Positions 1-64,000 of a DNA stretch of 64,000 bases are shown piece after piece. The translations under genes were made by a program, and so were the position numbers. Numbering within the stretch: position 1 is the stretch's first letter; each line of letters opens with the position of its first letter. The DNA lies in assembly GCF_018309085.1 (NCBI RefSeq), contig NZ_CP070502.1, forward strand, positions 744,001 to 808,000, written 5' to 3'. Under the pieces are notes generated by a model, which saw only the letters and a list, made by a program, of their open reading frames with translations, had not been told where the DNA came from and did no database searches. This DNA comes from Sporosarcina sp. Marseille-Q4063. Its GTDB lineage: Bacteria; Bacillota; Bacilli; Bacillales_A; Planococcaceae.

Positions 1-317
1 AGGCTTGTTTGAACAAGGTAGCCGTTATTAACGGCCCATATGTAAAGGAACCAATTCCCTGATATTAGGACTGAGGCAAGAAATAGCAACCAAAAGTTAA
101 GTTGGGATTTCCAAAGCCTTTTTATGTCTTCAAATAAGTATCGACCGTTTTTCAAAAGTAATATGAGCAATAGCGTTGAAATGAAAGCCCAAACAATACG
201 GCTAAGTAGTATTTCCGCACTTGGTACGTTATCGATGCTTTTCCAATACACCGGCAATATCCCCCATATTAAATAAGAAGAAATAGCCAATAGGACGCCA
301 CTTTTTTCTTTTCCCAA
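1..317 (-). CDS. rarD: RarD-type EamA family transporter (5' part only)
   Basis: Integral membrane transporter of the EamA/DMT superfamily, RarD subgroup; substrate unknown. The reading frame starts at TTG (317-315) and runs open off the left edge, giving about 105 residues. A GAGGTG ribosome site lies 9 bases upstream of this TTG; the only nearby ATG, at the upstream GTGAATGG, reads into a stop after 18 codons. Visible hallmarks are the N-terminal membrane helix with SSYLIWGILPVYWK (about residues 13-26) and the SGNWFLYIWAVNNG segment (about 86-99), both typical of RarD. Three membrane helices can be seen. The C-terminal two thirds are outside the window. Family assignment is firm; function is known only by homology. 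Confidence 0.85.
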   Translation of the reverse strand, partial: MGKEKSGVLLAISSYLIWGILPVYWKSIDNVPSAEILLSRIVWAFISTLLLILLLKNGRYLFEDIKRLWKSQLNFWLLFLASVLISGNWFLYIWAVNNGYLVQTS

Positions 318-349
318 TTGACCATTCACCTCGCGTTATGAAATTCAAG

Positions 350-451
350 AAAAACTTTTGGGGCTTCTACATAAATGAGAAATCTTTGACACGGATCCGT
401 TGATTTCCCAAAAATAATCGTAAAAACTCCTCACCTAAAAAGCCCCAAAAG
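350..451 (-). terminator. Possible long-loop terminator after the acyl-CoA synthetase gene
   Basis: A perfect 12-bp inverted repeat (AAGCCCCAAAAG at 440-451, CTTTTGGGGCTT at 355-366) is followed on the minus strand by a short T run. The loop of about 73 bases is unusually long, so this may be a terminator with an internal structure or a chance inverted repeat. Confidence 0.35.
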
Positions 452-461
452 CAAAAAAGAT

Positions 462-2030
462 TTATTGTTCTTTTTTACGTAGTTCAACACGCATGATTTT
501 ACCTGATGCTGTTTTTGGCATTTCGTCGATGAATTCGATTTTACGCGGGTATTTGTATGGTGCTGTTAGTGATTTTACATGGTCTTGAATTTCTTTTGCC
601 AAGCCCTCTTCATTTTTTCTGCTTGGATCGCGAAGTACGATAAAGGCTTTTACGATATTTCCGCGGGTTGCGTCCGGGCTTGCTACAACTGCGCATTCTT
701 TAATTGCCTTGTGTTGCAGCAATGCTTCTTCAACCTCGAATGGCCCTATTGTGTAACCGGAGCTTATGATGATGTCGTCGCCGCGTCCTTCAAACCAAAA
801 GTAGCCATCTTCGTCCATTTTTGCTCGGTCGCCGGTTACGTAGTAATCGCCGCGAAATTGCATGCTCGTTCTTTCAGGATCGTTTAAATATTCTTTGAAC
901 AAAGCGGGTGTCGATACATGAACCGCGATGTCGCCGACTTCTCCTGCTGACGCTGGTTTTCCTTGGTCATTAATGATTTCCACACGATTTCCTGGTGTTG
1001 GTTTACCCATCGATCCTGCTCTAGCTTCCATACCAACCATCGTGCCTACGAGTAATGTATTTTCAGTTTGCCCGTAGCCATCTCTTACTTCTAATGAAAA
1101 ACTTTCTTGGAAAGTAGTAACAACTTCTTGATTAAGCGGTTCACCGGCAGACACAGCACTTCGAATCGATGATAAATCATGGTCTTGAAGATTTTCTACA
1201 ATGGCCATGAAGCGATATTCAGTCGGTGTGCAACATAAAACATTTACATTGTTTTCTTTAATTAAATTAAAATACGTTTCTGCGTCGAACTTGCCGTCGT
1301 AAACCAGTCCCGTTGCACCGCTGCCAAGAACAGATAGAAATGGTGTCCAAATCCATTTTTGCCATCCAGGTGCCGCAGTAGCCCATACGACATCATTCTC
1401 TTCAATACCAAGCCAGTTTGCCCCAGTAGTTCTTAAATGAGCGTATGCCCAAGCGTGCGTATGTACAACTCCCTTTGGTGACCCTGTTGTTCCTGAAGTA
1501 TACGATAGAAATGCCATATCTGAACTTTTTGTTTCAGGTCCTGCAAAATCAGTTGAAGCATGCGCCAATAAATCAGTCAACGATTTTTCATCGTTTTTTG
1601 CTTTTCCAATAACGAAATGTTGAACACCTTCCATATTTTTCACGTCATTAAATTGACTTGAAAAGGCGTCAAACGAAACGATTGCTTTCGCATTACTATG
1701 GACCAAACGATAATCAATATCCGAAGGTCTGAGCATTTCAGAACTTGGTATGACAACTAGACCCGCTTTTAGTGCGCCAATATAGGTGACGTATGCTTCG
1801 ATTAACCGAGGCACCATAACCAACACGACATCACCTTTGTTTAACCCATTCTCCGTAAAAACGTTTGCAGCTTGATTGGACAAATTAATAAGCTCTTCAT
1901 AAGTAATTTCTTTCTTTTCACCTTTTGAGTTTATGTATATAAGTGCCTTTAAACTTTTATTGTTAGCATACTTTTCAAACTCACTAACAAGGTTATATTG
2001 TTCGGGTGCAACTAGTTGTTCGCGATTCAT
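462..2030 (-). CDS. mbcS: Acyl-CoA synthetase, MbcS-like
   Basis: AMP-forming acyl-CoA ligase of 522 residues that activates a short or branched carboxylic acid to its CoA thioester in the cytoplasm. The adenylation core motif SYTSGTTGSPKG is at about residues 176-187 and is canonical. The C-terminal TASGKIMR motif carries the catalytic lysine (about K511). Position next to an alpha/beta SASP cluster and thiI matches B. subtilis ytcI/mbcS, whose product is described as a methylbutanoyl-CoA synthetase. Substrate here is inferred from that synteny. The ATG start has a GGGAGGAAA ribosome site. It is a paralog of the acsA product at about 18 kb but has an intact core motif. Confidence 0.85.
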   Translation of the reverse strand: MNREQLVAPEQYNLVSEFEKYANNKSLKALIYINSKGEKKEITYEELINLSNQAANVFTENGLNKGDVVLVMVPRLIEAYVTYIGALKAGLVVIPSSEMLRPSDIDYRLVHSNAKAIVSFDAFSSQFNDVKNMEGVQHFVIGKAKNDEKSLTDLLAHASTDFAGPETKSSDMAFLSYTSGTTGSPKGVVHTHAWAYAHLRTTGANWLGIEENDVVWATAAPGWQKWIWTPFLSVLGSGATGLVYDGKFDAETYFNLIKENNVNVLCCTPTEYRFMAIVENLQDHDLSSIRSAVSAGEPLNQEVVTTFQESFSLEVRDGYGQTENTLLVGTMVGMEARAGSMGKPTPGNRVEIINDQGKPASAGEVGDIAVHVSTPALFKEYLNDPERTSMQFRGDYYVTGDRAKMDEDGYFWFEGRGDDIIISSGYTIGPFEVEEALLQHKAIKECAVVASPDATRGNIVKAFIVLRDPSRKNEEGLAKEIQDHVKSLTAPYKYPRKIEFIDEMPKTASGKIMRVELRKKEQ

Positions 2031-2095
2031 AATATTTCCTCCCTTCGTAATAATCTAAGTATACTAAGAGCAGCTGGATATTTCAAAAAAACTTT

Positions 2096-2127
2096 AAAAA
2101 ACCGCCCCGGAATAAATTCCGAGACGG
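2096..2127 (-). terminator. Terminator of SASP gene 1
   Basis: An 11-bp GC-rich stem (CCGTCTCGGAA pairing with TTCCGGGGCGG through G-U wobbles) with a 4-base loop, followed by T residues on the minus strand. Nearly the same hairpin follows each of the three SASP genes. Confidence 0.85.
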
Positions 2128-2142
2128 CTTTCATTTACTTAA

Positions 2143-2355
2143 TTATTGGTTTTGATTTCCACTCATTTGTGATTGGGCTTGACGGACTAATCGCTTTGTA
2201 ATTTCTCCGCCGACGGATCCGTTGGCACGCGATGTCGTGTCTGGTCCCATTTGAACACCGAACTCTGAAGCAATTTCGTTCTTCATTTGATCAAGTGCCT
2301 GTCTGACTCCTGGTACTAGAAGTTGGTTTGAGTTGTTTCCACCACTGTTTGGCAT
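2143..2355 (-). CDS. Alpha/beta-type small acid-soluble spore protein (copy 1)
   Basis: A 70-residue alpha/beta-type SASP, which coats and protects DNA in the dormant spore and is degraded by the GPR protease at germination. The GPR-site motif NEIASEFGV lies at about residues 26-34, and the second conserved block [13 protein letters not shown] is near the C-terminus. The start MPNSGG is chosen because AAGGAGGTG sits just upstream; the open frame runs further but would include the promoter. It has its own sigma-G promoter and terminator. Its DNA is closer to copy 3 than to the adjacent copy 2. Confidence 0.95.
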
Positions 2356-2378
2356 GACTAACACCTCCTTGTGACATA

Positions 2379-2407
2379 TAGAATGCACCGGGATGAAAAA
2401 ATCATAC
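2379..2407 (-). promoter_or_regulatory. Sigma-G promoter of SASP gene 1
   Basis: The minus strand reads GTATG (2407-2403), a 17-base spacer, then CATTCTA (2385-2379). This fits the forespore sigma-G consensus GHATR-N17/18-CATNHTA exactly. Confidence 0.88.
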
Positions 2408-2460
2408 ACAACATGAATTCTTAGTAAACTCGAGGCAGCTCAATAAGTCAAAAAACTTTT

Positions 2461-2492
2461 AAAAAACGCCCCGGAATAAATTCCGAGACGGC
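2461..2492 (-). terminator. Terminator of SASP gene 2
   Basis: The same GC-rich hairpin as after copy 1, with a few substitutions, followed by a T-rich stretch on the minus strand. Confidence 0.82.
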
Positions 2493-2506
2493 CTTCATTT
2501 AGTTAA

Positions 2507-2716
2507 TTATTGGTTTTGTTGTCCACTCATTTGTGATTGGGCTTGACGAACTAATCGCTTAGTTATTTCTCCGCCGACGGATCCGTTGGCACGCGACGTC
2601 GTATCTGATCCCATTTGAACTCCGAACTCTGATGCGATTTCGTTTTTCATTTGATCGAGTGCCTGTCTTACTCCTGGTACTAGAAGTTGGTTTGAGTTAC
2701 CACCACTGTTTGGCAT
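2507..2716 (-). CDS. Alpha/beta-type small acid-soluble spore protein (copy 2)
   Basis: A 69-residue alpha/beta-type SASP with the GPR-site motif NEIASEFGV and the C-terminal [13 protein letters not shown] block. It differs from copies 1 and 3 by GSDTTSR in place of GPDTTSR and by a QQNQ tail. The MPNSGG start is preceded by AAGGAGGTG. The longer open frame in this phase runs through the promoter and the previous terminator and is not translated. It is the middle member of a tandem triplication with a period of about 360 bp that includes promoter, gene and terminator. Confidence 0.95.
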
Positions 2717-2739
2717 GACTAACACCTCCTTATAAAATA

Positions 2740-2768
2740 TAGAATGCACAGGAATGAAAAAATCATGC
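2740..2768 (-). promoter_or_regulatory. Sigma-G promoter of SASP gene 2
   Basis: GCATG (2768-2764), a 17-base spacer, then CATTCTA (2746-2740) on the minus strand matches the sigma-G consensus. Confidence 0.88.
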
Positions 2769-2809
2769 AAAACACTATTTATCAGTAAACTTAGAGCAGC
2801 TGGATATTT

Positions 2810-2841
2810 AAAAAACCGCCCCGGAATAAATTCCGAGACGG
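2810..2841 (-). terminator. Terminator of SASP gene 3
   Basis: Near-identical copy of the SASP gene 1 terminator hairpin, followed by a T run on the minus strand. Confidence 0.85.
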
Positions 2842-2863
2842 CTTTCATTTACTTAATTAATGG

Positions 2864-3073
2864 TTATTGTTGTTTTCCGCTCATTTGTGATTGGGCTTGA
2901 CGAACTAATCGCTTTGTAATTTCTCCGCCGACGGATCCGTTGGCACGCGATGTCGTGTCTGGTCCCATTTGAACACCGAACTCTGAAGCAATTTCGTTCT
3001 TCATTTGATCAAGTGCCTGTCTTACTCCTGGAACTAGAAGTTGGTTTGAGTTACCGCTGTTGTTGTTTGGCAT
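2864..3073 (-). CDS. Alpha/beta-type small acid-soluble spore protein (copy 3)
   Basis: A 69-residue alpha/beta-type SASP, first of the three in transcription order. It carries the [12 protein letters not shown]-site motif, GPDTTSR and [13 protein letters not shown]. The N-terminal Asn-rich stretch (NNNSGNSN) and the C-terminal GKQQ tail are its main differences. A GGAGGTG ribosome site precedes the ATG. Long stretches are identical in DNA to copy 1 although copy 2 lies between them. Confidence 0.95.
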
Positions 3074-3096
3074 GACTAACACCTCCTTGTGACATA

Positions 3097-3125
3097 TAGA
3101 ATGCACCGGAATGAAAAAATCATGC
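3097..3125 (-). promoter_or_regulatory. Sigma-G promoter of SASP gene 3
   Basis: GCATG (3125-3121), a 17-base spacer, then CATTCTA (3103-3097) on the minus strand matches the sigma-G consensus. Confidence 0.88.
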
Positions 3126-3185
3126 GTGTCGTTTTATTGGTAATTTATTCTTTTAGAAAAACCAACTAAAAAACGGCCAAGATTA

Positions 3186-4388
3186 TTACAGAAAGTCAGC
3201 AAACTCGTCTTTCTCTTGTCTCGGTAAATGATAAATCTTTCGTTCGTTGATCGCTTCTTCAATAAGTGGTTCAAAATCAACAAAACTTTCGTAGTGCTTA
3301 ACCTTTTCTAACTTTGGTTTTGTTTTAGGTTTAGCTGGCGTAAAAATTGTGCAACAGTCTTCATAGGGACGAATGGAAATATCATACGTTCCAATTTTGG
3401 TTGCTAAATCGATAATTTCAAGCTTATCAAATGAAATTAACGGGCGTAATACGGGCGTTGACGTTACCGCGTTAATTGCAGTTAAGCTATCGAGCGTCTG
3501 ACTCGCTACTTGACCCAGGCTTTCTCCCGAAATAATACCTAATGCGTCAGCTTCTACACGGACTTTATCAGCTATTTGCATCATTATTCTTCGAGTTGTC
3601 GTCATTAATTCGCCGTCAGGAATTTTGTTAACAATCAATTGTTGGAGTTCGGTAAAAGGTATTACATGAAGTCTAACGGAAGAACCGAAAGAACTTAATT
3701 TTTCAGCAAGATCAATCACTTTTTGTTTTGCAAGTTCACTTGTAAACGGTGGACTTTCAAAATGAATCGCGTCAATTGCAACGCCGCGTTTCATCAGTAA
3801 GTAGCCAGCTACAGGGCTGTCAATGCCACCTGATAACATAAGAAGCGATCTTCCATTAGACCCAACCGGCATTCCGCCAGCACCTGGATAGACCTTCGAT
3901 GTCAGGAAAGCCCCTTCTAGTCGAATATCTACAAATAATAAAATATCTGGATTCTTCATTTGTACTGTAAGTTCCGGAAAATTCCGAAGTACATGCGACC
4001 CGATTTTTTGCTGCAATTCATTTGTTACAAAGGGAAACGATTTGTCGGTTCTTCTTATTTCTACTTTAAATGTTTTCCCATTCGTTTCGCCTGAACCTAC
4101 AACTTCTAGCGCAGTTTTCAAAATATCATCCATTGTTGCTGAACATTTGGCAACTGGACTGAATGATTGGATGCCAAAAACGAATGGTAATCGTTTTATC
4201 GCTTCTTCCATGTCATCCTTGCCATCGGCGTATAGAAACATACGGTCACGTTCAGATTTAATTTCAAAGGAAGTTAAATCACTTAAAGCCGTTTCTATAT
4301 TATTTTTTAACTTTCGAACAAAGTAATTTCGATTTCGACCTTTCAATGAAAGTTCGCCGTAACGAATTAATAACTCATTCCATTTCAT
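3186..4388 (-). CDS. thiI: tRNA 4-thiouridine synthase / thiazole sulfur carrier ThiI
   Basis: A 400-residue cytoplasmic enzyme that adenylates U8 of tRNA and installs sulfur, and in many bacteria also helps make the thiazole of thiamine. It shows an N-terminal ferredoxin-like and THUMP region (about residues 1-165), the PP-loop SGGIDS (186-191) and the YEDCCTIF segment holding the reactive cysteine. No rhodanese domain follows, as in Bacillus, where a partner cysteine desulfurase supplies sulfur. The ATG at 4388 is chosen over the more upstream frame because GAGGGGG precedes it and homologs begin MKWNELLIRYGE. It overlaps the 3' end of nifZ by 14 bases, so the two are translationally coupled. 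Confidence 0.95.
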   Translation of the reverse strand: MKWNELLIRYGELSLKGRNRNYFVRKLKNNIETALSDLTSFEIKSERDRMFLYADGKDDMEEAIKRLPFVFGIQSFSPVAKCSATMDDILKTALEVVGSGETNGKTFKVEIRRTDKSFPFVTNELQQKIGSHVLRNFPELTVQMKNPDILLFVDIRLEGAFLTSKVYPGAGGMPVGSNGRSLLMLSGGIDSPVAGYLLMKRGVAIDAIHFESPPFTSELAKQKVIDLAEKLSSFGSSVRLHVIPFTELQQLIVNKIPDGELMTTTRRIMMQIADKVRVEADALGIISGESLGQVASQTLDSLTAINAVTSTPVLRPLISFDKLEIIDLATKIGTYDISIRPYEDCCTIFTPAKPKTKPKLEKVKHYESFVDFEPLIEEAINERKIYHLPRQEKDEFADFL

Positions 4389-5520
4389 TTGATTTCCCCC
4401 TCTGTAAAATGTCAACGAAACTAGAAAATACTTTTTCAAATTTCACCACATCGGATAATTCATTGTTTTCACCAAAACTAATGCGAATGACGCCTTGTTT
4501 ATATGGTTCAGTTAGTCCAATTGCTTCAATTACATGTCCAGCTTGTCCACTTTTCGATGAACAAGCACTAGATGTAGAAACAGTGATGCCATTTTCCTGA
4601 AAATGATTGACAGCAACTTCACCTTTAATTCTAAAAAAGGCAATCGATAATATATGCGGTGCGCTATTTTTTTCTGCCAGTATGATGACATCTTTTGTAT
4701 CTTTTATATAATTCACCAAACGTTGTCGCCAGTTGGAATAAATTTCAGTCGTATTTTTCTCAGTTATTAGACGCATAGCTAAAGCAAGAGCCGCCGCATC
4801 TGGTACAGATACCGTGCCGCTGCGAATACCAAACTCTTGTCCCCCGCCAAAATTTATCGATTCTGGAAGCAGACCTTTACGTGTAATTAAAGCGCCAGAG
4901 CCTTTTAACCCGTGAATTTTATGAGCAGATACCGTTATCGCATCCGGACCTTCGTCAGCGATTGAAACTGGCAACATCCCGATACTTTGAACCGTATCGG
5001 AATGAAAAATTGCGCGAGAATGCTGTTTTATTATTTTTGCGCATTCTTCAATAGGTTGGATTGTTCCTATTTCATTATTCACATGCATGATGCTTACTAC
5101 GGTAGTATCTTCTCTAAGTTTTTCGGCCAATTCATCCACTGAAATCATGCCGAATTCATTAACCGATAAATAATCGACAACAAATCCTTCTTTTTCAAGT
5201 TGCTTAGCGGCATTAATAATTGAAGGATGTTCAATTGACGTCGTAATGATATGGTTTCCCCTAGATTTAAATTTACGCGCAAAACCTAATAGCGCTAAAT
5301 TATTCGCTTCTGTTCCGCCGGAAGTAAAAATCACTCGTCCGTCGGGCGCCCCAACGATTGACAGTATTTGTTCACGCGATCTTTCGAGAAGCGCTTCCGC
5401 TTCTTTTCCAGCAAGGTGCAATGAAGCTGCGTTGGCATAAAATCTTTTATTCACTTTGATAAAAGATGAAAGCACTTCCTCACTTGGAGCCGTCGTTGCA
5501 CTATTATCTAAATAAATCAT
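4375..5520 (-). CDS. nifZ: Cysteine desulfurase, NifZ/IscS family
   Basis: A 381-residue PLP enzyme that removes sulfur from cysteine and passes a persulfide to a partner, here almost certainly ThiI, whose gene overlaps its 3' end. The fold-type I aminotransferase class V signature is clear: TSGGTEANN (66-74), H-containing SIEHPS (95-100), the PLP lysine in VSAHKIHG (K201) and the catalytic cysteine in STSSACSSKSG (C320). Assignment as NifZ rather than the Fe-S-cluster enzyme SufS or IscS rests on the adjacent thiI, as in B. subtilis. Confidence 0.93.
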   Translation of the reverse strand: MIYLDNSATTAPSEEVLSSFIKVNKRFYANAASLHLAGKEAEALLERSREQILSIVGAPDGRVIFTSGGTEANNLALLGFARKFKSRGNHIITTSIEHPSIINAAKQLEKEGFVVDYLSVNEFGMISVDELAEKLREDTTVVSIMHVNNEIGTIQPIEECAKIIKQHSRAIFHSDTVQSIGMLPVSIADEGPDAITVSAHKIHGLKGSGALITRKGLLPESINFGGGQEFGIRSGTVSVPDAAALALAMRLITEKNTTEIYSNWRQRLVNYIKDTKDVIILAEKNSAPHILSIAFFRIKGEVAVNHFQENGITVSTSSACSSKSGQAGHVIEAIGLTEPYKQGVIRISFGENNELSDVVKFEKVFSSFVDILQRGKSNEME

Positions 5521-5579
5521 GAAAAACCATTCCTTATTTTTATTTGCCCTGATTATGGACAGTTATTCACTTCTTTTCG

Positions 5580-5622
5580 TAACAAAGCCACCTGCACAAA
5601 TGATAAGTGTGCGGTGGCTGTA
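5580..5622 (-). terminator. Hairpin after ezrA
   Basis: The minus strand forms AGCCACCGCACA pairing with TGTGCAGGTGGCT across an 8-9 base loop, directly after the ezrA stop. The following T run is short (TTTGTTA), so termination may be partial, allowing readthrough into nifZ-thiI. Confidence 0.55.
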
Positions 5623-5623
5623 G

Positions 5624-7336
5624 TTACTTCACAACTTCTTTAATTGGGTTATTTTCTTGTACAAGTTCTTCAATTCGATTCATTGCGCCTGGCTCAACGT
5701 CTTCAACAGCAGTCGCTGCTTCCTCTAGCGCTTTTTCGTAACGGAACTCTCTGAAGGAATTCTCAGCTTCTAATAGGCGTCTATGTACTTCTTCGTTTGA
5801 AGTACGGTAACGGTTTCCGTACTGGATTATCCATTCAATGAGCATTACGTTTTCCAAAAGTTCTTTCACTTTTTCACTAACGACATCCACTGATTGCTTG
5901 GCGTTTTCTAAATAATTATTGACCAAGTTCATATTTAACGGTACTTCTTCCAAGCTTTGATTGACGATGTAGATTTGCTCTTCGGCTTCTTCCAATCGCG
6001 CATCCATTTCATCAGGGATGCCTGGAATATTTCCTTTATAAAGAGAACGTTCGACATCTTGCATTTTTTTTGTTAATCGATCAAGTTCTTTACGCACATT
6101 GTTTTCATCGATTCGCAAGCTTTTGATACGTTCTGCGAAGCTCTCTCTTGCTATGGCGATTTGATCAAGTTCAGATACAATGGCTTGTAATTCTTCTTGT
6201 AAGCTTGACGCAGCTGACCCTTCATCCTCAATGCGCATCGTCAACAATTCAAAACGCTTGTTTAACTTTTCGAGTTGATCCATCGCTTCAGTCGGAATTT
6301 CTGACTCTTCTTCATTTAAACGATAACTTTGTTGGACTAATGCCGCTTCATCAAATGTGGATTTTGTTAATTCGGATACCTCAGCCAATTTTTCTGCAAT
6401 TAGCATATAGTTACCTTCAATAAATTGTTTTGCTACGACTTCATTTTCAAGTGCATCATAAAAAGCGTCGATTCTTTTGTTGATTGTATCTATTTTTTCC
6501 TGAATGGTATCAATTTGAAGCTTTTCTATTTTAATGATTAATGTATCAAGTGTCTTTTCAATCTCATCGAATTGTTTCGGAAGTTCTAAATGTTGCAAGT
6601 AATAGGATTGCTCTTCCATTCCTTTCGAACCGTTTCGAAGTTCGCGGATAGAAGCGGGAATTTTGTTTTGAAGTTCCACGAGTAATGATGGGATACGATC
6701 AATTAATGAAAAGAGATACTCCCCTTTTTCGCTTTGCGTGATAACAATTTCACGCGCTCGTAAATAATTGCCGTTTGCAGTTAATTCATCGTAATCGGCG
6801 AATTTCGGATTAAATGATTCAAGCTCTTCCTCAAGAGGTTTAACCGCCATTCCAAAGGAGTGTTGGTGAGCTAGAACTTTTTTTCGTGCGGCGCGATGAT
6901 ATTCTTTCAACAGTTCCATTTCAACGCGATTCTTCTCTTCACTACCGACAAGTTCGTTCAATTCTGCAAGAAGGTCGGTCATTTTCTTTTCGCAGAACTG
7001 AATTTTCTCTTCTATCTCTGCTTCGACTTTAGTCGCTTTACCGAACCGGAATCTATCGACAAAATCTTCGGCATCGAATAATAGTGAATCGATTTCGATC
7101 ATATGTATATCCATTACTTCGGTCCATTCATGTCGCCAACGTTCGAATTTTTCTTCAGTTTCGCCTGTCATATTTAATTGTTTTATTTTTGTCATTTCCT
7201 CAAAAATCGGTTCATGTTGGATTTTCAACTTTTTTTCTTCTAGTTTTGCAATTTGACGAATATGTTTACGCCTATATAAGAAGGCGATGATTGTTAAGAT
7301 TATAAGTGCGATAATTGGAATGATTAAGTATTTCAT
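5624..7336 (-). CDS. ezrA: Septation ring formation regulator EzrA
   Basis: A 570-residue membrane protein that interacts with FtsZ and limits Z-ring assembly away from midcell. One N-terminal transmembrane helix (about residues 2-22) is followed by a basic patch (YRRKHIRQ) and a long, charged, almost wholly coiled-coil cytoplasmic part with spectrin-like repeats. Length fits B. subtilis EzrA (about 562). The ATG at 7336 is preferred because AGGAGG lies 6 bases upstream; a TTG six codons earlier would use that site as coding sequence. Order ezrA-nifZ-thiI on one strand follows B. subtilis except that braB is absent here. Confidence 0.95.
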   Translation of the reverse strand: MKYLIIPIIALIILTIIAFLYRRKHIRQIAKLEEKKLKIQHEPIFEEMTKIKQLNMTGETEEKFERWRHEWTEVMDIHMIEIDSLLFDAEDFVDRFRFGKATKVEAEIEEKIQFCEKKMTDLLAELNELVGSEEKNRVEMELLKEYHRAARKKVLAHQHSFGMAVKPLEEELESFNPKFADYDELTANGNYLRAREIVITQSEKGEYLFSLIDRIPSLLVELQNKIPASIRELRNGSKGMEEQSYYLQHLELPKQFDEIEKTLDTLIIKIEKLQIDTIQEKIDTINKRIDAFYDALENEVVAKQFIEGNYMLIAEKLAEVSELTKSTFDEAALVQQSYRLNEEESEIPTEAMDQLEKLNKRFELLTMRIEDEGSAASSLQEELQAIVSELDQIAIARESFAERIKSLRIDENNVRKELDRLTKKMQDVERSLYKGNIPGIPDEMDARLEEAEEQIYIVNQSLEEVPLNMNLVNNYLENAKQSVDVVSEKVKELLENVMLIEWIIQYGNRYRTSNEEVHRRLLEAENSFREFRYEKALEEAATAVEDVEPGAMNRIEELVQENNPIKEVVK

Positions 7337-7456
7337 CGTCGTCCTCCTGTTCAATTAACTATACCCTTATATTATCCCATATCGTACCACGTTTGAATAC
7401 TAATTACTCGAAAAATGATATAAAAAATCTTTTTTGGTCGAATGAATTTACGGTTT

Positions 7457-7485
7457 TTGTATTTCCATGTCGAAAACTGTATACT
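7457..7485 (+). promoter_or_regulatory. Likely sigma-A promoter of msrC
   Basis: TTGTAT (7457-7462), 17-base spacer, TATACT (7480-7485), about 38 bases before the msrC start. It lies in the divergent ezrA-msrC gap. Confidence 0.6.
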
Positions 7486-7522
7486 AAATGTTATATATAT
7501 TAATTGAATAGGGGTGCTTTTT

Positions 7523-8002
7523 TTGAATTCAACTGTAGAATCGAATCACGCTATTTCTAAAGAGTATACACAACTATCCAACCAATTGGATGCACTTCTC
7601 ACAGGTGAAAGTAATTTAACTGCAAATTTAAGTAACGCGTCCGCATTATTAAATCAATTTTTCGATCGCATTAACTGGGTTGGGTTTTATTTAATGGAGG
7701 ACGGAGAACTTGTTCTCGGGCCTTTTCAAGGACTTCCGGCTTGTGTGCGTATTAAGGTTGGAAAAGGCGTGTGCGGAACTTCTGTTGAAAAAAGAGAATC
7801 GATTGTTGTACCGGATGTAAATGCTTTTCCTGGTCATATCGTCTGCGACGCGGCATCACGTTCTGAAATTGTTGTTCCGATTATTAAAGATGATGTTGTA
7901 TTGGGTGTGCTTGATATTGATAGTCCGGAATTAAACCGTTTTTCTGAGGAAGATCGCGTGGGGCTGGAGCTTGTTGTTTCGACTTTGGTAAAACATTTAT
8001 AA
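7523..8002 (+). CDS. msrC: Free methionine-(R)-sulfoxide reductase, GAF domain
   Basis: A 159-residue single GAF-domain protein that reduces free methionine-(R)-sulfoxide, a cytoplasmic oxidative-damage repair reaction. Three conserved cysteines expected for fRMsr are present: PACVRI, GKGVCGTS and HIVCDAAS. The C-terminal GVLDIDSP motif is also typical. The TTG at 7523 is chosen because AGGGGTG lies 6 bases upstream; a GTG three codons earlier would overlap that site. The syntenic B. subtilis gene is ytsP. Confidence 0.9.
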   Translation: MNSTVESNHAISKEYTQLSNQLDALLTGESNLTANLSNASALLNQFFDRINWVGFYLMEDGELVLGPFQGLPACVRIKVGKGVCGTSVEKRESIVVPDVNAFPGHIVCDAASRSEIVVPIIKDDVVLGVLDIDSPELNRFSEEDRVGLELVVSTLVKHL

Positions 8003-8013
8003 AAATAACTTTT

Positions 8014-8054
8014 GCGAGTACTTGAATGTTTCATTATTCGAGTACTCGTTTTAA
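8014..8054 (+). terminator. Terminator of msrC
   Basis: CGAGTACTTGAAT pairs with ATTCGAGTACTCG around a short loop, followed by TTTTAATT. A similar GAGTACTTG stem terminates the MFS gene at 45.7 kb. Confidence 0.8.
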
Positions 8055-8057
8055 TTA

Positions 8058-8189
8058 GACCGTTGATTTCCGTGGCGGGCTACGCTTTCCTGCGGGCGAG
8101 CGTCGAGCCGCTTCCCTCGCTACGCTCAGTCCAGGGTCTCGTCTGTCTCGCTGATTCCGCGGGAGTCTCCGCCCGCCACTCCAATCAAC
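8058..8189 (-). repeat. Dispersed ~130-bp GC-rich element with inverted ends (copy 1)
   Basis: Read on the minus strand this element begins GTTGATTGGAG and ends CGGAAATCAACGG, so its ends are inverted repeats of each other. It shares GACTCCCGCGGAAT, AGCGAGACAG, CGAGACCC and GCTCGCCCGCAGGAAAGCGT with the copy at 55876-56002, which is in the opposite orientation. It is clearly richer in GC than its surroundings and lies between two convergent genes. It has no coding capacity of its own; a 63-codon open frame through it is incidental. From memory, related elements are common in Bacillaceae and Planococcaceae genomes. Confidence 0.85.
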
Positions 8190-8256
8190 TTACTTCATTA
8201 TAGAAAGAAAGTTATTTGGTACTATCTTTCTTATTTCATTTAGCATACGTGTAAAC

Positions 8257-8302
8257 ACAAAAAAGTAAGTGGAAAATAATATGAATTCCACTTACTTTTT
8301 GA
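8257..8302 (-). terminator. Terminator of the methionine gamma-lyase gene
   Basis: AAAAAGTAAGTGGAA pairs with TTCCACTTACTTTTTT around a short AT-rich loop just after the stop codon; the symmetric A/T tails could serve either direction. Confidence 0.85.
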
Positions 8303-8306
8303 TTTG

Positions 8307-9521
8307 TTATTTGTTTGAACTCACTTCAGTTATTTTCATTTTATCAAATGCGCCTGCCAGGTCTGCTAGTAAATCATCTGCATTCTCTAGACCTACTGAT
8401 AGGCGTAGTAATGAGTCTGTGATTCCCATGGATAGACGGTTTTCTTCTGGTACTACAGAATGAGTCATTGTCGCTGGGTGTTGGATGAGTGTTTCGGCGT
8501 CTCCTAAACTTACAGCAATTTTTATGAGGGACAAGCTGTCCATAAAGTGCTGTGCGCCTTCACGACCGCCTTTGATGGTAAATGAAATGAGTCCCCCGCC
8601 TGCTGACATTTGACGTTTTGCAATTTCGTATTGAGGATTGTCTTTATCAAATGGATAGAAGACTTTTTCAACTAACGGATGATTTTTCAAATAAGTGAGA
8701 AGCTTTTCAGCATTTGAAGTGTGACGTTCCATTCGAACAGGCAAGGTTTTTAATCCGCGAATTAATAGCCAAGCATCAAATGGAGATATAATGCCGCCGT
8801 AATCCTTTTGGACACTCATTCGAATTTGGTCCATTTCTTCCTTGTCATTTCCAACAAGCAATCCGGCAATGACATCCCCGTGGCCGTTAATATATTTTGT
8901 TGCACTGTGCAAGACAAAGTCCGCCCCGATTGTTAATGGGTTTTGTAAATAAGGCGATGAAAATGTGTTATCGACAACGACTTTTAAACCATGGCGCTTT
9001 GCGACGTTCACGACTGCATGGAGATCGACGAGTTCCATCGTTGGATTAATCGGCGTTTCGACATAAATGCATACCGTTTCTGGTTTAATCGCTTTCTCAA
9101 TTTCTTCTTCGGTACCCATCTGAATCAAATCATGCGTGATGTTATACTTCTCTTCCATCATAGATAAGAGTCCAAAAGTACATCCGTAAATACCGCGTGT
9201 GCAAAGGATGTGATCACCCGTCTTTGTTAAATGGACGAGAACAGTACTTACTGCGGCCATTCCTGACCCAAAAGCAAGTGCTCCTTTACCGTTCTCCAAC
9301 ATCGTCATTCTTTCTTCAAGAACATGCACGGTCGGGTTACCCAATCGAGAATAAATCGGTCCCGCTTCTTCGCCGGAAAAACGTTGCTCGCCTTGTTTTG
9401 CCGATTCAAACGAAAAAGTTGAAGTTTGATAGAGTGGCGTTGTTAAACTTCCGTGATGAGCTTTATCGTCATAACCTTCATGAATAACTAACGTATCTTT
9501 GTGTAGTTTATTTTCCTTCAT
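8307..9521 (-). CDS. megL: Methionine gamma-lyase (Cys/Met metabolism PLP enzyme)
   Basis: A 404-residue PLP-dependent enzyme predicted to split methionine into methanethiol, ammonia and 2-oxobutanoate. The PLP lysine is in the motif SATKYINGH (K209), with the cofactor-binding aspartate at VVVDNTFSSP (D184). IYGCTFGLL (C114) holds the cysteine that marks methionine gamma-lyases within this family and that cystathionine enzymes usually lack. ATG start; the upstream region has AAGGGGTG about 8 bases away. Closely related alternatives are cystathionine gamma-synthase/lyase or O-acetylhomoserine sulfhydrylase, so the exact substrate is an inference from the Cys marker. Confidence 0.82.
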   Translation of the reverse strand: MKENKLHKDTLVIHEGYDDKAHHGSLTTPLYQTSTFSFESAKQGEQRFSGEEAGPIYSRLGNPTVHVLEERMTMLENGKGALAFGSGMAAVSTVLVHLTKTGDHILCTRGIYGCTFGLLSMMEEKYNITHDLIQMGTEEEIEKAIKPETVCIYVETPINPTMELVDLHAVVNVAKRHGLKVVVDNTFSSPYLQNPLTIGADFVLHSATKYINGHGDVIAGLLVGNDKEEMDQIRMSVQKDYGGIISPFDAWLLIRGLKTLPVRMERHTSNAEKLLTYLKNHPLVEKVFYPFDKDNPQYEIAKRQMSAGGGLISFTIKGGREGAQHFMDSLSLIKIAVSLGDAETLIQHPATMTHSVVPEENRLSMGITDSLLRLSVGLENADDLLADLAGAFDKMKITEVSSNK

Positions 9522-9647
9522 TATTTACACCCCTTCTTCACTTGAAAGTCTTTCACATGACAACTACACTATAACGCTCTTTGATTAAAAGGAAAAGAAA
9601 AAATTATGAGATAATAGTAGATTGAATTCGGGTAATGCAAAAGAGCT

Positions 9648-9676
9648 TGACTCTGCAACCGCATCTTGGTATGATA
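9648..9676 (+). promoter_or_regulatory. Sigma-A promoter of rpsD
   Basis: TTGACT (9648-9653), 17-base spacer, TATGAT (9671-9676): close to consensus, as expected for a ribosomal protein gene. It implies a leader of roughly 180 bases. Confidence 0.82.
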
Positions 9677-9682
9677 GTCGTT

Positions 9683-9863
9683 GTGTAAAATAGTTGCAGC
9701 AGTTATGTGTTTCGATCTGTTCAGTCTATTCCTTTTAAGAGGTGCACCGCGTAACCTTCAGGCTGCGAAGGCGAAGTTGCAAGATAATAGAATGGCAATC
9801 GAATTGAACATATCTGGTCTTATTTTACAACAAAATAAAACCAAATTAGAGGAGGAGTCTACT
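9683..9863 (+). promoter_or_regulatory. Long rpsD leader, candidate S4 autoregulatory RNA
   Basis: About 180 bases lie between the promoter and the AUG. In Bacillus the rpsD message is bound by its own product S4 through a structured leader. The segment here has several short complementary stretches (for example GGTGCACCG, and GCTGCGAAGGCGAAGTTGC), and the strong GAGGAGGAG ribosome site is at 9849-9857. The assignment is by position and length; the fold was not modelled. Confidence 0.5.
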
Positions 9864-10469
9864 ATGGCTCGCTATACAGGTCCAGCTTGGAAATTATCTC
9901 GCCGTCTTGGCATTTCACTTTCAGGCACAGGAAAAGAAATTGAAAAACGTCCATACGCACCAGGACAACACGGTCCTACTCAACGTGTTAAACTTTCCGA
10001 ATACGGAATGCAGTTACAAGAAAAACAAAAACTTCGTTTCATGTTTGGTGTAAACGAACGTCAATTTAGAACACTATTCAATAAAGCTGGTAAAATGCCA
10101 GGTAAACACGGTGAAAACTTCATGATTCTTCTTGAAACTCGCCTTGATAACCTAGTATACCGCATGGGTCTTGCACGCACTCGTCGTGCTTCACGCCAAC
10201 TAGTTAACCACGGCCACATTTTGGTTGATGGAAAACGCGTTGACATCCCATCATTCAGCGTTAAACCAGGTCAAGAAATTTCTCTTCGCGAGAAATCTCA
10301 AAACCTTGATGTTGTTAATGAAGCACTAGAAGTGAACAACTTCGTTCCTGAATATGTTTCATTCGACAAAGACACTAAAGTTGGTTCATTCGTTCGCATG
10401 CCTGAACGCAGTGAGCTAGCAGCAGAAATTAACGAAGCACTTATCGTTGAATTCTACAGCAGAAAGTAA
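9864..10469 (+). CDS. rpsD: 30S ribosomal protein S4
   Basis: A 201-residue primary rRNA-binding protein of the small subunit. The N-terminus [15 protein letters not shown] and the S4 RNA-binding domain (about residues 92-155, with [15 protein letters not shown] and [15 protein letters not shown]) are fully typical. It has no zinc-binding cysteines, so it is the C-minus form. The true start is the ATG at 9864, directly after GAGGAGGAG; the frame is open for 61 codons further upstream but that stretch is the leader RNA. Confidence 0.98.
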
Positions 10470-10476
10470 TATTTCG

Positions 10477-10508
10477 AAAAAAGAGTCCTTTATGGGACTC
10501 TTTTTTTT
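10477..10508 (+). terminator. Terminator of rpsD
   Basis: AAGAGTCC and GGGACTCTT form a stem with a 5-base loop, followed by eight T residues. Confidence 0.92.
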
Positions 10509-10517
10509 GGTTTCGGA

Positions 10518-10610
10518 GTAGGTTGAAAGCCATGTTTTGCAGATATGTTGATCAAAGTGTCGGAATTCGGATATCCACTCTAAACCTATGGATATCCAAG
10601 ACACGCCCAC
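10518..10610. repeat. 21-bp-period GATAT repeat array A1
   Basis: Short intergenic array with the core CGGATATCC. GATAT or its variant GAATT occurs at 10542, 10563, 10570 and 10591: steps of 21, then a 7-bp slip, then 21. Its flanks (GTAGGTTGAAAGCC on the left, AAACCTATGGATATCC at the right end) are nearly the same as those of array A2 one kilobase away, so the two are copies of one element with different internal unit number. It lies between rpsD and a convergent small membrane gene. Confidence 0.75.
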
Positions 10611-10614
10611 TTTT

Positions 10615-10869
10615 TTATTGTCCCAAACCTCTATTTTTAAACCTCAATACTGAAACCTTATAATCAATATATGCACCAATGAATCCAACAGGTATACCGC
10701 CAGCAGACGCCGAGAGTAAAATGATGAATAGATTTATTTTCTCTATTTTTTGGTACAAAATGAAAAAGATTAAGGCCATTCCGATTGCTATGAATATTAC
10801 CGTGAAATAATATGTAATTTGGATTCTCTCTTTTACCTCTTGTTCCTCTCCTGCCAACCGTTCAGTCAT
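10615..10869 (-). CDS. Small two-helix membrane protein of unknown function
   Basis: An 84-residue product not recognised as a known family. Residues 1-18 are charged and probably cytoplasmic. Two membrane helices follow (about 19-41 and 46-67), the second rich in Gly and Ala (ASAGGIPVGFIGAYIDY), and a basic tail ends the protein. The ATG is preceded by a weak GAGGG. No operon partner; it is convergent with rpsD across array A1. Confidence 0.6.
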   Translation of the reverse strand: MTERLAGEEQEVKERIQITYYFTVIFIAIGMALIFFILYQKIEKINLFIILLSASAGGIPVGFIGAYIDYKVSVLRFKNRGLGQ

Positions 10870-11001
10870 ATCACGCCCTCGTTTCTTGGAACGATAGTAA
10901 TTTATATCATTATTTACTTCTCACTATCGTTTCAAACAACTTTCCGTATAATTTTAAACAGTTAGCGAAGTATATGGCTAAACTAATGAAGGAGTTTAGC
11001 C

Positions 11002-11427
11002 ATGAAAAGTAATGTGATCAAAGAATTAAATACCTTCTTAGAAGGTAATTTTATGGCAATTCATGCTTATGAAAATTATATTCATCACATCGATGACGTC
11101 GATATAAAACAGGTTCTTCAAAAAATCCAACAAGAGCATAAACAACATGCAATGATGATTGCAGAAAGAATCCAAAATCTCGACGGTATACCTGTTGATG
11201 ATGCAGGCATGATGGGAAATGTCGCAGAATTTATTAACAAGATAAAAGGTTCTACTAAAGGTTCCACTGACATTTTGAAAGATGCACTTGTTGGTGAACA
11301 TAGAGGTATTGAAAAATCTAAAAAACTCCTTGATGGTGATCTAGATCCTGAAAGTCGAGCACTCGTTAAAAACATATTGGACGTCGATCAAAAACACGTT
11401 GACCTACTAGATAGGCTCGCCCACTAG
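11002..11427 (+). CDS. DUF2383 ferritin-like protein
   Basis: A 141-residue all-helical protein resembling DUF2383/PA2169-type ferritin-like four-helix bundles. Visible features are the E-x6-Y and H-rich first half (NFMAIHAYENYIHHI, EHKQHAMMIAERI) and the later VGEHRGIEKSKKLL and DVDQKHVDLLDRL helices, with spaced Glu and His residues that could form a di-metal site. No signal peptide. GAAGGAG lies ahead of the ATG. Function is unknown; in some relatives the domain is found in stress proteins. Confidence 0.72.
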   Translation: MKSNVIKELNTFLEGNFMAIHAYENYIHHIDDVDIKQVLQKIQQEHKQHAMMIAERIQNLDGIPVDDAGMMGNVAEFINKIKGSTKGSTDILKDALVGEHRGIEKSKKLLDGDLDPESRALVKNILDVDQKHVDLLDRLAH

Positions 11428-11476
11428 GCAAAATTGCAATATCATATTCGCCTCATCAAATTTCACTCGAAAGAAT

Positions 11477-11604
11477 GTAGGTTCAAAGCCCTGTTTTGCG
11501 GATATATGTGAAAAATGCGCCGATATGTCGTTCTAAATGTCGGATATACGGTTCAAATCGTCGGATATATGCATCAAACCTACGGATATCCGGAGCACAC
11601 TCCC
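11477..11604. repeat. 21-bp tandem repeat array A2 (five units)
   Basis: GATAT occurs at 11501, 11522, 11543, 11564 and 11585, an exact 21-bp period. The unit consensus is roughly AAATNGTCGGATATNYGNNTC, and the last unit contains the perfect palindrome CGGATATCCG. It lies between the DUF2383 gene and the cobalamin-binding-protein gene. The outer parts match array A1. Confidence 0.85.
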
Positions 11605-11650
11605 CTTTCTTCTGGTAAACTTAAGAAAATCGATGTGAGGTGATGTTCCA

Positions 11651-12463
11651 TTGAAACTTATTTCAATTTGTCCAAGTAATACTGAGCTTCTAGCTTATCT
11701 CGGCATGATTGACCAATTAATTGCTGTTGATGATTTTTCAGATTGGCCTGAATCCGTTCATGCCCTTCCCCGCCTTGGTCCAGATTTATCAATTGATATG
11801 GACAAGGTAGAGTCGCTTAAACCAGATTTAGTTTTAGCTTCCTTGAGTGTTCCGGGAATGGAAAAGAATATTGAAGAACTTAAAAATCGTGACATTCCAT
11901 ATATCGTCTTAGACCCTCAAAGTCTAAATGATATTGCAGATGACCTACTATTGGTTGGACAAGAATGCGGAATTGAAGAAAGAGCAAATATTGTTCACAA
12001 GGAATATTTGGGGTTTATTGATGAGATGAAAAAACGGGCTTCGACGGTGACGAATACGCCGACACTTTACTGGGAATGGTGGCCGAAACCAATTTTTACG
12101 CCTGGTCGTATCAATTGGCTGACGGAGATAAGTGCCATTTCAGGCGGCTTAAATGAATTTCGCGACGTGGAACTTGCCAGCGTACAAACTGACTGGGAAG
12201 ATGTATTGCAGAGAAACCCGGATTACATACTGCTTGCATGGGTTGGTGTGCGACCCGCCAAAGTGAACAAAGAAGTTGTTTTAAAGCGGCCGGGCTGGAA
12301 AGACTTGCTCGCCATAAAAAATGATCGTTTTTCTATTATGGAAGAGGAGTTATACTGCCGCCCTTCCCCGCGTCTTTTAGAAGGTGCTTTAAAGCTTGGA
12401 AAAATGATTCATCCAGACATTTACAATGACTTGCAACTACCAAAATGGATTGTATCGGTTTAA
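11651..12463 (+). CDS. Cobalamin-binding protein, BtuF/TroA-like fold
   Basis: A 270-residue periplasmic-binding-like protein of the helical-backbone metal-receptor (TroA/BtuF) type. ISICPSNTELLAYLGM and the following VGVDDFSDWP-like segment (IAVDDFSDWPESV) form the first lobe of the family, and YWEWWPKPIFTPGR begins the second. There is no signal peptide or lipobox, so the protein is predicted to be cytoplasmic; such soluble forms are common in Bacillales and their ligand is unproven. The start is TTG with GTGAGGTGATG upstream. No transporter genes are adjacent. Confidence 0.75.
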   Translation: MKLISICPSNTELLAYLGMIDQLIAVDDFSDWPESVHALPRLGPDLSIDMDKVESLKPDLVLASLSVPGMEKNIEELKNRDIPYIVLDPQSLNDIADDLLLVGQECGIEERANIVHKEYLGFIDEMKKRASTVTNTPTLYWEWWPKPIFTPGRINWLTEISAISGGLNEFRDVELASVQTDWEDVLQRNPDYILLAWVGVRPAKVNKEVVLKRPGWKDLLAIKNDRFSIMEEELYCRPSPRLLEGALKLGKMIHPDIYNDLQLPKWIVSV

Positions 12464-12466
12464 TTA

Positions 12467-12510
12467 TAAAAAGGCTATTCTCCTTGTAATAAAGGAAAAT
12501 AGCCTTTTTG
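12467..12510. terminator. Bidirectional terminator between the BtuF-like gene and tyrS
   Basis: AAAAAGGCTATT...AATAGCCTTTTT hairpin in a convergent gap, with A and T tails on both sides. Confidence 0.88.
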
Positions 12511-12512
12511 AT

Positions 12513-13796
<1,284 letters not shown>

Positions 13797-13799
13797 TTA

Positions 13800-14038
13800 A
13801 AAATCCCCGCATGATTTAATAAAAAATCATGCAGGGACGTTAATTTAAATAGTAACGCGGTACCACCCGGCTTGAGAATAAATTCTCCGCTCGAAATCGC
13901 ATTATCGCCGCGAACGCGCCACACTCCAAAGCTGTAATTCGTATGCGATGTACCGAGCAACTTTCACCAGCCGTTGCCTCTCTAAACGGTTCCATAGCCA
14001 CTACTTCGGCTCTTTCATTATGCAGATTAAGTATATAT
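13800..14038 (-). promoter_or_regulatory. T-box leader of tyrS
   Basis: Read on the minus strand: stem I region with AGAGAGG, a candidate TAC (Tyr) specifier at 13936-13934 inside GAATTACA, then the T-box sequence GGGTGGTACCGCG near 13870-13855, and finally a terminator whose stem CCCTGCATGATTT pairs with AAATCATGCGGGG (13803-13837) before a T run. All parts are in the expected order. A second TAC triplet lies seven bases away, so the specifier choice is not certain. Confidence 0.92.
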
Positions 14039-14044
14039 TTATTA

Positions 14045-14072
14045 ATAATAACTTATTATATGATAATGTCAA
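14045..14072 (-). promoter_or_regulatory. Sigma-A promoter of the tyrS T-box transcript
   Basis: Minus strand TTGACA (14072-14067), 16-base spacer, TATTAT (14050-14045), just upstream of the leader. Confidence 0.65.
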
Positions 14073-14081
14073 TAAAAGTTG

Positions 14082-14109
14082 TTTGATAGCCATACAATTG
14101 TGCTATAAT
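14082..14109 (+). promoter_or_regulatory. Possible promoter of the class A PBP gene
   Basis: TATAAT at 14104-14109 with TTTGAT or TTGATA 15-16 bases upstream. The -10 is perfect; the spacing is slightly short. Confidence 0.45.
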
Positions 14110-14136
14110 AGGAACGATTTAAGGAGGTCGATAAGG

Positions 14137-17112
14137 TTGAGTGAAAACCAAAATAAACCAATCAAAGAACGATTGAAACAAATAGAGGAAAAGCTAGATT
14201 CACTGACAAATACCAAATGGGCGAAGAATTTAAGAATCACATCAGGCGTTTTTTGGAATTTATTTCTTGTATCTATCATTTTCGGAATAACGCTTACCAT
14301 ATTCGCAGCTTCAGTGGGTGCTGGATATTTTGCATCTCTAGTTGCGAAAGAGCCACTTCGTTCAAAAGATGAAATGCGTTCTACAATTTTTTCGTACGAA
14401 GAAACTTCTGAAATATACGCTGGCGATGTCTATATTGGCCCTGTTAGCGCAGATATTACACGGAAAGAAATTAAACTTGAGGAAGTTTCTCCATATGTCA
14501 TCGATGCCGTTCTCGCAACCGAGGATGAATACTTCGAAACACATGAAGGAATTGTGCCAAAAGCAATTTTCCGAGGATTATTTCAAGATGTAACAAATGC
14601 TGATAGTCAAACTGGTGGCTCAACATTAACCCAGCAATTGATAAAACTTCAGATATTAACAAACGAAGTTTCATATGAACGTAAAGCAAAAGAAATTTTG
14701 CTTGCCATGCGACTTGAACATTTCATGGACAAACATGAAATATTGGAAGCATACTTGAATATCATTCCATACGGCAGAAACTCGAACGGAGATAATATTG
14801 CAGGAATTGAAGCAGCAGCTGAAGGCATATTCGATTTAAAAGCGAAGGATTTAAACCTTGCCCAATCAGCTTATATAGCCGGGATTCCACAAGCGCCTTT
14901 TGCCTATACTCCCTTTTACAATCAAAATCAGTGGTTAAAAGAAGATGAAGGTTTAAAGCCTGGTATCAATCGCATGAAAACAGTGCTTTTCCGAATGAAA
15001 GAAACGGGATACATTACGGAATCAGAATATAATGAAGCAATGGCTTATGACATTAAATCAGACTTCCGTGAAGCACCACTGCGTACGAATGAACGTTATC
15101 CTTATTTAACGCAAGAAATTCAAAATAGAACAATTGATGTTCTTGCAAAGGTATTAGCTGAAAAAGATGGAATTGATCCAGAACGTTTGGAGAATGAAGG
15201 CAAACTTAAAGATAAATATTCCATTTTAGCCCGTCGAGAAATGACAAGTGGAGGCTATCGAATTTATTCGACTATTGACTTGAAATTATACAATCACTTC
15301 CAAAAAGTATCAAAAGATTACAATGACAAATTTGGTCCCACGAGGTATCCAAAAGGTGTCGACAAAGAAACAGGAGAGACAATAGAACTAGTACAACCGG
15401 TTCAAGTTGGAAGTATGGCCATTGAAAATAGTACGGGTAAAATACTCTCTTTTGTTGGCGGCAGGGATTTTGAAGTCGAAAAACTAAATCATGCAACCCA
15501 AGCCCCCCGCGAAGTCGGTTCTTCCATAAAACCACTTCTAATCTATGGTCCAGCTATTGAATATGGACATATCGGTGCTGGAAGTCCAATAGCTGATGTT
15601 TGGTTTCAAACTACGAAATATGGTTTGACTGGGAGCGGGAAACCATATTCGCCCAAAAACTTTATAAAAACAGAACAAATGGGTGTCATTCCAGCTCGAC
15701 AAGCTTTGGCGTCTTCGCAAAACGTTGCAGCAACGAGATTATACGAACAGATAATTGATAAGAGACCATTAGAGTTTTTGGAGAAGATGGGATACTCCAA
15801 AGTAACACCTCTTCATTATGCATACTTATCTTCAGCACTTGGACCGATTAACGCTACAGTTGAAGAAAATGTTGGGGCCTTTGCAACATTGGCCAATAAT
15901 GGTCAGTTTATCGAACCATATATAATAGAACGCATAGAAGATATGGATGGAAATATCGTATTTCAACATGAAACAGAACCTGTCGATGTATTTAGTCCAC
16001 AAACGGCTTATATTATTACTGATATGTTACGAGATGTTCTTACAAACCGAAGAGGAACCGCTCAAATCATGAAACAAAACTTAAATTTCAATCTCGATTT
16101 GGCGGCTAAAACTGGTACTTCAGATGATTTTGGAGACGCATGGCTGGTAGGCTATAATCCAAATATTACCCTGGGAGTATGGATCGGATATAAGTACCGA
16201 AATGATAGTCTTGAATACGGGGAAAATAAGTACGGACCACCTAGTGCACGGGTCAACAAACTTTATGCAAACTTTATGAACGGGATTAATGAAGTCAGAC
16301 CGGAGATCCTAAAAGCCGATTCAAAATTCAAAATTCCTGAAGGTGTCGTTACACGTTCGATGTGTGGTATTTCCGGACTTGCACCATCAGCAGAATGTTC
16401 TGCTGCAGGTCTAGTCACTTCGGATTTATTCAACGCAAATGTGTTTGTTCCGACAAAGCCGGATGATAGTCTCACTTCTTCTTCCTATGTCCAGATGAAT
16501 GGGAAAAAGTACAGAGCACTTCCTTCGACGCCGAAAGAATTCGTTGTATCTAAAGGCGGAATTGGCGTAACTCAGGATTACATTGACTGGATACTGCGTC
16601 CTTTTGGAGGCAATCCGGAATATCTATTCCCTAATAATTCATCCTTTGCTAAAAATGTAATTTCAGAAACGAAATTTGAAGCTGATGACGCAGCACCTGC
16701 TGCAGTTAGTCTTAAGTTAACAGACAAGAAGATAACCTGGGCAGCTTCGGCGTCCAAAGATGTTATCGGTTATTATGTCTATTCCGGCGATAAAAAGATT
16801 GCAACAATTCACGACGGTGCATCCTACTCACATTCAATCGGACCTGGTTCATATACCGTAAAAGCCGTCGATATTACAGGTAAATTATCTGGTGCTTCTA
16901 ACACTATCTCATTGGAAAAGGAAGAAGAACCGCCCGAAGAAGAACCGGAAAAACCTAAGGATCCACCGAAAGATGAAAAACCAGGAAAGCCTAAGGATCC
17001 TCCAAAAGATGAAAAGCCAAAACCAGAAAAACCTGGTAAACCCGGTAAGCCTGAAGATCCACCAGAAGATGAAGATCCTCCTGGTACTGATCCGCCAGAT
17101 GACGAAGAATAA
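14137..17112 (+). CDS. Class A penicillin-binding protein (PBP1-type) with FN3-like and acidic/proline tail
   Basis: A 991-residue bifunctional peptidoglycan synthase. A cytoplasmic N-terminus and one membrane helix (about residues 33-62) precede a GT51 glycosyltransferase domain with EDEYFETHEG (catalytic Glu about E129) and GGSTLTQQL. The transpeptidase domain has SSIK (S462-K465), SQN in ASSQNVAATR, and KTG (658-660). A fibronectin-III-like module (about 850-920) and a low-complexity tail with KPKDPPKDE repeats end the protein. The start is TTG at 14137 with AAGGAGG ten bases upstream; the frame is open 63 codons further back, but that stretch is the tyrS T-box region on the other strand. 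In B. subtilis a PBP gene also follows tyrS in some species; the exact paralog name is not assigned. Confidence 0.92.
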   Translation: MSENQNKPIKERLKQIEEKLDSLTNTKWAKNLRITSGVFWNLFLVSIIFGITLTIFAASVGAGYFASLVAKEPLRSKDEMRSTIFSYEETSEIYAGDVYIGPVSADITRKEIKLEEVSPYVIDAVLATEDEYFETHEGIVPKAIFRGLFQDVTNADSQTGGSTLTQQLIKLQILTNEVSYERKAKEILLAMRLEHFMDKHEILEAYLNIIPYGRNSNGDNIAGIEAAAEGIFDLKAKDLNLAQSAYIAGIPQAPFAYTPFYNQNQWLKEDEGLKPGINRMKTVLFRMKETGYITESEYNEAMAYDIKSDFREAPLRTNERYPYLTQEIQNRTIDVLAKVLAEKDGIDPERLENEGKLKDKYSILARREMTSGGYRIYSTIDLKLYNHFQKVSKDYNDKFGPTRYPKGVDKETGETIELVQPVQVGSMAIENSTGKILSFVGGRDFEVEKLNHATQAPREVGSSIKPLLIYGPAIEYGHIGAGSPIADVWFQTTKYGLTGSGKPYSPKNFIKTEQMGVIPARQALASSQNVAATRLYEQIIDKRPLEFLEKMGYSKVTPLHYAYLSSALGPINATVEENVGAFATLANNGQFIEPYIIERIEDMDGNIVFQHETEPVDVFSPQTAYIITDMLRDVLTNRRGTAQIMKQNLNFNLDLAAKTGTSDDFGDAWLVGYNPNITLGVWIGYKYRNDSLEYGENKYGPPSARVNKLYANFMNGINEVRPEILKADSKFKIPEGVVTRSMCGISGLAPSAECSAAGLVTSDLFNANVFVPTKPDDSLTSSSYVQMNGKKYRALPSTPKEFVVSKGGIGVTQDYIDWILRPFGGNPEYLFPNNSSFAKNVISETKFEADDAAPAAVSLKLTDKKITWAASASKDVIGYYVYSGDKKIATIHDGASYSHSIGPGSYTVKAVDITGKLSGASNTISLEKEEEPPEEEPEKPKDPPKDEKPGKPKDPPKDEKPKPEKPGKPGKPEDPPEDEDPPGTDPPDDEE

Positions 17113-17120
17113 ATAACAAA

Positions 17121-17170
17121 TAAAAGGCTTGCTCTCACGTTGAAAACGTAAAGAGCAAGCTTTTTTATTT
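17121..17170. terminator. Bidirectional terminator between PBP gene and acsA
   Basis: AAAGGCTTGCTCT pairs with AGAGCAAGCTTTT; convergent gap; T tract on the plus strand and A tract on the other side. Confidence 0.88.
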
Positions 17171-17178
17171 TCCACAAA

Positions 17179-18861
17179 TCACGCATTCAGTTCCCATGAT
17201 TTCAATACACTCCGCATTATTTTGCCACTGCGGGTTTTTGGCAGTTTATCTTTAAATTCGATTTCTTTCGGAGACGCATATGCGGCTAGTCCTTTTCGAA
17301 CAAAACTTTTGATATCCTCTTCCAATTCACTTGATGGATCAAAACGCTCTTTTAGCACGATATACGCTTTGATGACTTCCCCTTCCACCGGATCCGGTAT
17401 TCCAATTACACCGGCTTCTTCAATTGCTTCGTGTTCAAGAAGTTTTGCCTCGACATCAAATGGACCGACTCGTTCCCCGCTTGTCATAATGACATCGTCT
17501 ACACGGCCTTGAAACCAGAAGTAACCATCTTCATCCATAAAAGCCGAATCGCCGGTGATATACCATTCATCATTAATGAAACTAGAATCGAATGCTTCTT
17601 TATTATTCCAAATGCCGTGCATCATCGCGGGCCAACCTTTTTTAATCGCGAGATTGCCCATTTCATTCGACGGCAATTTATTCCCTTGATGATCAATGAT
17701 TGCTATTTCGACTCCCGGTACGGCTTTGCCCATTGAACCAAACTTTATCGGCAAGCATTGGAAGTTCGCAATCATTTGCGCACCGGTTTCAGTCGTCCAC
17801 CATGTATCGTGAATACGTAAATTGAACGAATCGATTCCCCATTGAATAATTTCAGGGTTCAGTGGTTCTCCTACTGAAAGAATATGCCTTAAAGAGCCTA
17901 AATCATGTTTTCGCAGTTGGTTCTCCCCTGCTCCCATCAGCATGCGGAAAGCAGTCGGGGCGCTGTACCATACGGTGACGCTATATTCTTCAATGACATT
18001 GTACCAACCCTCCGGGGAAAACTTATCGCCTAGAACAACAATCGTAGCTCCGGCAAGCATTGGCCCGAACATGCCGTAAACGGTTCCCGCCACCCAGCCA
18101 GGGTCAGCTGTGCACCAATAAATATCCTCATCCGTTAAATCGAGGACCCAGCGCGTCGTTTGCAATTGCTGGACCATCGCTTTTTGGGTTAGAACAATTC
18201 CATTCGGTTTTCCCATGGTGCCCTCGGTATAATGAAGAAGTGTTGCATCTTCTTTTGTTAACCAAGTTAGTTGGAATTTGGATGACGAAGCTTTCAAATG
18301 CTTAAGAAAATCAATTGTCTTCTCATCTTCCTTTATATCTTCTCCTACAACAAAAATTGATTCCAAATGCGGTAATTTGTGCACCGGTATTTGATTGAGA
18401 AGTTCTGACGTTGTAACAATTGCTTTAGCTTCACTATCTAGGAGCCGTTCATAAACGGCATCTTCCTTAAAAACATCAAACAATGGTCCGACAATTACAC
18501 CTAGTTTTAATGCGCCAAAAACAGAAAAGTAAAGTTCAGGTGAACGCGGCATGAATACAAACAACCTGTCCCCTTTTGTTAATGAAGACTGATTTCGAAA
18601 AAGGTTTGCGGTTTTATTTGTCATCTTTTTCATTTCGAAATACGTATAGGATTCTTTTCGTTGACTGTCTTTATAATAAAGCGCTACTTTATTTTTTCGA
18701 TAAGATGCTGCGTGGCGATCGATTGCTTCATAAGCGATATTTATTTTTCCGCTCTCATGCCAGCTAAATACTTTTTCAGCATCTATCCAATTAAATTCTG
18801 CTGTTGTTTGATTATAATGCTTTAACTGATAATCCCCTTTTATAACTGGAAGCGTTTTCAT
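17179..18861 (-). CDS. acsA: Acetyl-CoA synthetase AcsA with a diverged adenylation motif
   Basis: A 560-residue AMP-forming acyl-CoA ligase that by synteny activates acetate. It lies divergent from acuABC, whose products in B. subtilis acetylate and deacetylate AcsA. The C-terminal RSGKIMR lysine (about K547), the AcuA target and catalytic residue, is kept. The core motif, normally YTSGTTGKPKG, reads YTEGTMGKPNG (211-221), losing the Ser, one Thr and the Lys. The later GYFWFQGRVDD motif is intact. The ATG at 18861 is chosen because AAAGGGTGG lies 9 bases upstream; a TTG seven codons earlier would include that site. Activity may be changed or reduced; the other domains look whole, so it is not called a pseudogene. 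Confidence 0.88.
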   Translation of the reverse strand: MKTLPVIKGDYQLKHYNQTTAEFNWIDAEKVFSWHESGKINIAYEAIDRHAASYRKNKVALYYKDSQRKESYTYFEMKKMTNKTANLFRNQSSLTKGDRLFVFMPRSPELYFSVFGALKLGVIVGPLFDVFKEDAVYERLLDSEAKAIVTTSELLNQIPVHKLPHLESIFVVGEDIKEDEKTIDFLKHLKASSSKFQLTWLTKEDATLLHYTEGTMGKPNGIVLTQKAMVQQLQTTRWVLDLTDEDIYWCTADPGWVAGTVYGMFGPMLAGATIVVLGDKFSPEGWYNVIEEYSVTVWYSAPTAFRMLMGAGENQLRKHDLGSLRHILSVGEPLNPEIIQWGIDSFNLRIHDTWWTTETGAQMIANFQCLPIKFGSMGKAVPGVEIAIIDHQGNKLPSNEMGNLAIKKGWPAMMHGIWNNKEAFDSSFINDEWYITGDSAFMDEDGYFWFQGRVDDVIMTSGERVGPFDVEAKLLEHEAIEEAGVIGIPDPVEGEVIKAYIVLKERFDPSSELEEDIKSFVRKGLAAYASPKEIEFKDKLPKTRSGKIMRSVLKSWELNA

Positions 18862-19039
18862 ATATGAGTTCCACCCTTTCAAAAACTAGTACACATTCAT
18901 TCTACAACAGATACACTGAAATATGTAAATAATTCTTCATTTCCATTTGTTTTCGGAATGTAACAATAAATAGGCTTACACGAGAACTTTATGTTGTATA
19001 CTATTACTATAGTCATTTATAAGTGAGGCGGTGGCAATT

Positions 19040-19672
19040 ATGGAACATAAAAAAACATATAATGCAATGGAAATTAAACATAAGAGCGGCGATATAATTA
19101 TCGAAGGCCCTATCTCGTCGAAGGAATTAGCCAGTCTCGATTTCCATGAGGATTTGACGGCATTTCGACCAGCTCCACAGCAACATGAAGCACTCGTAAA
19201 TATTGCTAAACTACCCGAAGGCCGAATTATTATTGCGCGTGAATTAAACGAAGTTGTCGGTTATGTAACGTATGTGTACCCTGATCCGATGGAAAGATGG
19301 TCAGAAGGTAATATGGAAAACCTAATCGAATTGGGTGCCGTCGAAGTGATTCCAAGGTTTCGCGGCGGCGGCGTAGGCAAAGCGCTTTTAGCCGTTTCCA
19401 TGATGGATGACGCGATGGAAGATTATATCATTCTTACTACGGAGTATTACTGGCACTGGGATTTAAAAGGAACAGGATTAAATGTTTGGGAATATCGGAA
19501 AGTGATGGAGAAAATGATGAAAGTCGGCGGACTCGAATACTATGCAACGGATGAACCGGAAATTAGCTCTCATCCGGCAAACTGTTTAATGGCACGCATC
19601 GGAAAAAGGGTTGACCCCGAATCTGTGCAACAATTTGATAATTTACGATTTCAAAATCGCTATATGTACTAA
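19040..19672 (+). CDS. acuA: Acetoin utilization protein AcuA, protein lysine acetyltransferase
   Basis: A 210-residue GNAT-family acetyltransferase. In B. subtilis AcuA acetylates and inactivates AcsA. The acetyl-CoA-binding motif RFRGGGVGKALL is in the middle of the protein, after the VEVIPRF strand. Length equals the B. subtilis protein. ATG at 19040 is preferred over the GTG at 19031 because GAGGCGG sits at the right distance. It is first in acuABC (23 bases to acuB) and divergent from acsA, its substrate gene. Confidence 0.93.
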   Translation: MEHKKTYNAMEIKHKSGDIIIEGPISSKELASLDFHEDLTAFRPAPQQHEALVNIAKLPEGRIIIARELNEVVGYVTYVYPDPMERWSEGNMENLIELGAVEVIPRFRGGGVGKALLAVSMMDDAMEDYIILTTEYYWHWDLKGTGLNVWEYRKVMEKMMKVGGLEYYATDEPEISSHPANCLMARIGKRVDPESVQQFDNLRFQNRYMY

Positions 19673-19695
19673 CTCCCTGGAAAGTAGGTGTAGTC

Positions 19696-20340
19696 ATGTT
19701 AATCGAAGAAATCATGAAACAAGATGTAGTCACGCTTTTCCCATCCAATACAGTGAGGGATGCGCTTGAAATTATGTTGGAAAACAAAATTCGGCATCTC
19801 CCAATTATTACAGAAGACCGGGCAGTCGTCGGAATCATTACTGATCGTGATTTAAAAGGGATTGTTCCTTCAACGATGTCTGACATTCGCGATAAAAGTG
19901 TATATGATATTAAATTATCCGAGGTAATGACCAAAAACCCAATTACAGCTCACCCGATGGATTTTGTTGAAGAATCCGCGGTCGTTTTTTATTCCAATCA
20001 AATTGGGTCTTTACCGATTGTTTCAAATAATAAACTCGTCGGCATCATAACGGAAACAGACTTGCTTTATAAGTATATTGAACTTACCGGCGCTCATCAG
20101 CCGGGTTCACAAATCGAGGTTCGCGTCCCGAATATACCAGGTATTCTATTTGAAGTATCCAAGGTATTTTACGAACAAAAAACAAATGTCCTGAGTGTTC
20201 TTGTTTATCCTGATAAAGAAAATGCGGCCAACAAAATACTAGTCATTCGAATTAAAACGATGAATCCGCTAAAAGTCATTGACGGGCTTAAAACGGAAGG
20301 GTTTGAAGTTCTATGGCCAAATGTACCGGGAATTTCATGA
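19696..20340 (+). CDS. acuB: AcuB, tandem CBS plus ACT domain protein
   Basis: A 214-residue cytoplasmic protein with two CBS domains (about residues 1-60 and 75-130, with GIITDRDLKG and GIITETDLLY marking their ends) and a C-terminal ACT-like domain (about 138-210). CBS pairs usually bind adenine nucleotides and ACT domains small effectors, so it probably senses metabolites for the AcuA/AcuC switch; its exact role is unproven. Its stop overlaps the acuC start in ATGA. Confidence 0.93.
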   Translation: MLIEEIMKQDVVTLFPSNTVRDALEIMLENKIRHLPIITEDRAVVGIITDRDLKGIVPSTMSDIRDKSVYDIKLSEVMTKNPITAHPMDFVEESAVVFYSNQIGSLPIVSNNKLVGIITETDLLYKYIELTGAHQPGSQIEVRVPNIPGILFEVSKVFYEQKTNVLSVLVYPDKENAANKILVIRIKTMNPLKVIDGLKTEGFEVLWPNVPGIS

Positions 20341-21506
20341 TGAAGAAAGATGCTGTGTTCATTTATTCCAAAGAACAATTAGGATACTCTTTTTCCGATT
20401 CCCATCCGTTTAACCAAAAAAGAATTGTGTTAACCTTGGACCTGCTAAAAAAGTCTGGGGCCATTACAGATTCTGATATTATTGCGCCGCGAATCGCAAC
20501 GGATGACGAACTCCTTCTTGCACATGATGCAAAGTTTATCGACATCGTGAAAAGAGCCGGTAAAGGTGAAATAAAAGAAACGGCTGGTGAAATGTATGGA
20601 ATCGGCACAGAGGACACACCGATTTTTCCGAACATGCATGAAGCTAGCGCAATGCTCGTTGGCGGGACATTGACGGCAGTTGATGAAGTAATGAGTGGAC
20701 GCGCAAGGCACGCCCTCAATTTAGGCGGTGGGCTGCACCACGGCTTCAAGGGTCGCGCTTCGGGCTTTTGCGTATACAATGATAGTTCTGTCGCGATTAA
20801 GTACATACAACAAAAATACGGGGCCAGAGTTCTATATATTGATACTGATGCACACCACGGCGACGGAGTTCAATGGAGCTTTTATGACGATCCTGATGTT
20901 TGTACATTATCGATTCATGAAACTGGCCGCTATTTATTCCCCGGTACGGGTAGTGTTACTGAACGTGGCAATGGTAAAGGGTACGGTACGTCTTTTAATT
21001 TTCCAATCGATGCTTTTACGGAAGATGAATCATTTCTTGAGGTTTATCGAACAGCGTTTAAAGAAGTAACGGAGTATTTCAAACCGGACGTCATTTTAAC
21101 GCAAAACGGGGCTGATGCGCATTACTTCGACCCCCTCACCCATCTCTATGGAACAATCAATATTTTCCATGAAATTCCGCGTCTTGCACGTGAAATGGCT
21201 AATAAGTATTGCGAGGGCCGATGGATTGCAGTTGGCGGCGGGGGTTATGATATTTGGCGAGTCGTCCCGCGCGCATGGGCGCATCTCTGGATTGCGATGA
21301 ACGGCATTGATGCACCTACAGGTCCTTTGCCAGCCGAATGGGTAAAGAGATGGCAAAGCGAGTCTCCAGTGCCGTTAGTAGAAACTTGGGAAGATCCGGT
21401 TCCATTATATAAACCAATCCCGAGAAAAGAAGAAATCACGGAAAAGAATGCCCAAATGCTAGAACAGGCATTGCATTTAATACGAGAAAAACGTGAGAGT
21501 TGCTAG
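20337..21506 (+). CDS. acuC: AcuC, zinc-dependent protein deacetylase
   Basis: A 389-residue class I histone-deacetylase-like enzyme that in B. subtilis removes acetyl groups from AcsA. Active-site signatures are GGGLHHGFKG (tandem His), YIDTDAHHGDGVQ (zinc Asp and His) and a later QNGADAHYFDPL. The ATG at 20337 forms ATGATG with acuB's stop, giving a 4-base overlap; the frame is open slightly further upstream but inside acuB. Shared zinc and His residues indicate an active enzyme. Confidence 0.94.
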   Translation: MMKKDAVFIYSKEQLGYSFSDSHPFNQKRIVLTLDLLKKSGAITDSDIIAPRIATDDELLLAHDAKFIDIVKRAGKGEIKETAGEMYGIGTEDTPIFPNMHEASAMLVGGTLTAVDEVMSGRARHALNLGGGLHHGFKGRASGFCVYNDSSVAIKYIQQKYGARVLYIDTDAHHGDGVQWSFYDDPDVCTLSIHETGRYLFPGTGSVTERGNGKGYGTSFNFPIDAFTEDESFLEVYRTAFKEVTEYFKPDVILTQNGADAHYFDPLTHLYGTINIFHEIPRLAREMANKYCEGRWIAVGGGGYDIWRVVPRAWAHLWIAMNGIDAPTGPLPAEWVKRWQSESPVPLVETWEDPVPLYKPIPRKEEITEKNAQMLEQALHLIREKRESC

Positions 21507-21528
21507 ACATACTTTAATATCATTAAAA

Positions 21529-21572
21529 GAACAGCCCTTATTTCGGAAAAATCCGTAATAAGGGCTGTTATA
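21529..21572. terminator. Bidirectional terminator between acuC and ccpA
   Basis: ACAGCCCTTATTTCGG pairs with CCGTAATAAGGGCTGT in a convergent gap. Confidence 0.88.
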
Positions 21573-22568
21573 TTACTTAAGGGAATCCCGATCTTCAAAT
21601 CGATAAGGAAGTTCAACTTTTTTATCTTCTACTTCTTCGTTATTCATTAACTTTGTTAATAAACGCATGGCAACTGCACCTAAATCATAAAGCGGAACAG
21701 CTACTGTGGAAAGTTGCGGTCTGACGATTCGCGCAAGATCTGAATGTTCAAAGCAAATCAGTTCGTAATCATCTGGAACTGACAATCCGTCATCCCGAAT
21801 ACCATTTAATACACCGACTGCCAGCGTATCGTTTGTTACGAAGATGCCAGTTGGTTGATTTGTTAGTCCTTTGATATCGCTCCAACTTTCATAACCACTG
21901 TCATATGAATTTTCAATTTCGATAATTAATTCATCGTCGAAATTGATGCCTGCTTCTTTTAACGCACGTTCATAACCTTGTTTTTTTACGACGTTTATAT
22001 CGCGTGTAAGAGGACCGGAAAGGAAGACAATCCGTTTATGTCCATTTTCGATTAGTTTTGAAACTGCTTCATATGCAGCTTGTTCAAAATTGATATTTAC
22101 AGTCGCAAATTGATCGGCTTTATCTAATGTGCCTGCCAATACAACTGGAACGTTCCCTCTCGACATCTCAGTTCGAACTTCTTCGGATATCGCATCGCTC
22201 ATAAAAATCAAACCGTCAACCTGCTTCCCGAAAAGATCCATAAGTAGTTCGACTTCTCGGTCAGGGCGCTCATCAGAGTTTGACACAATAATATTATATT
22301 CGTACATTGTTGCGATGTCTGCAATTCCACGGGATAGTTCCGCGTAGAAGTTTATCGAAATATCGGGAATAATGACACCGACTGTCGTTGTTTTTTTACT
22401 AGCCAATCCTCGGGCAACAGCATTTGGTCGATAACCAAGTTCTTCAATGACTCCTAGAACTTTTCTTCTTGTGGACGGTTTAACATTGGGATTTCCGTTA
22501 ACGACACGTGAAACTGTTGCCATCGAAACATTAGCCTCTCTTGCTACATCATAAATTGTTACTGCCAT
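21573..22568 (-). CDS. ccpA: Catabolite control protein A
   Basis: A 331-residue LacI-family regulator that, with HPr-Ser-P, binds cre sites to control carbon catabolism. The N-terminal helix-turn-helix TIYDVAREANVSMATVSRVV (about residues 4-23) and the hinge GYRPNAVARGLASKKT are near-identical to CcpA. The effector-binding core follows. It lies downstream of aroA(G) on the same strand with a 68-base gap, the arrangement of the B. subtilis aroA-ccpA operon. It adjoins acsA/acuABC; no clear cre site was found in the acsA-acuA gap. Confidence 0.95.
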   Translation of the reverse strand: MAVTIYDVAREANVSMATVSRVVNGNPNVKPSTRRKVLGVIEELGYRPNAVARGLASKKTTTVGVIIPDISINFYAELSRGIADIATMYEYNIIVSNSDERPDREVELLMDLFGKQVDGLIFMSDAISEEVRTEMSRGNVPVVLAGTLDKADQFATVNINFEQAAYEAVSKLIENGHKRIVFLSGPLTRDINVVKKQGYERALKEAGINFDDELIIEIENSYDSGYESWSDIKGLTNQPTGIFVTNDTLAVGVLNGIRDDGLSVPDDYELICFEHSDLARIVRPQLSTVAVPLYDLGAVAMRLLTKLMNNEEVEDKKVELPYRFEDRDSLK

Positions 22569-22636
22569 AAAAGTAATCTCTCCTTTCCTAGTAAAAACGC
22601 CGGAACCACGAATGGCCCCGGCGCTCAGTTACTACT

Positions 22637-23713
22637 TTACTCGTGAGTTTTCATAAAGTCCATCATTGAAGCATAAAACTCATCAAATTGGTTAAGGTCC
22701 ATTTGTTGAGCTGCATCTGATAGAGCTACTGCTGGGTCTGGATGTACTTCTGCCATAACGCCATCCGCTCCTACAGCAATTGCGGCTTTCGCAGTTGGAA
22801 TTAACAGATCGCGTCTACCAGTTGAGTGAGTGACGTCCACAAATACTGGTAAGTGTGTTTCTTGTTTCAATATAGGAACCGCTGAAATATCAAGCGTGTT
22901 ACGTGTTGCACGCTCGTATGTACGTATTCCGCGTTCACAGAGAATGATTTGATCGTTCCCTTGCGAAATAATATATTCAGCTGCATTTATAAACTCGTCA
23001 ATTGTTGCAGAAAGTCCGCGTTTTAGAAGAACTGGTTTATTGACGGATCCAGCTTCTTTGAGCAATTCAAAGTTGTGCATGTTACGAGCGCCAATTTGAA
23101 TAACGTCAACGTATTCAAGTGCTTCCTCGAGATGTGACGGCGTAATAATTTCACTAATTACCGCAAGGCCTGTTTCATCAGCTACTCTTCTTAAAATCTT
23201 CAAACCTTCTACACCAAGGCCTTGGAAATCGTATGGGGAAGTACGTGGTTTATATGCCCCGCCTCTTAATAGCTTTTGTCCTTTTTCTTTAATAGCTAGC
23301 GCTACTTCCAAAACTTGCTCATAAGACTCGACGGCACAAGGTCCAAATATAAATGATGGTGAACCGTTTCCGATTGCCACGCCATTTACATCTACGATAG
23401 TATCTTCCTTTTTGCGTTTACGTGAAACAAGAAGTGCATTACGCTGTTCATCTTCTTGTATTTCTAAAGCAGACATGAAAATCCCTTTAAATATTTGGTC
23501 CATTACACCATTAGGAAGTGGCCCTTGGTTATATTCCTTCAGGGAGTTAAGCATTTCACGTTCTCGGATCGGGTCATATCGATTGACACCTTGCTTTTCT
23601 TTTACTTTTCCAATTTCTTGAACAAGTTCCGTTCGCTCGTTGATTAGATCTAAAATTCTAGTATTCAATCCATTTACCTGGTCTCTTAATTCATCTAGAT
23701 TAAGGTGTCCCAT
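22637..23713 (-). CDS. aroA: Chorismate mutase / DAHP synthase fusion AroA(G)
   Basis: A 358-residue bifunctional enzyme of the shikimate pathway. An N-terminal type II chorismate mutase domain (about residues 1-85, with [19 protein letters not shown]) is fused to a class II-like (KDO8P synthase-related) DAHP synthase domain beginning near [10 protein letters not shown]. In B. subtilis the mutase domain gives feedback control. The ATG at 23713 (MGHLNLDEL) has GGAGGAG nine bases upstream; the open frame continues 44 codons further but has no ribosome site. Likely cotranscribed with ccpA. Confidence 0.94.
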
Positions 23714-23885
23714 TATGTCCATCTCCTCCCCATACAATTCATTCATTATTTTTATGAACTGAATGAATGTAAGAATTTTTGATAATAGACTCATTATAGA
23801 GAAGACTTTTAGAAAAGTCACGCATAATCTAACTATTTCTAACATTATTCGCTTTTAAACGTGTTTTTATAACTAATACAAAATA

Positions 23886-23925
23886 AAAATACCCCTAAAT
23901 CCAACGATATGGTTTAGGGGCTCCA
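23886..23925 (-). terminator. Terminator of ytxH
   Basis: GCCCCTAAACC pairs with GGATTTAGGGG, then TATTTTTATTTT on the minus strand. Confidence 0.82.
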
Positions 23926-23929
23926 ACAT

Positions 23930-24598
23930 TTACTTGTTCGCCGTTTCAGGATTTGTTACTGCCTCTTTAATAGCTTCGGCAGTCGTTGTGATTTCATCTT
24001 CATCGCCAAGTTGTTCTACGGCTTTTTCAACGAATGCAGTTGGCTCTTCGCCTTCAGCAGACACTGTTCCGTCATCCAAAGGAATGGTGGTTTTCGATTT
24101 AATCGATTTTACTTTATCGACTAGCTGACCGGATTGCGCTTGAATTGACTTTGAAACTTCTCCCGTCTTCTCTTTAGCGGCTGCGGAGAATTCTGTCGCT
24201 TTATCTTTCGCCACTGACGAATATTCTGTCGCCTTATCTTTTGCTACTGAAGAATATTCCGTCGCTTTATCTTTTGCGATTGTTGTATATTCTGACGCTT
24301 TGTCTTTTGCTACTGTGCCGATTTCAATCCCTTTTTCTTTTAATTGACTTGCTTGAGTCGAAAAGTCTTCACGCATTTCCTTCCCAGTTTTCGGCGCTAG
24401 GAATAGTGCCGCTGCGGCTCCGAGAACCCCGCCCACAATTGCACCGAATAAAAAGCTTCCTGCCCCTGAATCTACGTATTCGTATTCATCATAAAATGAA
24501 TCTGTGTATCCACGGTCATTATAGTCATATTGGTTTGGCATATACGATTGACCACTTTCTGATTGGTTATTAAAATTTGTTTTTACATTATTATTCAT
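23930..24598 (-). CDS. ytxH: YtxH-family general stress protein with 11-residue repeats
   Basis: A 222-residue YtxH-like protein. A disordered, Asn/Tyr-rich N-terminus is followed by the family's glycine-rich membrane segment (GSFLFGAIVGGVLGAAAALFLA, about residues 47-68) and the hallmark PKTGKEMREDF. Next come at least four 11-residue units of the type AKDKATEYSSV, an amphipathic pattern like group 3 LEA proteins, and an acidic tail. In B. subtilis ytxGHJ is a sigma-B/sigma-H stress operon; ytxJ is absent here. AGGAGG precedes the ATG. Expressed after the DUF948 gene on the same strand. Confidence 0.88.
   Translation of the reverse strand: MNNNVKTNFNNQSESGQSYMPNQYDYNDRGYTDSFYDEYEYVDSGAGSFLFGAIVGGVLGAAAALFLAPKTGKEMREDFSTQASQLKEKGIEIGTVAKDKASEYTTIAKDKATEYSSVAKDKATEYSSVAKDKATEFSAAAKEKTGEVSKSIQAQSGQLVDKVKSIKSKTTIPLDDGTVSAEGEEPTAFVEKAVEQLGDEDEITTTAEAIKEAVTNPETANK
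24191..24322 (-). repeat. 33-bp in-frame tandem repeat inside ytxH
   Basis: The segment TTCTGTCGC or a near variant recurs at 24191, 24224, 24257 and 24290, an exact 33-bp period. Each unit encodes eleven residues of the KDKATEYSSVA type, so copy number can change without a frameshift. Confidence 0.88.
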
Positions 24599-24638
24599 TG
24601 AGATTCCTCCTAATTAGTTATCAATGTCATTACCCTAT

Positions 24639-25085
24639 CTACTTTGGATTATAACTTTTCCAGCCTCGTGAGCCCGCGCGTCGTTCTTTCAACTTGTCTA
24701 GTATGCCAATCGCAACATGACTCCACTGAATTACTTGAGCCACCTTGTCGCTATTGCGCTCGGCTTCTAGTGTTACGGAATCTGTTACACGACGCACTGA
24801 CGTATTGATGCCAGTAACTGAATCACCGACCCCTTTTACAGCTTCAACAACTGAATTCAGTTTTTCAGATTTTTGCTGAATATCATCAGCTAGATTATTC
24901 GTCCGCTGAAGAAGTTCCGTCGTTTCAGTCGTTACACCTTCAAGTTGAACAGATAGGCCATCCATTGTTTCAGAGACGCTTTGCAACGTGCCTTTTAATG
25001 AGAACAATGTCATCGCAAGACTTACGCATAATATTAAAAATGCGATTGCAGCGACGATAGCCGCTATGTACAACAAAATTTCCAT
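24639..25085 (-). CDS. ytxG: DUF948 protein, YtxG-like
   Basis: A 148-residue membrane-anchored protein. One N-terminal transmembrane helix (about residues 5-27) is followed by a heptad-rich coiled coil with many Thr, Val and Leu residues and a short basic C-terminus. This is the DUF948 pattern. AAGGAGG precedes the ATG. It lies 40 bases upstream of ytxH on the same strand, matching the ytxGH pair. Function is unknown; a stress-related envelope role is inferred from synteny. Confidence 0.88.
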   Translation of the reverse strand: MEILLYIAAIVAAIAFLILCVSLAMTLFSLKGTLQSVSETMDGLSVQLEGVTTETTELLQRTNNLADDIQQKSEKLNSVVEAVKGVGDSVTGINTSVRRVTDSVTLEAERNSDKVAQVIQWSHVAIGILDKLKERRAGSRGWKSYNPK

Positions 25086-25218
25086 GGCATGTCCTCCTTA
25101 ATATTAACTAATCATAATGTTGTTTTACCCTGTTTCTGCAGAGATTAAACGTTATGACATAGTTATACTTTCGACATTATTCATCATATCCCTTTAATTT
25201 AATAATAATCCTTTAAAT

Positions 25219-25255
25219 AAAAAAAACAACTTGATCTAAAATAGATCAAGCTGTC
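25219..25255 (-). terminator. Terminator of murC
   Basis: CTTGATCTA and TAGATCAAG form the stem, followed on the minus strand by TTGTTTTTTTTATTT. The hairpin begins within the last codons of murC. Confidence 0.82.
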
Positions 25256-26556
25256 TCTTCACTCACTATTTCTTTAAACGCATTTAAATATTTTTGAACG
25301 TCTCCAGCACCCATGAATAAGTAAACCGCATTACCATGTTGTTCTAGCTCGTCGATATTTTCAAGTTCCAGATGTTTTGCACCTGGCAGCTTTTCAAGTA
25401 ATTCATTGATTGAAATCACGCCCGATTTCTCTCTGGCCGAGCTGAAAATATCACATAAATAAATGTGGTCTGCCGTTTCCAAGCTATGCGCAAATTCATC
25501 TAAGAGCGCCGCAGTACGAGTAAATGTATGTGGCTGAAAAATGGCGACAATTTCTTTGTTGGGGTACTTCTGTTTAGCAGATTGCAAAGTTGCTTTAATT
25601 TCGGTTGGATGATGCGCATAATCATCGATGATTACGCTGCCTTTACTTTCCATCACTGTAAATCTTCTTTTCACGCCATGAAAGGTCGAAAGTCTCTCCT
25701 GGATGACAGAAGCGGGAATTCCTTCATAATGACATAAAGCAATCACACCAAGGGCATTTAGAATCGCATGATCGCCTGGCAACGGAATTGTAAATGTATA
25801 GTACAATTCGCTTCGTACGTAGACATCAAATGTGCAACCTTCCGAGTTTTTAACGATATTCTTAGCAGCGAAATCATTGGACTCATCAAAACCATAATAA
25901 ACAACAGGGACATTTGCCTGAATCTCTTGTAAATGGTTATCGTCCCCACAAGCAATAATTGCTTTTTTCACGCGCAGAGCCATATCCCCGAAAGCATCGA
26001 GAACATCGTCCAGATCTTTAAAGTAATCCGGATGATCAAAATCAATATTTGTCATAATCGCATAGTCTGGATTATAGGCTAGAAAATGTCGCTTATATTC
26101 ACATGCTTCAAATGTAAAATACTCGGCATCTTCCAATCCTTTACCCGTCCCGTCCCCGATTAAATATGAAGACGGTGCGTGACCAGAAATGACATGAGCA
26201 AGGAGTCCTGTTGTAGATGTCTTACCATGAGAACCCGTTACTGCAATCGAAATGAACTTTTGCATATAACTCCCTAGAAAATCATGATAGCGAACAACTT
26301 CAAGTCCTAATTCAAGTGCTTTTTCAATTTCAGGATGACTGTCAGGAAAAGCATTTCCCGCAATGACTGTCATACCTTCTTTTATATTATTTTCATCAAA
26401 TGGATATATCGATATATTTCTCTCATGTAAAGCGTCCTCCGTAAAAAAATACGTCTCTACGTCGGAACCTTGTACTTGATGAGAGGAATCATGAAGGATT
26501 TGAGCAAGTGAACTCATGCCGGATCCTTTGATTCCAATAAAATGAAACAATGTCAT
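25246..26556 (-). CDS. murC: UDP-N-acetylmuramate-L-alanine ligase
   Basis: A 436-residue cytoplasmic Mur ligase that adds L-alanine to UDP-MurNAc at the cost of ATP. The N-terminal Rossmann-like segment [12 protein letters not shown], the ATP loop [12 protein letters not shown] (107-118) and the DYAHHPTEI motif are all typical. AGGAGG precedes the ATG. It lies downstream of sftA, as in B. subtilis. Confidence 0.96.
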
Positions 26557-26660
26557 ATGGTAACCTCCTGGGACCTTTTTGGTACCCTTTATACTCGTTT
26601 AATTATTCCCGTTTTACCTGTAAATTATGCATTTATATATATATAGGTTAGTTTTATATA

Positions 26661-29336
26661 TTAATAAGAAGTAACATCCGAAAGCCGTTCCAAATCATTT
26701 TCCGTAATGAACACATCACGTGCGCGACTTCCCCGTTGCTCTGATATGAAACCATGCTTTTCAATGCTGTCCATCAATCTTGCAGCACGGTTATAACCAA
26801 TACTGAAGTTACGTTGCAAGAGTGACGTAGAGGCACTTCCTTGTTCATAAATAAATAAACAAGCCTCCTCAAATAAAGGATCATTGTCCTCTTCTTCAAC
26901 CGCTGTTTTCAATAACTCTTCTTGCCCAAACAAATACTCAGGTTTTGCCTCACGTTGAACATGTTCTATTATACGTTCAATCTCGTCATCCGTTACAAAT
27001 GTCCCCTGCAAACGAACAGAAGCCGATTGACCATTTCCCAGATACAACATATCGCCTTTACCAAGAAGGCGCTCTGCACCTATTGTATCGATAATTGTTC
27101 TAGAGTCAACCTGCGAGGAAACTGAAAATGCAATTCGCGTCGGTATATTCGCTTTAATCGTACCCGTAATTACATCAACAGATGGACGTTGCGTAGCGAT
27201 GATTAAATGAATGCCGCAAGCACGCGCTTTTTGGGCAATTCGAATAATCGACACTTCAACATCAGCCGGCGACATCATCATTAGATCTGATAGTTCATCA
27301 ATCACGATTAATAGATAAGGCATTTTCAATGAATATTGCTTATTTTCCTCGACAACTTTGTTATAGCGTTCAATATCGCGAACGCCCATATGTGCAAGTA
27401 ATTCATAACGTCTTTCCATTTCAGCAACCGCCCACTTCAATGCGGCCGTCGCTGCTTTCACATCCGTAATAACCGGACTGATCAGATGCGGTATGCCATT
27501 AAATGGGGCCAACTCTACCATTTTCGGATCGATAAGCATCATTTTCAAGTCTGAAGGCGTCGCCTTGTAGAGAAGGCTGACAAGAAGCGAATTAATGCAA
27601 ACGGATTTCCCAGAACCTGTAGCTCCGGCAATTAGTCCATGTGGCATTTTTCGCAAATCAAGCGTTACAGGCTCGCCAGTTAAACCGAGGCCTAGAACAG
27701 CCTCTAGTGGCGAAGTTGAAGTTCGAAATTCTTCGGAATTAATGACTTCTGATATTCGAACCGGCCTCGTATTTCGATTAGGAATTTCAATACCGATTGA
27801 ACTTTTCCCCGGAATCGGCGCTTGAATCCGTATTTCTTTGGCAGCTAATGTCAGTTTCAAGTCATCCGTCAAATTTCTAACACGGCTAACTTTGGTCCCC
27901 TGCCCTACCGTCAATTCAAAACGAGTTACTGTAGGTCCTTGAACAGCATCAATCACCGTTGCTTTAACGCCGAAATGGGATAAAGACTCTTCAAGTTTAC
28001 CAGATTGGGATTCTAACCATTCCGTGTCTTCGATTTGTAATTCTGGCGCGATTAATAATTCCGATGACGGAAACACATAATGTTCCTCAGTCGAATTTTC
28101 CTGATGATCAATTATTTCTTTTTCTACAACTTCTGGTTTCTCTACAACTTTTTCTATTGTTACTTCTGGTTGTTTGTTAATCTGTACTGGTTGTTTAGTA
28201 GATAACTTAGCTTTATCACTTTTCAACATAAGTACATTAAAAGGAACGATGCGTTCTCGTTTCTTTTCGATGACTTCTGGTTCTGGTTCAATATCGTCAT
28301 TTGAATCGATAACTGGTTCTGGTTCTTTATCAATAATTATTTCTTGCTCTGTAGTTTTTTCCTCCACTACTTCTGGATCCAATATAGACTCTTGATACGA
28401 ATCTAAATTGAGTTGTTGTTCTTCTATAGCGGATACATCTGGTTTTTCCAGTGAAAGTTTATCTTCCAATAGTTCTACAGGTTCAGATTTATATTTGATT
28501 CCTTCTTTAAAAATCTCAGTTTCTTCTTTAACGACGTCATCTTTTTCATTATTAATAAAGTTCTCTTCTTCTTCAATTTCCCCTGATTCCCTAGTAGACT
28601 CTTGATGTTGTTCATCTACTAAAGTAGCTACAGCTGACTTTTGCAGGGTGAAATTATCTTCTACTGGTTTTACAGGTTCAGAAATAAACTCGGTTTCTTC
28701 TTTAACTTGATTAGTTTCTTCCTCATGTAATTCTTTTACCATTGCTTCGGGTTCCAAAATAGACTCCCGATAAGAATCTAAAAAAGCCAGTTCATCTTTT
28801 ATAGTAGGAACATCTGTATTTTGCAGGGTAAATTTGGTTTCTTCTTTAACGACTTCGACTTCTTTTTTAAATCCAACGGCCGGTTTTCGATTTGCAAAAC
28901 CATATATCGGTGATGGTACATGCGTCGGACTAAACCCCCGCGTTCCTTTAATTGACGATTTCTGTTCTATAGGATAATCGTTCGTTTCTGTTTCAACAGT
29001 AATGTTTTTTTCTTTTTGTTTTTTACCTGCTCTATGAATATTTGTCGGAACATCTTTTCCCGGCCATCTTTCGTTTTGATACAATGGGACTGTTTCAAAT
29101 TCATCAATCGTTTTTTCTGATACGTTTTTAGTTTTCGTAATTTGAGTATTCTCTTCGTCTTCGTCCCAACCATAAATCTCGGCATCTGTAATGATTGGAA
29201 AACGAAATGTCGGACGTTCTTTTTCTTCTGTTTCTACAGTAGCGTTAGCATGTTCACCATTTTGATCGAATGCTTCTTCGCCCTCTTCATCCTTGTCAGT
29301 AACTAATCGGTCTAGAATTCTTTTAAACCAACTCAA
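26661..29336 (-). CDS. sftA: Soluble FtsK-type DNA translocase SftA
   Basis: About 891 residues. It is a cytoplasmic FtsK/SpoIIIE-family motor that clears chromosome DNA from the division septum. It lacks the N-terminal membrane helices of SpoIIIE. The first half (about residues 1-440) is a long, Glu/Lys-rich, probably disordered linker. The RecA-like motor follows with GATGSGKS (about 570-577) and DELSDLMMM, and a C-terminal winged-helix gamma domain ends it. The start could be TTG at 29336, eight bases after GAG in GAGTGAT, or GTG at 29345; homologs begin M-S-W. The variable linker contains repeated EPE and KEET motifs. Confidence 0.93.
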   Translation of the reverse strand: MSWFKRILDRLVTDKDEEGEEAFDQNGEHANATVETEEKERPTFRFPIITDAEIYGWDEDEENTQITKTKNVSEKTIDEFETVPLYQNERWPGKDVPTNIHRAGKKQKEKNITVETETNDYPIEQKSSIKGTRGFSPTHVPSPIYGFANRKPAVGFKKEVEVVKEETKFTLQNTDVPTIKDELAFLDSYRESILEPEAMVKELHEEETNQVKEETEFISEPVKPVEDNFTLQKSAVATLVDEQHQESTRESGEIEEEENFINNEKDDVVKEETEIFKEGIKYKSEPVELLEDKLSLEKPDVSAIEEQQLNLDSYQESILDPEVVEEKTTEQEIIIDKEPEPVIDSNDDIEPEPEVIEKKRERIVPFNVLMLKSDKAKLSTKQPVQINKQPEVTIEKVVEKPEVVEKEIIDHQENSTEEHYVFPSSELLIAPELQIEDTEWLESQSGKLEESLSHFGVKATVIDAVQGPTVTRFELTVGQGTKVSRVRNLTDDLKLTLAAKEIRIQAPIPGKSSIGIEIPNRNTRPVRISEVINSEEFRTSTSPLEAVLGLGLTGEPVTLDLRKMPHGLIAGATGSGKSVCINSLLVSLLYKATPSDLKMMLIDPKMVELAPFNGIPHLISPVITDVKAATAALKWAVAEMERRYELLAHMGVRDIERYNKVVEENKQYSLKMPYLLIVIDELSDLMMMSPADVEVSIIRIAQKARACGIHLIIATQRPSVDVITGTIKANIPTRIAFSVSSQVDSRTIIDTIGAERLLGKGDMLYLGNGQSASVRLQGTFVTDDEIERIIEHVQREAKPEYLFGQEELLKTAVEEEDNDPLFEEACLFIYEQGSASTSLLQRNFSIGYNRAARLMDSIEKHGFISEQRGSRARDVFITENDLERLSDVTSY

Positions 29337-29411
29337 GCAAATCACTCATTTCATGTCGATTAGTCTATTTTAGCAGTTTAACAAAGCCTAAATCAAATTT
29401 TATACTAAAAT

Positions 29412-29442
29412 AAGAAAAACGTACCAGAAGGCACGTTTTTTC
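29412..29442 (-). terminator. Terminator between ytpR and sftA
   Basis: AACGTGCC and GGTACGTT stem with TTCT loop, then TTTTTC on the minus strand; suggests sftA has its own promoter. Confidence 0.78.
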
Positions 29443-29447
29443 ATTTG

Positions 29448-30053
29448 CTACTTAATATATGGCTGTCCAACAACACTTTTTTCATCAAGAACTAGAATGC
29501 CTGAACCTTCCTCCGCATCAGGCAAGGCTAATTCAGATGCAGAGCAAATCATTCCCGATGATGCAACGCCGCGAAGTTCAGCATCTTTGATGACCAATCC
29601 AGAGGGCATAACGGCCCCTACTTTTGCGACGACTACTTTTTGATTTGCATCTACATTTGATGCACCGCAAACGATTTGAAGTGTTTCACTTCCAACATCT
29701 ACCGTGCAAACATTTAGTCTGTCTGCATTAGGGTGCTTATCTTTTTTTACAACATGACCGATAACAAATTTCGGAGATAAATCAACATCAAGTTCCAAAT
29801 CTACATGATTCTCTCGTAGCGCCTGTTGAACTTTCTCGATAATTTCTTCCGTTAATTCAACTTCACCGTTTGCTTCCACTTTTACATAATTCGCAGCATT
29901 GAATAGATTAAACGCTACGATTTTCTGTGTTTCTGCATCTTTAATTACGGTTACATCTCCGATATTTTCATTCATTGTCTCTTTCGGTTTTTCTAACTCA
30001 AGCTGAACCAACAATACATTCCCGACACCTTGTTCATTATAAAAAGCAATCAT
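29448..30053 (-). CDS. ytpR: YtpR, tRNA-binding-domain protein
   Basis: A 201-residue protein with a C-terminal EMAP/Trbp111-type tRNA-binding OB fold (about residues 95-200), seen in [20 protein letters not shown] and [15 protein letters not shown]. The domain is shared with the beta subunit of phenylalanyl-tRNA synthetase, but this is a separate single protein as in B. subtilis, with the same length. The ATG at 30053 is chosen because GGAAAGGAAAA precedes it and the gene starts four bases after the ytpQ stop. Its precise RNA target is unknown. Confidence 0.92.
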
Positions 30054-30057
30054 TTTA

Positions 30058-30870
30058 TTATTTTCCTTTCCTTCGTGCAACACGATTTTTCGCCATGATG
30101 AAAATAGGCTCTAATTTTCCATCTTCATATATAAAAGACAGTGATGTAACTGGAACCGTTCCTTTGGTAAAGAAGTGCATCGTCATTTGCGCAAGTACGT
30201 CATAACCTGTTTTATTTCGAATGTCGCCGATAATTAGCACATCCTGATGTGGAACTGAAACGGTCATATCTCCTTCAATTTTTCCTTCCATTTCTTTTAG
30301 GAATGCGCTATTCAATATACGGCTTGCGTCGTACCCATCATTATTATTAATGAAGTAATAGCTGTTGCCATCGACTTCGTCTTTTTTCATAGCAGTCGGC
30401 AATGATCTAACGCGAAAAATCGCGGCTTCCATGAGTTCAGTTTCCGATTGACCGAGTGCTTCCAGCATACCTTCATCAATTAAACGATATGTTTTCCCTA
30501 AATCCAATGCATAATAAATTCTTGTTTCAGCTGTATGATCTTTCATGATAAAACGTTTTCCCTCGGCTGTTTCCTCTGGAAATGACGTGGATCTAATAAC
30601 CGGGTAAATTGGTCGATCAGCATTAAAGCCTTCTGCATGTTCGAGCTCCATCGCTTGGAATGTAGCTTCGATAGTATAAACGATTTCATCTATCGCAACA
30701 TCTTTTCTCTCATTATACCTCGATATTATCTCGGGTAATGAAATATCCATCCCCTTGTTCAATACTTTATGTTCAAGACGTACTCTATCTGCTTTCGCAT
30801 CGAATTCCCATACGAAGTTCTCTGAAGGCAGACGTTTTTTCAGAATGTTTACAAGTTCATTTGATTTCAT
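30058..30870 (-). CDS. ytpQ: DUF1444 family protein YtpQ
   Basis: A 270-residue soluble protein of the DUF1444 family. It shows the family's [13 protein letters not shown] segment ([14 protein letters not shown]) and the [11 protein letters not shown] region. No catalytic motif can be named. It is immediately upstream of ytpR and surely cotranscribed. AGGAGG-like GGAGGC lies upstream of the ATG. Confidence 0.9.
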
Positions 30871-30890
30871 TATTTAACAGCCTCCATTAA

Positions 30891-30940
30891 AAAGAACGGT
30901 TTCCGTTTTATTACGGGATACCGTTCGTTATTTTTTTGTT
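30891..30940 (-). terminator. Terminator of the lipoprotein gene
   Basis: ACGAACGGTATCCCGT pairs with ACGGAAACCGTTCT. The hairpin lies right after the stop of the upstream gene and before ytpQ; the T run TTTTAATGG is short. Confidence 0.65.
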
Positions 30941-30947
30941 ATAAGTT

Positions 30948-31454
30948 TTACTGAATTGAACGCAGGATTTCCATCATAACTGACAAATGATTTTCGACAT
31001 CTTTTTTATTCGAGAGAGTCGTGATTTTTGATCCGCCTACACTCGTAATAAGTTCTACTGTATCATCATTTTCAATCACCGCTGCAAAACCAAAAATATC
31101 GCCATCGGTAAATGATGTTTCTTTAATAATCTTTTTCGTTTCATCCGCCTTCAATAAATCATAAAAGAGGTGGCTGTCCGTTTCTTCATTTGGATTATTG
31201 AACAAGATGAAGGTATCGTTTTTCGTCGTTAAAATGATGTTTTGTGAATCTGATCCTTCTTTTATCGCAAAATCGCTTGGTTTATAAAATTTTACGCCAT
31301 CGATTTCCTCATTTGCAACTTTATTGTTTTCATAAAAAACTTTTTCAGCAGATTTCAATCCTTCATCGACTCTGTCTTCTAGGGATTTACCGCAGGCTGT
31401 AAGTAATAAAACAGACATAATTACGAGGAATATGAATTTCCATGAACGGAGCAT
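30948..31454 (-). CDS. Putative lipoprotein of unknown function
   Basis: A 168-residue exported protein. Residues 1-20 form a signal peptide ending in the lipobox LLTAC, with cysteine 21 the predicted lipidation site. The rest is a charged, mixed alpha/beta domain with no recognised family. It occupies the place where B. subtilis has the thioredoxin-like ytpP, but has no CxxC motif, so it is not a diverged ytpP. It has its own downstream hairpin. Confidence 0.8.
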   Translation of the reverse strand: MLRSWKFIFLVIMSVLLLTACGKSLEDRVDEGLKSAEKVFYENNKVANEEIDGVKFYKPSDFAIKEGSDSQNIILTTKNDTFILFNNPNEETDSHLFYDLLKADETKKIIKETSFTDGDIFGFAAVIENDDTVELITSVGGSKITTLSNKKDVENHLSVMMEILRSIQ

Positions 31455-31539
31455 TCGATTTTCTCCAATCTATTTGAGGTTTATTCTTATTTTAAGGTTC
31501 TTTCGATGTAGTTGCAACCCATTGGATTGTAGATAAGGA

Positions 31540-32052
31540 CTACAAAGAATATTGCCATTGTCCGATTAACAGTTGTAGGACATGTGCAAATAGATCTGTT
31601 CTGCTTACTGCTCCATTCGTCAATATACCGATTGCCCCTTCGTTATGACGAATATTTTTCTTACTAAAATAATCTTCCACGACTGGCCCCAATTCTTTTC
31701 CGCTTTGAACTTCGCGCGCAATTTCAACGGGCAACAGGATTTGCGCCCCGGCTGCCGTGAATTCAGTTCCGTCTGGTAGATGTAGCGCTCCCCAATTGCA
31801 TATGTATAGCTGATCATTAATTAATCTGACGCCGCCCTCTAACCCAATTCCGACAGCATTTTCTCCAGAATCACTCGCTTTTCTTGCCCGATTCAGCGCC
31901 CCTTCTTGTGTTTCTTCATCCCCAAAGGGTTGATCTGACACATCTGAACTGACACTTCTGCCAGTTATTTCCGCTTGTGGATAGTACTCTTTCAATACTT
32001 CTTCGCAAGCACGGAGTTTTGCTTTATTTGTCGTTCCGATGATGAAGTCCAT
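31540..32052 (-). CDS. DUF84 NTPase, inosine/xanthosine triphosphatase-like
   Basis: A 170-residue protein of the DUF84/YjjX family, which hydrolyses non-canonical purine triphosphates to keep them out of DNA and RNA. The start IIGTTNKAKLRACEEVL and SDQPFGDEETQEGALNRARKA are the family signatures. AAGGTG lies ahead of the ATG. It is downstream of the M42 peptidase gene across a hairpin. Confidence 0.87.
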   Translation of the reverse strand: MDFIIGTTNKAKLRACEEVLKEYYPQAEITGRSVSSDVSDQPFGDEETQEGALNRARKASDSGENAVGIGLEGGVRLINDQLYICNWGALHLPDGTEFTAAGAQILLPVEIAREVQSGKELGPVVEDYFSKKNIRHNEGAIGILTNGAVSRTDLFAHVLQLLIGQWQYSL

Positions 32053-32078
32053 TAATTTTCACACCTTCATTTGATTAT

Positions 32079-32115
32079 AAAAGCCGTCTTCCACGGGATG
32101 TGCAAGACGGCATCC
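32079..32115 (-). terminator. Terminator of the M42 peptidase gene
   Basis: GCCGTCTTGCACA... pairs with GGAAGACGGC, then TTTTATAATC on the minus strand, right after the stop codon. Confidence 0.8.
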
Positions 32116-32118
32116 AAA

Positions 32119-33192
32119 TTATACGTTACTTTTGATTGTATCAAGAGTCGTTTTATCGCATGATGTAACGAGTTTTACAAGCAGTTCTTTTGCTGCAGCG
32201 TAGTCGTCTGTATGAATGATTGAAGCCGCCGTGTGAATATAGCGTGAGCAAATACCGATGACCGCACTTGGAACCCCTTCATTGGCCATATGCACGCGCC
32301 CTGCGTCAGTTCCTCCTTGCGAGATGAAATACTGATACGGAATATTATGTGTCTCGGCAGTATCAAGTATGAACTCCCGCATTCCGCGATGTGTTACCAT
32401 TGAGCGGTCCATAATTCGTAATAGCGTCCCTTTTCCTAGCTGACCAAACTCATTTTTATCGCCAGAAGCGTCATTTGCCGGGCTTGCGTCTAGGGCAAAG
32501 AACAAATCCGGATCGATCATCGTCGCTGCCGTTTGTGCGCCGCGAAGTCCCACTTCTTCTAAAACGTTTGCGCCGGAATATAATGTGTTTGGTAGTTCTT
32601 TTCCGTGAACTTCTTTCAATAATTCAATTGCAAGACCGCAACCATAGCGATTATCCCATGCTTTCGCGAGAATTTTTTTATCGTTTGCCATTGGTGTGAA
32701 CGGACAAATCGGGACTATTTGTTGACCTGGTCGAATGCCAATTTTTTTCGCATCTTCTTTATCGTCAGCGCCTATATCAATCAACATATTTTTTATATCC
32801 ATAGGTTTCTTTCGGATTTCATCACTTAGTAAATGCGGAGGAATCGATCCAATAACCCCGATTATCGGGCCATTGTCTGTAATGATTTCTACACGCTGCG
32901 CAAGTAATACTTGGCTCCACCAACCGCCGAGTGTTTGAAAACGAATCATCCCGTTGTCTGTGACAGCGCTTACCATGAATCCGACTTCATCCATATGACC
33001 CGCAACCATGATACGAGGACTGTTTTCAGGACCTTTTCTAACTCCGAATATGCTTCCAAGATTGTCTTGAACGATTTCATCTGAGTACTTCGTAAGTTCT
33101 TCGCGCATATAGTTGCGCACCGCATGTTCGTTACCCGGTGCACCTGGAAGTTCCGTCAGTGTTTTAAACATTTTCAAAGTTTCGTTTTCCAT
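32119..33192 (-). CDS. ytoP: M42 family metallo-aminopeptidase, YtoP-like
   Basis: A 357-residue dinuclear-zinc aminopeptidase of family M42, expected to form large tetrahedral complexes that trim peptides in the cytoplasm. Metal and catalytic segments are visible: [11 protein letters not shown] (His and catalytic Asp/Glu region), [26 protein letters not shown] (catalytic Glu pair) and [10 protein letters not shown]. The C-terminal [12 protein letters not shown] holds the last His. ATG at 33192 is chosen over TTG at 33198 because GGAGG lies nine bases upstream of it. Confidence 0.93.
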
Positions 33193-33303
33193 TAACAATA
33201 GCCTCCAATTTTTCAGTAAAAGTAATTCCGCCCTTAAAATATGTACACTATTCAGTGTAGACGATTATTCAGAAATATTCCATCTTAAATTTAGGGAACC
33301 GAA

Positions 33304-33921
33304 TTATTGATTAAAATTATCAGTAAAGTAATAATATCTGAAGCCGTTACCTGTTCGCTCAAACTTCATCTTGGAATCTTCAAATGACTTTTCAAGTTGT
33401 TCCGTTGCGATTTGGAAGCGGGTATTTTTGTTTTGTGATACAAGTAATAGCTGTTGATAGTCGTCTGGTCCATATCTATTGTTAATAGATATATCAATTA
33501 ACAAGTCACATGCTTCATGTAAATAAACGAGTGTGTCAGAAAGAACTGAGTGAAATAATTCAAATTGTTTAGGTACGATAGCGCTATCCAATATTCTTTC
33601 CGTATTAATCACTTCATTTTTCACAGCATAAATATCTTTTAGAGGTACGTCTAAATATGATTCTTCAACTATTAAATCATTAAGTATTTCATATGTAACG
33701 ACATAGTTTCCGTATACTTCTTCCAATTAGATATTAACTTTTTCATGTTTATGAATTGTATAGATATCGCCTACTTTTCCCGTACTTTGAAACAATAAAT
33801 ATACAACTAATATTGCGGGGAGTATCATCCAAGCTTTTAAAACAGGCTTTTTTTCCTTTCTATTCATTTCCCCCATCGTCCGACGAAAATTCTTTTGTGT
33901 TTCAGTCAACTTATTTTTCAT
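33304..33921 (-). pseudogene. Membrane-anchored protein gene split by an in-frame TAA
   Basis: Two frames that are exactly in phase are separated by one TAA (33729-33727). The upstream piece (start ATG 33921, GGGCGGG seven bases upstream) encodes a charged N-terminus and a membrane helix (AWMILPAILVVYLLF) ending KHEKVNI. The downstream piece begins TTG GAA GAA directly after the TAA, has no ribosome site, and encodes 140 residues of an acidic, helical, extracellular-type domain ending FTDNFNQ. The simplest reading is one gene of about 205 residues with a nonsense mutation or sequencing error, or two genes with stop-start reinitiation. Family not recognised. Confidence 0.6.
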
Positions 33922-34169
33922 TCGAGTTCCCGCCCTATGCCTTTTCACTTTGAGAATTCATCTATCAAAAGACTTATTATCAAGCGTTTCATTAGGAACT
34001 TACTCACACTTTAATCTTACGAAACTTATCAGAATAAATCCACAGTTCTTTTAAACTTATTTTTTTAATGAAACACGGCTTAGATTCCTGTAGAATTTCA
34101 CGACCATTATATACTCCGTCCATTAATTTGTGATACACTAAAACAAAGACTTGTTGGGAGGGTAATCCT

Positions 34170-34484
34170 ATGAAATTTAAAGATTTTCTAGCTGGCATTT
34201 TAACAGGCGTCGCAGCTGGCATTGTCGTTGGTAAGGTTATTGACCGTGTCGATCCGAATGTTCCTGCTGATTCCGTATTAAAAACGATAAAAGACTCGTT
34301 TAAAGAAGAAGGCCCGATCGATGGCTCATGGATTGTCATGAAGCCTGAACCATTTCAAAATAACGTGATTAAAATGACTGTTTACCGCGGAGGGATCTCC
34401 CGTATCAAGAACGGCGAACTTGAACAATTTGAGTTTGCTGCTAATTCGTCAACAGGCACTGTTGTTGAACTAACTAAAATATAA
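34170..34484 (+). CDS. ytzB: YtzB-like small PepSY-type membrane protein
   Basis: A 104-residue protein with a glycine/alanine-rich N-terminal membrane segment (FLAGILTGVAAGIVVGKVI) and a C-terminal small domain similar to PepSY (VYRGGISRIKNGELEQFEF). Location before ytnP matches B. subtilis ytzB, also about 104 residues. GGGAGGG precedes the ATG. Function is unknown. Confidence 0.82.
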   Translation: MKFKDFLAGILTGVAAGIVVGKVIDRVDPNVPADSVLKTIKDSFKEEGPIDGSWIVMKPEPFQNNVIKMTVYRGGISRIKNGELEQFEFAANSSTGTVVELTKI

Positions 34485-34486
34485 AA

Positions 34487-34535
34487 TAAAAACCGTTACC
34501 TATCGAGGATTCCCCAGAAGGTAACGGTTTTTTGT
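34487..34535. terminator. Bidirectional terminator between ytzB and ytnP
   Basis: AAAACCGTTACCT and AAGGTAACGGTTTT form the stem in a convergent gap. Confidence 0.88.
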
Positions 34536-34539
34536 TTAT

Positions 34540-35394
34540 TTATTCCTGAAACTTCGATTTTTTTACGCATTCGACAATTTTCTTGCCTGACTCGTCCCAT
34601 TTCACAAGTCTGTATACTGCATCGTGGTAGAAGCTGAACCAGTAATTTCCTTCCAGTCCTTCCTTCATAAGCTTTTCTTTCGCAAAAATAGAATCCATTG
34701 GATAATCATCATATGACAGCACCCAAAGTGGATTACTATGCGCATGTGTTGGCATCAAGTCACCCATATGTAAAATCGATTCATCATTTCGAGTTAATTT
34801 GATTACTGAATGGCCGTTACTGTGGCCGCCGGTATGAATCATTTCAATACCTGGGAGTACAGTTAAACTATTTTTAAACGTTTTGACTTGATCCTGAACG
34901 GGTTCCCAATTTTCTTTCCAATACGTGTTCCCGGATCGAATATTCGGGTTTCGCATTTCATCCCATTCTACTTGAGATGTGTAAATGATTGCGTTTGGAA
35001 ATACAGAAACAAGCTGTTCGTTTTCCCATTTAGTCAGACCTGCCGCATGGTCATTATGTAAATGCGTCATTAGTATAATATCGATATCACTCGGAGTTAG
35101 ATCAAGCTCACTTAGGTTTTCTTCCACATGTGATTCAGCGGTCACACCAAGATTTCGCTTCATTTTCTCATTAAGTTTACCGTTCCCCAACCCAGTATCT
35201 ATTAATATATTCTTATTTTCATATTGAAGTAAAATTGGATCAGTTCGTAGTTCGATCAAGTTATTTTCATCCACTTCATACCTGCGCGACCACAAAACTT
35301 TCGGAACAGGACCAAACATCGTCCCGCCGTCTAAAAAGTTTAGTCCCCCATTTAACCAGTTCAATTTCATATCATGAAAAATAAATTCATTCAA
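34540..35394 (-). CDS. ytnP: Metallo-beta-lactamase-fold hydrolase, YtnP-like
   Basis: A 284-residue hydrolase with the zinc motif HLHNDHAAG (H111, H113, D115, H116) and a distal His in HTGGHSNGH and GDLMPTHAH. It resembles acyl-homoserine lactonase-type quorum-quenching enzymes; the B. subtilis ortholog YtnP has been described as a lactonase-like protein that interferes with Streptomyces signalling. The start is TTG with GGGGGAG six bases upstream. It lies 23 bases after dat and is probably cotranscribed with it. Confidence 0.9.
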
Positions 35395-35417
35395 TTAGCT
35401 CTCCCCCAAAAGTTGTT

Positions 35418-36272
35418 TTAGATTGTCCCCTTCAACGGCTTCGGTATTTGTGCAGAAAATGCATCCTGCAATTTTTTAGTAATCGTCCCCCGTTTACCGC
35501 TACCGATTTCACGCCCGTCGATGACTGTAACCGGCATCACTTCTGCCGTTGTCGATGTGTAAAAGAATTCATCCATTTCAAATGCCTCGTCAAGTGTAAA
35601 CGCCTCTTCCACCACTGGAATATCGAGTTCCTTGCATAAGCCTAGAACGACATGACGAGTTATACCTTCTAATATTAAATTCGAAACGGGATGTGTGTAG
35701 ACGACGCCGTCTTTTATCCCAAACATATTTGTCGAGGAGCCTTCTGTCACAAGTCCGTCTCGATGAAGAATCGCTTCCGGGCAACCAGCTTCACGTGCTT
35801 CTTGTTTCGCTAAAACGCTTCCAAGCAAATTCAAACTTTTTATATCGCAGCGCAACCAACGAATGTCATCAACCGACTTAACCGCTACCCCATTTTCCAT
35901 ATCCTCTACGGGTCTTTCTCCTTCTACTGCATAAGCTGTAACAACAGCCGGTACTGATGGATCTGGAAAATGATGCGTTCTAGTCGAGGCTCCACGTGTT
36001 ACTTGCATATAAATATGGCCATTCGAAATATTATTTACCTTTAATAATTCTTCGGCTACGTTAATTAGCTGCTGTTCGGAAAAAGGAATTGTCATTTTTA
36101 TTTTTGCCGCACTTGCGAACAATCTTTGGAAATGTTCTTTTAATGTAAATAATTCATCATGATAAACTTTAATGACTTCGTAAACACCGTCTCCAAAATA
36201 ATAACCTCTGTCATCAATCGAAATTCTTAACTCATCACGTTTTGTAAACTGTCCATCGATAAAATAAATCAT
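35418..36272 (-). CDS. dat: D-amino acid aminotransferase
   Basis: A 284-residue class IV PLP aminotransferase that interconverts D-alanine and D-glutamate with their oxo acids, feeding cell-wall precursors. The PLP lysine is at CDIKSLNLL (K145, the position of the catalytic lysine in the Bacillus enzyme), with YFGDGVYEVIKVY at residues 25-37 and EGSSTNMF as the cofactor-binding segment. No branched-chain aminotransferase features stand out. Cotranscribed with ytnP. Confidence 0.93.
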   Translation of the reverse strand: MIYFIDGQFTKRDELRISIDDRGYYFGDGVYEVIKVYHDELFTLKEHFQRLFASAAKIKMTIPFSEQQLINVAEELLKVNNISNGHIYMQVTRGASTRTHHFPDPSVPAVVTAYAVEGERPVEDMENGVAVKSVDDIRWLRCDIKSLNLLGSVLAKQEAREAGCPEAILHRDGLVTEGSSTNMFGIKDGVVYTHPVSNLILEGITRHVVLGLCKELDIPVVEEAFTLDEAFEMDEFFYTSTTAEVMPVTVIDGREIGSGKRGTITKKLQDAFSAQIPKPLKGTI

Positions 36273-36422
36273 TTAGTCAATTCCTCTTTTCATTTTCATA
36301 ACACTACTATTAATATATTCTATCTCCTCTTCTATTTTTACATGTTTAGCTAACAAAATAAAGCACAATGTGTAAATCCTTTCTTTTCATTGAATTGTCG
36401 TGCAATTCTCGGAAGTTTAAGG

Positions 36423-36428
36423 TATAAT
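36423..36428 (+). promoter_or_regulatory. Possible -10 box upstream of ytzE
   Basis: A perfect TATAAT lies 143 bases before the ytzE start. No good -35 hexamer is seen at the right distance (GTGCAA at 17 bases), so support is weak. It would imply a leader of about 140 bases in which no known riboswitch was recognised. Confidence 0.35.
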
Positions 36429-36571
36429 TATATTAGCAGAACATTCCAACCAACAAGACTATTAACTAAGGGAAGGAAGTGCGGCTCAGAAGCGATTTCA
36501 ACGTATAGCAACATTCACAGATATCATGACCATTGGTTCTTGGAGTATGATGACAAAGGAGTGTTTTACAC

Positions 36572-36790
36572 TTGAAAACAACTACAACTGATCGTATGCT
36601 TACCCGGGTTAAAGATGTCTATCTGTATGTACGCGAAAACGGAACAGTGACGACACAAAATGTTGTCGATGAATTCGATATCACTTCCCGAACGGCACAG
36701 AGGGATTTAAACGTCTTGAAATATAACGACCTCGTAACAAGTCCTGTTCGCGGAAAATGGACGACTACATCTAAAGAAGTGATTTATTGA
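36572..36790 (+). CDS. ytzE: DeoR-type winged-helix regulator, YtzE-like
   Basis: A 72-residue protein made of a single DeoR-type helix-turn-helix (VTTQNVVDEFDITSRTAQRDL, about residues 24-44) and a wing (VTSPVRGKWTTT). It lacks the sensor domain of full DeoR proteins. The start is TTG with AAAGGAGTG eight bases upstream. The syntenic B. subtilis gene is ytzE. Target unknown. Confidence 0.87.
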   Translation: MKTTTTDRMLTRVKDVYLYVRENGTVTTQNVVDEFDITSRTAQRDLNVLKYNDLVTSPVRGKWTTTSKEVIY

Positions 36791-36830
36791 AAAAAAGGCC
36801 GATACGCAAATGCGAACGGCCTTTTTCTTA
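36789..36830. terminator. Bidirectional terminator between ytzE and rsuA-type gene
   Basis: AAAAAGGCCG and CGGCCTTTTT stem in a convergent gap. Confidence 0.88.
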
Positions 36831-37547
36831 TGCTCCTGTTGTTGTATGCAATAACTCTACTTCTTCTTTCGTTAATTCCCGATAGGTGCCTAGCTGTAAA
36901 GTTTCATCAAGCTGTAGGGGTCCCATGGAGAGTCGTTTTAAATAGATAACTTTCTTTCCAACTGCCTCGAACATTCTTTTCACTTGATGAAACTTTCCTT
37001 CTGTAATCGTTAGCTCGATTTCAGATGTTTCACCCGATGAAATTATTTTCAGTATACCCGGTTTTGTTTCATAGCCATCGTCAAGTGTTACTCCAGCCGC
37101 GAAACTTTCTATATCCGCTTCTGTCACGACGCCTGAAACTTTCGCAAAATATGTTTTTGGAATGTCCTTTTTCGGTGATAGCAAATTATGTGCCAGTTTT
37201 CCGTCATTCGAGAGAAGTAAAAAACCTTCCGTGTCTTTATCAAGACGCCCTACAGGAAACGGTTTAAAATGACGGAACTCAGCATCTAGCAAATCGACGA
37301 CTGTTCTATCATGGCGATCCTCCGTTGCCGATAGGACGTCCTGCGGTTTATTCATCATAATATAAATGTATTTCCGATAGACTACAGGTTCCCCCATAAC
37401 GGTTACCACATCATTTTCAGTATCAATGTTTACTCCGGGCTTTTTTTCCGTTTCACCATTGACGCGAACAGCGCCTTTTTTCTGTAACTGACGCACTTCT
37501 TTTCGTGAACCGAACCCCATATTTGATAATAATTTATCTAAACGCAT
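36828..37547 (-). CDS. RsuA/RluB-type pseudouridine synthase
   Basis: A 239-residue rRNA pseudouridine synthase. An N-terminal S4 RNA-binding domain (MRLDKLLSNMGFGSRKEV) precedes the catalytic domain, whose GRLDKDTEGFLLLSNDG holds the catalytic aspartate. The distal K-x-R region VKRMFEAVGKKVIYLKR is also standard. The start follows the ytgP stop by 10 bases, with AGGAGG, so the two genes form an operon. The exact target uridine (16S or 23S) cannot be told from the sequence; syntenic B. subtilis gene ytzG. Confidence 0.9.
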   Translation of the reverse strand: MRLDKLLSNMGFGSRKEVRQLQKKGAVRVNGETEKKPGVNIDTENDVVTVMGEPVVYRKYIYIMMNKPQDVLSATEDRHDRTVVDLLDAEFRHFKPFPVGRLDKDTEGFLLLSNDGKLAHNLLSPKKDIPKTYFAKVSGVVTEADIESFAAGVTLDDGYETKPGILKIISSGETSEIELTITEGKFHQVKRMFEAVGKKVIYLKRLSMGPLQLDETLQLGTYRELTKEEVELLHTTTGA

Positions 37548-37557
37548 TTTCTGCCTC

Positions 37558-39171
37558 CTAAAACCCTAACTTATCTGTAAATCTTGTTAATCGTTCGCCA
37601 AATAGTTTTTGTGCAAGACCTGTTTTCAACGACAGATAACCGTATATTGCGCCACCTATAGCTGTACAGACCAAGATATATAATAGCGCATGCATTTTCC
37701 CATCGACTACACTTAAAGTCGTTAACCCTTTTAATGTGAAGTACACAGCTACAAACATGATCAAGTTTAATATCCCGATCAGAATAATTCTTCTGAAGAC
37801 CATTTCAGAATGGTATTGAAGAGCTTTTGTTATAATCCCGATATTTAAACCTACAGCAATCGCATAACCGATAGCCGTTGCTAAAATGGCGCCATTCGTT
37901 TCGAATAATTTTATGAGCGGTATGTTTATGATTAATTTAACAAGTAGTCCTGCCAACGAATTGAATAAAATCCATTTATGACGATCTATACCTTGAAGAA
38001 TTGCTGCTGTTACTGTATACAATCCAAAAAGGATAGCGACTGGTGCATAAGTTGCGAGAATTTTCGCGCCCATTAAATCTTTTTCATACAACAATTGATA
38101 AAATTCGCTCGAAAGAACCATTAGTCCGATAACAAGTGGAATCGTTAAGAACAACATAATTTGATATGTTTGATCGAGTGACCGAGTAATTCCTTTTTGA
38201 TCATTTTTTGCATAGAATGTCGTCAATACGGGAATTAGTGCCATAGAGAATCCTGTGGCCACCATGACGGGAATCATGACAAATTTATGTGTTAACAAAT
38301 TTAACATGGTTAAATAAATATCCGATACCCCAGACTTCCCTATCGAAAACATCGCACCATTAAATGTGACCATATCAACAAATTGGTATAATGGATTGAT
38401 CACACCAACGAGTATAAATGGCAGCAAATACGAAAATAATTCTTTATACATTTTGAAAAAAGACGTTTCTTCTGCAGGTTGTATACTATTTTCCAATAAA
38501 TAATCAAATTCTGGTTTATATTTTTTCCAATACCAATAAAGAACCCCTAGTCCTGCTAGTCCACCAATAAACGCTGCAAACACCGCAAAGTTAATCGCTT
38601 TTTCTGGTGATTCATGCATAAAATTGACGACAATATAAGCACCGACAAGAACAGCAATGATTCGTATAATTTGTTCGATTAACTGCGATACAGCGGTCGG
38701 TTCCATTTTATTATACCCTTGCAAAAATCCACGTACGATACTCATTAATGGAACGACTAGCAGTGCATAACTTACCCAGCGAATGACTGTTGTGATTTGT
38801 TCAATCGTGAAGATTTGTTCATCATCATGAATCACTAAATGTGCAATCGGTTCAGCTAGGAAAAACACTATAAGAAATGCGATGACACCAGTAATGATCA
38901 TGTATAGCATTCCAGATTTCATTAATTTTCTTCCTGTAGCGTAATCGCCAAGTGCGTTATATCTAGCAACGAATCGGGAAACCGCTAACGGTGCACCCGA
39001 TATTGCGATAGAAAGTGCGATGTTGTAAGGGATGTATGCATATTGATATAAACCCATGCTTTCCTTCCCCACGATTGCATATAAAGGAATTAAATATAAT
39101 AGACCGAGCGCTTTGGAAAGAAAGAGCCCGATGGTTAAAATGGCAGTACCTTTAACGAGTTTTGACGACAT
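37558..39171 (-). CDS. ytgP: Polysaccharide/lipid flippase of the MOP superfamily, YtgP-like
   Basis: A 537-residue polytopic membrane protein with about 14 hydrophobic helices. The N-terminus KGTAILTIGLFLSKALGLLYLIPL is the typical first helix of the MATE/Wzx/MurJ superfamily. The B. subtilis ortholog YtgP is one of two unrelated lipid II flippases, also named MurJ. GGAAGGA precedes the ATG. Upstream partner of a pseudouridine synthase gene. The lipid II role is inferred from homology. Confidence 0.9.
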   Translation of the reverse strand: MSSKLVKGTAILTIGLFLSKALGLLYLIPLYAIVGKESMGLYQYAYIPYNIALSIAISGAPLAVSRFVARYNALGDYATGRKLMKSGMLYMIITGVIAFLIVFFLAEPIAHLVIHDDEQIFTIEQITTVIRWVSYALLVVPLMSIVRGFLQGYNKMEPTAVSQLIEQIIRIIAVLVGAYIVVNFMHESPEKAINFAVFAAFIGGLAGLGVLYWYWKKYKPEFDYLLENSIQPAEETSFFKMYKELFSYLLPFILVGVINPLYQFVDMVTFNGAMFSIGKSGVSDIYLTMLNLLTHKFVMIPVMVATGFSMALIPVLTTFYAKNDQKGITRSLDQTYQIMLFLTIPLVIGLMVLSSEFYQLLYEKDLMGAKILATYAPVAILFGLYTVTAAILQGIDRHKWILFNSLAGLLVKLIINIPLIKLFETNGAILATAIGYAIAVGLNIGIITKALQYHSEMVFRRIILIGILNLIMFVAVYFTLKGLTTLSVVDGKMHALLYILVCTAIGGAIYGYLSLKTGLAQKLFGERLTRFTDKLGF

Positions 39172-39294
39172 TTTTTAATCCTTCCAATCTCTACTATAAA
39201 ATCTACTCTTAATAGTTTACCCCCGAATATCGTATTTAACAACGAATAACCGCGGAATGTGTATAATGGAGGAAAACGAAAGCGTGGTCTATAT

Positions 39295-40560
39295 ATGTAT
39301 GACGTAATAATAATTGGCGGTGGGCCATCAGGTTTAATGGCTTCCATTGCCGCTGCGGAAAACGGACAAAAAGTTCTTCTGCTTGAAAAAGGAAAAAAGC
39401 TTGGGACTAAACTCGCTATTTCCGGAGGCGGCCGCTGTAATGTGACGAATCGATTGCCTCAAGAAGAAATCATTAAAAACATTCCTGGTAATGGAAGATT
39501 TTTATATGGCCCGTTTTCTGTGTTCAATAATGAAGATATCATTAACTTTTTCGAAGGTCTCGGCGTTGCTTTAAAAGAAGAAGATCATGGACGCATGTTT
39601 CCCGTTTCCAATAAAGCCCGAGATGTAGTAAATGCAATGTTGACGGAAATGGATCGGTTGAATGTAGAAAAGAGACTTGAAACTCGTGTTGAAAAGTTGC
39701 TAATGAACGATGAAAAAATACTCGGCGTCCGATTGACAACTGGCGAGGAAATCCGCACAAAAGCCGTTGTGCTTGCAGTTGGTGGTAAAGCAGTACCGCA
39801 AACAGGAAGCACGGGAGATGGCTATCCATGGGCTGAAAAAGCAGGGCATACGATTACGAAGCTATTCCCGACCGAAGTCCCTTTATTGTCGAATGAATCA
39901 TTTATCGTTGCGAAAGAATTGCAAGGTCTCGCACTTCGCGATGTAGCGGTTTCCGTCTTGAACGGGAAAGGCAAAACATTGGTCACCCATCAAATGGACA
40001 TGTTATTTACTCATTTCGGATTAAGCGGGCCGGCCATTTTAAGATGCAGTCAGTTTGTAGTTAAAGAACGTATGAAAAATGGAAATGTTCCCGTTGACAT
40101 GAAAATCGACTCCATGCCGTCAATGAATGAAGAACAAGTATTTCAACTGCTGAATAAGACGGTTAAAGAGGATCCGAAAAAACAAGTGAATAATTCATTG
40201 AAAGGAATCGTTCCGGAACGATGGTTATTCTTTTTATTTGACCGCGCCGGCATCGAGCAATCCGATATTGGTGCTACAATGTCCGCGGATAAACTTCGCT
40301 CGCTCGCTAAACTACTTAAGGCTTTCACGATGACGGTTAACGGCTCGCAACCTATGGAAAAAGCATTTGTTACAGGCGGCGGTGTTTCCGTTAAAGAAAT
40401 CGTTCCAAAAACGATGGCATCACGTAAGAAAGATGGCCTGTACTTCTGCGGTGAAATTTTAGACATCCACGGCTATACTGGTGGTTATAATATTACATCT
40501 GCATTGGTTACGGGCAGAATTGCTGGGATGAATGCTGGGGAGTATGCGACTGGGTTGTAA
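39295..40560 (+). CDS. ytfP: FAD-dependent HI0933/YtfP-type flavoprotein
   Basis: A 421-residue NAD(P)/FAD-dependent oxidoreductase of the HI0933 family. The dinucleotide-binding motif [20 protein letters not shown] is at the extreme N-terminus, the family signature [16 protein letters not shown] follows, and a C-terminal [15 protein letters not shown] motif binds FAD. Substrate is unknown. The start is set at the ATG at 39295 because the FAD motif begins directly after; the ribosome site is weak, and a GGAGG lies too far upstream. TATAAT at 39261-39266 may be its -10 box. Confidence 0.9.
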
Positions 40561-40577
40561 ACTACTTTGATTTATCA

Positions 40578-40622
40578 TTAAACCAACTTCAGATGCCATG
40601 GCATCTGAAGCTGGTTTTTCTT
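40578..40622 (+). terminator. Terminator of ytfP
   Basis: AAACCAACTTCAGATGCC pairs with GGCATCTGAAGCTGGTTT almost perfectly, with T residues after it. Confidence 0.88.
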
Positions 40623-40626
40623 GTGT

Positions 40627-41150
40627 TCGGAGTTTGTTCCCGTAACGGACCGTGTTGCTCCCGTTACGCAGATGGTTATTACCGTAACGGAGTATATTGT
40701 TCTCGTAACGGGTTTGTGTCATAGTTTATTCCCGTATCGCAACGCGTTGCTCCCGTTGCGTAGGTGGTTATTCCCGTAACGGAGTAGATTGTTCCTGTAA
40801 CGGGATTGCATCGGAGTTTATTCCCGTATCGCACCGTGTTGCTCCCGTTGCGTAGGTGGTTATTCCCGTATCGGGGTTGGTTGTTCCCGTAACGGATTTC
40901 TGCCCGAGTTTATTCCCGTATCGCGCCATGTTGCTCCCGTTGCGCAGGTAGTTATTCCCGTATCGTGGTTGGTTGTTCCCGCAACGGATTTCCGCTGGAG
41001 TTTATTCCCGTATCGCACCATGTTGCTTCCGTTACAGGCCGTTATTCCCGTATCGGGGTTGGTTGTTCCCGTAACGGGTTTCCGCCGGATTTTATTCCCG
41101 TAGCAGACTTGATTGTTCCCGTATCGGCTTTGCTACACTTTTATTCCTAG
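40627..41150. repeat. Nested tandem array B: 23-bp units inside a 92-bp higher-order repeat
   Basis: The AGTTT that opens each 92-bp block occurs at 40631, 40723, 40815, 40907 and 40999, exactly 92 bases apart, and its variant at 41089 after 90. Each block has four 23-base units with the core TTCCCGTAACGG or TTCCCGTATCGG, for example AGTTTATTCCCGTATCGCAC, GTTGCTCCCGTTGCGTAGG, TATTCCCGTATCGGGG and TTCCCGTAACGGATTT. About 23 cores can be counted. The period is not a multiple of three, so no protein is encoded. It fills the convergent ytfP-leuS gap between two terminators. Confidence 0.95.
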
Positions 41151-41159
41151 TTTCCATCA

Positions 41160-41212
41160 AATAAAAAGAGTGCCACCCCCTTCCGATAAAGGGTGGTGCA
41201 CTCTTTTTTATG
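41160..41212 (-). terminator. Terminator of leuS
   Basis: AAAGAGTGCACCACCC pairs with GGGGTGGCACTCTTT across a short loop, with T runs on both sides. Confidence 0.9.
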
Positions 41213-41233
41213 GTTACAAATAAGAATTGTCAA

Positions 41234-43651
41234 TCACGGAGCAACAATATTCACCAATCTACCCGGAATACCAATTATTTTCTTCACTTCTTTACCATCA
41301 ATGAATCCTTGCACTGTTGCGTCTTGCAGAGCCAGTTCTTCAAGCTCTTCTTTCGTACTGTCTTTCGCTACGACGATTCTCGCACGTACTTTTCCGTTAA
41401 TCTGAACGGCGATTTCTACCGTATCATCGACAAGTTTCGACTCATCATACGTCGGCCATGATTCGTACGTAATCGTATCGTCATGTCCAAGCTTTTCCCA
41501 AAGTTCTTCTGCAAGATGCGGAACAATTGGCGATATTAATTTAACGAAGCCCGCCGCATACTCAGTCGGAACTGAATCAGCTTTATAGCATTCATTGATA
41601 AATACCATAAGCTGAGAAATTGCCGTGTTATTATGCATCGCTTCAAAATCTTCGGTCACTTTTTTCACAGTCTGATGATACACTTTTTCAAGTAGTCCCG
41701 TTGATTCTCCGCCGATTTTCTCGCCTAATGAACCATCTTCATTTACATATAAACGCCAAATTCGATCAAGGAATCGACGTGCACCGTCAAGTCCATTCGT
41801 ATTCCATGCTTTCGATGCATCAAGCGGCCCCATGAACATTTCATATAGACGCAGTGAATCCGCACCGTGTGAATGAACAATATCATCAGGATTAATGACA
41901 TTCCCAATCGATTTGGACATTTTTTCATTGCCTTCGCCTAAAATCATGCCTTGGTTGAACAATTTTTGGAAAGGCTCTTTTGTTTCAACAACGCCGATAT
42001 CGTAAAGGACCTTGTGCCAAAAACGTGCGTACAATAAGTGAAGTACGGCATGTTCCGCACCGCCTACATAAATGTCTACTGGCAACCAACGTTTCGCAAG
42101 TTCCGGGTCAATAATCATTTCATCATTATCTGGATCGATGTAGCGCAGGTAATACCAACAGCTTCCTGCCCACTGCGGCATCGTATTCGTTTCGCGGCGT
42201 CCCTTCATACCAGTTTCCGGGTCAACTACGTTGATCCACTCTTCGATATTCGCCAGTGGCGATTCGCCTGTTCCGCTCGGTTTAATATTATTTGTGACCG
42301 GCAACGTCAACGGTAACTCGGATTCGTCTAGCGCAGTCATCGTGCCATCTTCCCAATGAATAATCGGAATCGGCTCGCCCCAATAACGCTGTCTTGAAAA
42401 CAGCCAATCGCGTAATCGGTATGAAATTTTCTTTTCGCCTTTGCCTTGCTCGACAAACCATGCAATTGCTTTTTCAATTGCTTCATCTTTACCAAGCCCA
42501 TCTAAGAATCTGGAATTAACATGTTTTCCATCACCAATATATGCTTCTTTTGAAATATCGCCGCCTGCAACAACTTCGACAATAGGCAGGTCAAATTTTT
42601 CCGCAAACTCATAGTCGCGTTCATCATGCGCCGGTACGGCCATAATTGCGCCTGTTCCGTATGATGCTAAAACATAATCCGCAATCCAAATCGGCATTTT
42701 CTCGCCGCTTGCAGGGTTGATTGCATAAGCACCTGTAAATACGCCTGTTTTTTCATCTGCAAGATCTGTACGTTCTAAATCGCTTTTCAGCTTCACTTCA
42801 TTCAAATAATTAGCAACCGCTTCTTGTTGTTCGTCAGTTGTAATTTGTTTCACCAATTTATGTTCAGGCGCTAGTACCGCATAAGTTGCGCCGAAAATTG
42901 TATCCGGACGCGTCGTGAATGCTTCAAAAGATAAGTCAGTTCCTTCAATATCGAATCGTAATTGTGCGCCTTCAGAACGACCAATCCAATTGCGCTGCAT
43001 ATCTTTTAAGCTTTCTGGCCAATCAAGGTCATCCAAGTCTTCAAGCAAACGATCTGCATAATTCGTAATGCGCAACACCCATTGACGCATCGGACGGCGC
43101 TCAACCGGATGTCCGCCTCGTTCAGACAAACCGTCGATGATTTCTTCGTTCGCAAGAACTGTCCCTAGGGCCGGGCACCAGTTCACATCGACTTCATCTA
43201 CATACGCTAATCCTTTATTATAAAGTTGGATGAAAATCCACTGTGTCCATTTATAATAAGACGGATCAGTCGTATTGATTTCGCGGTCCCAGTCGTAGGA
43301 AAACCCTAAATCATTCATCTGACGTTTAAAAGTCGCGATATTTTTCGCAGTAAATTCAGCTGGGTCGTTACCCGTATCGATGGCGTACTGCTCAGCAGGT
43401 AAGCCGAACGCATCCCACCCCATCGGATGAAGGACGTTATATCCTTGTTTCCGTTTAAACGAACTTAAAATATCCGTCGCGATATAACCTAGTGGATGCC
43501 CGACGTGAAGTCCTGCGCCTGACGGATATGGGAACATGTCAAGACAGTAAAACTTCTCTTTAGAAGGATCATCGACCATTTTATACGTTTTGTTTTCTTT
43601 CCAATAGTTTTGCCACTTCTTTTCAATTTGACCATGATTGTAACTACTCAT
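41234..43651 (-). CDS. leuS: Leucyl-tRNA synthetase
   Basis: An 805-residue class I synthetase with an editing domain. The HIGH equivalent reads HVGHPLGY near residues 50-57 and the KMSKS motif is EKMSKSIGN in the C-terminal half. The CP1 editing domain between them has [11 protein letters not shown] and [10 protein letters not shown]. The ATG at 43651 is preceded by GGAGGAGG; a longer frame exists but starts within that site. A T-box leader precedes it. Bacterial-type length. Confidence 0.97.
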
Positions 43652-43677
43652 GTCTTCTTCCTCCTCCAAAATAAAAA

Positions 43678-43932
43678 ATCCCGTCCCTTAAAAAATATAA
43701 GGGACGAGATTTGTTTACAAACTCCCGCGGTGCCACCCAAATTGACGGATAACCGTCCAACTTGTTTCCTTAACGCGGATAACGGTAAAAGCTACTACGT
43801 TTCGCTCCTACTGGCTCCGAGGCGAGTTCACCTAGCTATATCACCTATCGACTTGCACCAACCGTCGACTCTCTAGTTGTGATATAAAAAGACTAATGAT
43901 CCTCTTCAATGCCGTTACTATTGGTTCTAGCT
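43678..43932 (-). promoter_or_regulatory. T-box leader of leuS
   Basis: Minus strand: stem I region with AGAGAGTC, a candidate CTC (Leu) specifier at 43826-43824 inside GAACTCG, the T-box GGGTGGCACCGCGGG near 43735-43720, and a terminator with GTCCCTTA pairing with TAAGGGAC (43681-43708) and a T run. The arrangement matches leucyl T-boxes. Confidence 0.92.
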
Positions 43933-43960
43933 TACCCGAATAAAGTAAATTAAACAACTA

Positions 43961-44620
43961 TTATTTTACATCTTCAATAACATTTTTGACAATCAACGTT
44001 GCTTCTGTTGAATCGATAACGTCTTGAATTGTAAATCCTTCGAATACTTCTCTTAATTCCAGGCCGTCCGGCGTGACATCGATTGCCGCACGTTCCGTAA
44101 TAATCTTATCGACAACTTGTTTTCCTGTCAGCGGAAGTTCGCACTCTTTTTTAATTTTAGCGGAACCATCTCTTGCTACATGATCCATGATTACGATGAT
44201 TTTCTTGGCGCCGTGAACCAAATCCATTGCGCCGCCCATTCCTTTAATCATCTTTCCTGGAATCATCCAGTTTGCCAGATCGCCCTTTTCGGAAACTTCC
44301 ATTGCACCAAGAATCGCTACGTCAACATGACCGCCGCGAATCATCGCAAATGATTCGGCACTTGTAAAGTATGCAGAACCTGGAATTGATGTGACAGTTT
44401 CTTTTCCAGCGTTGATCAAATCAGGATCCACTTCATCTTCTGTCGGATACGGTCCGATTCCAAGTAATCCGTTTTCAGATTGAAGGACGACTGTTTTGTC
44501 ATCGGAAATATAGTTTGCGACCAATGTCGGCATACCGATTCCCAGGTTGACGTAGTTACCATCTTCAATTTCTTTTTCAGCACGTCTTGCGATTCGTTCT
44601 CTATAGTTAACTTTCCCCAT
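43961..44620 (-). CDS. scoB: 3-oxoacid CoA-transferase subunit B (ScoB-like)
   Basis: A 219-residue beta subunit of a succinyl-CoA:3-oxoacid CoA-transferase, which moves CoA from succinyl-CoA to acetoacetate. It holds the catalytic glutamate in LQSENGLLG (E49), and [11 protein letters not shown] (about 28-38). The ATG at 44620 has AAAGGGG about nine bases upstream; a TTG three codons earlier overlaps that site. It follows the alpha-subunit gene with a 23-base gap. Related beta-ketoadipate transferases cannot be excluded. Confidence 0.9.
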
Positions 44621-44643
44621 TTTAAACAATCCCCTTTCCGTCG

Positions 44644-45330
44644 TTACCGAGTCGTTAGTCGCTCGATGCGTTTTTCTTGATCCGCTTGCAATAGCCCTTG
44701 CACGTAAATGCTCGGCGTATGGATTGTCTGCGGATCCAAATCGCCCGTTTCGACAATTTCTTCGACTTCCGCGATTGTAATAGCTCCAGCAGCTGCCATC
44801 ATCGGATTGAAGTTTTGAGCCGTTTTGTTATAAATGAGATTACCGAATTTATCTGCTTTTGCTGCGCGAATCAATGAAAAATCCGCTCGCAGTGATTCTT
44901 CAAGGACATAGTCTTTCCCGTCAAATTCACGGATTTCTTTTCCTTCCGCAACAGTTGTTCCAACACCCGCTGGCGTAAAGAATGCTGGAATCCCTGCGCC
45001 ACCCGCACGAATCTTTTCAGCAAGCGTTCCTTGCGGTGTCAATTCGACTTCGATTTCGCCTGATAGTACTTGGCGTTCGAACTCTTTGTTTTCTCCCACA
45101 TATGAGCCAATCATTTTTTTAATTTGTTTATCTTTTAATAGTAATCCAAGTCCCCATTCATCGACTCCGCAGTTATTCGAAATAACCGTTAAGTCTTTGA
45201 CCCCTTTTTCAACGAGCGCTAATATAAGCTGTTCAGGAATTCCTACAAGCCCGAATCCGCCGACCATAATTGTAGCACCGTCCCTGATGTCTGCAACCGC
45301 TTCCTTCGCAGATGAATAAATTGGTTTCAT
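44644..45330 (-). CDS. scoA: 3-oxoacid CoA-transferase subunit A (ScoA-like)
   Basis: A 228-residue alpha subunit partner of ScoB. The CoA-binding loop [12 protein letters not shown] is near residues 22-33, and the segment [15 protein letters not shown] follows. The ATG at 45330 has AAAGGGGG; the open frame upstream lacks one. Together with scoB it allows ketone-body or short-chain acid use. The gene is preceded by repeat array C within its 5' intergenic region. Confidence 0.9.
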
Positions 45331-45491
45331 CCTGCATCCCCCTTTGAATCTTTTAGTAGTTATATTCAATCTATCTATTTAATTAAATCAAAGTTTACTT
45401 AATGTTGCAATGAAAGGTAGCTTTTATTAATAAGGAAATTGTTGAAACAGGTCATTAAAACATGAATGAAGATAAGCTATTGTTCATTAAA

Positions 45492-45603
45492 TTTGCTTGC
45501 GCTTCTATGCAGTTTGCTTGCACTCTTATCCGATTTGCTTGCACTTCGATGGGATTTGCTTGCACTCAAAATAATTTGCTTGCAAGTCGGGACCTTTTAC
45601 CCG
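45492..45603. repeat. 21-bp tandem repeat array C (five units)
   Basis: TTTGCTTGC occurs at 45492, 45513, 45534, 45555 and 45575: steps of 21, 21, 21 and 20. The unit is roughly TTTGCTTGCACTTNNATNNGA. The last unit reads TTTGCTTGCAAG and so contains the palindrome CTTGCAAG. It lies in the 440-base gap between scoA and the MFS gene, 160-270 bases upstream of scoA. Not coding. Confidence 0.88.
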
Positions 45604-45713
45604 CGCATAAAACGATAAACACAAATGAAGAAAGCTAGCTACCACTTCCTGCACAATAAAAGTAGTTAAATGGGGTTTATGACGGCGATTCAGATAAAAT
45701 CAACGAACCAGAT

Positions 45714-45762
45714 AAAAAACGAGTACTTGAATAATCGATCCAAGTACTCACCAAAACCATAT
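45714..45762 (-). terminator. Terminator of the MFS gene
   Basis: GAGTACTTGGATCGA and TATTCAAGTACTC form a stem; TTTTTTATC follows on the minus strand. The rest of the scoA-MFS gap outside array C shows nothing recognisable. Confidence 0.8.
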
Positions 45763-45770
45763 TAAACTTT

Positions 45771-46955
45771 TCAGTACTTCCCCACTTGGTAATCAGCTTT
45801 TTTAATTGGTCGATCATAAAACAGCGTAGTGAAAATCGATAAACAAGTTAGTGCTGTTAATATGATTAACATGATATGCATCCCGTATAAGTCAACGAGG
45901 ATTCCACCCGCCAACGGGCCAATCATACGACCGATTGTAGCTGCCGAGTTGACGATTCCTTGATAGAATCCCTCACGACCTTTTGGCGCAAGTTGATTGG
46001 CGATTGTCGGAATTGCCGGCCAGACGAACATCTCCCCAAAAGTTAAGATAGCCATCGAAACGATGAACATTTTGAACGAACCTGCATAACCGACAACAAT
46101 AAACGAAATAATGAATATCCCGATTCCGATTAACATTTGCGCTTTAAGTTGATGTTCAAGCCGTTTAATAATCGGTTTGATCAAAGGTTGTCCAAGAACG
46201 ATGAGCAACCCATTTAACGTCCATATAAAACTATATTGCTTTAACGTTACCCCGAGGTCTAATGCATGCGTCGAAATTGTCGTTGACCATTGGGAGTAAA
46301 TGAGCCACGTCAGTAAATATCCGGTACATATGATCATAAGCGCATAAAATGGCGCTTTCTGCTGTATTTTTTTCCTTTGCAACACAACATTCGTATGTTG
46401 AGTAGGTTCGATTGTCATGTTTTTATAACCGAAATAAGCAATAAAGAAAAAAACGGCATAAAAAAATAAGTTCGCGGAAAAAATATAATTGATATTAACC
46501 GAAGCCACTAAACCAGCAAGTGCCGGGCCAATCGCCACACCGAGGTTTTGAGCAAGATAGATGGCATTGAACGCCCTCCGCCCCCCGTCAGGCCAAACCG
46601 TGCCTACCATCGCATACATACTCGGGAAAACAATTCCGCCGCTAAACCCGAGAATCGTTAAGAAAATAACGTATTGCGGCCAATCATGCCAGAAAACTAG
46701 ACAAACTAAAGCAATTAAAGATATGACAATGCCGCCGATTATCGACTTAAAACCGCCAATTCGGTCGAATAAAAAACCGCCAAGCAGATTGCCAAAAACA
46801 CCGGCACCGGCATTCAGCATTAAAACAATACCGGCAACTGTCAGTGATTTACCTAAATAATCATGTATGTAAATTGTATTCAGCGGCCATAAAAATGAGT
46901 TGCCCGTCACGTTGACAAGCATCCCGATGATTAATAACTTAACTGCTCTTGGCAT
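45771..46955 (-). CDS. MFS transporter, YttB-like
   Basis: A 394-residue, 12-helix major facilitator. The cytoplasmic loop 2-3 motif appears as GGFLFDRIGGFK and a second half-motif as PIIKRLEHQLK. It resembles multidrug-type or YttB-like carriers of Bacillus, but the substrate cannot be deduced. The ATG at 46955 is preceded by GAGGGGGG. Monocistronic between array C and the divergent ytqA. Confidence 0.85.
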   Translation of the reverse strand: MPRAVKLLIIGMLVNVTGNSFLWPLNTIYIHDYLGKSLTVAGIVLMLNAGAGVFGNLLGGFLFDRIGGFKSIIGGIVISLIALVCLVFWHDWPQYVIFLTILGFSGGIVFPSMYAMVGTVWPDGGRRAFNAIYLAQNLGVAIGPALAGLVASVNINYIFSANLFFYAVFFFIAYFGYKNMTIEPTQHTNVVLQRKKIQQKAPFYALMIICTGYLLTWLIYSQWSTTISTHALDLGVTLKQYSFIWTLNGLLIVLGQPLIKPIIKRLEHQLKAQMLIGIGIFIISFIVVGYAGSFKMFIVSMAILTFGEMFVWPAIPTIANQLAPKGREGFYQGIVNSAATIGRMIGPLAGGILVDLYGMHIMLIILTALTCLSIFTTLFYDRPIKKADYQVGKY

Positions 46956-47088
46956 TTGTTTGTCCCCCCTCTCAAAACCCAATTCCCCTAATTATATTCT
47001 TTATGCACTTAATCGACAATACTATTTTTCTTTTGAGAAATACGCTATTCTTAACATGGTATAATGTTAACTTAAGGAGTGAACAAAT

Positions 47089-48048
47089 ATGAATTCTTCA
47101 TCGCTTCCGTTCCCTACAGAAGGAAAACGGTATTATACATGGTCCAGGCATTTAAAAGATGAATTTGGTTTCAAAGTATTTAAAGTTGCGCTTGACGCAG
47201 GATTTGATTGCCCAAACCGAGACGGCACTGTCGCTTTTGGCGGTTGCACATTTTGCAGTGTAGCAGGATCAGGCGACTTCGCGGGTGACCGTGTGGATCC
47301 AATCGATGTGCAGTTTGCTGAAATAAAAGAACGCATGCACAGAAAATGGAAAGACGGCAAACCGATGGCGTATTTTCAAGCTTACACGAATACCCATGCC
47401 CCCCTGCCAAAACTAAAAGAGAAATTCGAAGCAGCGCTTGCACAAGAAGGTGTTATTGGCTTATCAATCGCGACTCGTCCTGACTGTCTTCCTGACGATG
47501 TTGTTGAATATTTGGCTGAATTAAACGAACGCACTTATTTATGGGTTGAACTCGGTCTGCAAACCGTCCATGAAAAAACTGCAAATCTTGTGAACAGAGC
47601 GCATGATTTCGCTACTTATGTCGAAGGAGTCGAAAAACTTCGAAAGCATGGAATCCGCGTATGCACGCATATTATTAATGGACTTCCAATGGAAGACCAT
47701 GACATGATGATGGAAACAGCTCGCGAAGTCGCAAAACTCGACGTCCAAGGCATTAAAATACATTTACTTCATCTATTAAAAGGTACGCCAATGGTGAAAC
47801 AATATGAAAAAGGCGTGCTTGAATTTCTAGAAAAAGATGAATACATTAGTCTTGTCGCGGACCAACTCGAAATACTTCCTCCTGAAATGATTGTTCATCG
47901 AATTACTGGCGATGGCCCAATTGAACTGATGATTGGACCGATGTGGAGCGTTACGAAGTGGGAAGTTTTAAACGGCATTGACAAGGAACTGGAAAGACGA
48001 AATAGCTGGCAAGGAAAATATTATAAAGGAGCCGTTAATTTACTATGA
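47089..48048 (+). CDS. ytqA: Radical SAM protein YtqA
   Basis: A 319-residue radical SAM enzyme of the YhcC/YtqA group. The cluster cysteines lie in DCPNRDGTVAFGGCTFCS, with long spacing between the first and the CxxC pair as in this group. TRPDCLPDDVVEYL and WVELGLQTVH are group hallmarks. TAAGGAGTG precedes the ATG. It overlaps ytqB by 4 bases (ATGA); recent work on such pairs links them to tRNA modification (mnm5U-type pathway) in Gram-positive bacteria, which is recalled rather than shown here. Confidence 0.92.
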   Translation: MNSSSLPFPTEGKRYYTWSRHLKDEFGFKVFKVALDAGFDCPNRDGTVAFGGCTFCSVAGSGDFAGDRVDPIDVQFAEIKERMHRKWKDGKPMAYFQAYTNTHAPLPKLKEKFEAALAQEGVIGLSIATRPDCLPDDVVEYLAELNERTYLWVELGLQTVHEKTANLVNRAHDFATYVEGVEKLRKHGIRVCTHIINGLPMEDHDMMMETAREVAKLDVQGIKIHLLHLLKGTPMVKQYEKGVLEFLEKDEYISLVADQLEILPPEMIVHRITGDGPIELMIGPMWSVTKWEVLNGIDKELERRNSWQGKYYKGAVNLL

Positions 48049-48617
48049 AACTTCTTCGCGTACTCCCCATGGCACAGCGGTTACTTGCGGAGTCCGTAAA
48101 TCCGGGTGAAATCGTAGTCGATGCCACAGCTGGCAACGGAAACGATACGCAATTTTTAGCAGGACATATCGGTGAACATGGGCATGTCTATGCTTTCGAT
48201 ATTCAACAAGCCGCTTTAGATTCAACAGCAAAGCGACTTGGCGAATTAAATAGCCGTGTATCTCTTATTTTGGATAGCCATGAAAACGTTGATCAATATG
48301 TAGCAGATGAAATTAGCGGCGCTATTTTCAATTTAGGTTATTTACCGCATAGCGAGGATTTATCAATCGTTACAAAACCTGATTCTACAATTAAAGCGTT
48401 ACATAAAATACTCAATATGCTAAAGGTTGGGGGCATTATTTCAATTGCTGTTTATGACGGTCATGAAGGTGGATCTGACGAACGAGATGCTTTGCTAAAC
48501 TATGTTCAATCGCTTCATCAAGCAGATTTTCAAGTCATTAAATATGAACAACTCAACCGACTAAACAATCCCCCTTTTCTGGTCGCTATTGAAAAAATGA
48601 GAAGTTTATCCCAATAA
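48045..48617 (+). CDS. ytqB: SAM-dependent methyltransferase YtqB
   Basis: A 190-residue class I methyltransferase. The SAM-binding motif DATAGNGNDTQFLA is at about residues 26-39, and the motif IFNLGYLPH follows. It is translationally coupled to ytqA. The B. subtilis homolog has been identified as a methyltransferase acting on tRNA wobble uridine intermediates (MnmM), recalled from the literature. Target assignment is by homology. Confidence 0.92.
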   Translation: MKLLRVLPMAQRLLAESVNPGEIVVDATAGNGNDTQFLAGHIGEHGHVYAFDIQQAALDSTAKRLGELNSRVSLILDSHENVDQYVADEISGAIFNLGYLPHSEDLSIVTKPDSTIKALHKILNMLKVGGIISIAVYDGHEGGSDERDALLNYVQSLHQADFQVIKYEQLNRLNNPPFLVAIEKMRSLSQ

Positions 48618-48664
48618 AAAAGGTAGGCGTCCACTGAAAACACAGTCGGACACCTACCTTTTAT
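48614..48664. terminator. Bidirectional terminator between ytqB and the SDR gene
   Basis: AAAAGGTAGGTGTCCGACTG pairs with its complement around a short loop in a convergent gap. Confidence 0.85.
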
Positions 48665-49383
48665 AATTTTCGTACGTCTGCAATCGGACCAATAGATTTG
48701 AAATCTGCATGTTCCAAAACTGCAAAAAGCTTTTCGGCTGTTTCTTTTGCGCTACTCAGTATGCCTTGTTCTTTGTATGTAATGAACTGATCAAGAAGCG
48801 GAAAAGCCCCTTCGTCACTAGAACGAATTGTTCTCTGCATATCCGTGTCAATAATACCTGGCGCGATTGAAACAATTTCTACTGGATACTGTTCATTGGC
48901 TTGTTCCATTGCGACAACCCGTGAAAAATGGTCGAGTCCCGCTTTCGTTGTACAATATGCGCCCCATCCTTCGTAAGGATTCCGTCCAGCACCAGAAGAA
49001 ATGTTCAGGATTCGTTTTGGTACTTGCACATCTCGCAACTTTTCAATAAACGTATTTGATAGAATGATCGGTGCAGTTAAATTAACAGCAATCGACTTTT
49101 CGATTTCAACTGCATTTAAATTACCGACCAAACCGATTGGGTCTACAATACCTGCGTTATTAATGAGTGTAAAAGATGTAGCAGTCTCACTATTTTCATC
49201 AATAATTGATGTGAGGATGCCCTCTAGAAGATTTGTTTTTGCAAGATCTGCAGGTACAAAATTTGTCGCATCCTGGGGAACAGTTCTTGCAATCCCAATC
49301 ACTCTCTTCCCCGCCGCCTGTAATTGCTCTCGAAGTTCATGACCAATACCTTTTGACGCCCCTGTTACAATAACGACATCCAC
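48661..49383 (-). CDS. Short-chain dehydrogenase, YueD/benzil-reductase-like
   Basis: A 240-residue NAD(P)H-dependent SDR. Cofactor motif TGASKGIG (residues 7-14), NNAG (74-77 region) and the catalytic S-Y-K reading ISSGAG...GAYCTTKAGL. It resembles the YueD group, whose B. cereus member reduces benzil to (S)-benzoin; the natural substrate is unknown. The start is GTG, with GGAAGGGGA upstream, three bases after the preceding gene's stop, so it is cotranscribed with the DUF4825 gene. Confidence 0.82.
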   Translation of the reverse strand: MDVVIVTGASKGIGHELREQLQAAGKRVIGIARTVPQDATNFVPADLAKTNLLEGILTSIIDENSETATSFTLINNAGIVDPIGLVGNLNAVEIEKSIAVNLTAPIILSNTFIEKLRDVQVPKRILNISSGAGRNPYEGWGAYCTTKAGLDHFSRVVAMEQANEQYPVEIVSIAPGIIDTDMQRTIRSSDEGAFPLLDQFITYKEQGILSSAKETAEKLFAVLEHADFKSIGPIADVRKL

Positions 49384-49386
49384 AAA

Positions 49387-49932
49387 TTAGTCCCCTTCCG
49401 TATAAGCCGATACCCATTTATTAATATCATCGGTCAAGTTTTTTTGTACTTTTTCCTTAAATATTTTTGGATCTTTAAAATCAACCAATGTCGTGCCAAA
49501 CCACTTTTCAACATTCTCACGTGTCACAATATATGATTCATCACCAAATAGCAATTTTATTTCTTGTAAATTTCCGATAAGTGTAAAGGCAGCTGTCGTA
49601 TTATATACTATCGCTTGCTTAACCATTTCTGCCGATACATCCGAATCCAAATTATATTCAACGATAAGTGTAAACTTTTCCGGATCCATTTCTAATGGAC
49701 CTCTATAGTTATTTAACGGCAAGGCACTAAATAGCCCCCCCACATTTGAAGCATCACCCATATACGGATTTTCATATGACGTTACTTTTTCAAAATCATG
49801 TGTTAAAGGATCCTGTTGCATTTTGTCTTCACCAATTTTAACCTTGTTCGGCACCTCAAAAAACTGAATCCAAATAAATAACGGAACCCCAATTAGTACT
49901 ACAAGGATTAACATAAGTCTACGTTTATCCAT
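49387..49932 (-). CDS. Membrane-anchored DUF4825-like protein
   Basis: A 181-residue protein with an uncleaved N-terminal membrane helix (LMLILVVLIGVPLFIWIQFF, about residues 6-25) and an extracellular domain whose KVTSYENPYMGDASNVGGLF and LPLNNY segments match what is recalled of DUF4825. No enzymatic motif. It precedes the SDR gene with a three-base gap. The ATG is preceded by AAGTGGTGAAG. Confidence 0.68.
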   Translation of the reverse strand: MDKRRLMLILVVLIGVPLFIWIQFFEVPNKVKIGEDKMQQDPLTHDFEKVTSYENPYMGDASNVGGLFSALPLNNYRGPLEMDPEKFTLIVEYNLDSDVSAEMVKQAIVYNTTAAFTLIGNLQEIKLLFGDESYIVTRENVEKWFGTTLVDFKDPKIFKEKVQKNLTDDINKWVSAYTEGD

Positions 49933-50140
49933 TTCTTCACCACTTTTCCAACAAGTTTATTTCAATTGTTACAAGTATATCATTTTCATTACAGAAAAGA
50001 AATTCTCTTTTTCTACTATATGTTTTTACAATATAAAAAACAACTATTCTATGAAATTGTAGTTGTTTATATTCACAATTGCAAGAATATTTTAGCAAAG
50101 TACTGGTGAATTATAACTAGTATTCTAGGAAAAAATAAAC

Positions 50141-50182
50141 AAAAAAAGCTTGTTAACCAAAAATGGCTAACAAGCTTTTCCT
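50141..50182 (-). terminator. Terminator of the LysM-3D gene
   Basis: AAGCTTGTTAGCCA pairs with TGGTTAACAAGCTT, followed by TTTTTTGTTT on the minus strand. A second hairpin of unknown role (AACAACTA/TAGTTGTT) lies at about 50036-50070. Confidence 0.88.
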
Positions 50183-50187
50183 ATTTA

Positions 50188-50973
50188 TTAATCAAGAATT
50201 TTTATTTTAACATCTTTCCGTCCCCAATTAAGCGCTTCGCTTTGTGTCGGGATGAAAACATCGATTTTATTTCCTTTTATGGCACCGCCAATATCTCCGG
50301 CAATTGCATAACCATAACCTTCTACATGGACCTTAGTTCCAAGCGGGATGACCGATGGATCGACTGCGATTACTTTCAAGTCTGGATTTTGTTTTAAATT
50401 AATACCCGTTTTTGTTATTCCTGAACATCCGTTACAATAAGCTGTATAGGCAGTTGCTGTCACGGTAAATTCTTTTGTTGCTTTTTCCGAAGTTGAACGG
50501 GATGGTGTATCGACTTTTTTGCTCGCTTTCGTTACTGCGGTTTTTTTCGCTGGTGTTTCTGTAGCCTTTGCAGTTGATGTTTTAGCCGGGCTCCCAATCG
50601 AATCCACTTGTAGCTTTTGGTTCGGATAAATAATGGTTGATATCAAATTATTCTTTGCCATTAAGTCTGCAACTGAAACGTTATACATGTTGGCGATTTT
50701 ATATAATGTATCACCTTTTTTAATCGTATATTGTTTTGCTTCTTTTGCTTCCGAAATAGTAAGCTTCTGGTTTGGATAGATGACAGTTGACTGTAAATCA
50801 TTCCATTCATATAAGTCACCTACGCTTACATTATGCGAAACGGCAATTTCGGATAATGTATCTCCTTTTTCAATCGTATATGTTGAGGATGATGCCGAGC
50901 TTTCACTCGCACCAAATGTCACCAAGCCTGCAGAAACAACAAACATTGTAAAAATCTTTTTCAAAAACTTCAT
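50188..50973 (-). CDS. Secreted LysM-3D domain cell-wall protein
   Basis: A 261-residue exported protein. A signal peptide (about residues 1-27, ending around SSASS) is followed by two LysM peptidoglycan-binding modules (YTIEKGDTLSEIA and YTIKKGDTLYKIA, each ending YPNQKL), a Thr/Lys/Ala-rich linker and a C-terminal 3D domain (VTATAYTAYCNGC, KVIAVDPSVIPLGTKV, DIGGAIKG). 3D domains are lytic-transglycosylase-like with conserved Asp residues, as in YocH and resuscitation-type muralytic enzymes. Probably a cell-wall hydrolase. Monocistronic. Confidence 0.9.
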   Translation of the reverse strand: MKFLKKIFTMFVVSAGLVTFGASESSASSSTYTIEKGDTLSEIAVSHNVSVGDLYEWNDLQSTVIYPNQKLTISEAKEAKQYTIKKGDTLYKIANMYNVSVADLMAKNNLISTIIYPNQKLQVDSIGSPAKTSTAKATETPAKKTAVTKASKKVDTPSRSTSEKATKEFTVTATAYTAYCNGCSGITKTGINLKQNPDLKVIAVDPSVIPLGTKVHVEGYGYAIAGDIGGAIKGNKIDVFIPTQSEALNWGRKDVKIKILD

Positions 50974-51094
50974 CTCCTAGCTTTTTAGTCTATGCTCATA
51001 TTAACAGTCCCAAATTACAGGCATATTACAGAACGCCATTTTTCTAGTTACAAATATCAGCCGGAGTATTACAAGGGGGAGGCGATGAATATTC

Positions 51095-51610
51095 TTGGAT
51101 AATCTAGTTATTCGACAAGCAACGCTATATGACACCAAAGCCGTCACGTCGGTATTAGTCGAAAGTCAATGGTTTACGTATAAGCACCTTTATTCAAAAA
51201 GTTATATCCAAAACTTGGTCGACCAGTATTACAATGAACAAAGGATTAAGAGTGAAATCATGCTGATCAGCGATAAATGGAGTGGTTATTTCCTTGCTGA
51301 GAAGGCTGGAAAAGTTATCGGTGTCATCGGAGGTGGTATGATTAACAGTACGGCAGGTGAAATTTATGTTTTTTATATGGACCCAAATTATCGTGGTTTA
51401 GGCGTCGGGACACGATTACTCAACTTTTTCACTAAAGTACAAAAGCATTCATACGGGGCTACTGAACAATGGGTTGCTGTCGCAAAAGGAAATTATTACG
51501 GCATCCCCTTCTACGAAGCACGCGGGTTTATCTTTCAACACGAAGAGTTAGCGTACGGAACTACAGAAGATGATCAAGATATTTCACTGAAATACAAAAG
51601 ACAAATTTAA
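51095..51610 (+). CDS. GNAT family acetyltransferase
   Basis: A 171-residue N-acetyltransferase. The acetyl-CoA motif YRGLGVGTRLL follows the strand EIYVFYMDPN. Substrate unknown. The start is TTG at 51095 with GGGGAGG 13 bases upstream; an ATG between them leads to a stop after five codons. It is 17 bases from rtcB and likely heads a short operon. Confidence 0.82.
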   Translation: MDNLVIRQATLYDTKAVTSVLVESQWFTYKHLYSKSYIQNLVDQYYNEQRIKSEIMLISDKWSGYFLAEKAGKVIGVIGGGMINSTAGEIYVFYMDPNYRGLGVGTRLLNFFTKVQKHSYGATEQWVAVAKGNYYGIPFYEARGFIFQHEELAYGTTEDDQDISLKYKRQI

Positions 51611-51627
51611 AGAAAGAGGGTTTATCA

Positions 51628-52728
51628 ATGATTGAAATTAAAGGAAGGCATAATACGGCAATCGTTTTTACAGATGAAATCGAGGACAGTGCTAAGCAAC
51701 AAGTTTATGATTTATGCAATCAAGAATTTCTACAGGACGCAAAAATTCGAATGATGCCCGACTTGCATGCCGGAAAAGGTTGCACAATCGGCACGACAAT
51801 GACGATTAAAGATAAAATTGTCCCGAACTTTGTAGGCGTCGATCTTGGTTGCGGAATGATTTGCATCAAATTGGACGTGACAAAAGAAGATATCGATTTC
51901 AACAAACTAGATAAAGTGATTCGTCGAAATGTGCCGAGCGGGATGAACATCCGAAGAAAAGCTCACCACAATGCATCGGAAATTCCATACGACGAAATTA
52001 TTGCGCCTATTAATGAAGGAAGAGCTCGAGGAAGTATCGGAACACTTGGCGGTGGAAATCACTTTATCGAAATAAATGAGGGTGAAGCCAACAGCGTTTA
52101 CTTGGTCATTCATTCCGGCAGCCGTAATCCCGGTAAACAAATTTCGGATCACTATCAACAAGTGGCGATTGATACAAATCAAGATCCGAACGTAACAAGA
52201 GATATGGCTTATCTCAAGGGAGAGAACATGCAGAATTACTTGCATGACGTGAATATCGCTCAGCAATACGCGGCGTTGAACCGAAAAACGATGGCGGAAG
52301 TCATTATGAGAGGCATGGATTGGAATACAGTATCTGAATTCGACACGATTCATAACTACGTCGACATCGAGAATATGATTCTACGAAAAGGCGCTATTTC
52401 TGCGCAGGAAGGCGAAGTTGTCATTATCCCGATGAATATGCGTGATGGATCGCTCATTTGCCGCGGTAAAGGAAACCCGGATTGGAACTTTTCTGGTCCG
52501 CATGGCGCCGGTAGAATTATGAGCCGTTCACAAGCTAGACGCGAAGTAAACTTAGCGGATTTTGAAGACACGATGAAAGACGTTTGGAGCACCTCTGTTA
52601 CTAAGTCAACTGTCGATGAGTCCCCTTTCGCCTATAAAAAGATGGATGATATATTGAAGCATATTGGGGATACGGTTGATGTATTAGAGGTTATTAAACC
52701 TCTATATAATTTCAAAGCGAGCAGGTAA
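51628..52728 (+). CDS. RtcB-family RNA ligase-like protein
   Basis: A 366-residue protein of the RtcB family, which ligates RNA 2',3'-cyclic phosphate or 3'-phosphate to 5'-hydroxyl ends using GTP and manganese. Metal-binding VDLGCGMI (D72, C75), GGGNHFIEI and IHSGSRNPG are intact, and the guanylylated His lies in GPHGAGRIMSR (about H292). It is shorter than the E. coli enzyme (about 408). No RtcA, archease or RtcR gene is nearby. AGAGGG precedes the ATG. Confidence 0.9.
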   Translation: MIEIKGRHNTAIVFTDEIEDSAKQQVYDLCNQEFLQDAKIRMMPDLHAGKGCTIGTTMTIKDKIVPNFVGVDLGCGMICIKLDVTKEDIDFNKLDKVIRRNVPSGMNIRRKAHHNASEIPYDEIIAPINEGRARGSIGTLGGGNHFIEINEGEANSVYLVIHSGSRNPGKQISDHYQQVAIDTNQDPNVTRDMAYLKGENMQNYLHDVNIAQQYAALNRKTMAEVIMRGMDWNTVSEFDTIHNYVDIENMILRKGAISAQEGEVVIIPMNMRDGSLICRGKGNPDWNFSGPHGAGRIMSRSQARREVNLADFEDTMKDVWSTSVTKSTVDESPFAYKKMDDILKHIGDTVDVLEVIKPLYNFKASR

Positions 52729-52757
52729 TTAAATTTAAAAAGAGTTAGGTGAGCTTT

Positions 52758-53330
52758 TTGACTGCAATTTTGGGATATATTTCGGAAATGCTTCCTTATA
52801 TGATAATTGCGATGCCCGGTATTATTATTTACCGTTATATCTATAATAAAATCCGCAAGTTTGATAAGTTTAATTTACCTCATGAAGTCGGCGTCGTTAT
52901 TTTTTGTTTATTCATGATTGCTTTGTTTTCGCAAACTATAATGACGCGCTTCTATACGGGGCCAGTTGTCACTCGTTCATTTTCAAATATCAACCTTGTC
53001 CCCTTTCGAGTTTTTCTAGATAATTATTACGCCATAACTGAGCTTAATTATTGGCAGCCGTTTATCATTAACTTCTTGGGAAACATTTGCATTTTCATGC
53101 CAATTGGATTTCTTGTCCCATTATTATGGGGCAAGTTCAACCGATTTTGGAAAGCGGCTTTAATTGGCTTGGCGACGTCGCTGTTTATCGAAGTGACTCA
53201 ACTATCACAGGTTCGTAGTAGTGATATCGATGACTTATGGCTGAATACATTGGGTGGTATCCTTGGTTATGGATTTTATTATATTTTGAATAAAAAACAT
53301 CCACGACTAACTAAGAAATTTAAGAGGTGA
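52758..53330 (+). CDS. VanZ-family membrane protein
   Basis: A 190-residue protein with four to five membrane helices. It has the VanZ signature INLVPFRVFLDNY, NFLGNICIFMPIGFLVPLL and the acidic SLFIEVTQL and DIDDLWLNTLGGILGY motifs. VanZ-like proteins affect glycopeptide or other surface-antibiotic tolerance in some hosts; function here is unproven. TTG at 52758 is preferred since AGGTGAG lies at a good distance; GTG at 52749 is the alternative. Confidence 0.87.
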   Translation: MTAILGYISEMLPYMIIAMPGIIIYRYIYNKIRKFDKFNLPHEVGVVIFCLFMIALFSQTIMTRFYTGPVVTRSFSNINLVPFRVFLDNYYAITELNYWQPFIINFLGNICIFMPIGFLVPLLWGKFNRFWKAALIGLATSLFIEVTQLSQVRSSDIDDLWLNTLGGILGYGFYYILNKKHPRLTKKFKR

Positions 53331-53335
53331 TTAAA

Positions 53336-53989
53336 ATGTTTAAAGCCGTTACATTGTATACGAATCAATTGAACAAGTTGAAAAGTTTTCATCAAAATAT
53401 TTTAGAGATGCCTTTAATTGATGTAGGCGATGACAGTTTCTCATTACAAATTGGAAGTTCTACTTTAACTTTTAAAGAGAGTCACCTACCTGCCGCCTAT
53501 CATTTTGCCTTCAATATTCCAGGGAATCTTATGGCAGAAACGAAAAAATGGTTACAAGCACGGGTCGAGCTGAACCGCGAGGATGACAAAGATGAAGTTT
53601 ATTATAAGAGTTTTGACGCTGACGCGATTTACTTTGATGATCCAGCTGGAAATGTCGTTGAATTTATTGGGCGAAGAACGAAAATCCGCGCCGGTGATTT
53701 CACGCCTGATTCTTTGATGAATATTAGTGAAATGAGCATAACGACTCCTGATGTACGTGAGGCAGCAATGAAACTACAAGAATTCGGCGTGATAAGCCGT
53801 AACAATAACCCGATCGAACTGGACTCACTGAACTTTCTAGGTGAAGGTGATACTTTTATAATTCTAGTTCCACCGAAGAGAAGATGGTACTTTTCCGATA
53901 AGATTAGTGAAGTATGTCCGCTGGAGATTGAGCTTGTTAATGGTCATTCGATTTTAATTGATGAAAAAGGATTAATCTCAAATAGGTAG
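53336..53989 (+). CDS. VOC-superfamily (glyoxalase/bleomycin-resistance fold) protein
   Basis: A 217-residue protein with two beta-alpha-beta-beta-beta repeats. The first half starts AVTLYTNQLNKLKSFHQNIL and includes DPAGNVVEFIGRR with a metal-ligand Glu; the second half is shorter and ends ELVNGHSILIDEKG. It resembles CppA-like or dioxygenase-like VOC proteins, but no substrate can be given. GAGGTGA precedes the ATG, overlapping the vanZ-type gene's end, so these are cotranscribed. Confidence 0.82.
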   Translation: MFKAVTLYTNQLNKLKSFHQNILEMPLIDVGDDSFSLQIGSSTLTFKESHLPAAYHFAFNIPGNLMAETKKWLQARVELNREDDKDEVYYKSFDADAIYFDDPAGNVVEFIGRRTKIRAGDFTPDSLMNISEMSITTPDVREAAMKLQEFGVISRNNNPIELDSLNFLGEGDTFIILVPPKRRWYFSDKISEVCPLEIELVNGHSILIDEKGLISNR

Positions 53990-54049
53990 ATAGTTTGACT
54001 AATTTAGCTGTATACTATAAGAAATGTCTAAACTGGATGGTGATAAAAA

Positions 54050-54712
54050 ATGCCGATACCTTCTGATTACTCAAAACCGAAACGAAAGACAGCGAAAGAA
54101 ACCGCTTTTAATCAAATTCAACAATGGATTATTGACGGGACATTGCATCCAGGCGAAAAGCTTTATGATACCGAACTTGCAAAAGCGTTAGGAATCAGCA
54201 GGACGCCTGTCCGTGAATCACTGCAACTTTTAGAAGTGCAAGGCTTCGTGGAAATGTTCCCGGGGAAAGCAACGCAAGTGACAGCGGTCGAGAAAGAATC
54301 GATTAAAGATTTACTACCGCCTCTCGCTGCACTACAAGCATTATCCGCGGAACTGGCTATCCCTAATCTGACCGAAGAACAGTTAACCCTACTCGAAGAT
54401 ACAAATAGCCGTTTTGCTAAAGCGATTAAGTCCGAGGATTACTTTTCTGCTTTGAAGATCGACGAAGAGTTCCACCAAATCATCGTTGACGCGGCAGATA
54501 ATCCATATATCTTTTCAATAGTGGACTCACTTCAAGCACATGTTCGAAGATTATTTTTCCATAACTCAATCGTCTTAACAAGCAGTTCAATCGATGAACA
54601 TAATGACATTATTAAATTAATGCGAGATCGAGACGTAGAAAGTGTTTCAACATTAATGCGCAAAAACTGGTTACGTGCGATTGAAAAATTTCGTTTGCTC
54701 AATGCTGAATGA
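54050..54712 (+). CDS. GntR-family regulator with FCD domain
   Basis: A 220-residue transcription regulator. The N-terminal winged helix-turn-helix ends in LAKALGISRTPVRESLQLLE (about residues 44-63), and the C-terminal all-helical FCD ligand domain has DEEFHQIIVDAADN and HNDIIKLM with the spaced Asp/His metal ligands. The effector is unknown. GGATGGTGA precedes the ATG. Target could be neighbouring genes, which is inference. Confidence 0.9.
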   Translation: MPIPSDYSKPKRKTAKETAFNQIQQWIIDGTLHPGEKLYDTELAKALGISRTPVRESLQLLEVQGFVEMFPGKATQVTAVEKESIKDLLPPLAALQALSAELAIPNLTEEQLTLLEDTNSRFAKAIKSEDYFSALKIDEEFHQIIVDAADNPYIFSIVDSLQAHVRRLFFHNSIVLTSSSIDEHNDIIKLMRDRDVESVSTLMRKNWLRAIEKFRLLNAE

Positions 54713-54732
54713 AATAGGGATACTTAAACGTT

Positions 54733-54806
54733 CCTCACTGGTGCTTGCCTCCAGTGAGAAGCCTGGACGATAAAAAACGCTGAATATTAATATTCAGCGT
54801 TTTTCT
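54733..54806 (+). terminator. Double hairpin terminator after the GntR gene
   Basis: A first stem CTCACTGG/CCAGTGAG at 54733-54758 is followed by AACGCTGAATATTAATATTCAGCGTT, given here by its halves ACGCTGAATAT and ATATTCAGCGT, and TTTTCTCG at 54775-54806. Confidence 0.82.
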
Positions 54807-54861
54807 CGTTTTAAAGAAACGAAATATTTCATCCTTATTGAAGACCAAGTTGAAATGTAAA

Positions 54862-55614
54862 TTATAGTGGACAATAGTGATTTATTATATCTATTAGACG
54901 TTGAGACTTTTCCGATGATACAATTTCAGATAATCTTGCCCCTGCAATAATTGGAGCCCATTGAAAAACTTCTTCCTTTGATAAACCACTTTTCTCCAAA
55001 TATAGTTGCAAATACATTTCTGCTAACTCTACAGAAAACTGTGAATACAAAAGGTATGTCCGATAAATATCAGCACGAATATCCCCCGCACTTGAATCTA
55101 CCCAATCTATAATTGTCACTTTGCCATTGTCTGCAATAATCAAATTAAAAAGATGGAAATCTCCATGACAAAGTCTATTCTCAAATGTCATTGAGTCCAG
55201 TTTTTGTATTAATAGAGATTTATGCCGTTCTTCCAATTTACTAGTCGTTTCAATTTGACGTCTTAATTTTTCAATCATCGGTTCAAGCGAATCAGCAACA
55301 ACCATATGAATTTTTTGTTGGATATCAATAGATACACTCATGAAATGTTCAGCTTGATCCATATTTTCAGACAGGATATCACCTATTGTTCTACCTTTAA
55401 TATATTCCATTATTATAGCCTGTTTTCCATCTATATCTGTAAGATTCAATATTTTAGGAACATTAAGACCATGGAAGTAGGCAAGTCTTTGCTTATTTGC
55501 TTCGTAAAAAGATTCCGTTTTAGGCAGATAGTCGTTAAACACTTTGAAAATTTTATCTTCATAAAGATAAATTTTAGCTGTATTTCCTATTGCTATTGGG
55601 GTGCCTAAATTCAC
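54862..55614 (-). CDS. Aminoglycoside phosphotransferase (APH)-fold kinase
   Basis: A 250-residue small-molecule kinase of the APH/choline kinase fold. The nucleotide loop region is IGNTAKIYLYEDKIFKVF, the catalytic loop LCHGDFHLFNLI (His-Gly-Asp) and the magnesium motif IDWVDSSAGD. Substrate is unknown; antibiotic resistance cannot be claimed. The start is GTG with AAGGAGAG seven bases upstream. It is a lone gene on the minus strand. Confidence 0.85.
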   Translation of the reverse strand: MNLGTPIAIGNTAKIYLYEDKIFKVFNDYLPKTESFYEANKQRLAYFHGLNVPKILNLTDIDGKQAIIMEYIKGRTIGDILSENMDQAEHFMSVSIDIQQKIHMVVADSLEPMIEKLRRQIETTSKLEERHKSLLIQKLDSMTFENRLCHGDFHLFNLIIADNGKVTIIDWVDSSAGDIRADIYRTYLLYSQFSVELAEMYLQLYLEKSGLSKEEVFQWAPIIAGARLSEIVSSEKSQRLIDIINHYCPL

Positions 55615-55875
55615 TGGCTTTCTCTCCTTACACTATATTCTAGATATGTTTTCAACAAAACTTGTTTAAATCTTCTTTCTCTAACCTGCTTCATTATTTC
55701 CATAAGAAAAATACTTTGATTCTAGTTTACCAACAATATCAATAGATTCACATATAAATTTAGATTTTCCGACACACTTAAATGACCTCAAAACCCCTTC
55801 GAATTTAGTTTATTGTAGGGATACTTTGATGTTTAAGTGAGTCTATTTTTTGATTTCCCCATTTTAATGAAATTA
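55615..55875. other. Intergenic stretch with no recognised feature
   Basis: Between the kinase gene's start and the GC-rich element the DNA is AT-rich. No open frame with a ribosome site, hairpin or repeat was seen; it probably holds the kinase promoter. Confidence 0.5.
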
Positions 55876-56002
55876 GTTGATCGGAGTGCAGGGTGGCGAC
55901 TCCCGCGGAATTAGCGAGACAGCCGAGACCCCGCAGGAGCGACGAGGAGACTTGGCGCTCGCCCGCAGGAAAGCGTCCGCCCGTAACGGAGATCAACGGT
56001 CC
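55876..56002 (+). repeat. Dispersed ~130-bp GC-rich element with inverted ends (copy 2)
   Basis: Begins GTTGATCGGAG and ends CGGAGATCAACGG, so GTTGATC and GATCAAC form terminal inverted repeats. Same family as the copy at 8058-8189, in opposite orientation; the shared core includes GACTCCCGCGGAAT, CGAGACCC and GCTCGCCCGCAGGAAAGCGT. The inner parts differ by small insertions. It lies downstream of brnQ. Non-coding. Confidence 0.85.
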
Positions 56003-56073
56003 AAATAATATAGAAATACGTGAATAACGAATTGTTCAGTTTAAGTAAATCTCGGAACTACGCAATTAATAAA

Positions 56074-56122
56074 TAAAAAGTCTGAGAGGAATAATTTCAT
56101 CCCTCTCAGACTTTTCTATTTT
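56074..56122 (-). terminator. Terminator of brnQ
   Basis: AAGTCTGAGAGG pairs with CCTCTCAGACTT; T tails on both sides. Confidence 0.88.
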
Positions 56123-56129
56123 GAGTATA

Positions 56130-57485
56130 TTAAGCATGCACCGTAGAAGTTCTAACCAACCGGACAAGCACCCCAGTAACTAACATGATTGCCAATACAG
56201 GTAGTAACCAACCTAAACCTTCATCATACATCGGCAATACTTGCTTATAGAATTTAATAATCGGATTCATCCAAGCGAAATTTTCTATCTCCAACAATGC
56301 ACAAAGCGTTTTTAATCCATCAATGACACTGATCATGAATGCGACAGCAGTCGCTGCAATATACACGACACGTGAATGATTAAACAACGACGATGTAAAC
56401 GTCAGTAACATTAAAACTACTGCAAGCGGATATAGGAACATCAATACTGGAATGGAATACGTAATAATATTCGATAATCCAAAATTCGCAACAACGAAAC
56501 AAAATGTAGTGAAAAACGTAACAAACACTTTATAACTGATTTTCGGGAACAGCGTATGGAAGTACTCACCACAAGCCGTCATTAACCCGATACTCGTCGT
56601 CAAACATGCCAGAATAATAATAACACCGAGAACAACTGATCCGAATGTTCCCATGTAATGCGTCGATGCACCACTCAGAACCGGTCCCCCATTTTCCATA
56701 AACCCGAGAACCCCGGTACTAGTCGCTCCCAAGTATGCTATTCCAACATAAAGAATTGCAAGGAAAGCTGTCGCAACCGCACCGGATTTTGCTGTAGCCG
56801 TAAGAATCTCTCGTTTATTCGTAACGCCCATCGCGCGAATCGCGTTTATGACAATGATTCCGAATACAAGAGACGCCAGCGCATCCATCGTATTATAACC
56901 TTCCGTAAAACCTTTCATAAACGGCCCGCTAACATAAGCATCCTGCGGTGCTCCGATAGCGCCCATCGGCTTCACGATAACCATGACAAGCATCACAAGA
57001 AGTAAAATTATAATTCCCGGTGAAAGATATTTACCTACACGGTCAACAATTTTAGCCGGATTCAATGATAGCCATAAGGTAACTCCAAAAAATATTAAAG
57101 TAAAGATGATTAATGCAATCTTCATATTTCCTTCGCCTATAAATGGCGCAATGCCGATATCAAATGCAACGGCTCCTGTACGCGGAGCCGCAAAGAATGG
57201 CCCGATTGTTAAATATAAAAGCGATGTGAATATGACTGCATATAGCGGGTGGACTCTGCTCGCTAGGTCTTGTAAATTACGACTTCCCGAAAAGCCCATC
57301 GCAAGAATTCCGAGGAAAGGCAATCCTACGCCCGTTATTAAAAATCCTATTATAGCAGGCCAAAGATTTTTTCCTGCATATTGTCCAAGTTCAGCTGGAA
57401 AGATCAGATTCCCTGCGCCAAAGAATAATGCGAATAACATAACGCCAATGAGAAGATATGATGAGAAATTGAGTTTCGTTTTCAT
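56130..57485 (-). CDS. brnQ: Branched-chain amino acid transporter, BrnQ/LIVCS family
   Basis: A 451-residue, 12-helix cation-coupled importer of leucine, isoleucine and valine. The N-terminal signature FALFFGAGNLIFPAELG and helix PFFAAPRTGAVAFDIG are typical. The ATG at 57485 is preceded by AGGGGGAA; the longer frame starts inside the operator region. In B. subtilis related genes (brnQ, braB) are controlled by CodY; here a palindromic operator lies just after the -10 box. Confidence 0.93.
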   Translation of the reverse strand: MKTKLNFSSYLLIGVMLFALFFGAGNLIFPAELGQYAGKNLWPAIIGFLITGVGLPFLGILAMGFSGSRNLQDLASRVHPLYAVIFTSLLYLTIGPFFAAPRTGAVAFDIGIAPFIGEGNMKIALIIFTLIFFGVTLWLSLNPAKIVDRVGKYLSPGIIILLLVMLVMVIVKPMGAIGAPQDAYVSGPFMKGFTEGYNTMDALASLVFGIIVINAIRAMGVTNKREILTATAKSGAVATAFLAILYVGIAYLGATSTGVLGFMENGGPVLSGASTHYMGTFGSVVLGVIIILACLTTSIGLMTACGEYFHTLFPKISYKVFVTFFTTFCFVVANFGLSNIITYSIPVLMFLYPLAVVLMLLTFTSSLFNHSRVVYIAATAVAFMISVIDGLKTLCALLEIENFAWMNPIIKFYKQVLPMYDEGLGWLLPVLAIMLVTGVLVRLVRTSTVHA

Positions 57486-57526
57486 GATGTAAGTTCCCCC
57501 TAAATTTTGCAGCTTTGATATATGCA

Positions 57527-57550
57527 ATATATCGCTGCGATATATCGCTG
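57527..57550. promoter_or_regulatory. Palindromic operator candidate of brnQ
   Basis: ATATATCGC-T-GCGATATAT (57527-57545) is a perfect 9-1-9 palindrome. GCGATATATCGC also follows at 57537-57548, a second overlapping dyad. It starts about seven bases after the -10 box, ideal for repression. Confidence 0.65.
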
Positions 57551-57556
57551 ATTTCT

Positions 57557-57585
57557 ATACTACCCCCCTTTGTGAAAAAATTCAA
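57557..57585 (-). promoter_or_regulatory. Sigma-A promoter of brnQ
   Basis: Minus strand TTGAAT (57585-57580), 17-base spacer, TAGTAT (57562-57557). Confidence 0.65.
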
Positions 57586-57641
57586 TATGTTAGTGTAAAT
57601 TAACATATACCAATTTTCTCCTATCAATTAAAATTCGACAA

Positions 57642-57690
57642 GAAAAGCCCATTTACAGCTGTTTACGACTGTAAATGGGCTTTTTCATTT
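57642..57690 (-). terminator. Terminator of sbcC
   Basis: AAAGCCCATTTACAG pairs with CTGTAAATGGGCTTT around a short loop; T tails on both sides. Confidence 0.9.
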
Positions 57691-57696
57691 TTAAAA

Positions 57697-60600
57697 TTAT
57701 TTCAATAAAAACTTAGTATTACTGTGACCTTCTCTTGATTTTTGAACTTCAAGAATGGCAGGGAATGCGGCTTTTAGTTCTTCAACGTGTGAAATAACGC
57801 CGATTACACGACCCGATTTTTGCAAATCAATCAATGTATCTATCGCTTTATTCAATGACTCTTCATCTAATGATCCAAAGCCTTCATCGATAAACATCGT
57901 ATCGATGGATACCGCGCCTTGGAAACTTTGAATAACGTCCGCCATTCCAAGCGCTAAACATAAGGAAGCGTTAAATTTCTCTCCCCCGGAAAGTGTTTTC
58001 ACGTCACGCGTTTGACCGGTATAAGCATCATATACATCAAGACCCAATCCGCTCTGTCTCCCCCGAACTTCTTGGCGATCACTGCGAATTAATTGGAATT
58101 GACCATTTGACATTTCCCTAAGTCTTTCATTCGCCGATTGAATAATTTGCTCCAAATATTCGATTTGAATATATCGTTCGAATGATAATCGCAAATTGTT
58201 ATGACCTCGAACAACGTCGTAAAGATTTGAAACCTTGCCATATGTTTTATCAAGTTTCGCTATTTTAATCGTTGATTCGTAAATATTATCCTTCAATCTC
58301 GTAATCGTTTTTTCAAAATCCAATGAACGATTATATTCTTTATAGGCCGTTTCATAGGCAGCTTTTAAATCAATCAACGTTTTTTCTAGCGCATTTAAAT
58401 CCGTCTTTTCTTGCCCTTCTAGCTGTTTAGTTAATTCCTTCATTGCTTCTCGTACAGCATAATATTGTTGTTTAAAGTTATCAATTTCATTTTTCAATCT
58501 TGTACGAGATAACTCATCCATTTGGGCTGCTTGATAAGCTTCTTCGGTTGGAAATTCAGACTTGTCCAGGGCTTCAACGAATCTTTTTTTGGCGTTAACT
58601 TTCTTTTCTTCGGCCTCAGATAAAGACGTTTTTGCATGAATCTCTGCAGATTTACTCGAAGTTAATTGCTCTCGTCCTTCTTCACGCAATTTTTGTATGG
58701 CTTCCCATGCACGGTCCATTTCGTTTTTTTGCGTAGTAAGATCGCGTATTCGTTGCTCCAACACGTTTAGTTCTCGAACATCTTCTGGAATTGAAGTTAA
58801 AGTGTGATTGAATAACGCTTGTTTTGTTTCAAGGGACGCACTACTTTCGAGAAATGCCCGCTCTAATTCATTTTTAGCTAATAGCAATTCATCCGTTTCT
58901 TTACTTTGAATGGATAACTTTTCCTTGAGTGTGGAAAGCTGATTTCGCGCTTCACGAAGTTCTTTTACTTCTACATCCAGATTACTTTTCAATGCATGCA
59001 ATTGACTGCTTGTTTCATTAATCGTTTCAGCGTCTAATTCAAGACGAACAAGTTCTTCGTTTTTTCTCGTTAACTGGTTTAGACCGCTTTGGTAGTTTGC
59101 ATCGGCAGTTCGATAGTTGCTTTCAATTTTCGCCAGTTGTTTATTTGCCGCTTCAAGCTCTTCTTTCGTCACGGCAATCTCACCGCGATGCGCTTTCTTC
59201 GGGTGTGCCTGGCTTCCGCATACAGGACAATCATCGCCGTCGTGAAGCATTTCAGCTAATGTTGCTGCCTCATTATTTAACCAATCCTGCGCCATTTCAT
59301 CGTATTTTTTTCGGTACGATTCATAGGCAACTTCATGTTGCCTTTTCTCTTTTTCAAGCGTAGAAACCTGCTGCTTCATTGCAATGAATTCATCAACGAC
59401 ACGGCATTTCTCAGTAGTGCTTGCCAGCAAATCCACTTTTTCATCATATGGAATCAGCTGTTTTTCTAATTCTTCAACACTATTTTTATATAAAGTTACT
59501 TTTTCGACTTCACCTGTTGATTTTTCAGCGGTTTCGTTTAATTTAAGTTGGATTACGTTATGTTCCTTCTTACTAACCGAAAGTGCTTTTTCTTTTGAAG
59601 CTAATTCCGTCACTTTTGGAAGTGTTTCATTTAGACGGAATAAGCTTTCCGTTATTTTTTCTCGTTCAGGTTTTTTCGCTTCTTCAGCAAGATATTGATT
59701 TTCGATTTTCACTAATTTGTCTGAAAGAACTTTAACTTGCTCAGATGCTGTTTTAAGACGATTGGTCTTTTCTGCAACTTCTTTTTTCAATTCCGCATAC
59801 TGCACTTCGATTTGTTCAATGGAAGATGCGCGCTCTGCATCGCCAAGCTGTTTCGACTTCTTTTCCAAAACCGGAATTTGTTGTGTAAGTTCCGCGTAGC
59901 GTTGCTTTCTATTTTCCAATTCAACAAACCGCTCATTAACATTTTTCGCTTTATGGAATTGCTCCAGCATTTTCGCATGATTTTTATTGGCTGTTACATA
60001 TAAGTTTTGATCATGAACCGTTTTTTCTTTGTAATACTTTAACTCTTCTTCTAGCCCGTCAACGATTTGATTTGAATTATGATAGTCCGTTTTTAACACT
60101 TCAAAAATAGTGGATTCTCGTTCTGGTAACAATGAAGGGATATGTTCTATGAAGCCAGTTCTTTTTTGTTCTTCATTCTGCAACATAGCCTTCGCTTCCT
60201 GTTGCTTGCCTTTGAGCTTCTCAACAATTTCTCGATAAGGCTCTGTTCTGAATATTTTACGCATAATCGTTTCTTTATTTTCCGTATCGGAAGTAAGGAA
60301 TTTCCTGAATTCTCCTTGGGGCAACATGACGATTTGACTGAACTGGGCCTGTGTAAAGCCGATTAATTCTTCTGCTTTTTTATTGATTTCCGAAACGATT
60401 TGCCGATCGACTATCGGAACTTCCCCGTTCGCGGTTTGTTCATAAAACTCGCAACTAGCCGTAGTTTCGGTCTTGTTTCCTTCTTTCACATAAGGAATTT
60501 GTCGCATAATCCGATATATTCGGCTGTGAATTGCAAATGTTAGTTCGACTGTTGTTTGCGTGTCATTATCGGCAAAGTCGCTTCGCATCGCACGGATATC

Positions 60601-60792
60601 CGTCCGGTCTTCCCCGCTTGCTTGTCCGTATAACGCAAAACAAATGCCATCAAAAATTGTCGTTTTCCCGGATCCTGTCGCACCAGAAATAACGAATAAT
60701 CGATTGTCCTCGAGCTCTCTGAAATCAACTGTTTCGGTTCCTTTATAGGGGCCGAACGCCGTCATTGTCAATTTAACTGGTTTCAATGTCAC
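57697..60792 (-). CDS. sbcC: Exonuclease subunit SbcC (Rad50-like ATPase)
   Basis: A 1031-residue SMC-like ATPase that works with SbcD to cleave DNA hairpins and process blocked ends. Walker A GATGSGKTTIFDG is near residues 38-50. Two long coiled coils flank the zinc hook CPVCGSQAHPKK (about residue 522). The C-terminal half has the ABC signature LSGGEKFNASLCLALG and Walker B MFIDEGFGSLDEE. The ATG overlaps the sbcD end by 4 bases. Confidence 0.95.
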   Translation of the reverse strand: MTLKPVKLTMTAFGPYKGTETVDFRELEDNRLFVISGATGSGKTTIFDGICFALYGQASGEDRTDIRAMRSDFADNDTQTTVELTFAIHSRIYRIMRQIPYVKEGNKTETTASCEFYEQTANGEVPIVDRQIVSEINKKAEELIGFTQAQFSQIVMLPQGEFRKFLTSDTENKETIMRKIFRTEPYREIVEKLKGKQQEAKAMLQNEEQKRTGFIEHIPSLLPERESTIFEVLKTDYHNSNQIVDGLEEELKYYKEKTVHDQNLYVTANKNHAKMLEQFHKAKNVNERFVELENRKQRYAELTQQIPVLEKKSKQLGDAERASSIEQIEVQYAELKKEVAEKTNRLKTASEQVKVLSDKLVKIENQYLAEEAKKPEREKITESLFRLNETLPKVTELASKEKALSVSKKEHNVIQLKLNETAEKSTGEVEKVTLYKNSVEELEKQLIPYDEKVDLLASTTEKCRVVDEFIAMKQQVSTLEKEKRQHEVAYESYRKKYDEMAQDWLNNEAATLAEMLHDGDDCPVCGSQAHPKKAHRGEIAVTKEELEAANKQLAKIESNYRTADANYQSGLNQLTRKNEELVRLELDAETINETSSQLHALKSNLDVEVKELREARNQLSTLKEKLSIQSKETDELLLAKNELERAFLESSASLETKQALFNHTLTSIPEDVRELNVLEQRIRDLTTQKNEMDRAWEAIQKLREEGREQLTSSKSAEIHAKTSLSEAEEKKVNAKKRFVEALDKSEFPTEEAYQAAQMDELSRTRLKNEIDNFKQQYYAVREAMKELTKQLEGQEKTDLNALEKTLIDLKAAYETAYKEYNRSLDFEKTITRLKDNIYESTIKIAKLDKTYGKVSNLYDVVRGHNNLRLSFERYIQIEYLEQIIQSANERLREMSNGQFQLIRSDRQEVRGRQSGLGLDVYDAYTGQTRDVKTLSGGEKFNASLCLALGMADVIQSFQGAVSIDTMFIDEGFGSLDEESLNKAIDTLIDLQKSGRVIGVISHVEELKAAFPAILEVQKSREGHSNTKFLLK

Positions 60793-61940
60793 CCCTCCTC
60801 CCGGTTCATGACTTCATATAGAACTTCTTCAAATAAGCTTTTCGTTTCTTCATCGACCGCTGCGCCCATCATTTCTTTATAAAATCCAGTAAATAGTTGG
60901 ATATCGTCTTTCTTGCCGCGTTCAGTTTTTGTCTCTTGATCAATACTCGCCGTCGGCATTATCATCTTCCGTTCAACATGCATCGCATTCGGATAGACCG
61001 AACGAATCTTTTCCATTGGAAATAAAACCGGCGTCTCATCAAGAAGTTTTACAAAAACGTAATCCTCGCTAATTGGATGTTGCTGAATTTCTTCGATCGT
61101 TCCTTCAACAGTTCGCATATCCCGATTCGGAATCAATTCACGTTTTTCAACAGTGGCATTTCCTTCGGCGTCTAATTCAACAATGAAAAAACCTTTATTA
61201 TGATGCTCCTCTGAAATTGAATACTTAAGCGGAGAACCTGCGTAACGAATGGTTTCATTTAATACATAATGGGCTTGGTGCAAATGACCGAGCGCCGTGT
61301 AATGGAATTGATCAAACAAATGCGCCGAAACGTATTCAGCCCCACCTATAGCGATTGGCCGTTCTGAATCACTCGTATTATCTTCACTTTCCCCGTGTGG
61401 CGTGACAAAAGCATGTCCGACAAAGACATGACGCGCTTTACCATCCATCTTTTCGCAAATTCCATCGGTGATCTTCTTCATGGCATCTTGATGATTTGAA
61501 ATTGTTTCATCTGCGTGGAGATGTTTAATCACAGATGGATCCGCAAACGGCACAAGATGAAAATTGACTTCGCCGAATTCGTCCTGCAAAATGACCGGTT
61601 CAATTTCTTTCGATACTTGTCCGGCAATAAAATATCCGTTTTTTTGCATAAGCGTACTTCCGAAATGAAGGCGCCCCGGGCTATCATGGTTTCCGCCAAT
61701 TGCAATAACAGGTATTTTCATCTCCATCACAATTTTCTCGAGCACTTCATCCAGCAATGCCACCGCTTCAGTTGGCGGAACTGCCCGGTCATACAAATCA
61801 CCAGCAATAACAATCGCATCAGGCTTCTCTATTTCTATCGCCTCTATGAATTGGTTAAGAATAAACCGTTGTTCGTCAGTCATATAAACGCCTTGAACAA
61901 GCTTACCCAAATGCCAATCCGCCGTATGGAAAAACTTCAT
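60789..61940 (-). CDS. sbcD: Exonuclease subunit SbcD (Mre11-like nuclease)
   Basis: A 383-residue calcineurin-fold nuclease partner of SbcC. Metal motifs TADWHLGK (residues 6-13), IAGDLYDRAVPP, GGNHDSPGRL and FVGHAFV, then ALGHLHQAH. The short C-terminal region is the SbcC-binding cap. AAAGGGGGA precedes the ATG. Heads a two-gene operon with sbcC. Confidence 0.95.
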   Translation of the reverse strand: MKFFHTADWHLGKLVQGVYMTDEQRFILNQFIEAIEIEKPDAIVIAGDLYDRAVPPTEAVALLDEVLEKIVMEMKIPVIAIGGNHDSPGRLHFGSTLMQKNGYFIAGQVSKEIEPVILQDEFGEVNFHLVPFADPSVIKHLHADETISNHQDAMKKITDGICEKMDGKARHVFVGHAFVTPHGESEDNTSDSERPIAIGGAEYVSAHLFDQFHYTALGHLHQAHYVLNETIRYAGSPLKYSISEEHHNKGFFIVELDAEGNATVEKRELIPNRDMRTVEGTIEEIQQHPISEDYVFVKLLDETPVLFPMEKIRSVYPNAMHVERKMIMPTASIDQETKTERGKKDDIQLFTGFYKEMMGAAVDEETKSLFEEVLYEVMNREEG

Positions 61941-62028
61941 TATTATTTCCCCCTTTGTAACTCTTTCTAACTACTTTACAGGAAAATCGGCATACCTTCT
62001 ACCTTTCCTCCTATTTTCAACCAATAAT

Positions 62029-62058
62029 TTGACCTTCTAATTTCTATATGCTTATACT
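62029..62058 (+). promoter_or_regulatory. Promoter of the thi operon
   Basis: TTGACC (62029-62034), 18-base spacer, TATACT (62053-62058), 25 bases before the TPP aptamer. Confidence 0.65.
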
Positions 62059-62083
62059 TAGTTGAATCCAATTACATAATATT

Positions 62084-62175
62084 CACCACTAGGGGTGCTC
62101 GAAAAGAGCTGAGACTGGCGAATGCCTAAACCCTTTCAACTTGAACCAGATAATACTGGCGTAAGGAAGAGGTGC
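62084..62175 (+). promoter_or_regulatory. TPP riboswitch (THI element)
   Basis: The conserved sequence blocks are all present in order: ACTAGGGGTGCTC, GAGCTGAGA, AAACCCTTTCAACTTGAACC, GATAATACTGGCGTA and GGAAG. It binds thiamine diphosphate. A terminator follows directly (62228-62259), so the mechanism is premature termination when TPP is plentiful. Confidence 0.95.
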
Positions 62176-62227
62176 TGACGCATAAATTCTACCCGTCTAT
62201 TTACGAGGATAAAATTTGACTGTCTAC

Positions 62228-62259
62228 AACCCACTTCTTCTTCAAGGAGTGGGTTTTTT
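62228..62259 (+). terminator. Riboswitch expression-platform terminator
   Basis: AACCCACTTCTT pairs with AAGGAGTGGGTT (one G-U) around a CTTC tetraloop, followed by TTTT, between the aptamer and tenA. Confidence 0.88.
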
Positions 62260-62291
62260 GATTGGAAAAATTCTTAGGGAGAGTGTTTTAA

Positions 62292-62993
62292 ATGAAATTC
62301 ACTGACCGCTTGCATGAGAAGACATTACCAATTTGGAGACAGAATCATAACCATCCATTTGTGAAAGGTATCGGGGATGGGACTGTTGATCAAGAAAACT
62401 TCCGATTTTACATGGTACAGGATTACTTGTATTTGATCGATTACTCCAAAGTATTCGCAATTGGTGCTGTGAAAGCAGACGATGTCGAGACGATGGGGAA
62501 ATTTGCGGGACTTCTTGAAGGCACATTGAATACGGAGATGGAACTTCACCGCAAATACGCTGCAAGATTCGGCATTTCGGAAGATGAACTTGAAAACGCG
62601 AAGCCTTCCCCAATAGTTCTCGCCTACACACATTACATGCTGCATGTAAGCCAAAAAGGAACGCTCGCAGAAGTTGTCGCCGCCGTTCTACCATGCGCTT
62701 GGAGTTATTGGGAAATTGGTAAAGAACTAAATGCAATCCCGGGGGCAGCGGATCACCCGCTATATGGCGACTGGATTCGCATGTATTCTTCTGAAGCATT
62801 CGGCGAACTAGCAGGTTGGTGCATCGACTTAATGAATGAAGTTGCGGAAGGAAAACCTGAACATGAGCTACAAAAACTTGAGGAAATCTTTTTAAATACA
62901 ACACGTTTTGAATACATGTTCTGGGATATGGCGAATAACAAACAAATGTGGCCGGGCGTTGTAGGTGTTGAAACTGCTGATGTTGGAATTTAA
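62292..62993 (+). CDS. tenA: TenA-family aminopyrimidine aminohydrolase
   Basis: A 233-residue all-helical thiaminase-II fold enzyme that salvages thiamine breakdown products by hydrolysing aminopyrimidine to HMP. Family motifs FRFYMVQDYLYLIDY (with active-site Asp/Tyr), YTHYMLHVS, VLPCAWSYWEIGK (catalytic Cys at C135 region) and EYMFWDMA are present. The gene is TPP-riboswitch-controlled and followed by ThiXYZ-type transporter genes, which import formylaminopyrimidine in Bacillus. Confidence 0.94.
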   Translation: MKFTDRLHEKTLPIWRQNHNHPFVKGIGDGTVDQENFRFYMVQDYLYLIDYSKVFAIGAVKADDVETMGKFAGLLEGTLNTEMELHRKYAARFGISEDELENAKPSPIVLAYTHYMLHVSQKGTLAEVVAAVLPCAWSYWEIGKELNAIPGAADHPLYGDWIRMYSSEAFGELAGWCIDLMNEVAEGKPEHELQKLEEIFLNTTRFEYMFWDMANNKQMWPGVVGVETADVGI

Positions 62994-63729
62994 TAATGTT
63001 ACATTTGGCTATGAAGAAAATAGTAAGATACTGGACGAACTTTCGTTTTCTGTTCGTCCAGGTGAATTTATTTCAATTGTCGGCGTGAGCGGATCTGGAA
63101 AAAGCACGATCTTCCGTCTTGTCACCGGTCTTGATAGTCCATTGGCTGGTGACATTACACTTGAAGGCGATGAAAAGAAAGGCAGACTCGGAAAAGTAGG
63201 TTATATGCCACAACAAGATCTACTACTACCTTGGCGAACGATTTTGGAAAATGCGTATTTACCGCTTGAAATTAGCGGCGTTGATAAACAGACTGCCTAT
63301 AAACAAATAAAACCATTATTAAAAGAGTTCGGTTTAGAAGGTACAGATGATAAATATCCATCCGAATTATCAGGTGGCATGAAACAGCGCGTTGCATTTT
63401 TACGCGCCGTTCTTTCCGGGAATCCGCTTCTCTTACTCGATGAACCCTTTTCCGCACTTGATGCGATTACGAAATTATCGATGCAAGAATGGTTGCTTGA
63501 TCAATGGAAGAAAAGACAGTCAACGATTCTATTTATCACGCATGACGTAGATGAAGCACTATTTCTCTCAGATCGTATTTTTTTATTGAAAAATAAACCT
63601 GTAACCGCTGTCGAGGAAATCTCAATTCCACTACGACAAGAACGAACACGTAAAGATTTGCATCGTCCTGACATGTTGGAATTGAAAGAGCGATTACTTA
63701 GTACGCTGCGGAGCGAGGTTACTTCATGA
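62980..63729 (+). CDS. thiZ: Thiamine-precursor ABC transporter ATP-binding protein, ThiZ-like
   Basis: A 249-residue ABC ATPase. Walker A GVSGSGKSTI (about residues 36-45), Q-loop YMPQQDLLLPW, signature LSGGMKQR and Walker B LLLLDEPFSALD are canonical, of the taurine/nitrate (SsuB-type) subgroup. The ATG at 62980 overlaps tenA by 14 bases. Its stop overlaps the next start in ATGA. Context with tenA and the TPP riboswitch identifies the hydroxymethyl/formylaminopyrimidine transporter ThiXYZ. Confidence 0.9.
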   Translation: MLEFNNVTFGYEENSKILDELSFSVRPGEFISIVGVSGSGKSTIFRLVTGLDSPLAGDITLEGDEKKGRLGKVGYMPQQDLLLPWRTILENAYLPLEISGVDKQTAYKQIKPLLKEFGLEGTDDKYPSELSGGMKQRVAFLRAVLSGNPLLLLDEPFSALDAITKLSMQEWLLDQWKKRQSTILFITHDVDEALFLSDRIFLLKNKPVTAVEEISIPLRQERTRKDLHRPDMLELKERLLSTLRSEVTS

Positions 63730-64000
63730 GAAATACAGCATCTTCATTGATAGTGATAGCGTTCTTAGTTCTATGGGAAATAAGCGCAAGGATAATTGAT
63801 AAAGCATTCATTCTCCCGTCTCCATCTCAAATTTTAGTTCGACTTTGGGAATTAAAAGGTGTTCTATTTTTAGTCCATTTGCCGGTGACATTGTTGTCAA
63901 TTGTCATCGGGCTTACGCTTTCGATTATTTTTGGAACAGCAATTGCAGTTTGGATGTCTCTAAATGCTAGTGTTCAACGAGCAATCTATCCGATTTTAAT
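63726..64000 (+). CDS. thiX: ABC transporter permease, ThiX-like (5' part only)
   Basis: The first 91 residues of a BPD-type permease, starting MRNTASSLIVIAFLVLWEIS and continuing ILPSPSQILVRLWEL and LPVTLLSIVIGLTLSIIFG, the N-terminal pattern of SsuC/TauC-type permeases. It overlaps thiZ by 4 bases. The remaining two thirds and the expected thiY binding-protein gene lie beyond the window. Confidence 0.87.
   Translation, partial: MRNTASSLIVIAFLVLWEISARIIDKAFILPSPSQILVRLWELKGVLFLVHLPVTLLSIVIGLTLSIIFGTAIAVWMSLNASVQRAIYPIL

Follow-up and report, generated by a model that had tools for sequence, protein, structure and literature searches.

Tandem arrays of short words at two-turn spacing between genes of Sporosarcina and other Bacillales as putative phased sites of a DNA-binding protein

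Introduction

The spacer between ytfP and leuS of Sporosarcina sp. Marseille-Q4063 (genome G000) carries a tandem array at about positions 40634-41133 of the stretch of 64,000 nt that we analysed, here called the window. What is repeated in this array, is it peculiar to this spacer, and what may it be for? A first-pass annotation made from the sequence alone had described 23-bp units in 92-bp blocks and had suggested either a DNA-binding role or selfish or slippage-driven expansion. We compared the array with others in the same genome, in 68 genomes of the genus (one genome per species) and in other Bacillales.

Results

The window array consists of 22 asymmetric 14-bp sites of one word (TTRYTCYCGTNNCG, word 1; cut-off, 12 of 14 letters). 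The steps between the sites are 21, 21, 21 and 29 bp, four times over, and then 21, 19, 21, 29 and 21 bp, and the 92-bp blocks arise from 21+21+21+29 bp. The five block starts exactly 92 bp apart and the sixth 90 bp further on had been correctly described (Table 1), and Tandem Repeats Finder (TRF) likewise gave a period of 92 with 5.2 copies (score 614). On the other hand, the 23-bp unit was not found: 23 is only the mean of the steps in a block, and the autocorrelation of the array exceeded 0.42 at lags 21, 50, 71, 92, 113 and 184 but not at 23. The expansion that had been proposed, from 23 to 92 bp first, is replaced by the 21+21+21+29 layout. Similarly, the core TTCCCGTAACGG does not recur in every unit as claimed, its central letters varying among units, and the near-dyad is not the conserved feature, because CGTWACG occurs in only 7 of the 22 window units and in 76 of 432 units over all loci. 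For the looser pattern YCCCGTWNCG the window has 17 matches, of which 16 fall inside the array, against 1.00 expected; none of 100 shuffles reached this count. The terminator-like hairpins that the annotation had placed on both sides do point inward to the array. A short repeat with a period of 21 bp (2.3-2.7 copies) also lies at 11522-11589 of the window.

Table 1. Features of the ytfP-leuS spacer and of the word-2 array nearby (positions in the window)
Feature	Position	Strand	Remark
ytfP-type flavoprotein gene, upstream of the array	39259..40560	+	433 aa ORF as listed; relatives in 68/68 genus genomes
Intrinsic-terminator-like hairpin at the ytfP end	40587..40610	+	facing the array
Block 1	40634..40725	+	four TTRYTCYCGTNNCG-type sites at +0, +21, +42, +63, then 29-bp step
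Block 2	40726..40817	+	layout as block 1
Block 3	40818..40909	+	layout as block 1
Block 4	40910..41001	+	layout as block 1
Block 5	41002..41091	+	90 bp; steps 21, 19, 21, 29
Final two sites of the window array	41092..41133	+	21 apart
Terminator-like hairpin of leuS	41173..41196	-	facing the array
leuS, convergent neighbour	41234..43669	-	ORF as listed; true start probably slightly inside
Word-2 array	45492..45594	+	TTTGCTTGCRCT units at 45492, 45513, 45534, 45555; end unit TTTGCTTGCAAGTCGGGACC at 45575 (20-bp step)

The array is not alone in its genome. When G000 and its relatives were scanned for further arrays, as the first-pass annotation had suggested, a sequence-only block model gave 73 matches on both strands of G000, which were grouped by hand into 25 loci, and under stricter filters a search of the 68 genus genomes gave 40 matches in 15 loci of S. 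jiandibaonis. Eleven further genomes showed weak matches; at least seven of these genomes carry arrays of other words (judged by eye), and the matches of the others are coding or unclear. Two G000 loci (861099 and 3569305) fail a three-site criterion, so that 23 arrays of G000 and 15 of S. jiandibaonis make up the set of 38 word-1 arrays used below. G000 has 136 exact copies of word 1 and S. jiandibaonis has 57, where the reversed controls have 2 and 0; in G012, G005, G240 and G206 the genomes and their reversed controls alike have 1-3. Among the matches listed, three exact words of G000 (415778, 520749 and 1888556) lie outside the array loci. Steps of 21/21/21/29 predominate in the arrays of both species. 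Moreover, six loci of G000 (L015, L022, L246, L247, L250 and L257) have in common a leader of about 27 bp close to GAAACTATAAAAGTATAGACCYGTGGA (at most 6 edits), which stands upstream of arrays of both subfamilies described below and, in at least five of the six, close behind a T run like the tail of a terminator. No common end was seen by eye over the 38 arrays.

Judged by flanking genes, 12 of the 15 loci of S. jiandibaonis share their spacer with an array of G000 (L269 and L252 lie near each other but not in the same spacer; at L266 an extra small ORF is predicted). The orthologous arrays of recA-rny have 33 vs 17 sites and those at L251/L267 have 3 vs 19; at one orthologous site the subfamilies differ (L017 vs L265), and the arrays between ctsR and its neighbour (L254 vs L263) lie on opposite strands in the two species. 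Since copy number varies between orthologous arrays, subfamily sometimes and orientation once, no single arrangement is needed. The first-pass annotation had taken absence from related strains as evidence against its reading of the array; S. jiandibaonis indeed has no site in its ytfP-leuS spacer, against 22 in G000, yet genome-wide it has its 15 loci.

Conservation is confined to the word. In a set of 165 units from 34 loci, selected for good words at -21 and +21 and not filtered on their own sequence, columns 1, 2, 6, 8, 9 and 13 hold 1.7-2.06 bits and columns 16-19 hold 0.03-0.24 bits. We also compared 29 majority blocks (19 of a CCCG type and 10 of a CTCG type) between loci, matched by block position. 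The identity of their core columns was 0.93-0.945, although these blocks were chosen by a core threshold that favours core identity, a bias that the 165-unit set lacks. The identity of their spacers was 0.39 in the CCCG type, 0.48 in the CTCG type and 0.26 across types, with rotated controls at 0.26-0.28, and units 92 bp apart share 0.78 of their spacer letters. The blocks of one subfamily thus descend from common copies, whose spacers have drifted far towards chance while the words have not. A calculation in which spacers looked random between all loci had mixed block positions and was discarded, the position-matched comparison showing residual homology within subfamilies. Recent dispersal as the sole cause was also rejected, because the spacers are too diverged between loci.

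The arrays lie between genes. None of the 38 is spanned by a predicted gene (simple in-house gene caller), and 92 is no multiple of 3, which bears out the earlier view of the period as non-coding. Short predicted ORFs (45-86 aa) partly overlap six of the arrays, the window array among them, and are taken as spurious. Relative to the array strand, the flanking genes are same/same in 15 cases, convergent in 12, opposite/opposite in 8 and divergent in 3, and 27 of the 38 upstream genes thus share the strand of the array; a strict orientation rule for word 1 was rejected on the split of the co-directional spacers (15 same, 8 opposite). In 29 of the 38 cases there is a terminator no more than about 110 bp away that faces the array, against 0.1 in letter shuffles, although array-free gene ends often have terminators too, and convergent spacers are over-represented (9/33 vs 5/64, p=0.015), both counts taking in orthologous pairs. 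For 24 arrays of other Bacillales, 9 have a facing terminator, against 0.35 in shuffles. The neighbours, as judged by eye, are ordinary housekeeping genes such as ftsZ, lexA, recA, rny, tuf, purD and argF.

A second word, TTTGCTTGCRCT (word 2), forms arrays of the same kind of spacing between other genes further on in the window and elsewhere. A plain 12-mer search, in which copies were not chosen for spacing, found 69 exact copies in G000 (reversed control, 1), and each of the 41 distances below 300 between neighbours was a multiple of 21: 21 itself in nineteen cases, 42 in fourteen, 63 in six and 84 in two. Word 2 also has a sharp core and a flatter spacer. In the 13 loci that were read there are 3-5 units each, and the end unit begins with TTGCTTGCAAGT in 12 of them and is exactly TTTGCTTGCAAGTCGGGACC in 5. 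Copies are frequent in few genomes (36 in S. jiandibaonis, 46 in G012, 27 in G223, 15 in G239 and 12 in G206) and number 0-7 in the other 62 of 68. At the window site of word 2, G012 has the array and S. jiandibaonis lacks it. The idea that G012 had lost the system through loss of a protein was dropped, because this genome is without word 1 and yet has its word-2 copies. GC skew places the replication origin of G000 at about 2.36-2.40 Mb and the terminus near 0.4 Mb; relative to these, 25 of the 28 word-2 loci (grouped by hand) are on the non-leading strand (p=2.7e-5), and the 25 word-1 loci are split 14 vs 11 with no bias. Strand-biased spread is known for single-strand transposition. Some elements, for example IS608 and ISDra2, are reported to target the lagging-strand template (PMC6006769).

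To see the ytfP-leuS spacer across the genus, we took the sequence from the end of ytfP to the first long open frame on the other strand, which was assumed to be leuS. This gave 64 of the 68 genomes; four were left out for contig ends or partial genes. Periods of 12-59 were scanned, and a spacer was flagged when it exceeded 1.15 times the best of 20 shuffles. Thirty-seven of the 64 spacers were periodic, with a best period of 20, 21, 40 or 42 in all 37, though a few of these are weak (e.g. G237) and the genomes are related, hence not 37 independent cases; in the other 27 no significant array was found. By eye, 34 of the 37 show words specific to clades: TTATGACCGCC, TTATCACCGCC, TTATCGATCACTT, TTATTGGCGTTCA (20 bp), TTGCTTTGGACGC, TTCTTGAGCGC, AACGAGCGGGTT, TATGAGCGC and others. 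For words picked by eye from those same spacers in 21 genomes, the distance is 20 or 21 in 202 of the 239 cases below 70. The recA-rny spacer of 50 genomes served as a control and was flagged in only four, namely G000 and S. jiandibaonis (21 bp), G015 (42, with rny coding sequence included) and G232 (30, marginal); therefore the positions of arrays also vary between lineages.

The word itself may be exchanged at a standing position. On a tree of 30 ytfP genes, G016 and G010 are sisters and bear different words in this spacer. The arrays of G010 and G208 (word TTATTGGCGTTCA) are flanked on both sides, by 2 and 3 matches of at least 11/13 to TTATCGATCACTT, the word of G016 and G230. Letter shuffles gave 0.018 such matches per spacer, and there was none of at least 11/13 in 60 other spacers (18,597 bases; best, 10/13). 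Our reading is that one word has probably taken the place of another within existing arrays of G010 and G208, and we infer the direction of the change.

To look beyond the genus, we scanned GTDB contigs for TTRYTCYCG three times over at a 21-bp period. This gave at least 119 stretches, of which 33 were read (29 from Bacillales and 4 from others); a few further Bacillales stretches entered the core/spacer and terminator counts. Other Bacillales carry arrays of TTAYTCTCG; the stretches read from this order come from Neobacillus, Indiicoccus, Aquisalibacillus, Bacillus methanolicus, Lederbergia, Psychrobacillus, Mesobacillus, Gracilibacillus, S. jiandibaonis and others. Of the 29 Bacillales stretches, 12 have one or more open frames of 100 codons that run through the array and 17 have none, and the letters that follow TTAYTCTCG are specific to the taxon, as in the word TTACTCCCGTTC of B. 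methanolicus PB1. Every one of the 28 spacings below 70 in Indiicoccus equals 21, and its 19 unfiltered units (6 loci) combine a sharp core with a flat spacer. B. methanolicus resembles it, and pooled Neobacillus/Lederbergia and Aquisalibacillus have a less marked contrast between core and spacer. In G179, from another genus of the family, arrays of the TTGCTCTCGTATCG type (L058, L062 and L049) have spacings of 21, 40, 61 and 81/82 and a different higher-order layout. Repeats of a TTRCTCTCG type with a 21-bp period also occur in a Prevotellaceae MAG (L077), with further Bacteroidetes matches in related MAGs; these are possibly an independent family. Two viral contigs of IMG/VR (L341 and L342) match the three-word 21-bp pattern.

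Discussion

With moderate confidence, we regard the arrays as phased sites of a putative sequence-specific protein that binds double-stranded DNA. The array would be the cis half of a two-part system, in which each asymmetric 14-bp word may be the recognition site. The DNA helix has 10.5 bp per turn, and sites 20-21 bp apart would thus lie two turns apart on the same face, where bound molecules may stand side by side and cooperate; in the window array the sites come in groups of four set off by the 29-bp step. Side-by-side binding on one face predicts a sharp word, a free spacer and two-turn spacing. The conserved word does stand at integral helical spacing (21 and 20 bp), while the 29-bp step between groups is not integral. 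Hence the DNA-binding role first suggested for the window array is favoured by conserved core columns, drifting spacers, two-turn spacing and a geometry that recurs genome-wide and in other Bacillales. Against this reading stand the differences between orthologous arrays, the 27 ytfP-leuS spacers with no significant array and the less marked core/spacer contrast in some taxa. As to the host, our likeliest guess is that the arrays would form a platform behind the ends of transcription units, in dead space, and may insulate against read-through or supercoiling or may anchor the nucleoid; propagation of the element itself is, as a guess, nearly as likely.

Of the two kinds of expansion that the first-pass annotation had offered, simple slippage is disfavoured and a selfish dispersed element is kept as a rival. 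In the latter, the word would be recognised in trans by an enzyme resembling a transposase or a nickase, and only units with intact sites would be copied, with no gain for the host. This we consider rather unlikely, although several results speak for it: the dispersed copies of a subfamily have spacers in common at equal block positions, six loci of G000 have a leader in common, word 2 has a nearly constant end unit and a strand bias, and words are patchy, word 2 reaching 12 or more copies in six genomes only. The fixed end, the leader and the strand bias are more than plain binding sites would require. Against it, 12 of 15 positions are common to two species, word 1 has no strand bias, blastn found no plasmid or phage match for the window array, and no Y1 transposase (RAYT family) is present in 10 genomes with a flagged ytfP-leuS array. 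Namely, PF01797 occurs in 51 of 68 genus genomes, G000 itself having Y1 genes, and is absent from G009, G208, G016, G006, G019, G230, G010, G014, G246 and G247, all with flagged arrays. RAYT/Y1 transposase as a required partner was therefore rejected for lack of correlation with arrays; past mobilisation by a since-lost Y1 gene is possible. Protein binding and mobility can both be true, if the array of sites is read by an enzyme.

An element acting as RNA appears improbable. Arrays transcribed by read-through might bind an RNA-binding protein through their words or act in termination, in line with their frequent place directly behind terminators and with the upstream gene lying mostly on the array strand. 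However, RNAalifold gave a consensus of only -0.15 kcal/mol on 19 blocks, with compensatory change in 0 of 5 pairs and thus no conserved fold, and an Rfam scan of the window at gathering thresholds matched only a T-box and a TPP riboswitch, neither at the array. Orientation is also mixed among the 38 arrays, one orthologous array is inverted, and the 21-bp geometry has no evident reason in RNA. A neutral minisatellite, grown by slippage in unconstrained spacer DNA, would account for the strong variation of copy number at orthologous sites and for the similarity of spacers 92 bp apart; it is nevertheless very improbable, as conservation is confined to the word, one word recurs at 25 loci, the 37 flagged spacers have no best periods other than 20, 21, 40 and 42, and 20/21-bp arrays in the recA-rny spacer were flagged only in G000 and S. 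jiandibaonis among 50 genomes.

Returning to a protein bound at phased sites, the exchange of words may follow a change in the specificity of the protein. We propose, as a doubtful and more far-reaching extension, a satellite-like system of Bacillales in which one or more fast-evolving DNA-binding proteins would occupy two-turn word arrays behind transcription units and co-evolve with them, by analogy with the centromeric satellites of eukaryotes. Co-evolution would be expected because sister species keep the place and the spacing of an array but have exchanged its word. RsfA (TIGR02894) was considered as the reader and set aside as uninformative, being present in 68/68 genus genomes.

Known repeats resemble the arrays only in part. 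REP/BIME and REPIN elements are short dispersed intergenic sequences with hairpin units and RAYT transposases. The arrays are likewise short, dispersed, intergenic, often behind genes and made of species-specific words, but they consist of direct asymmetric words at two-turn spacing with no conserved hairpin, and they show no link with Y1_Tnp genes. Iterons of plasmid origins and parC-like partition arrays are direct repeats of roughly 20-22 bp with proteins on one DNA face. Our arrays share direct repeats of about two turns (conserved word, integral spacing), with binding that is predicted from sequence, and differ in being chromosomal, at dozens of loci among housekeeping genes and, for the window array, without plasmid match. 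The ends of Tn7/Mu-type transposons contain several transposase-binding sites; here also there are several phased sites, putatively bound by a single protein, and a defined end in word 2, but we noticed no transposon body or paired end, and there are up to 33 sites per array. VNTR/MIRU minisatellites are tandem and variable in copy number like our arrays, but there the whole unit is repeated, and here only the word is conserved between loci. CRISPR has identical repeats and unique acquired spacers, unlike the degenerate units here with spacers that recur every 92 bp. In Beggiatoaceae, the heptamer TAACTGA forms intergenic direct repeats that, as its authors propose, may act in translational regulation (PMC4679880). 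One short word is repeated between genes genome-wide as in our case, while our arrays have two-turn spacing and words that are turned over.

We found no earlier description of such arrays in the open-licence literature, and apparently they are an undescribed class of protein-binding or self-spreading DNA. If so, many Bacillales chromosomes are dotted with an element that follows a geometric rule, one word every two turns, and tools based on sequence similarity would miss this class because the letters change between species while the geometry stays. It would point to a new DNA-binding protein or a new kind of self-spreading DNA, and would offer a bacterial system for direct tests of rapid co-evolution between repeats and their reader.

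The window also holds features of other kinds. The T-box leader (43697-43918) lies upstream of leuS and the TPP riboswitch at 62081-62184, and both are expected features. At 2086-3125, nearly three tandem copies of 364 bp were recognised by eye, with small alpha/beta-SASP-like genes; this is ordinary gene duplication.
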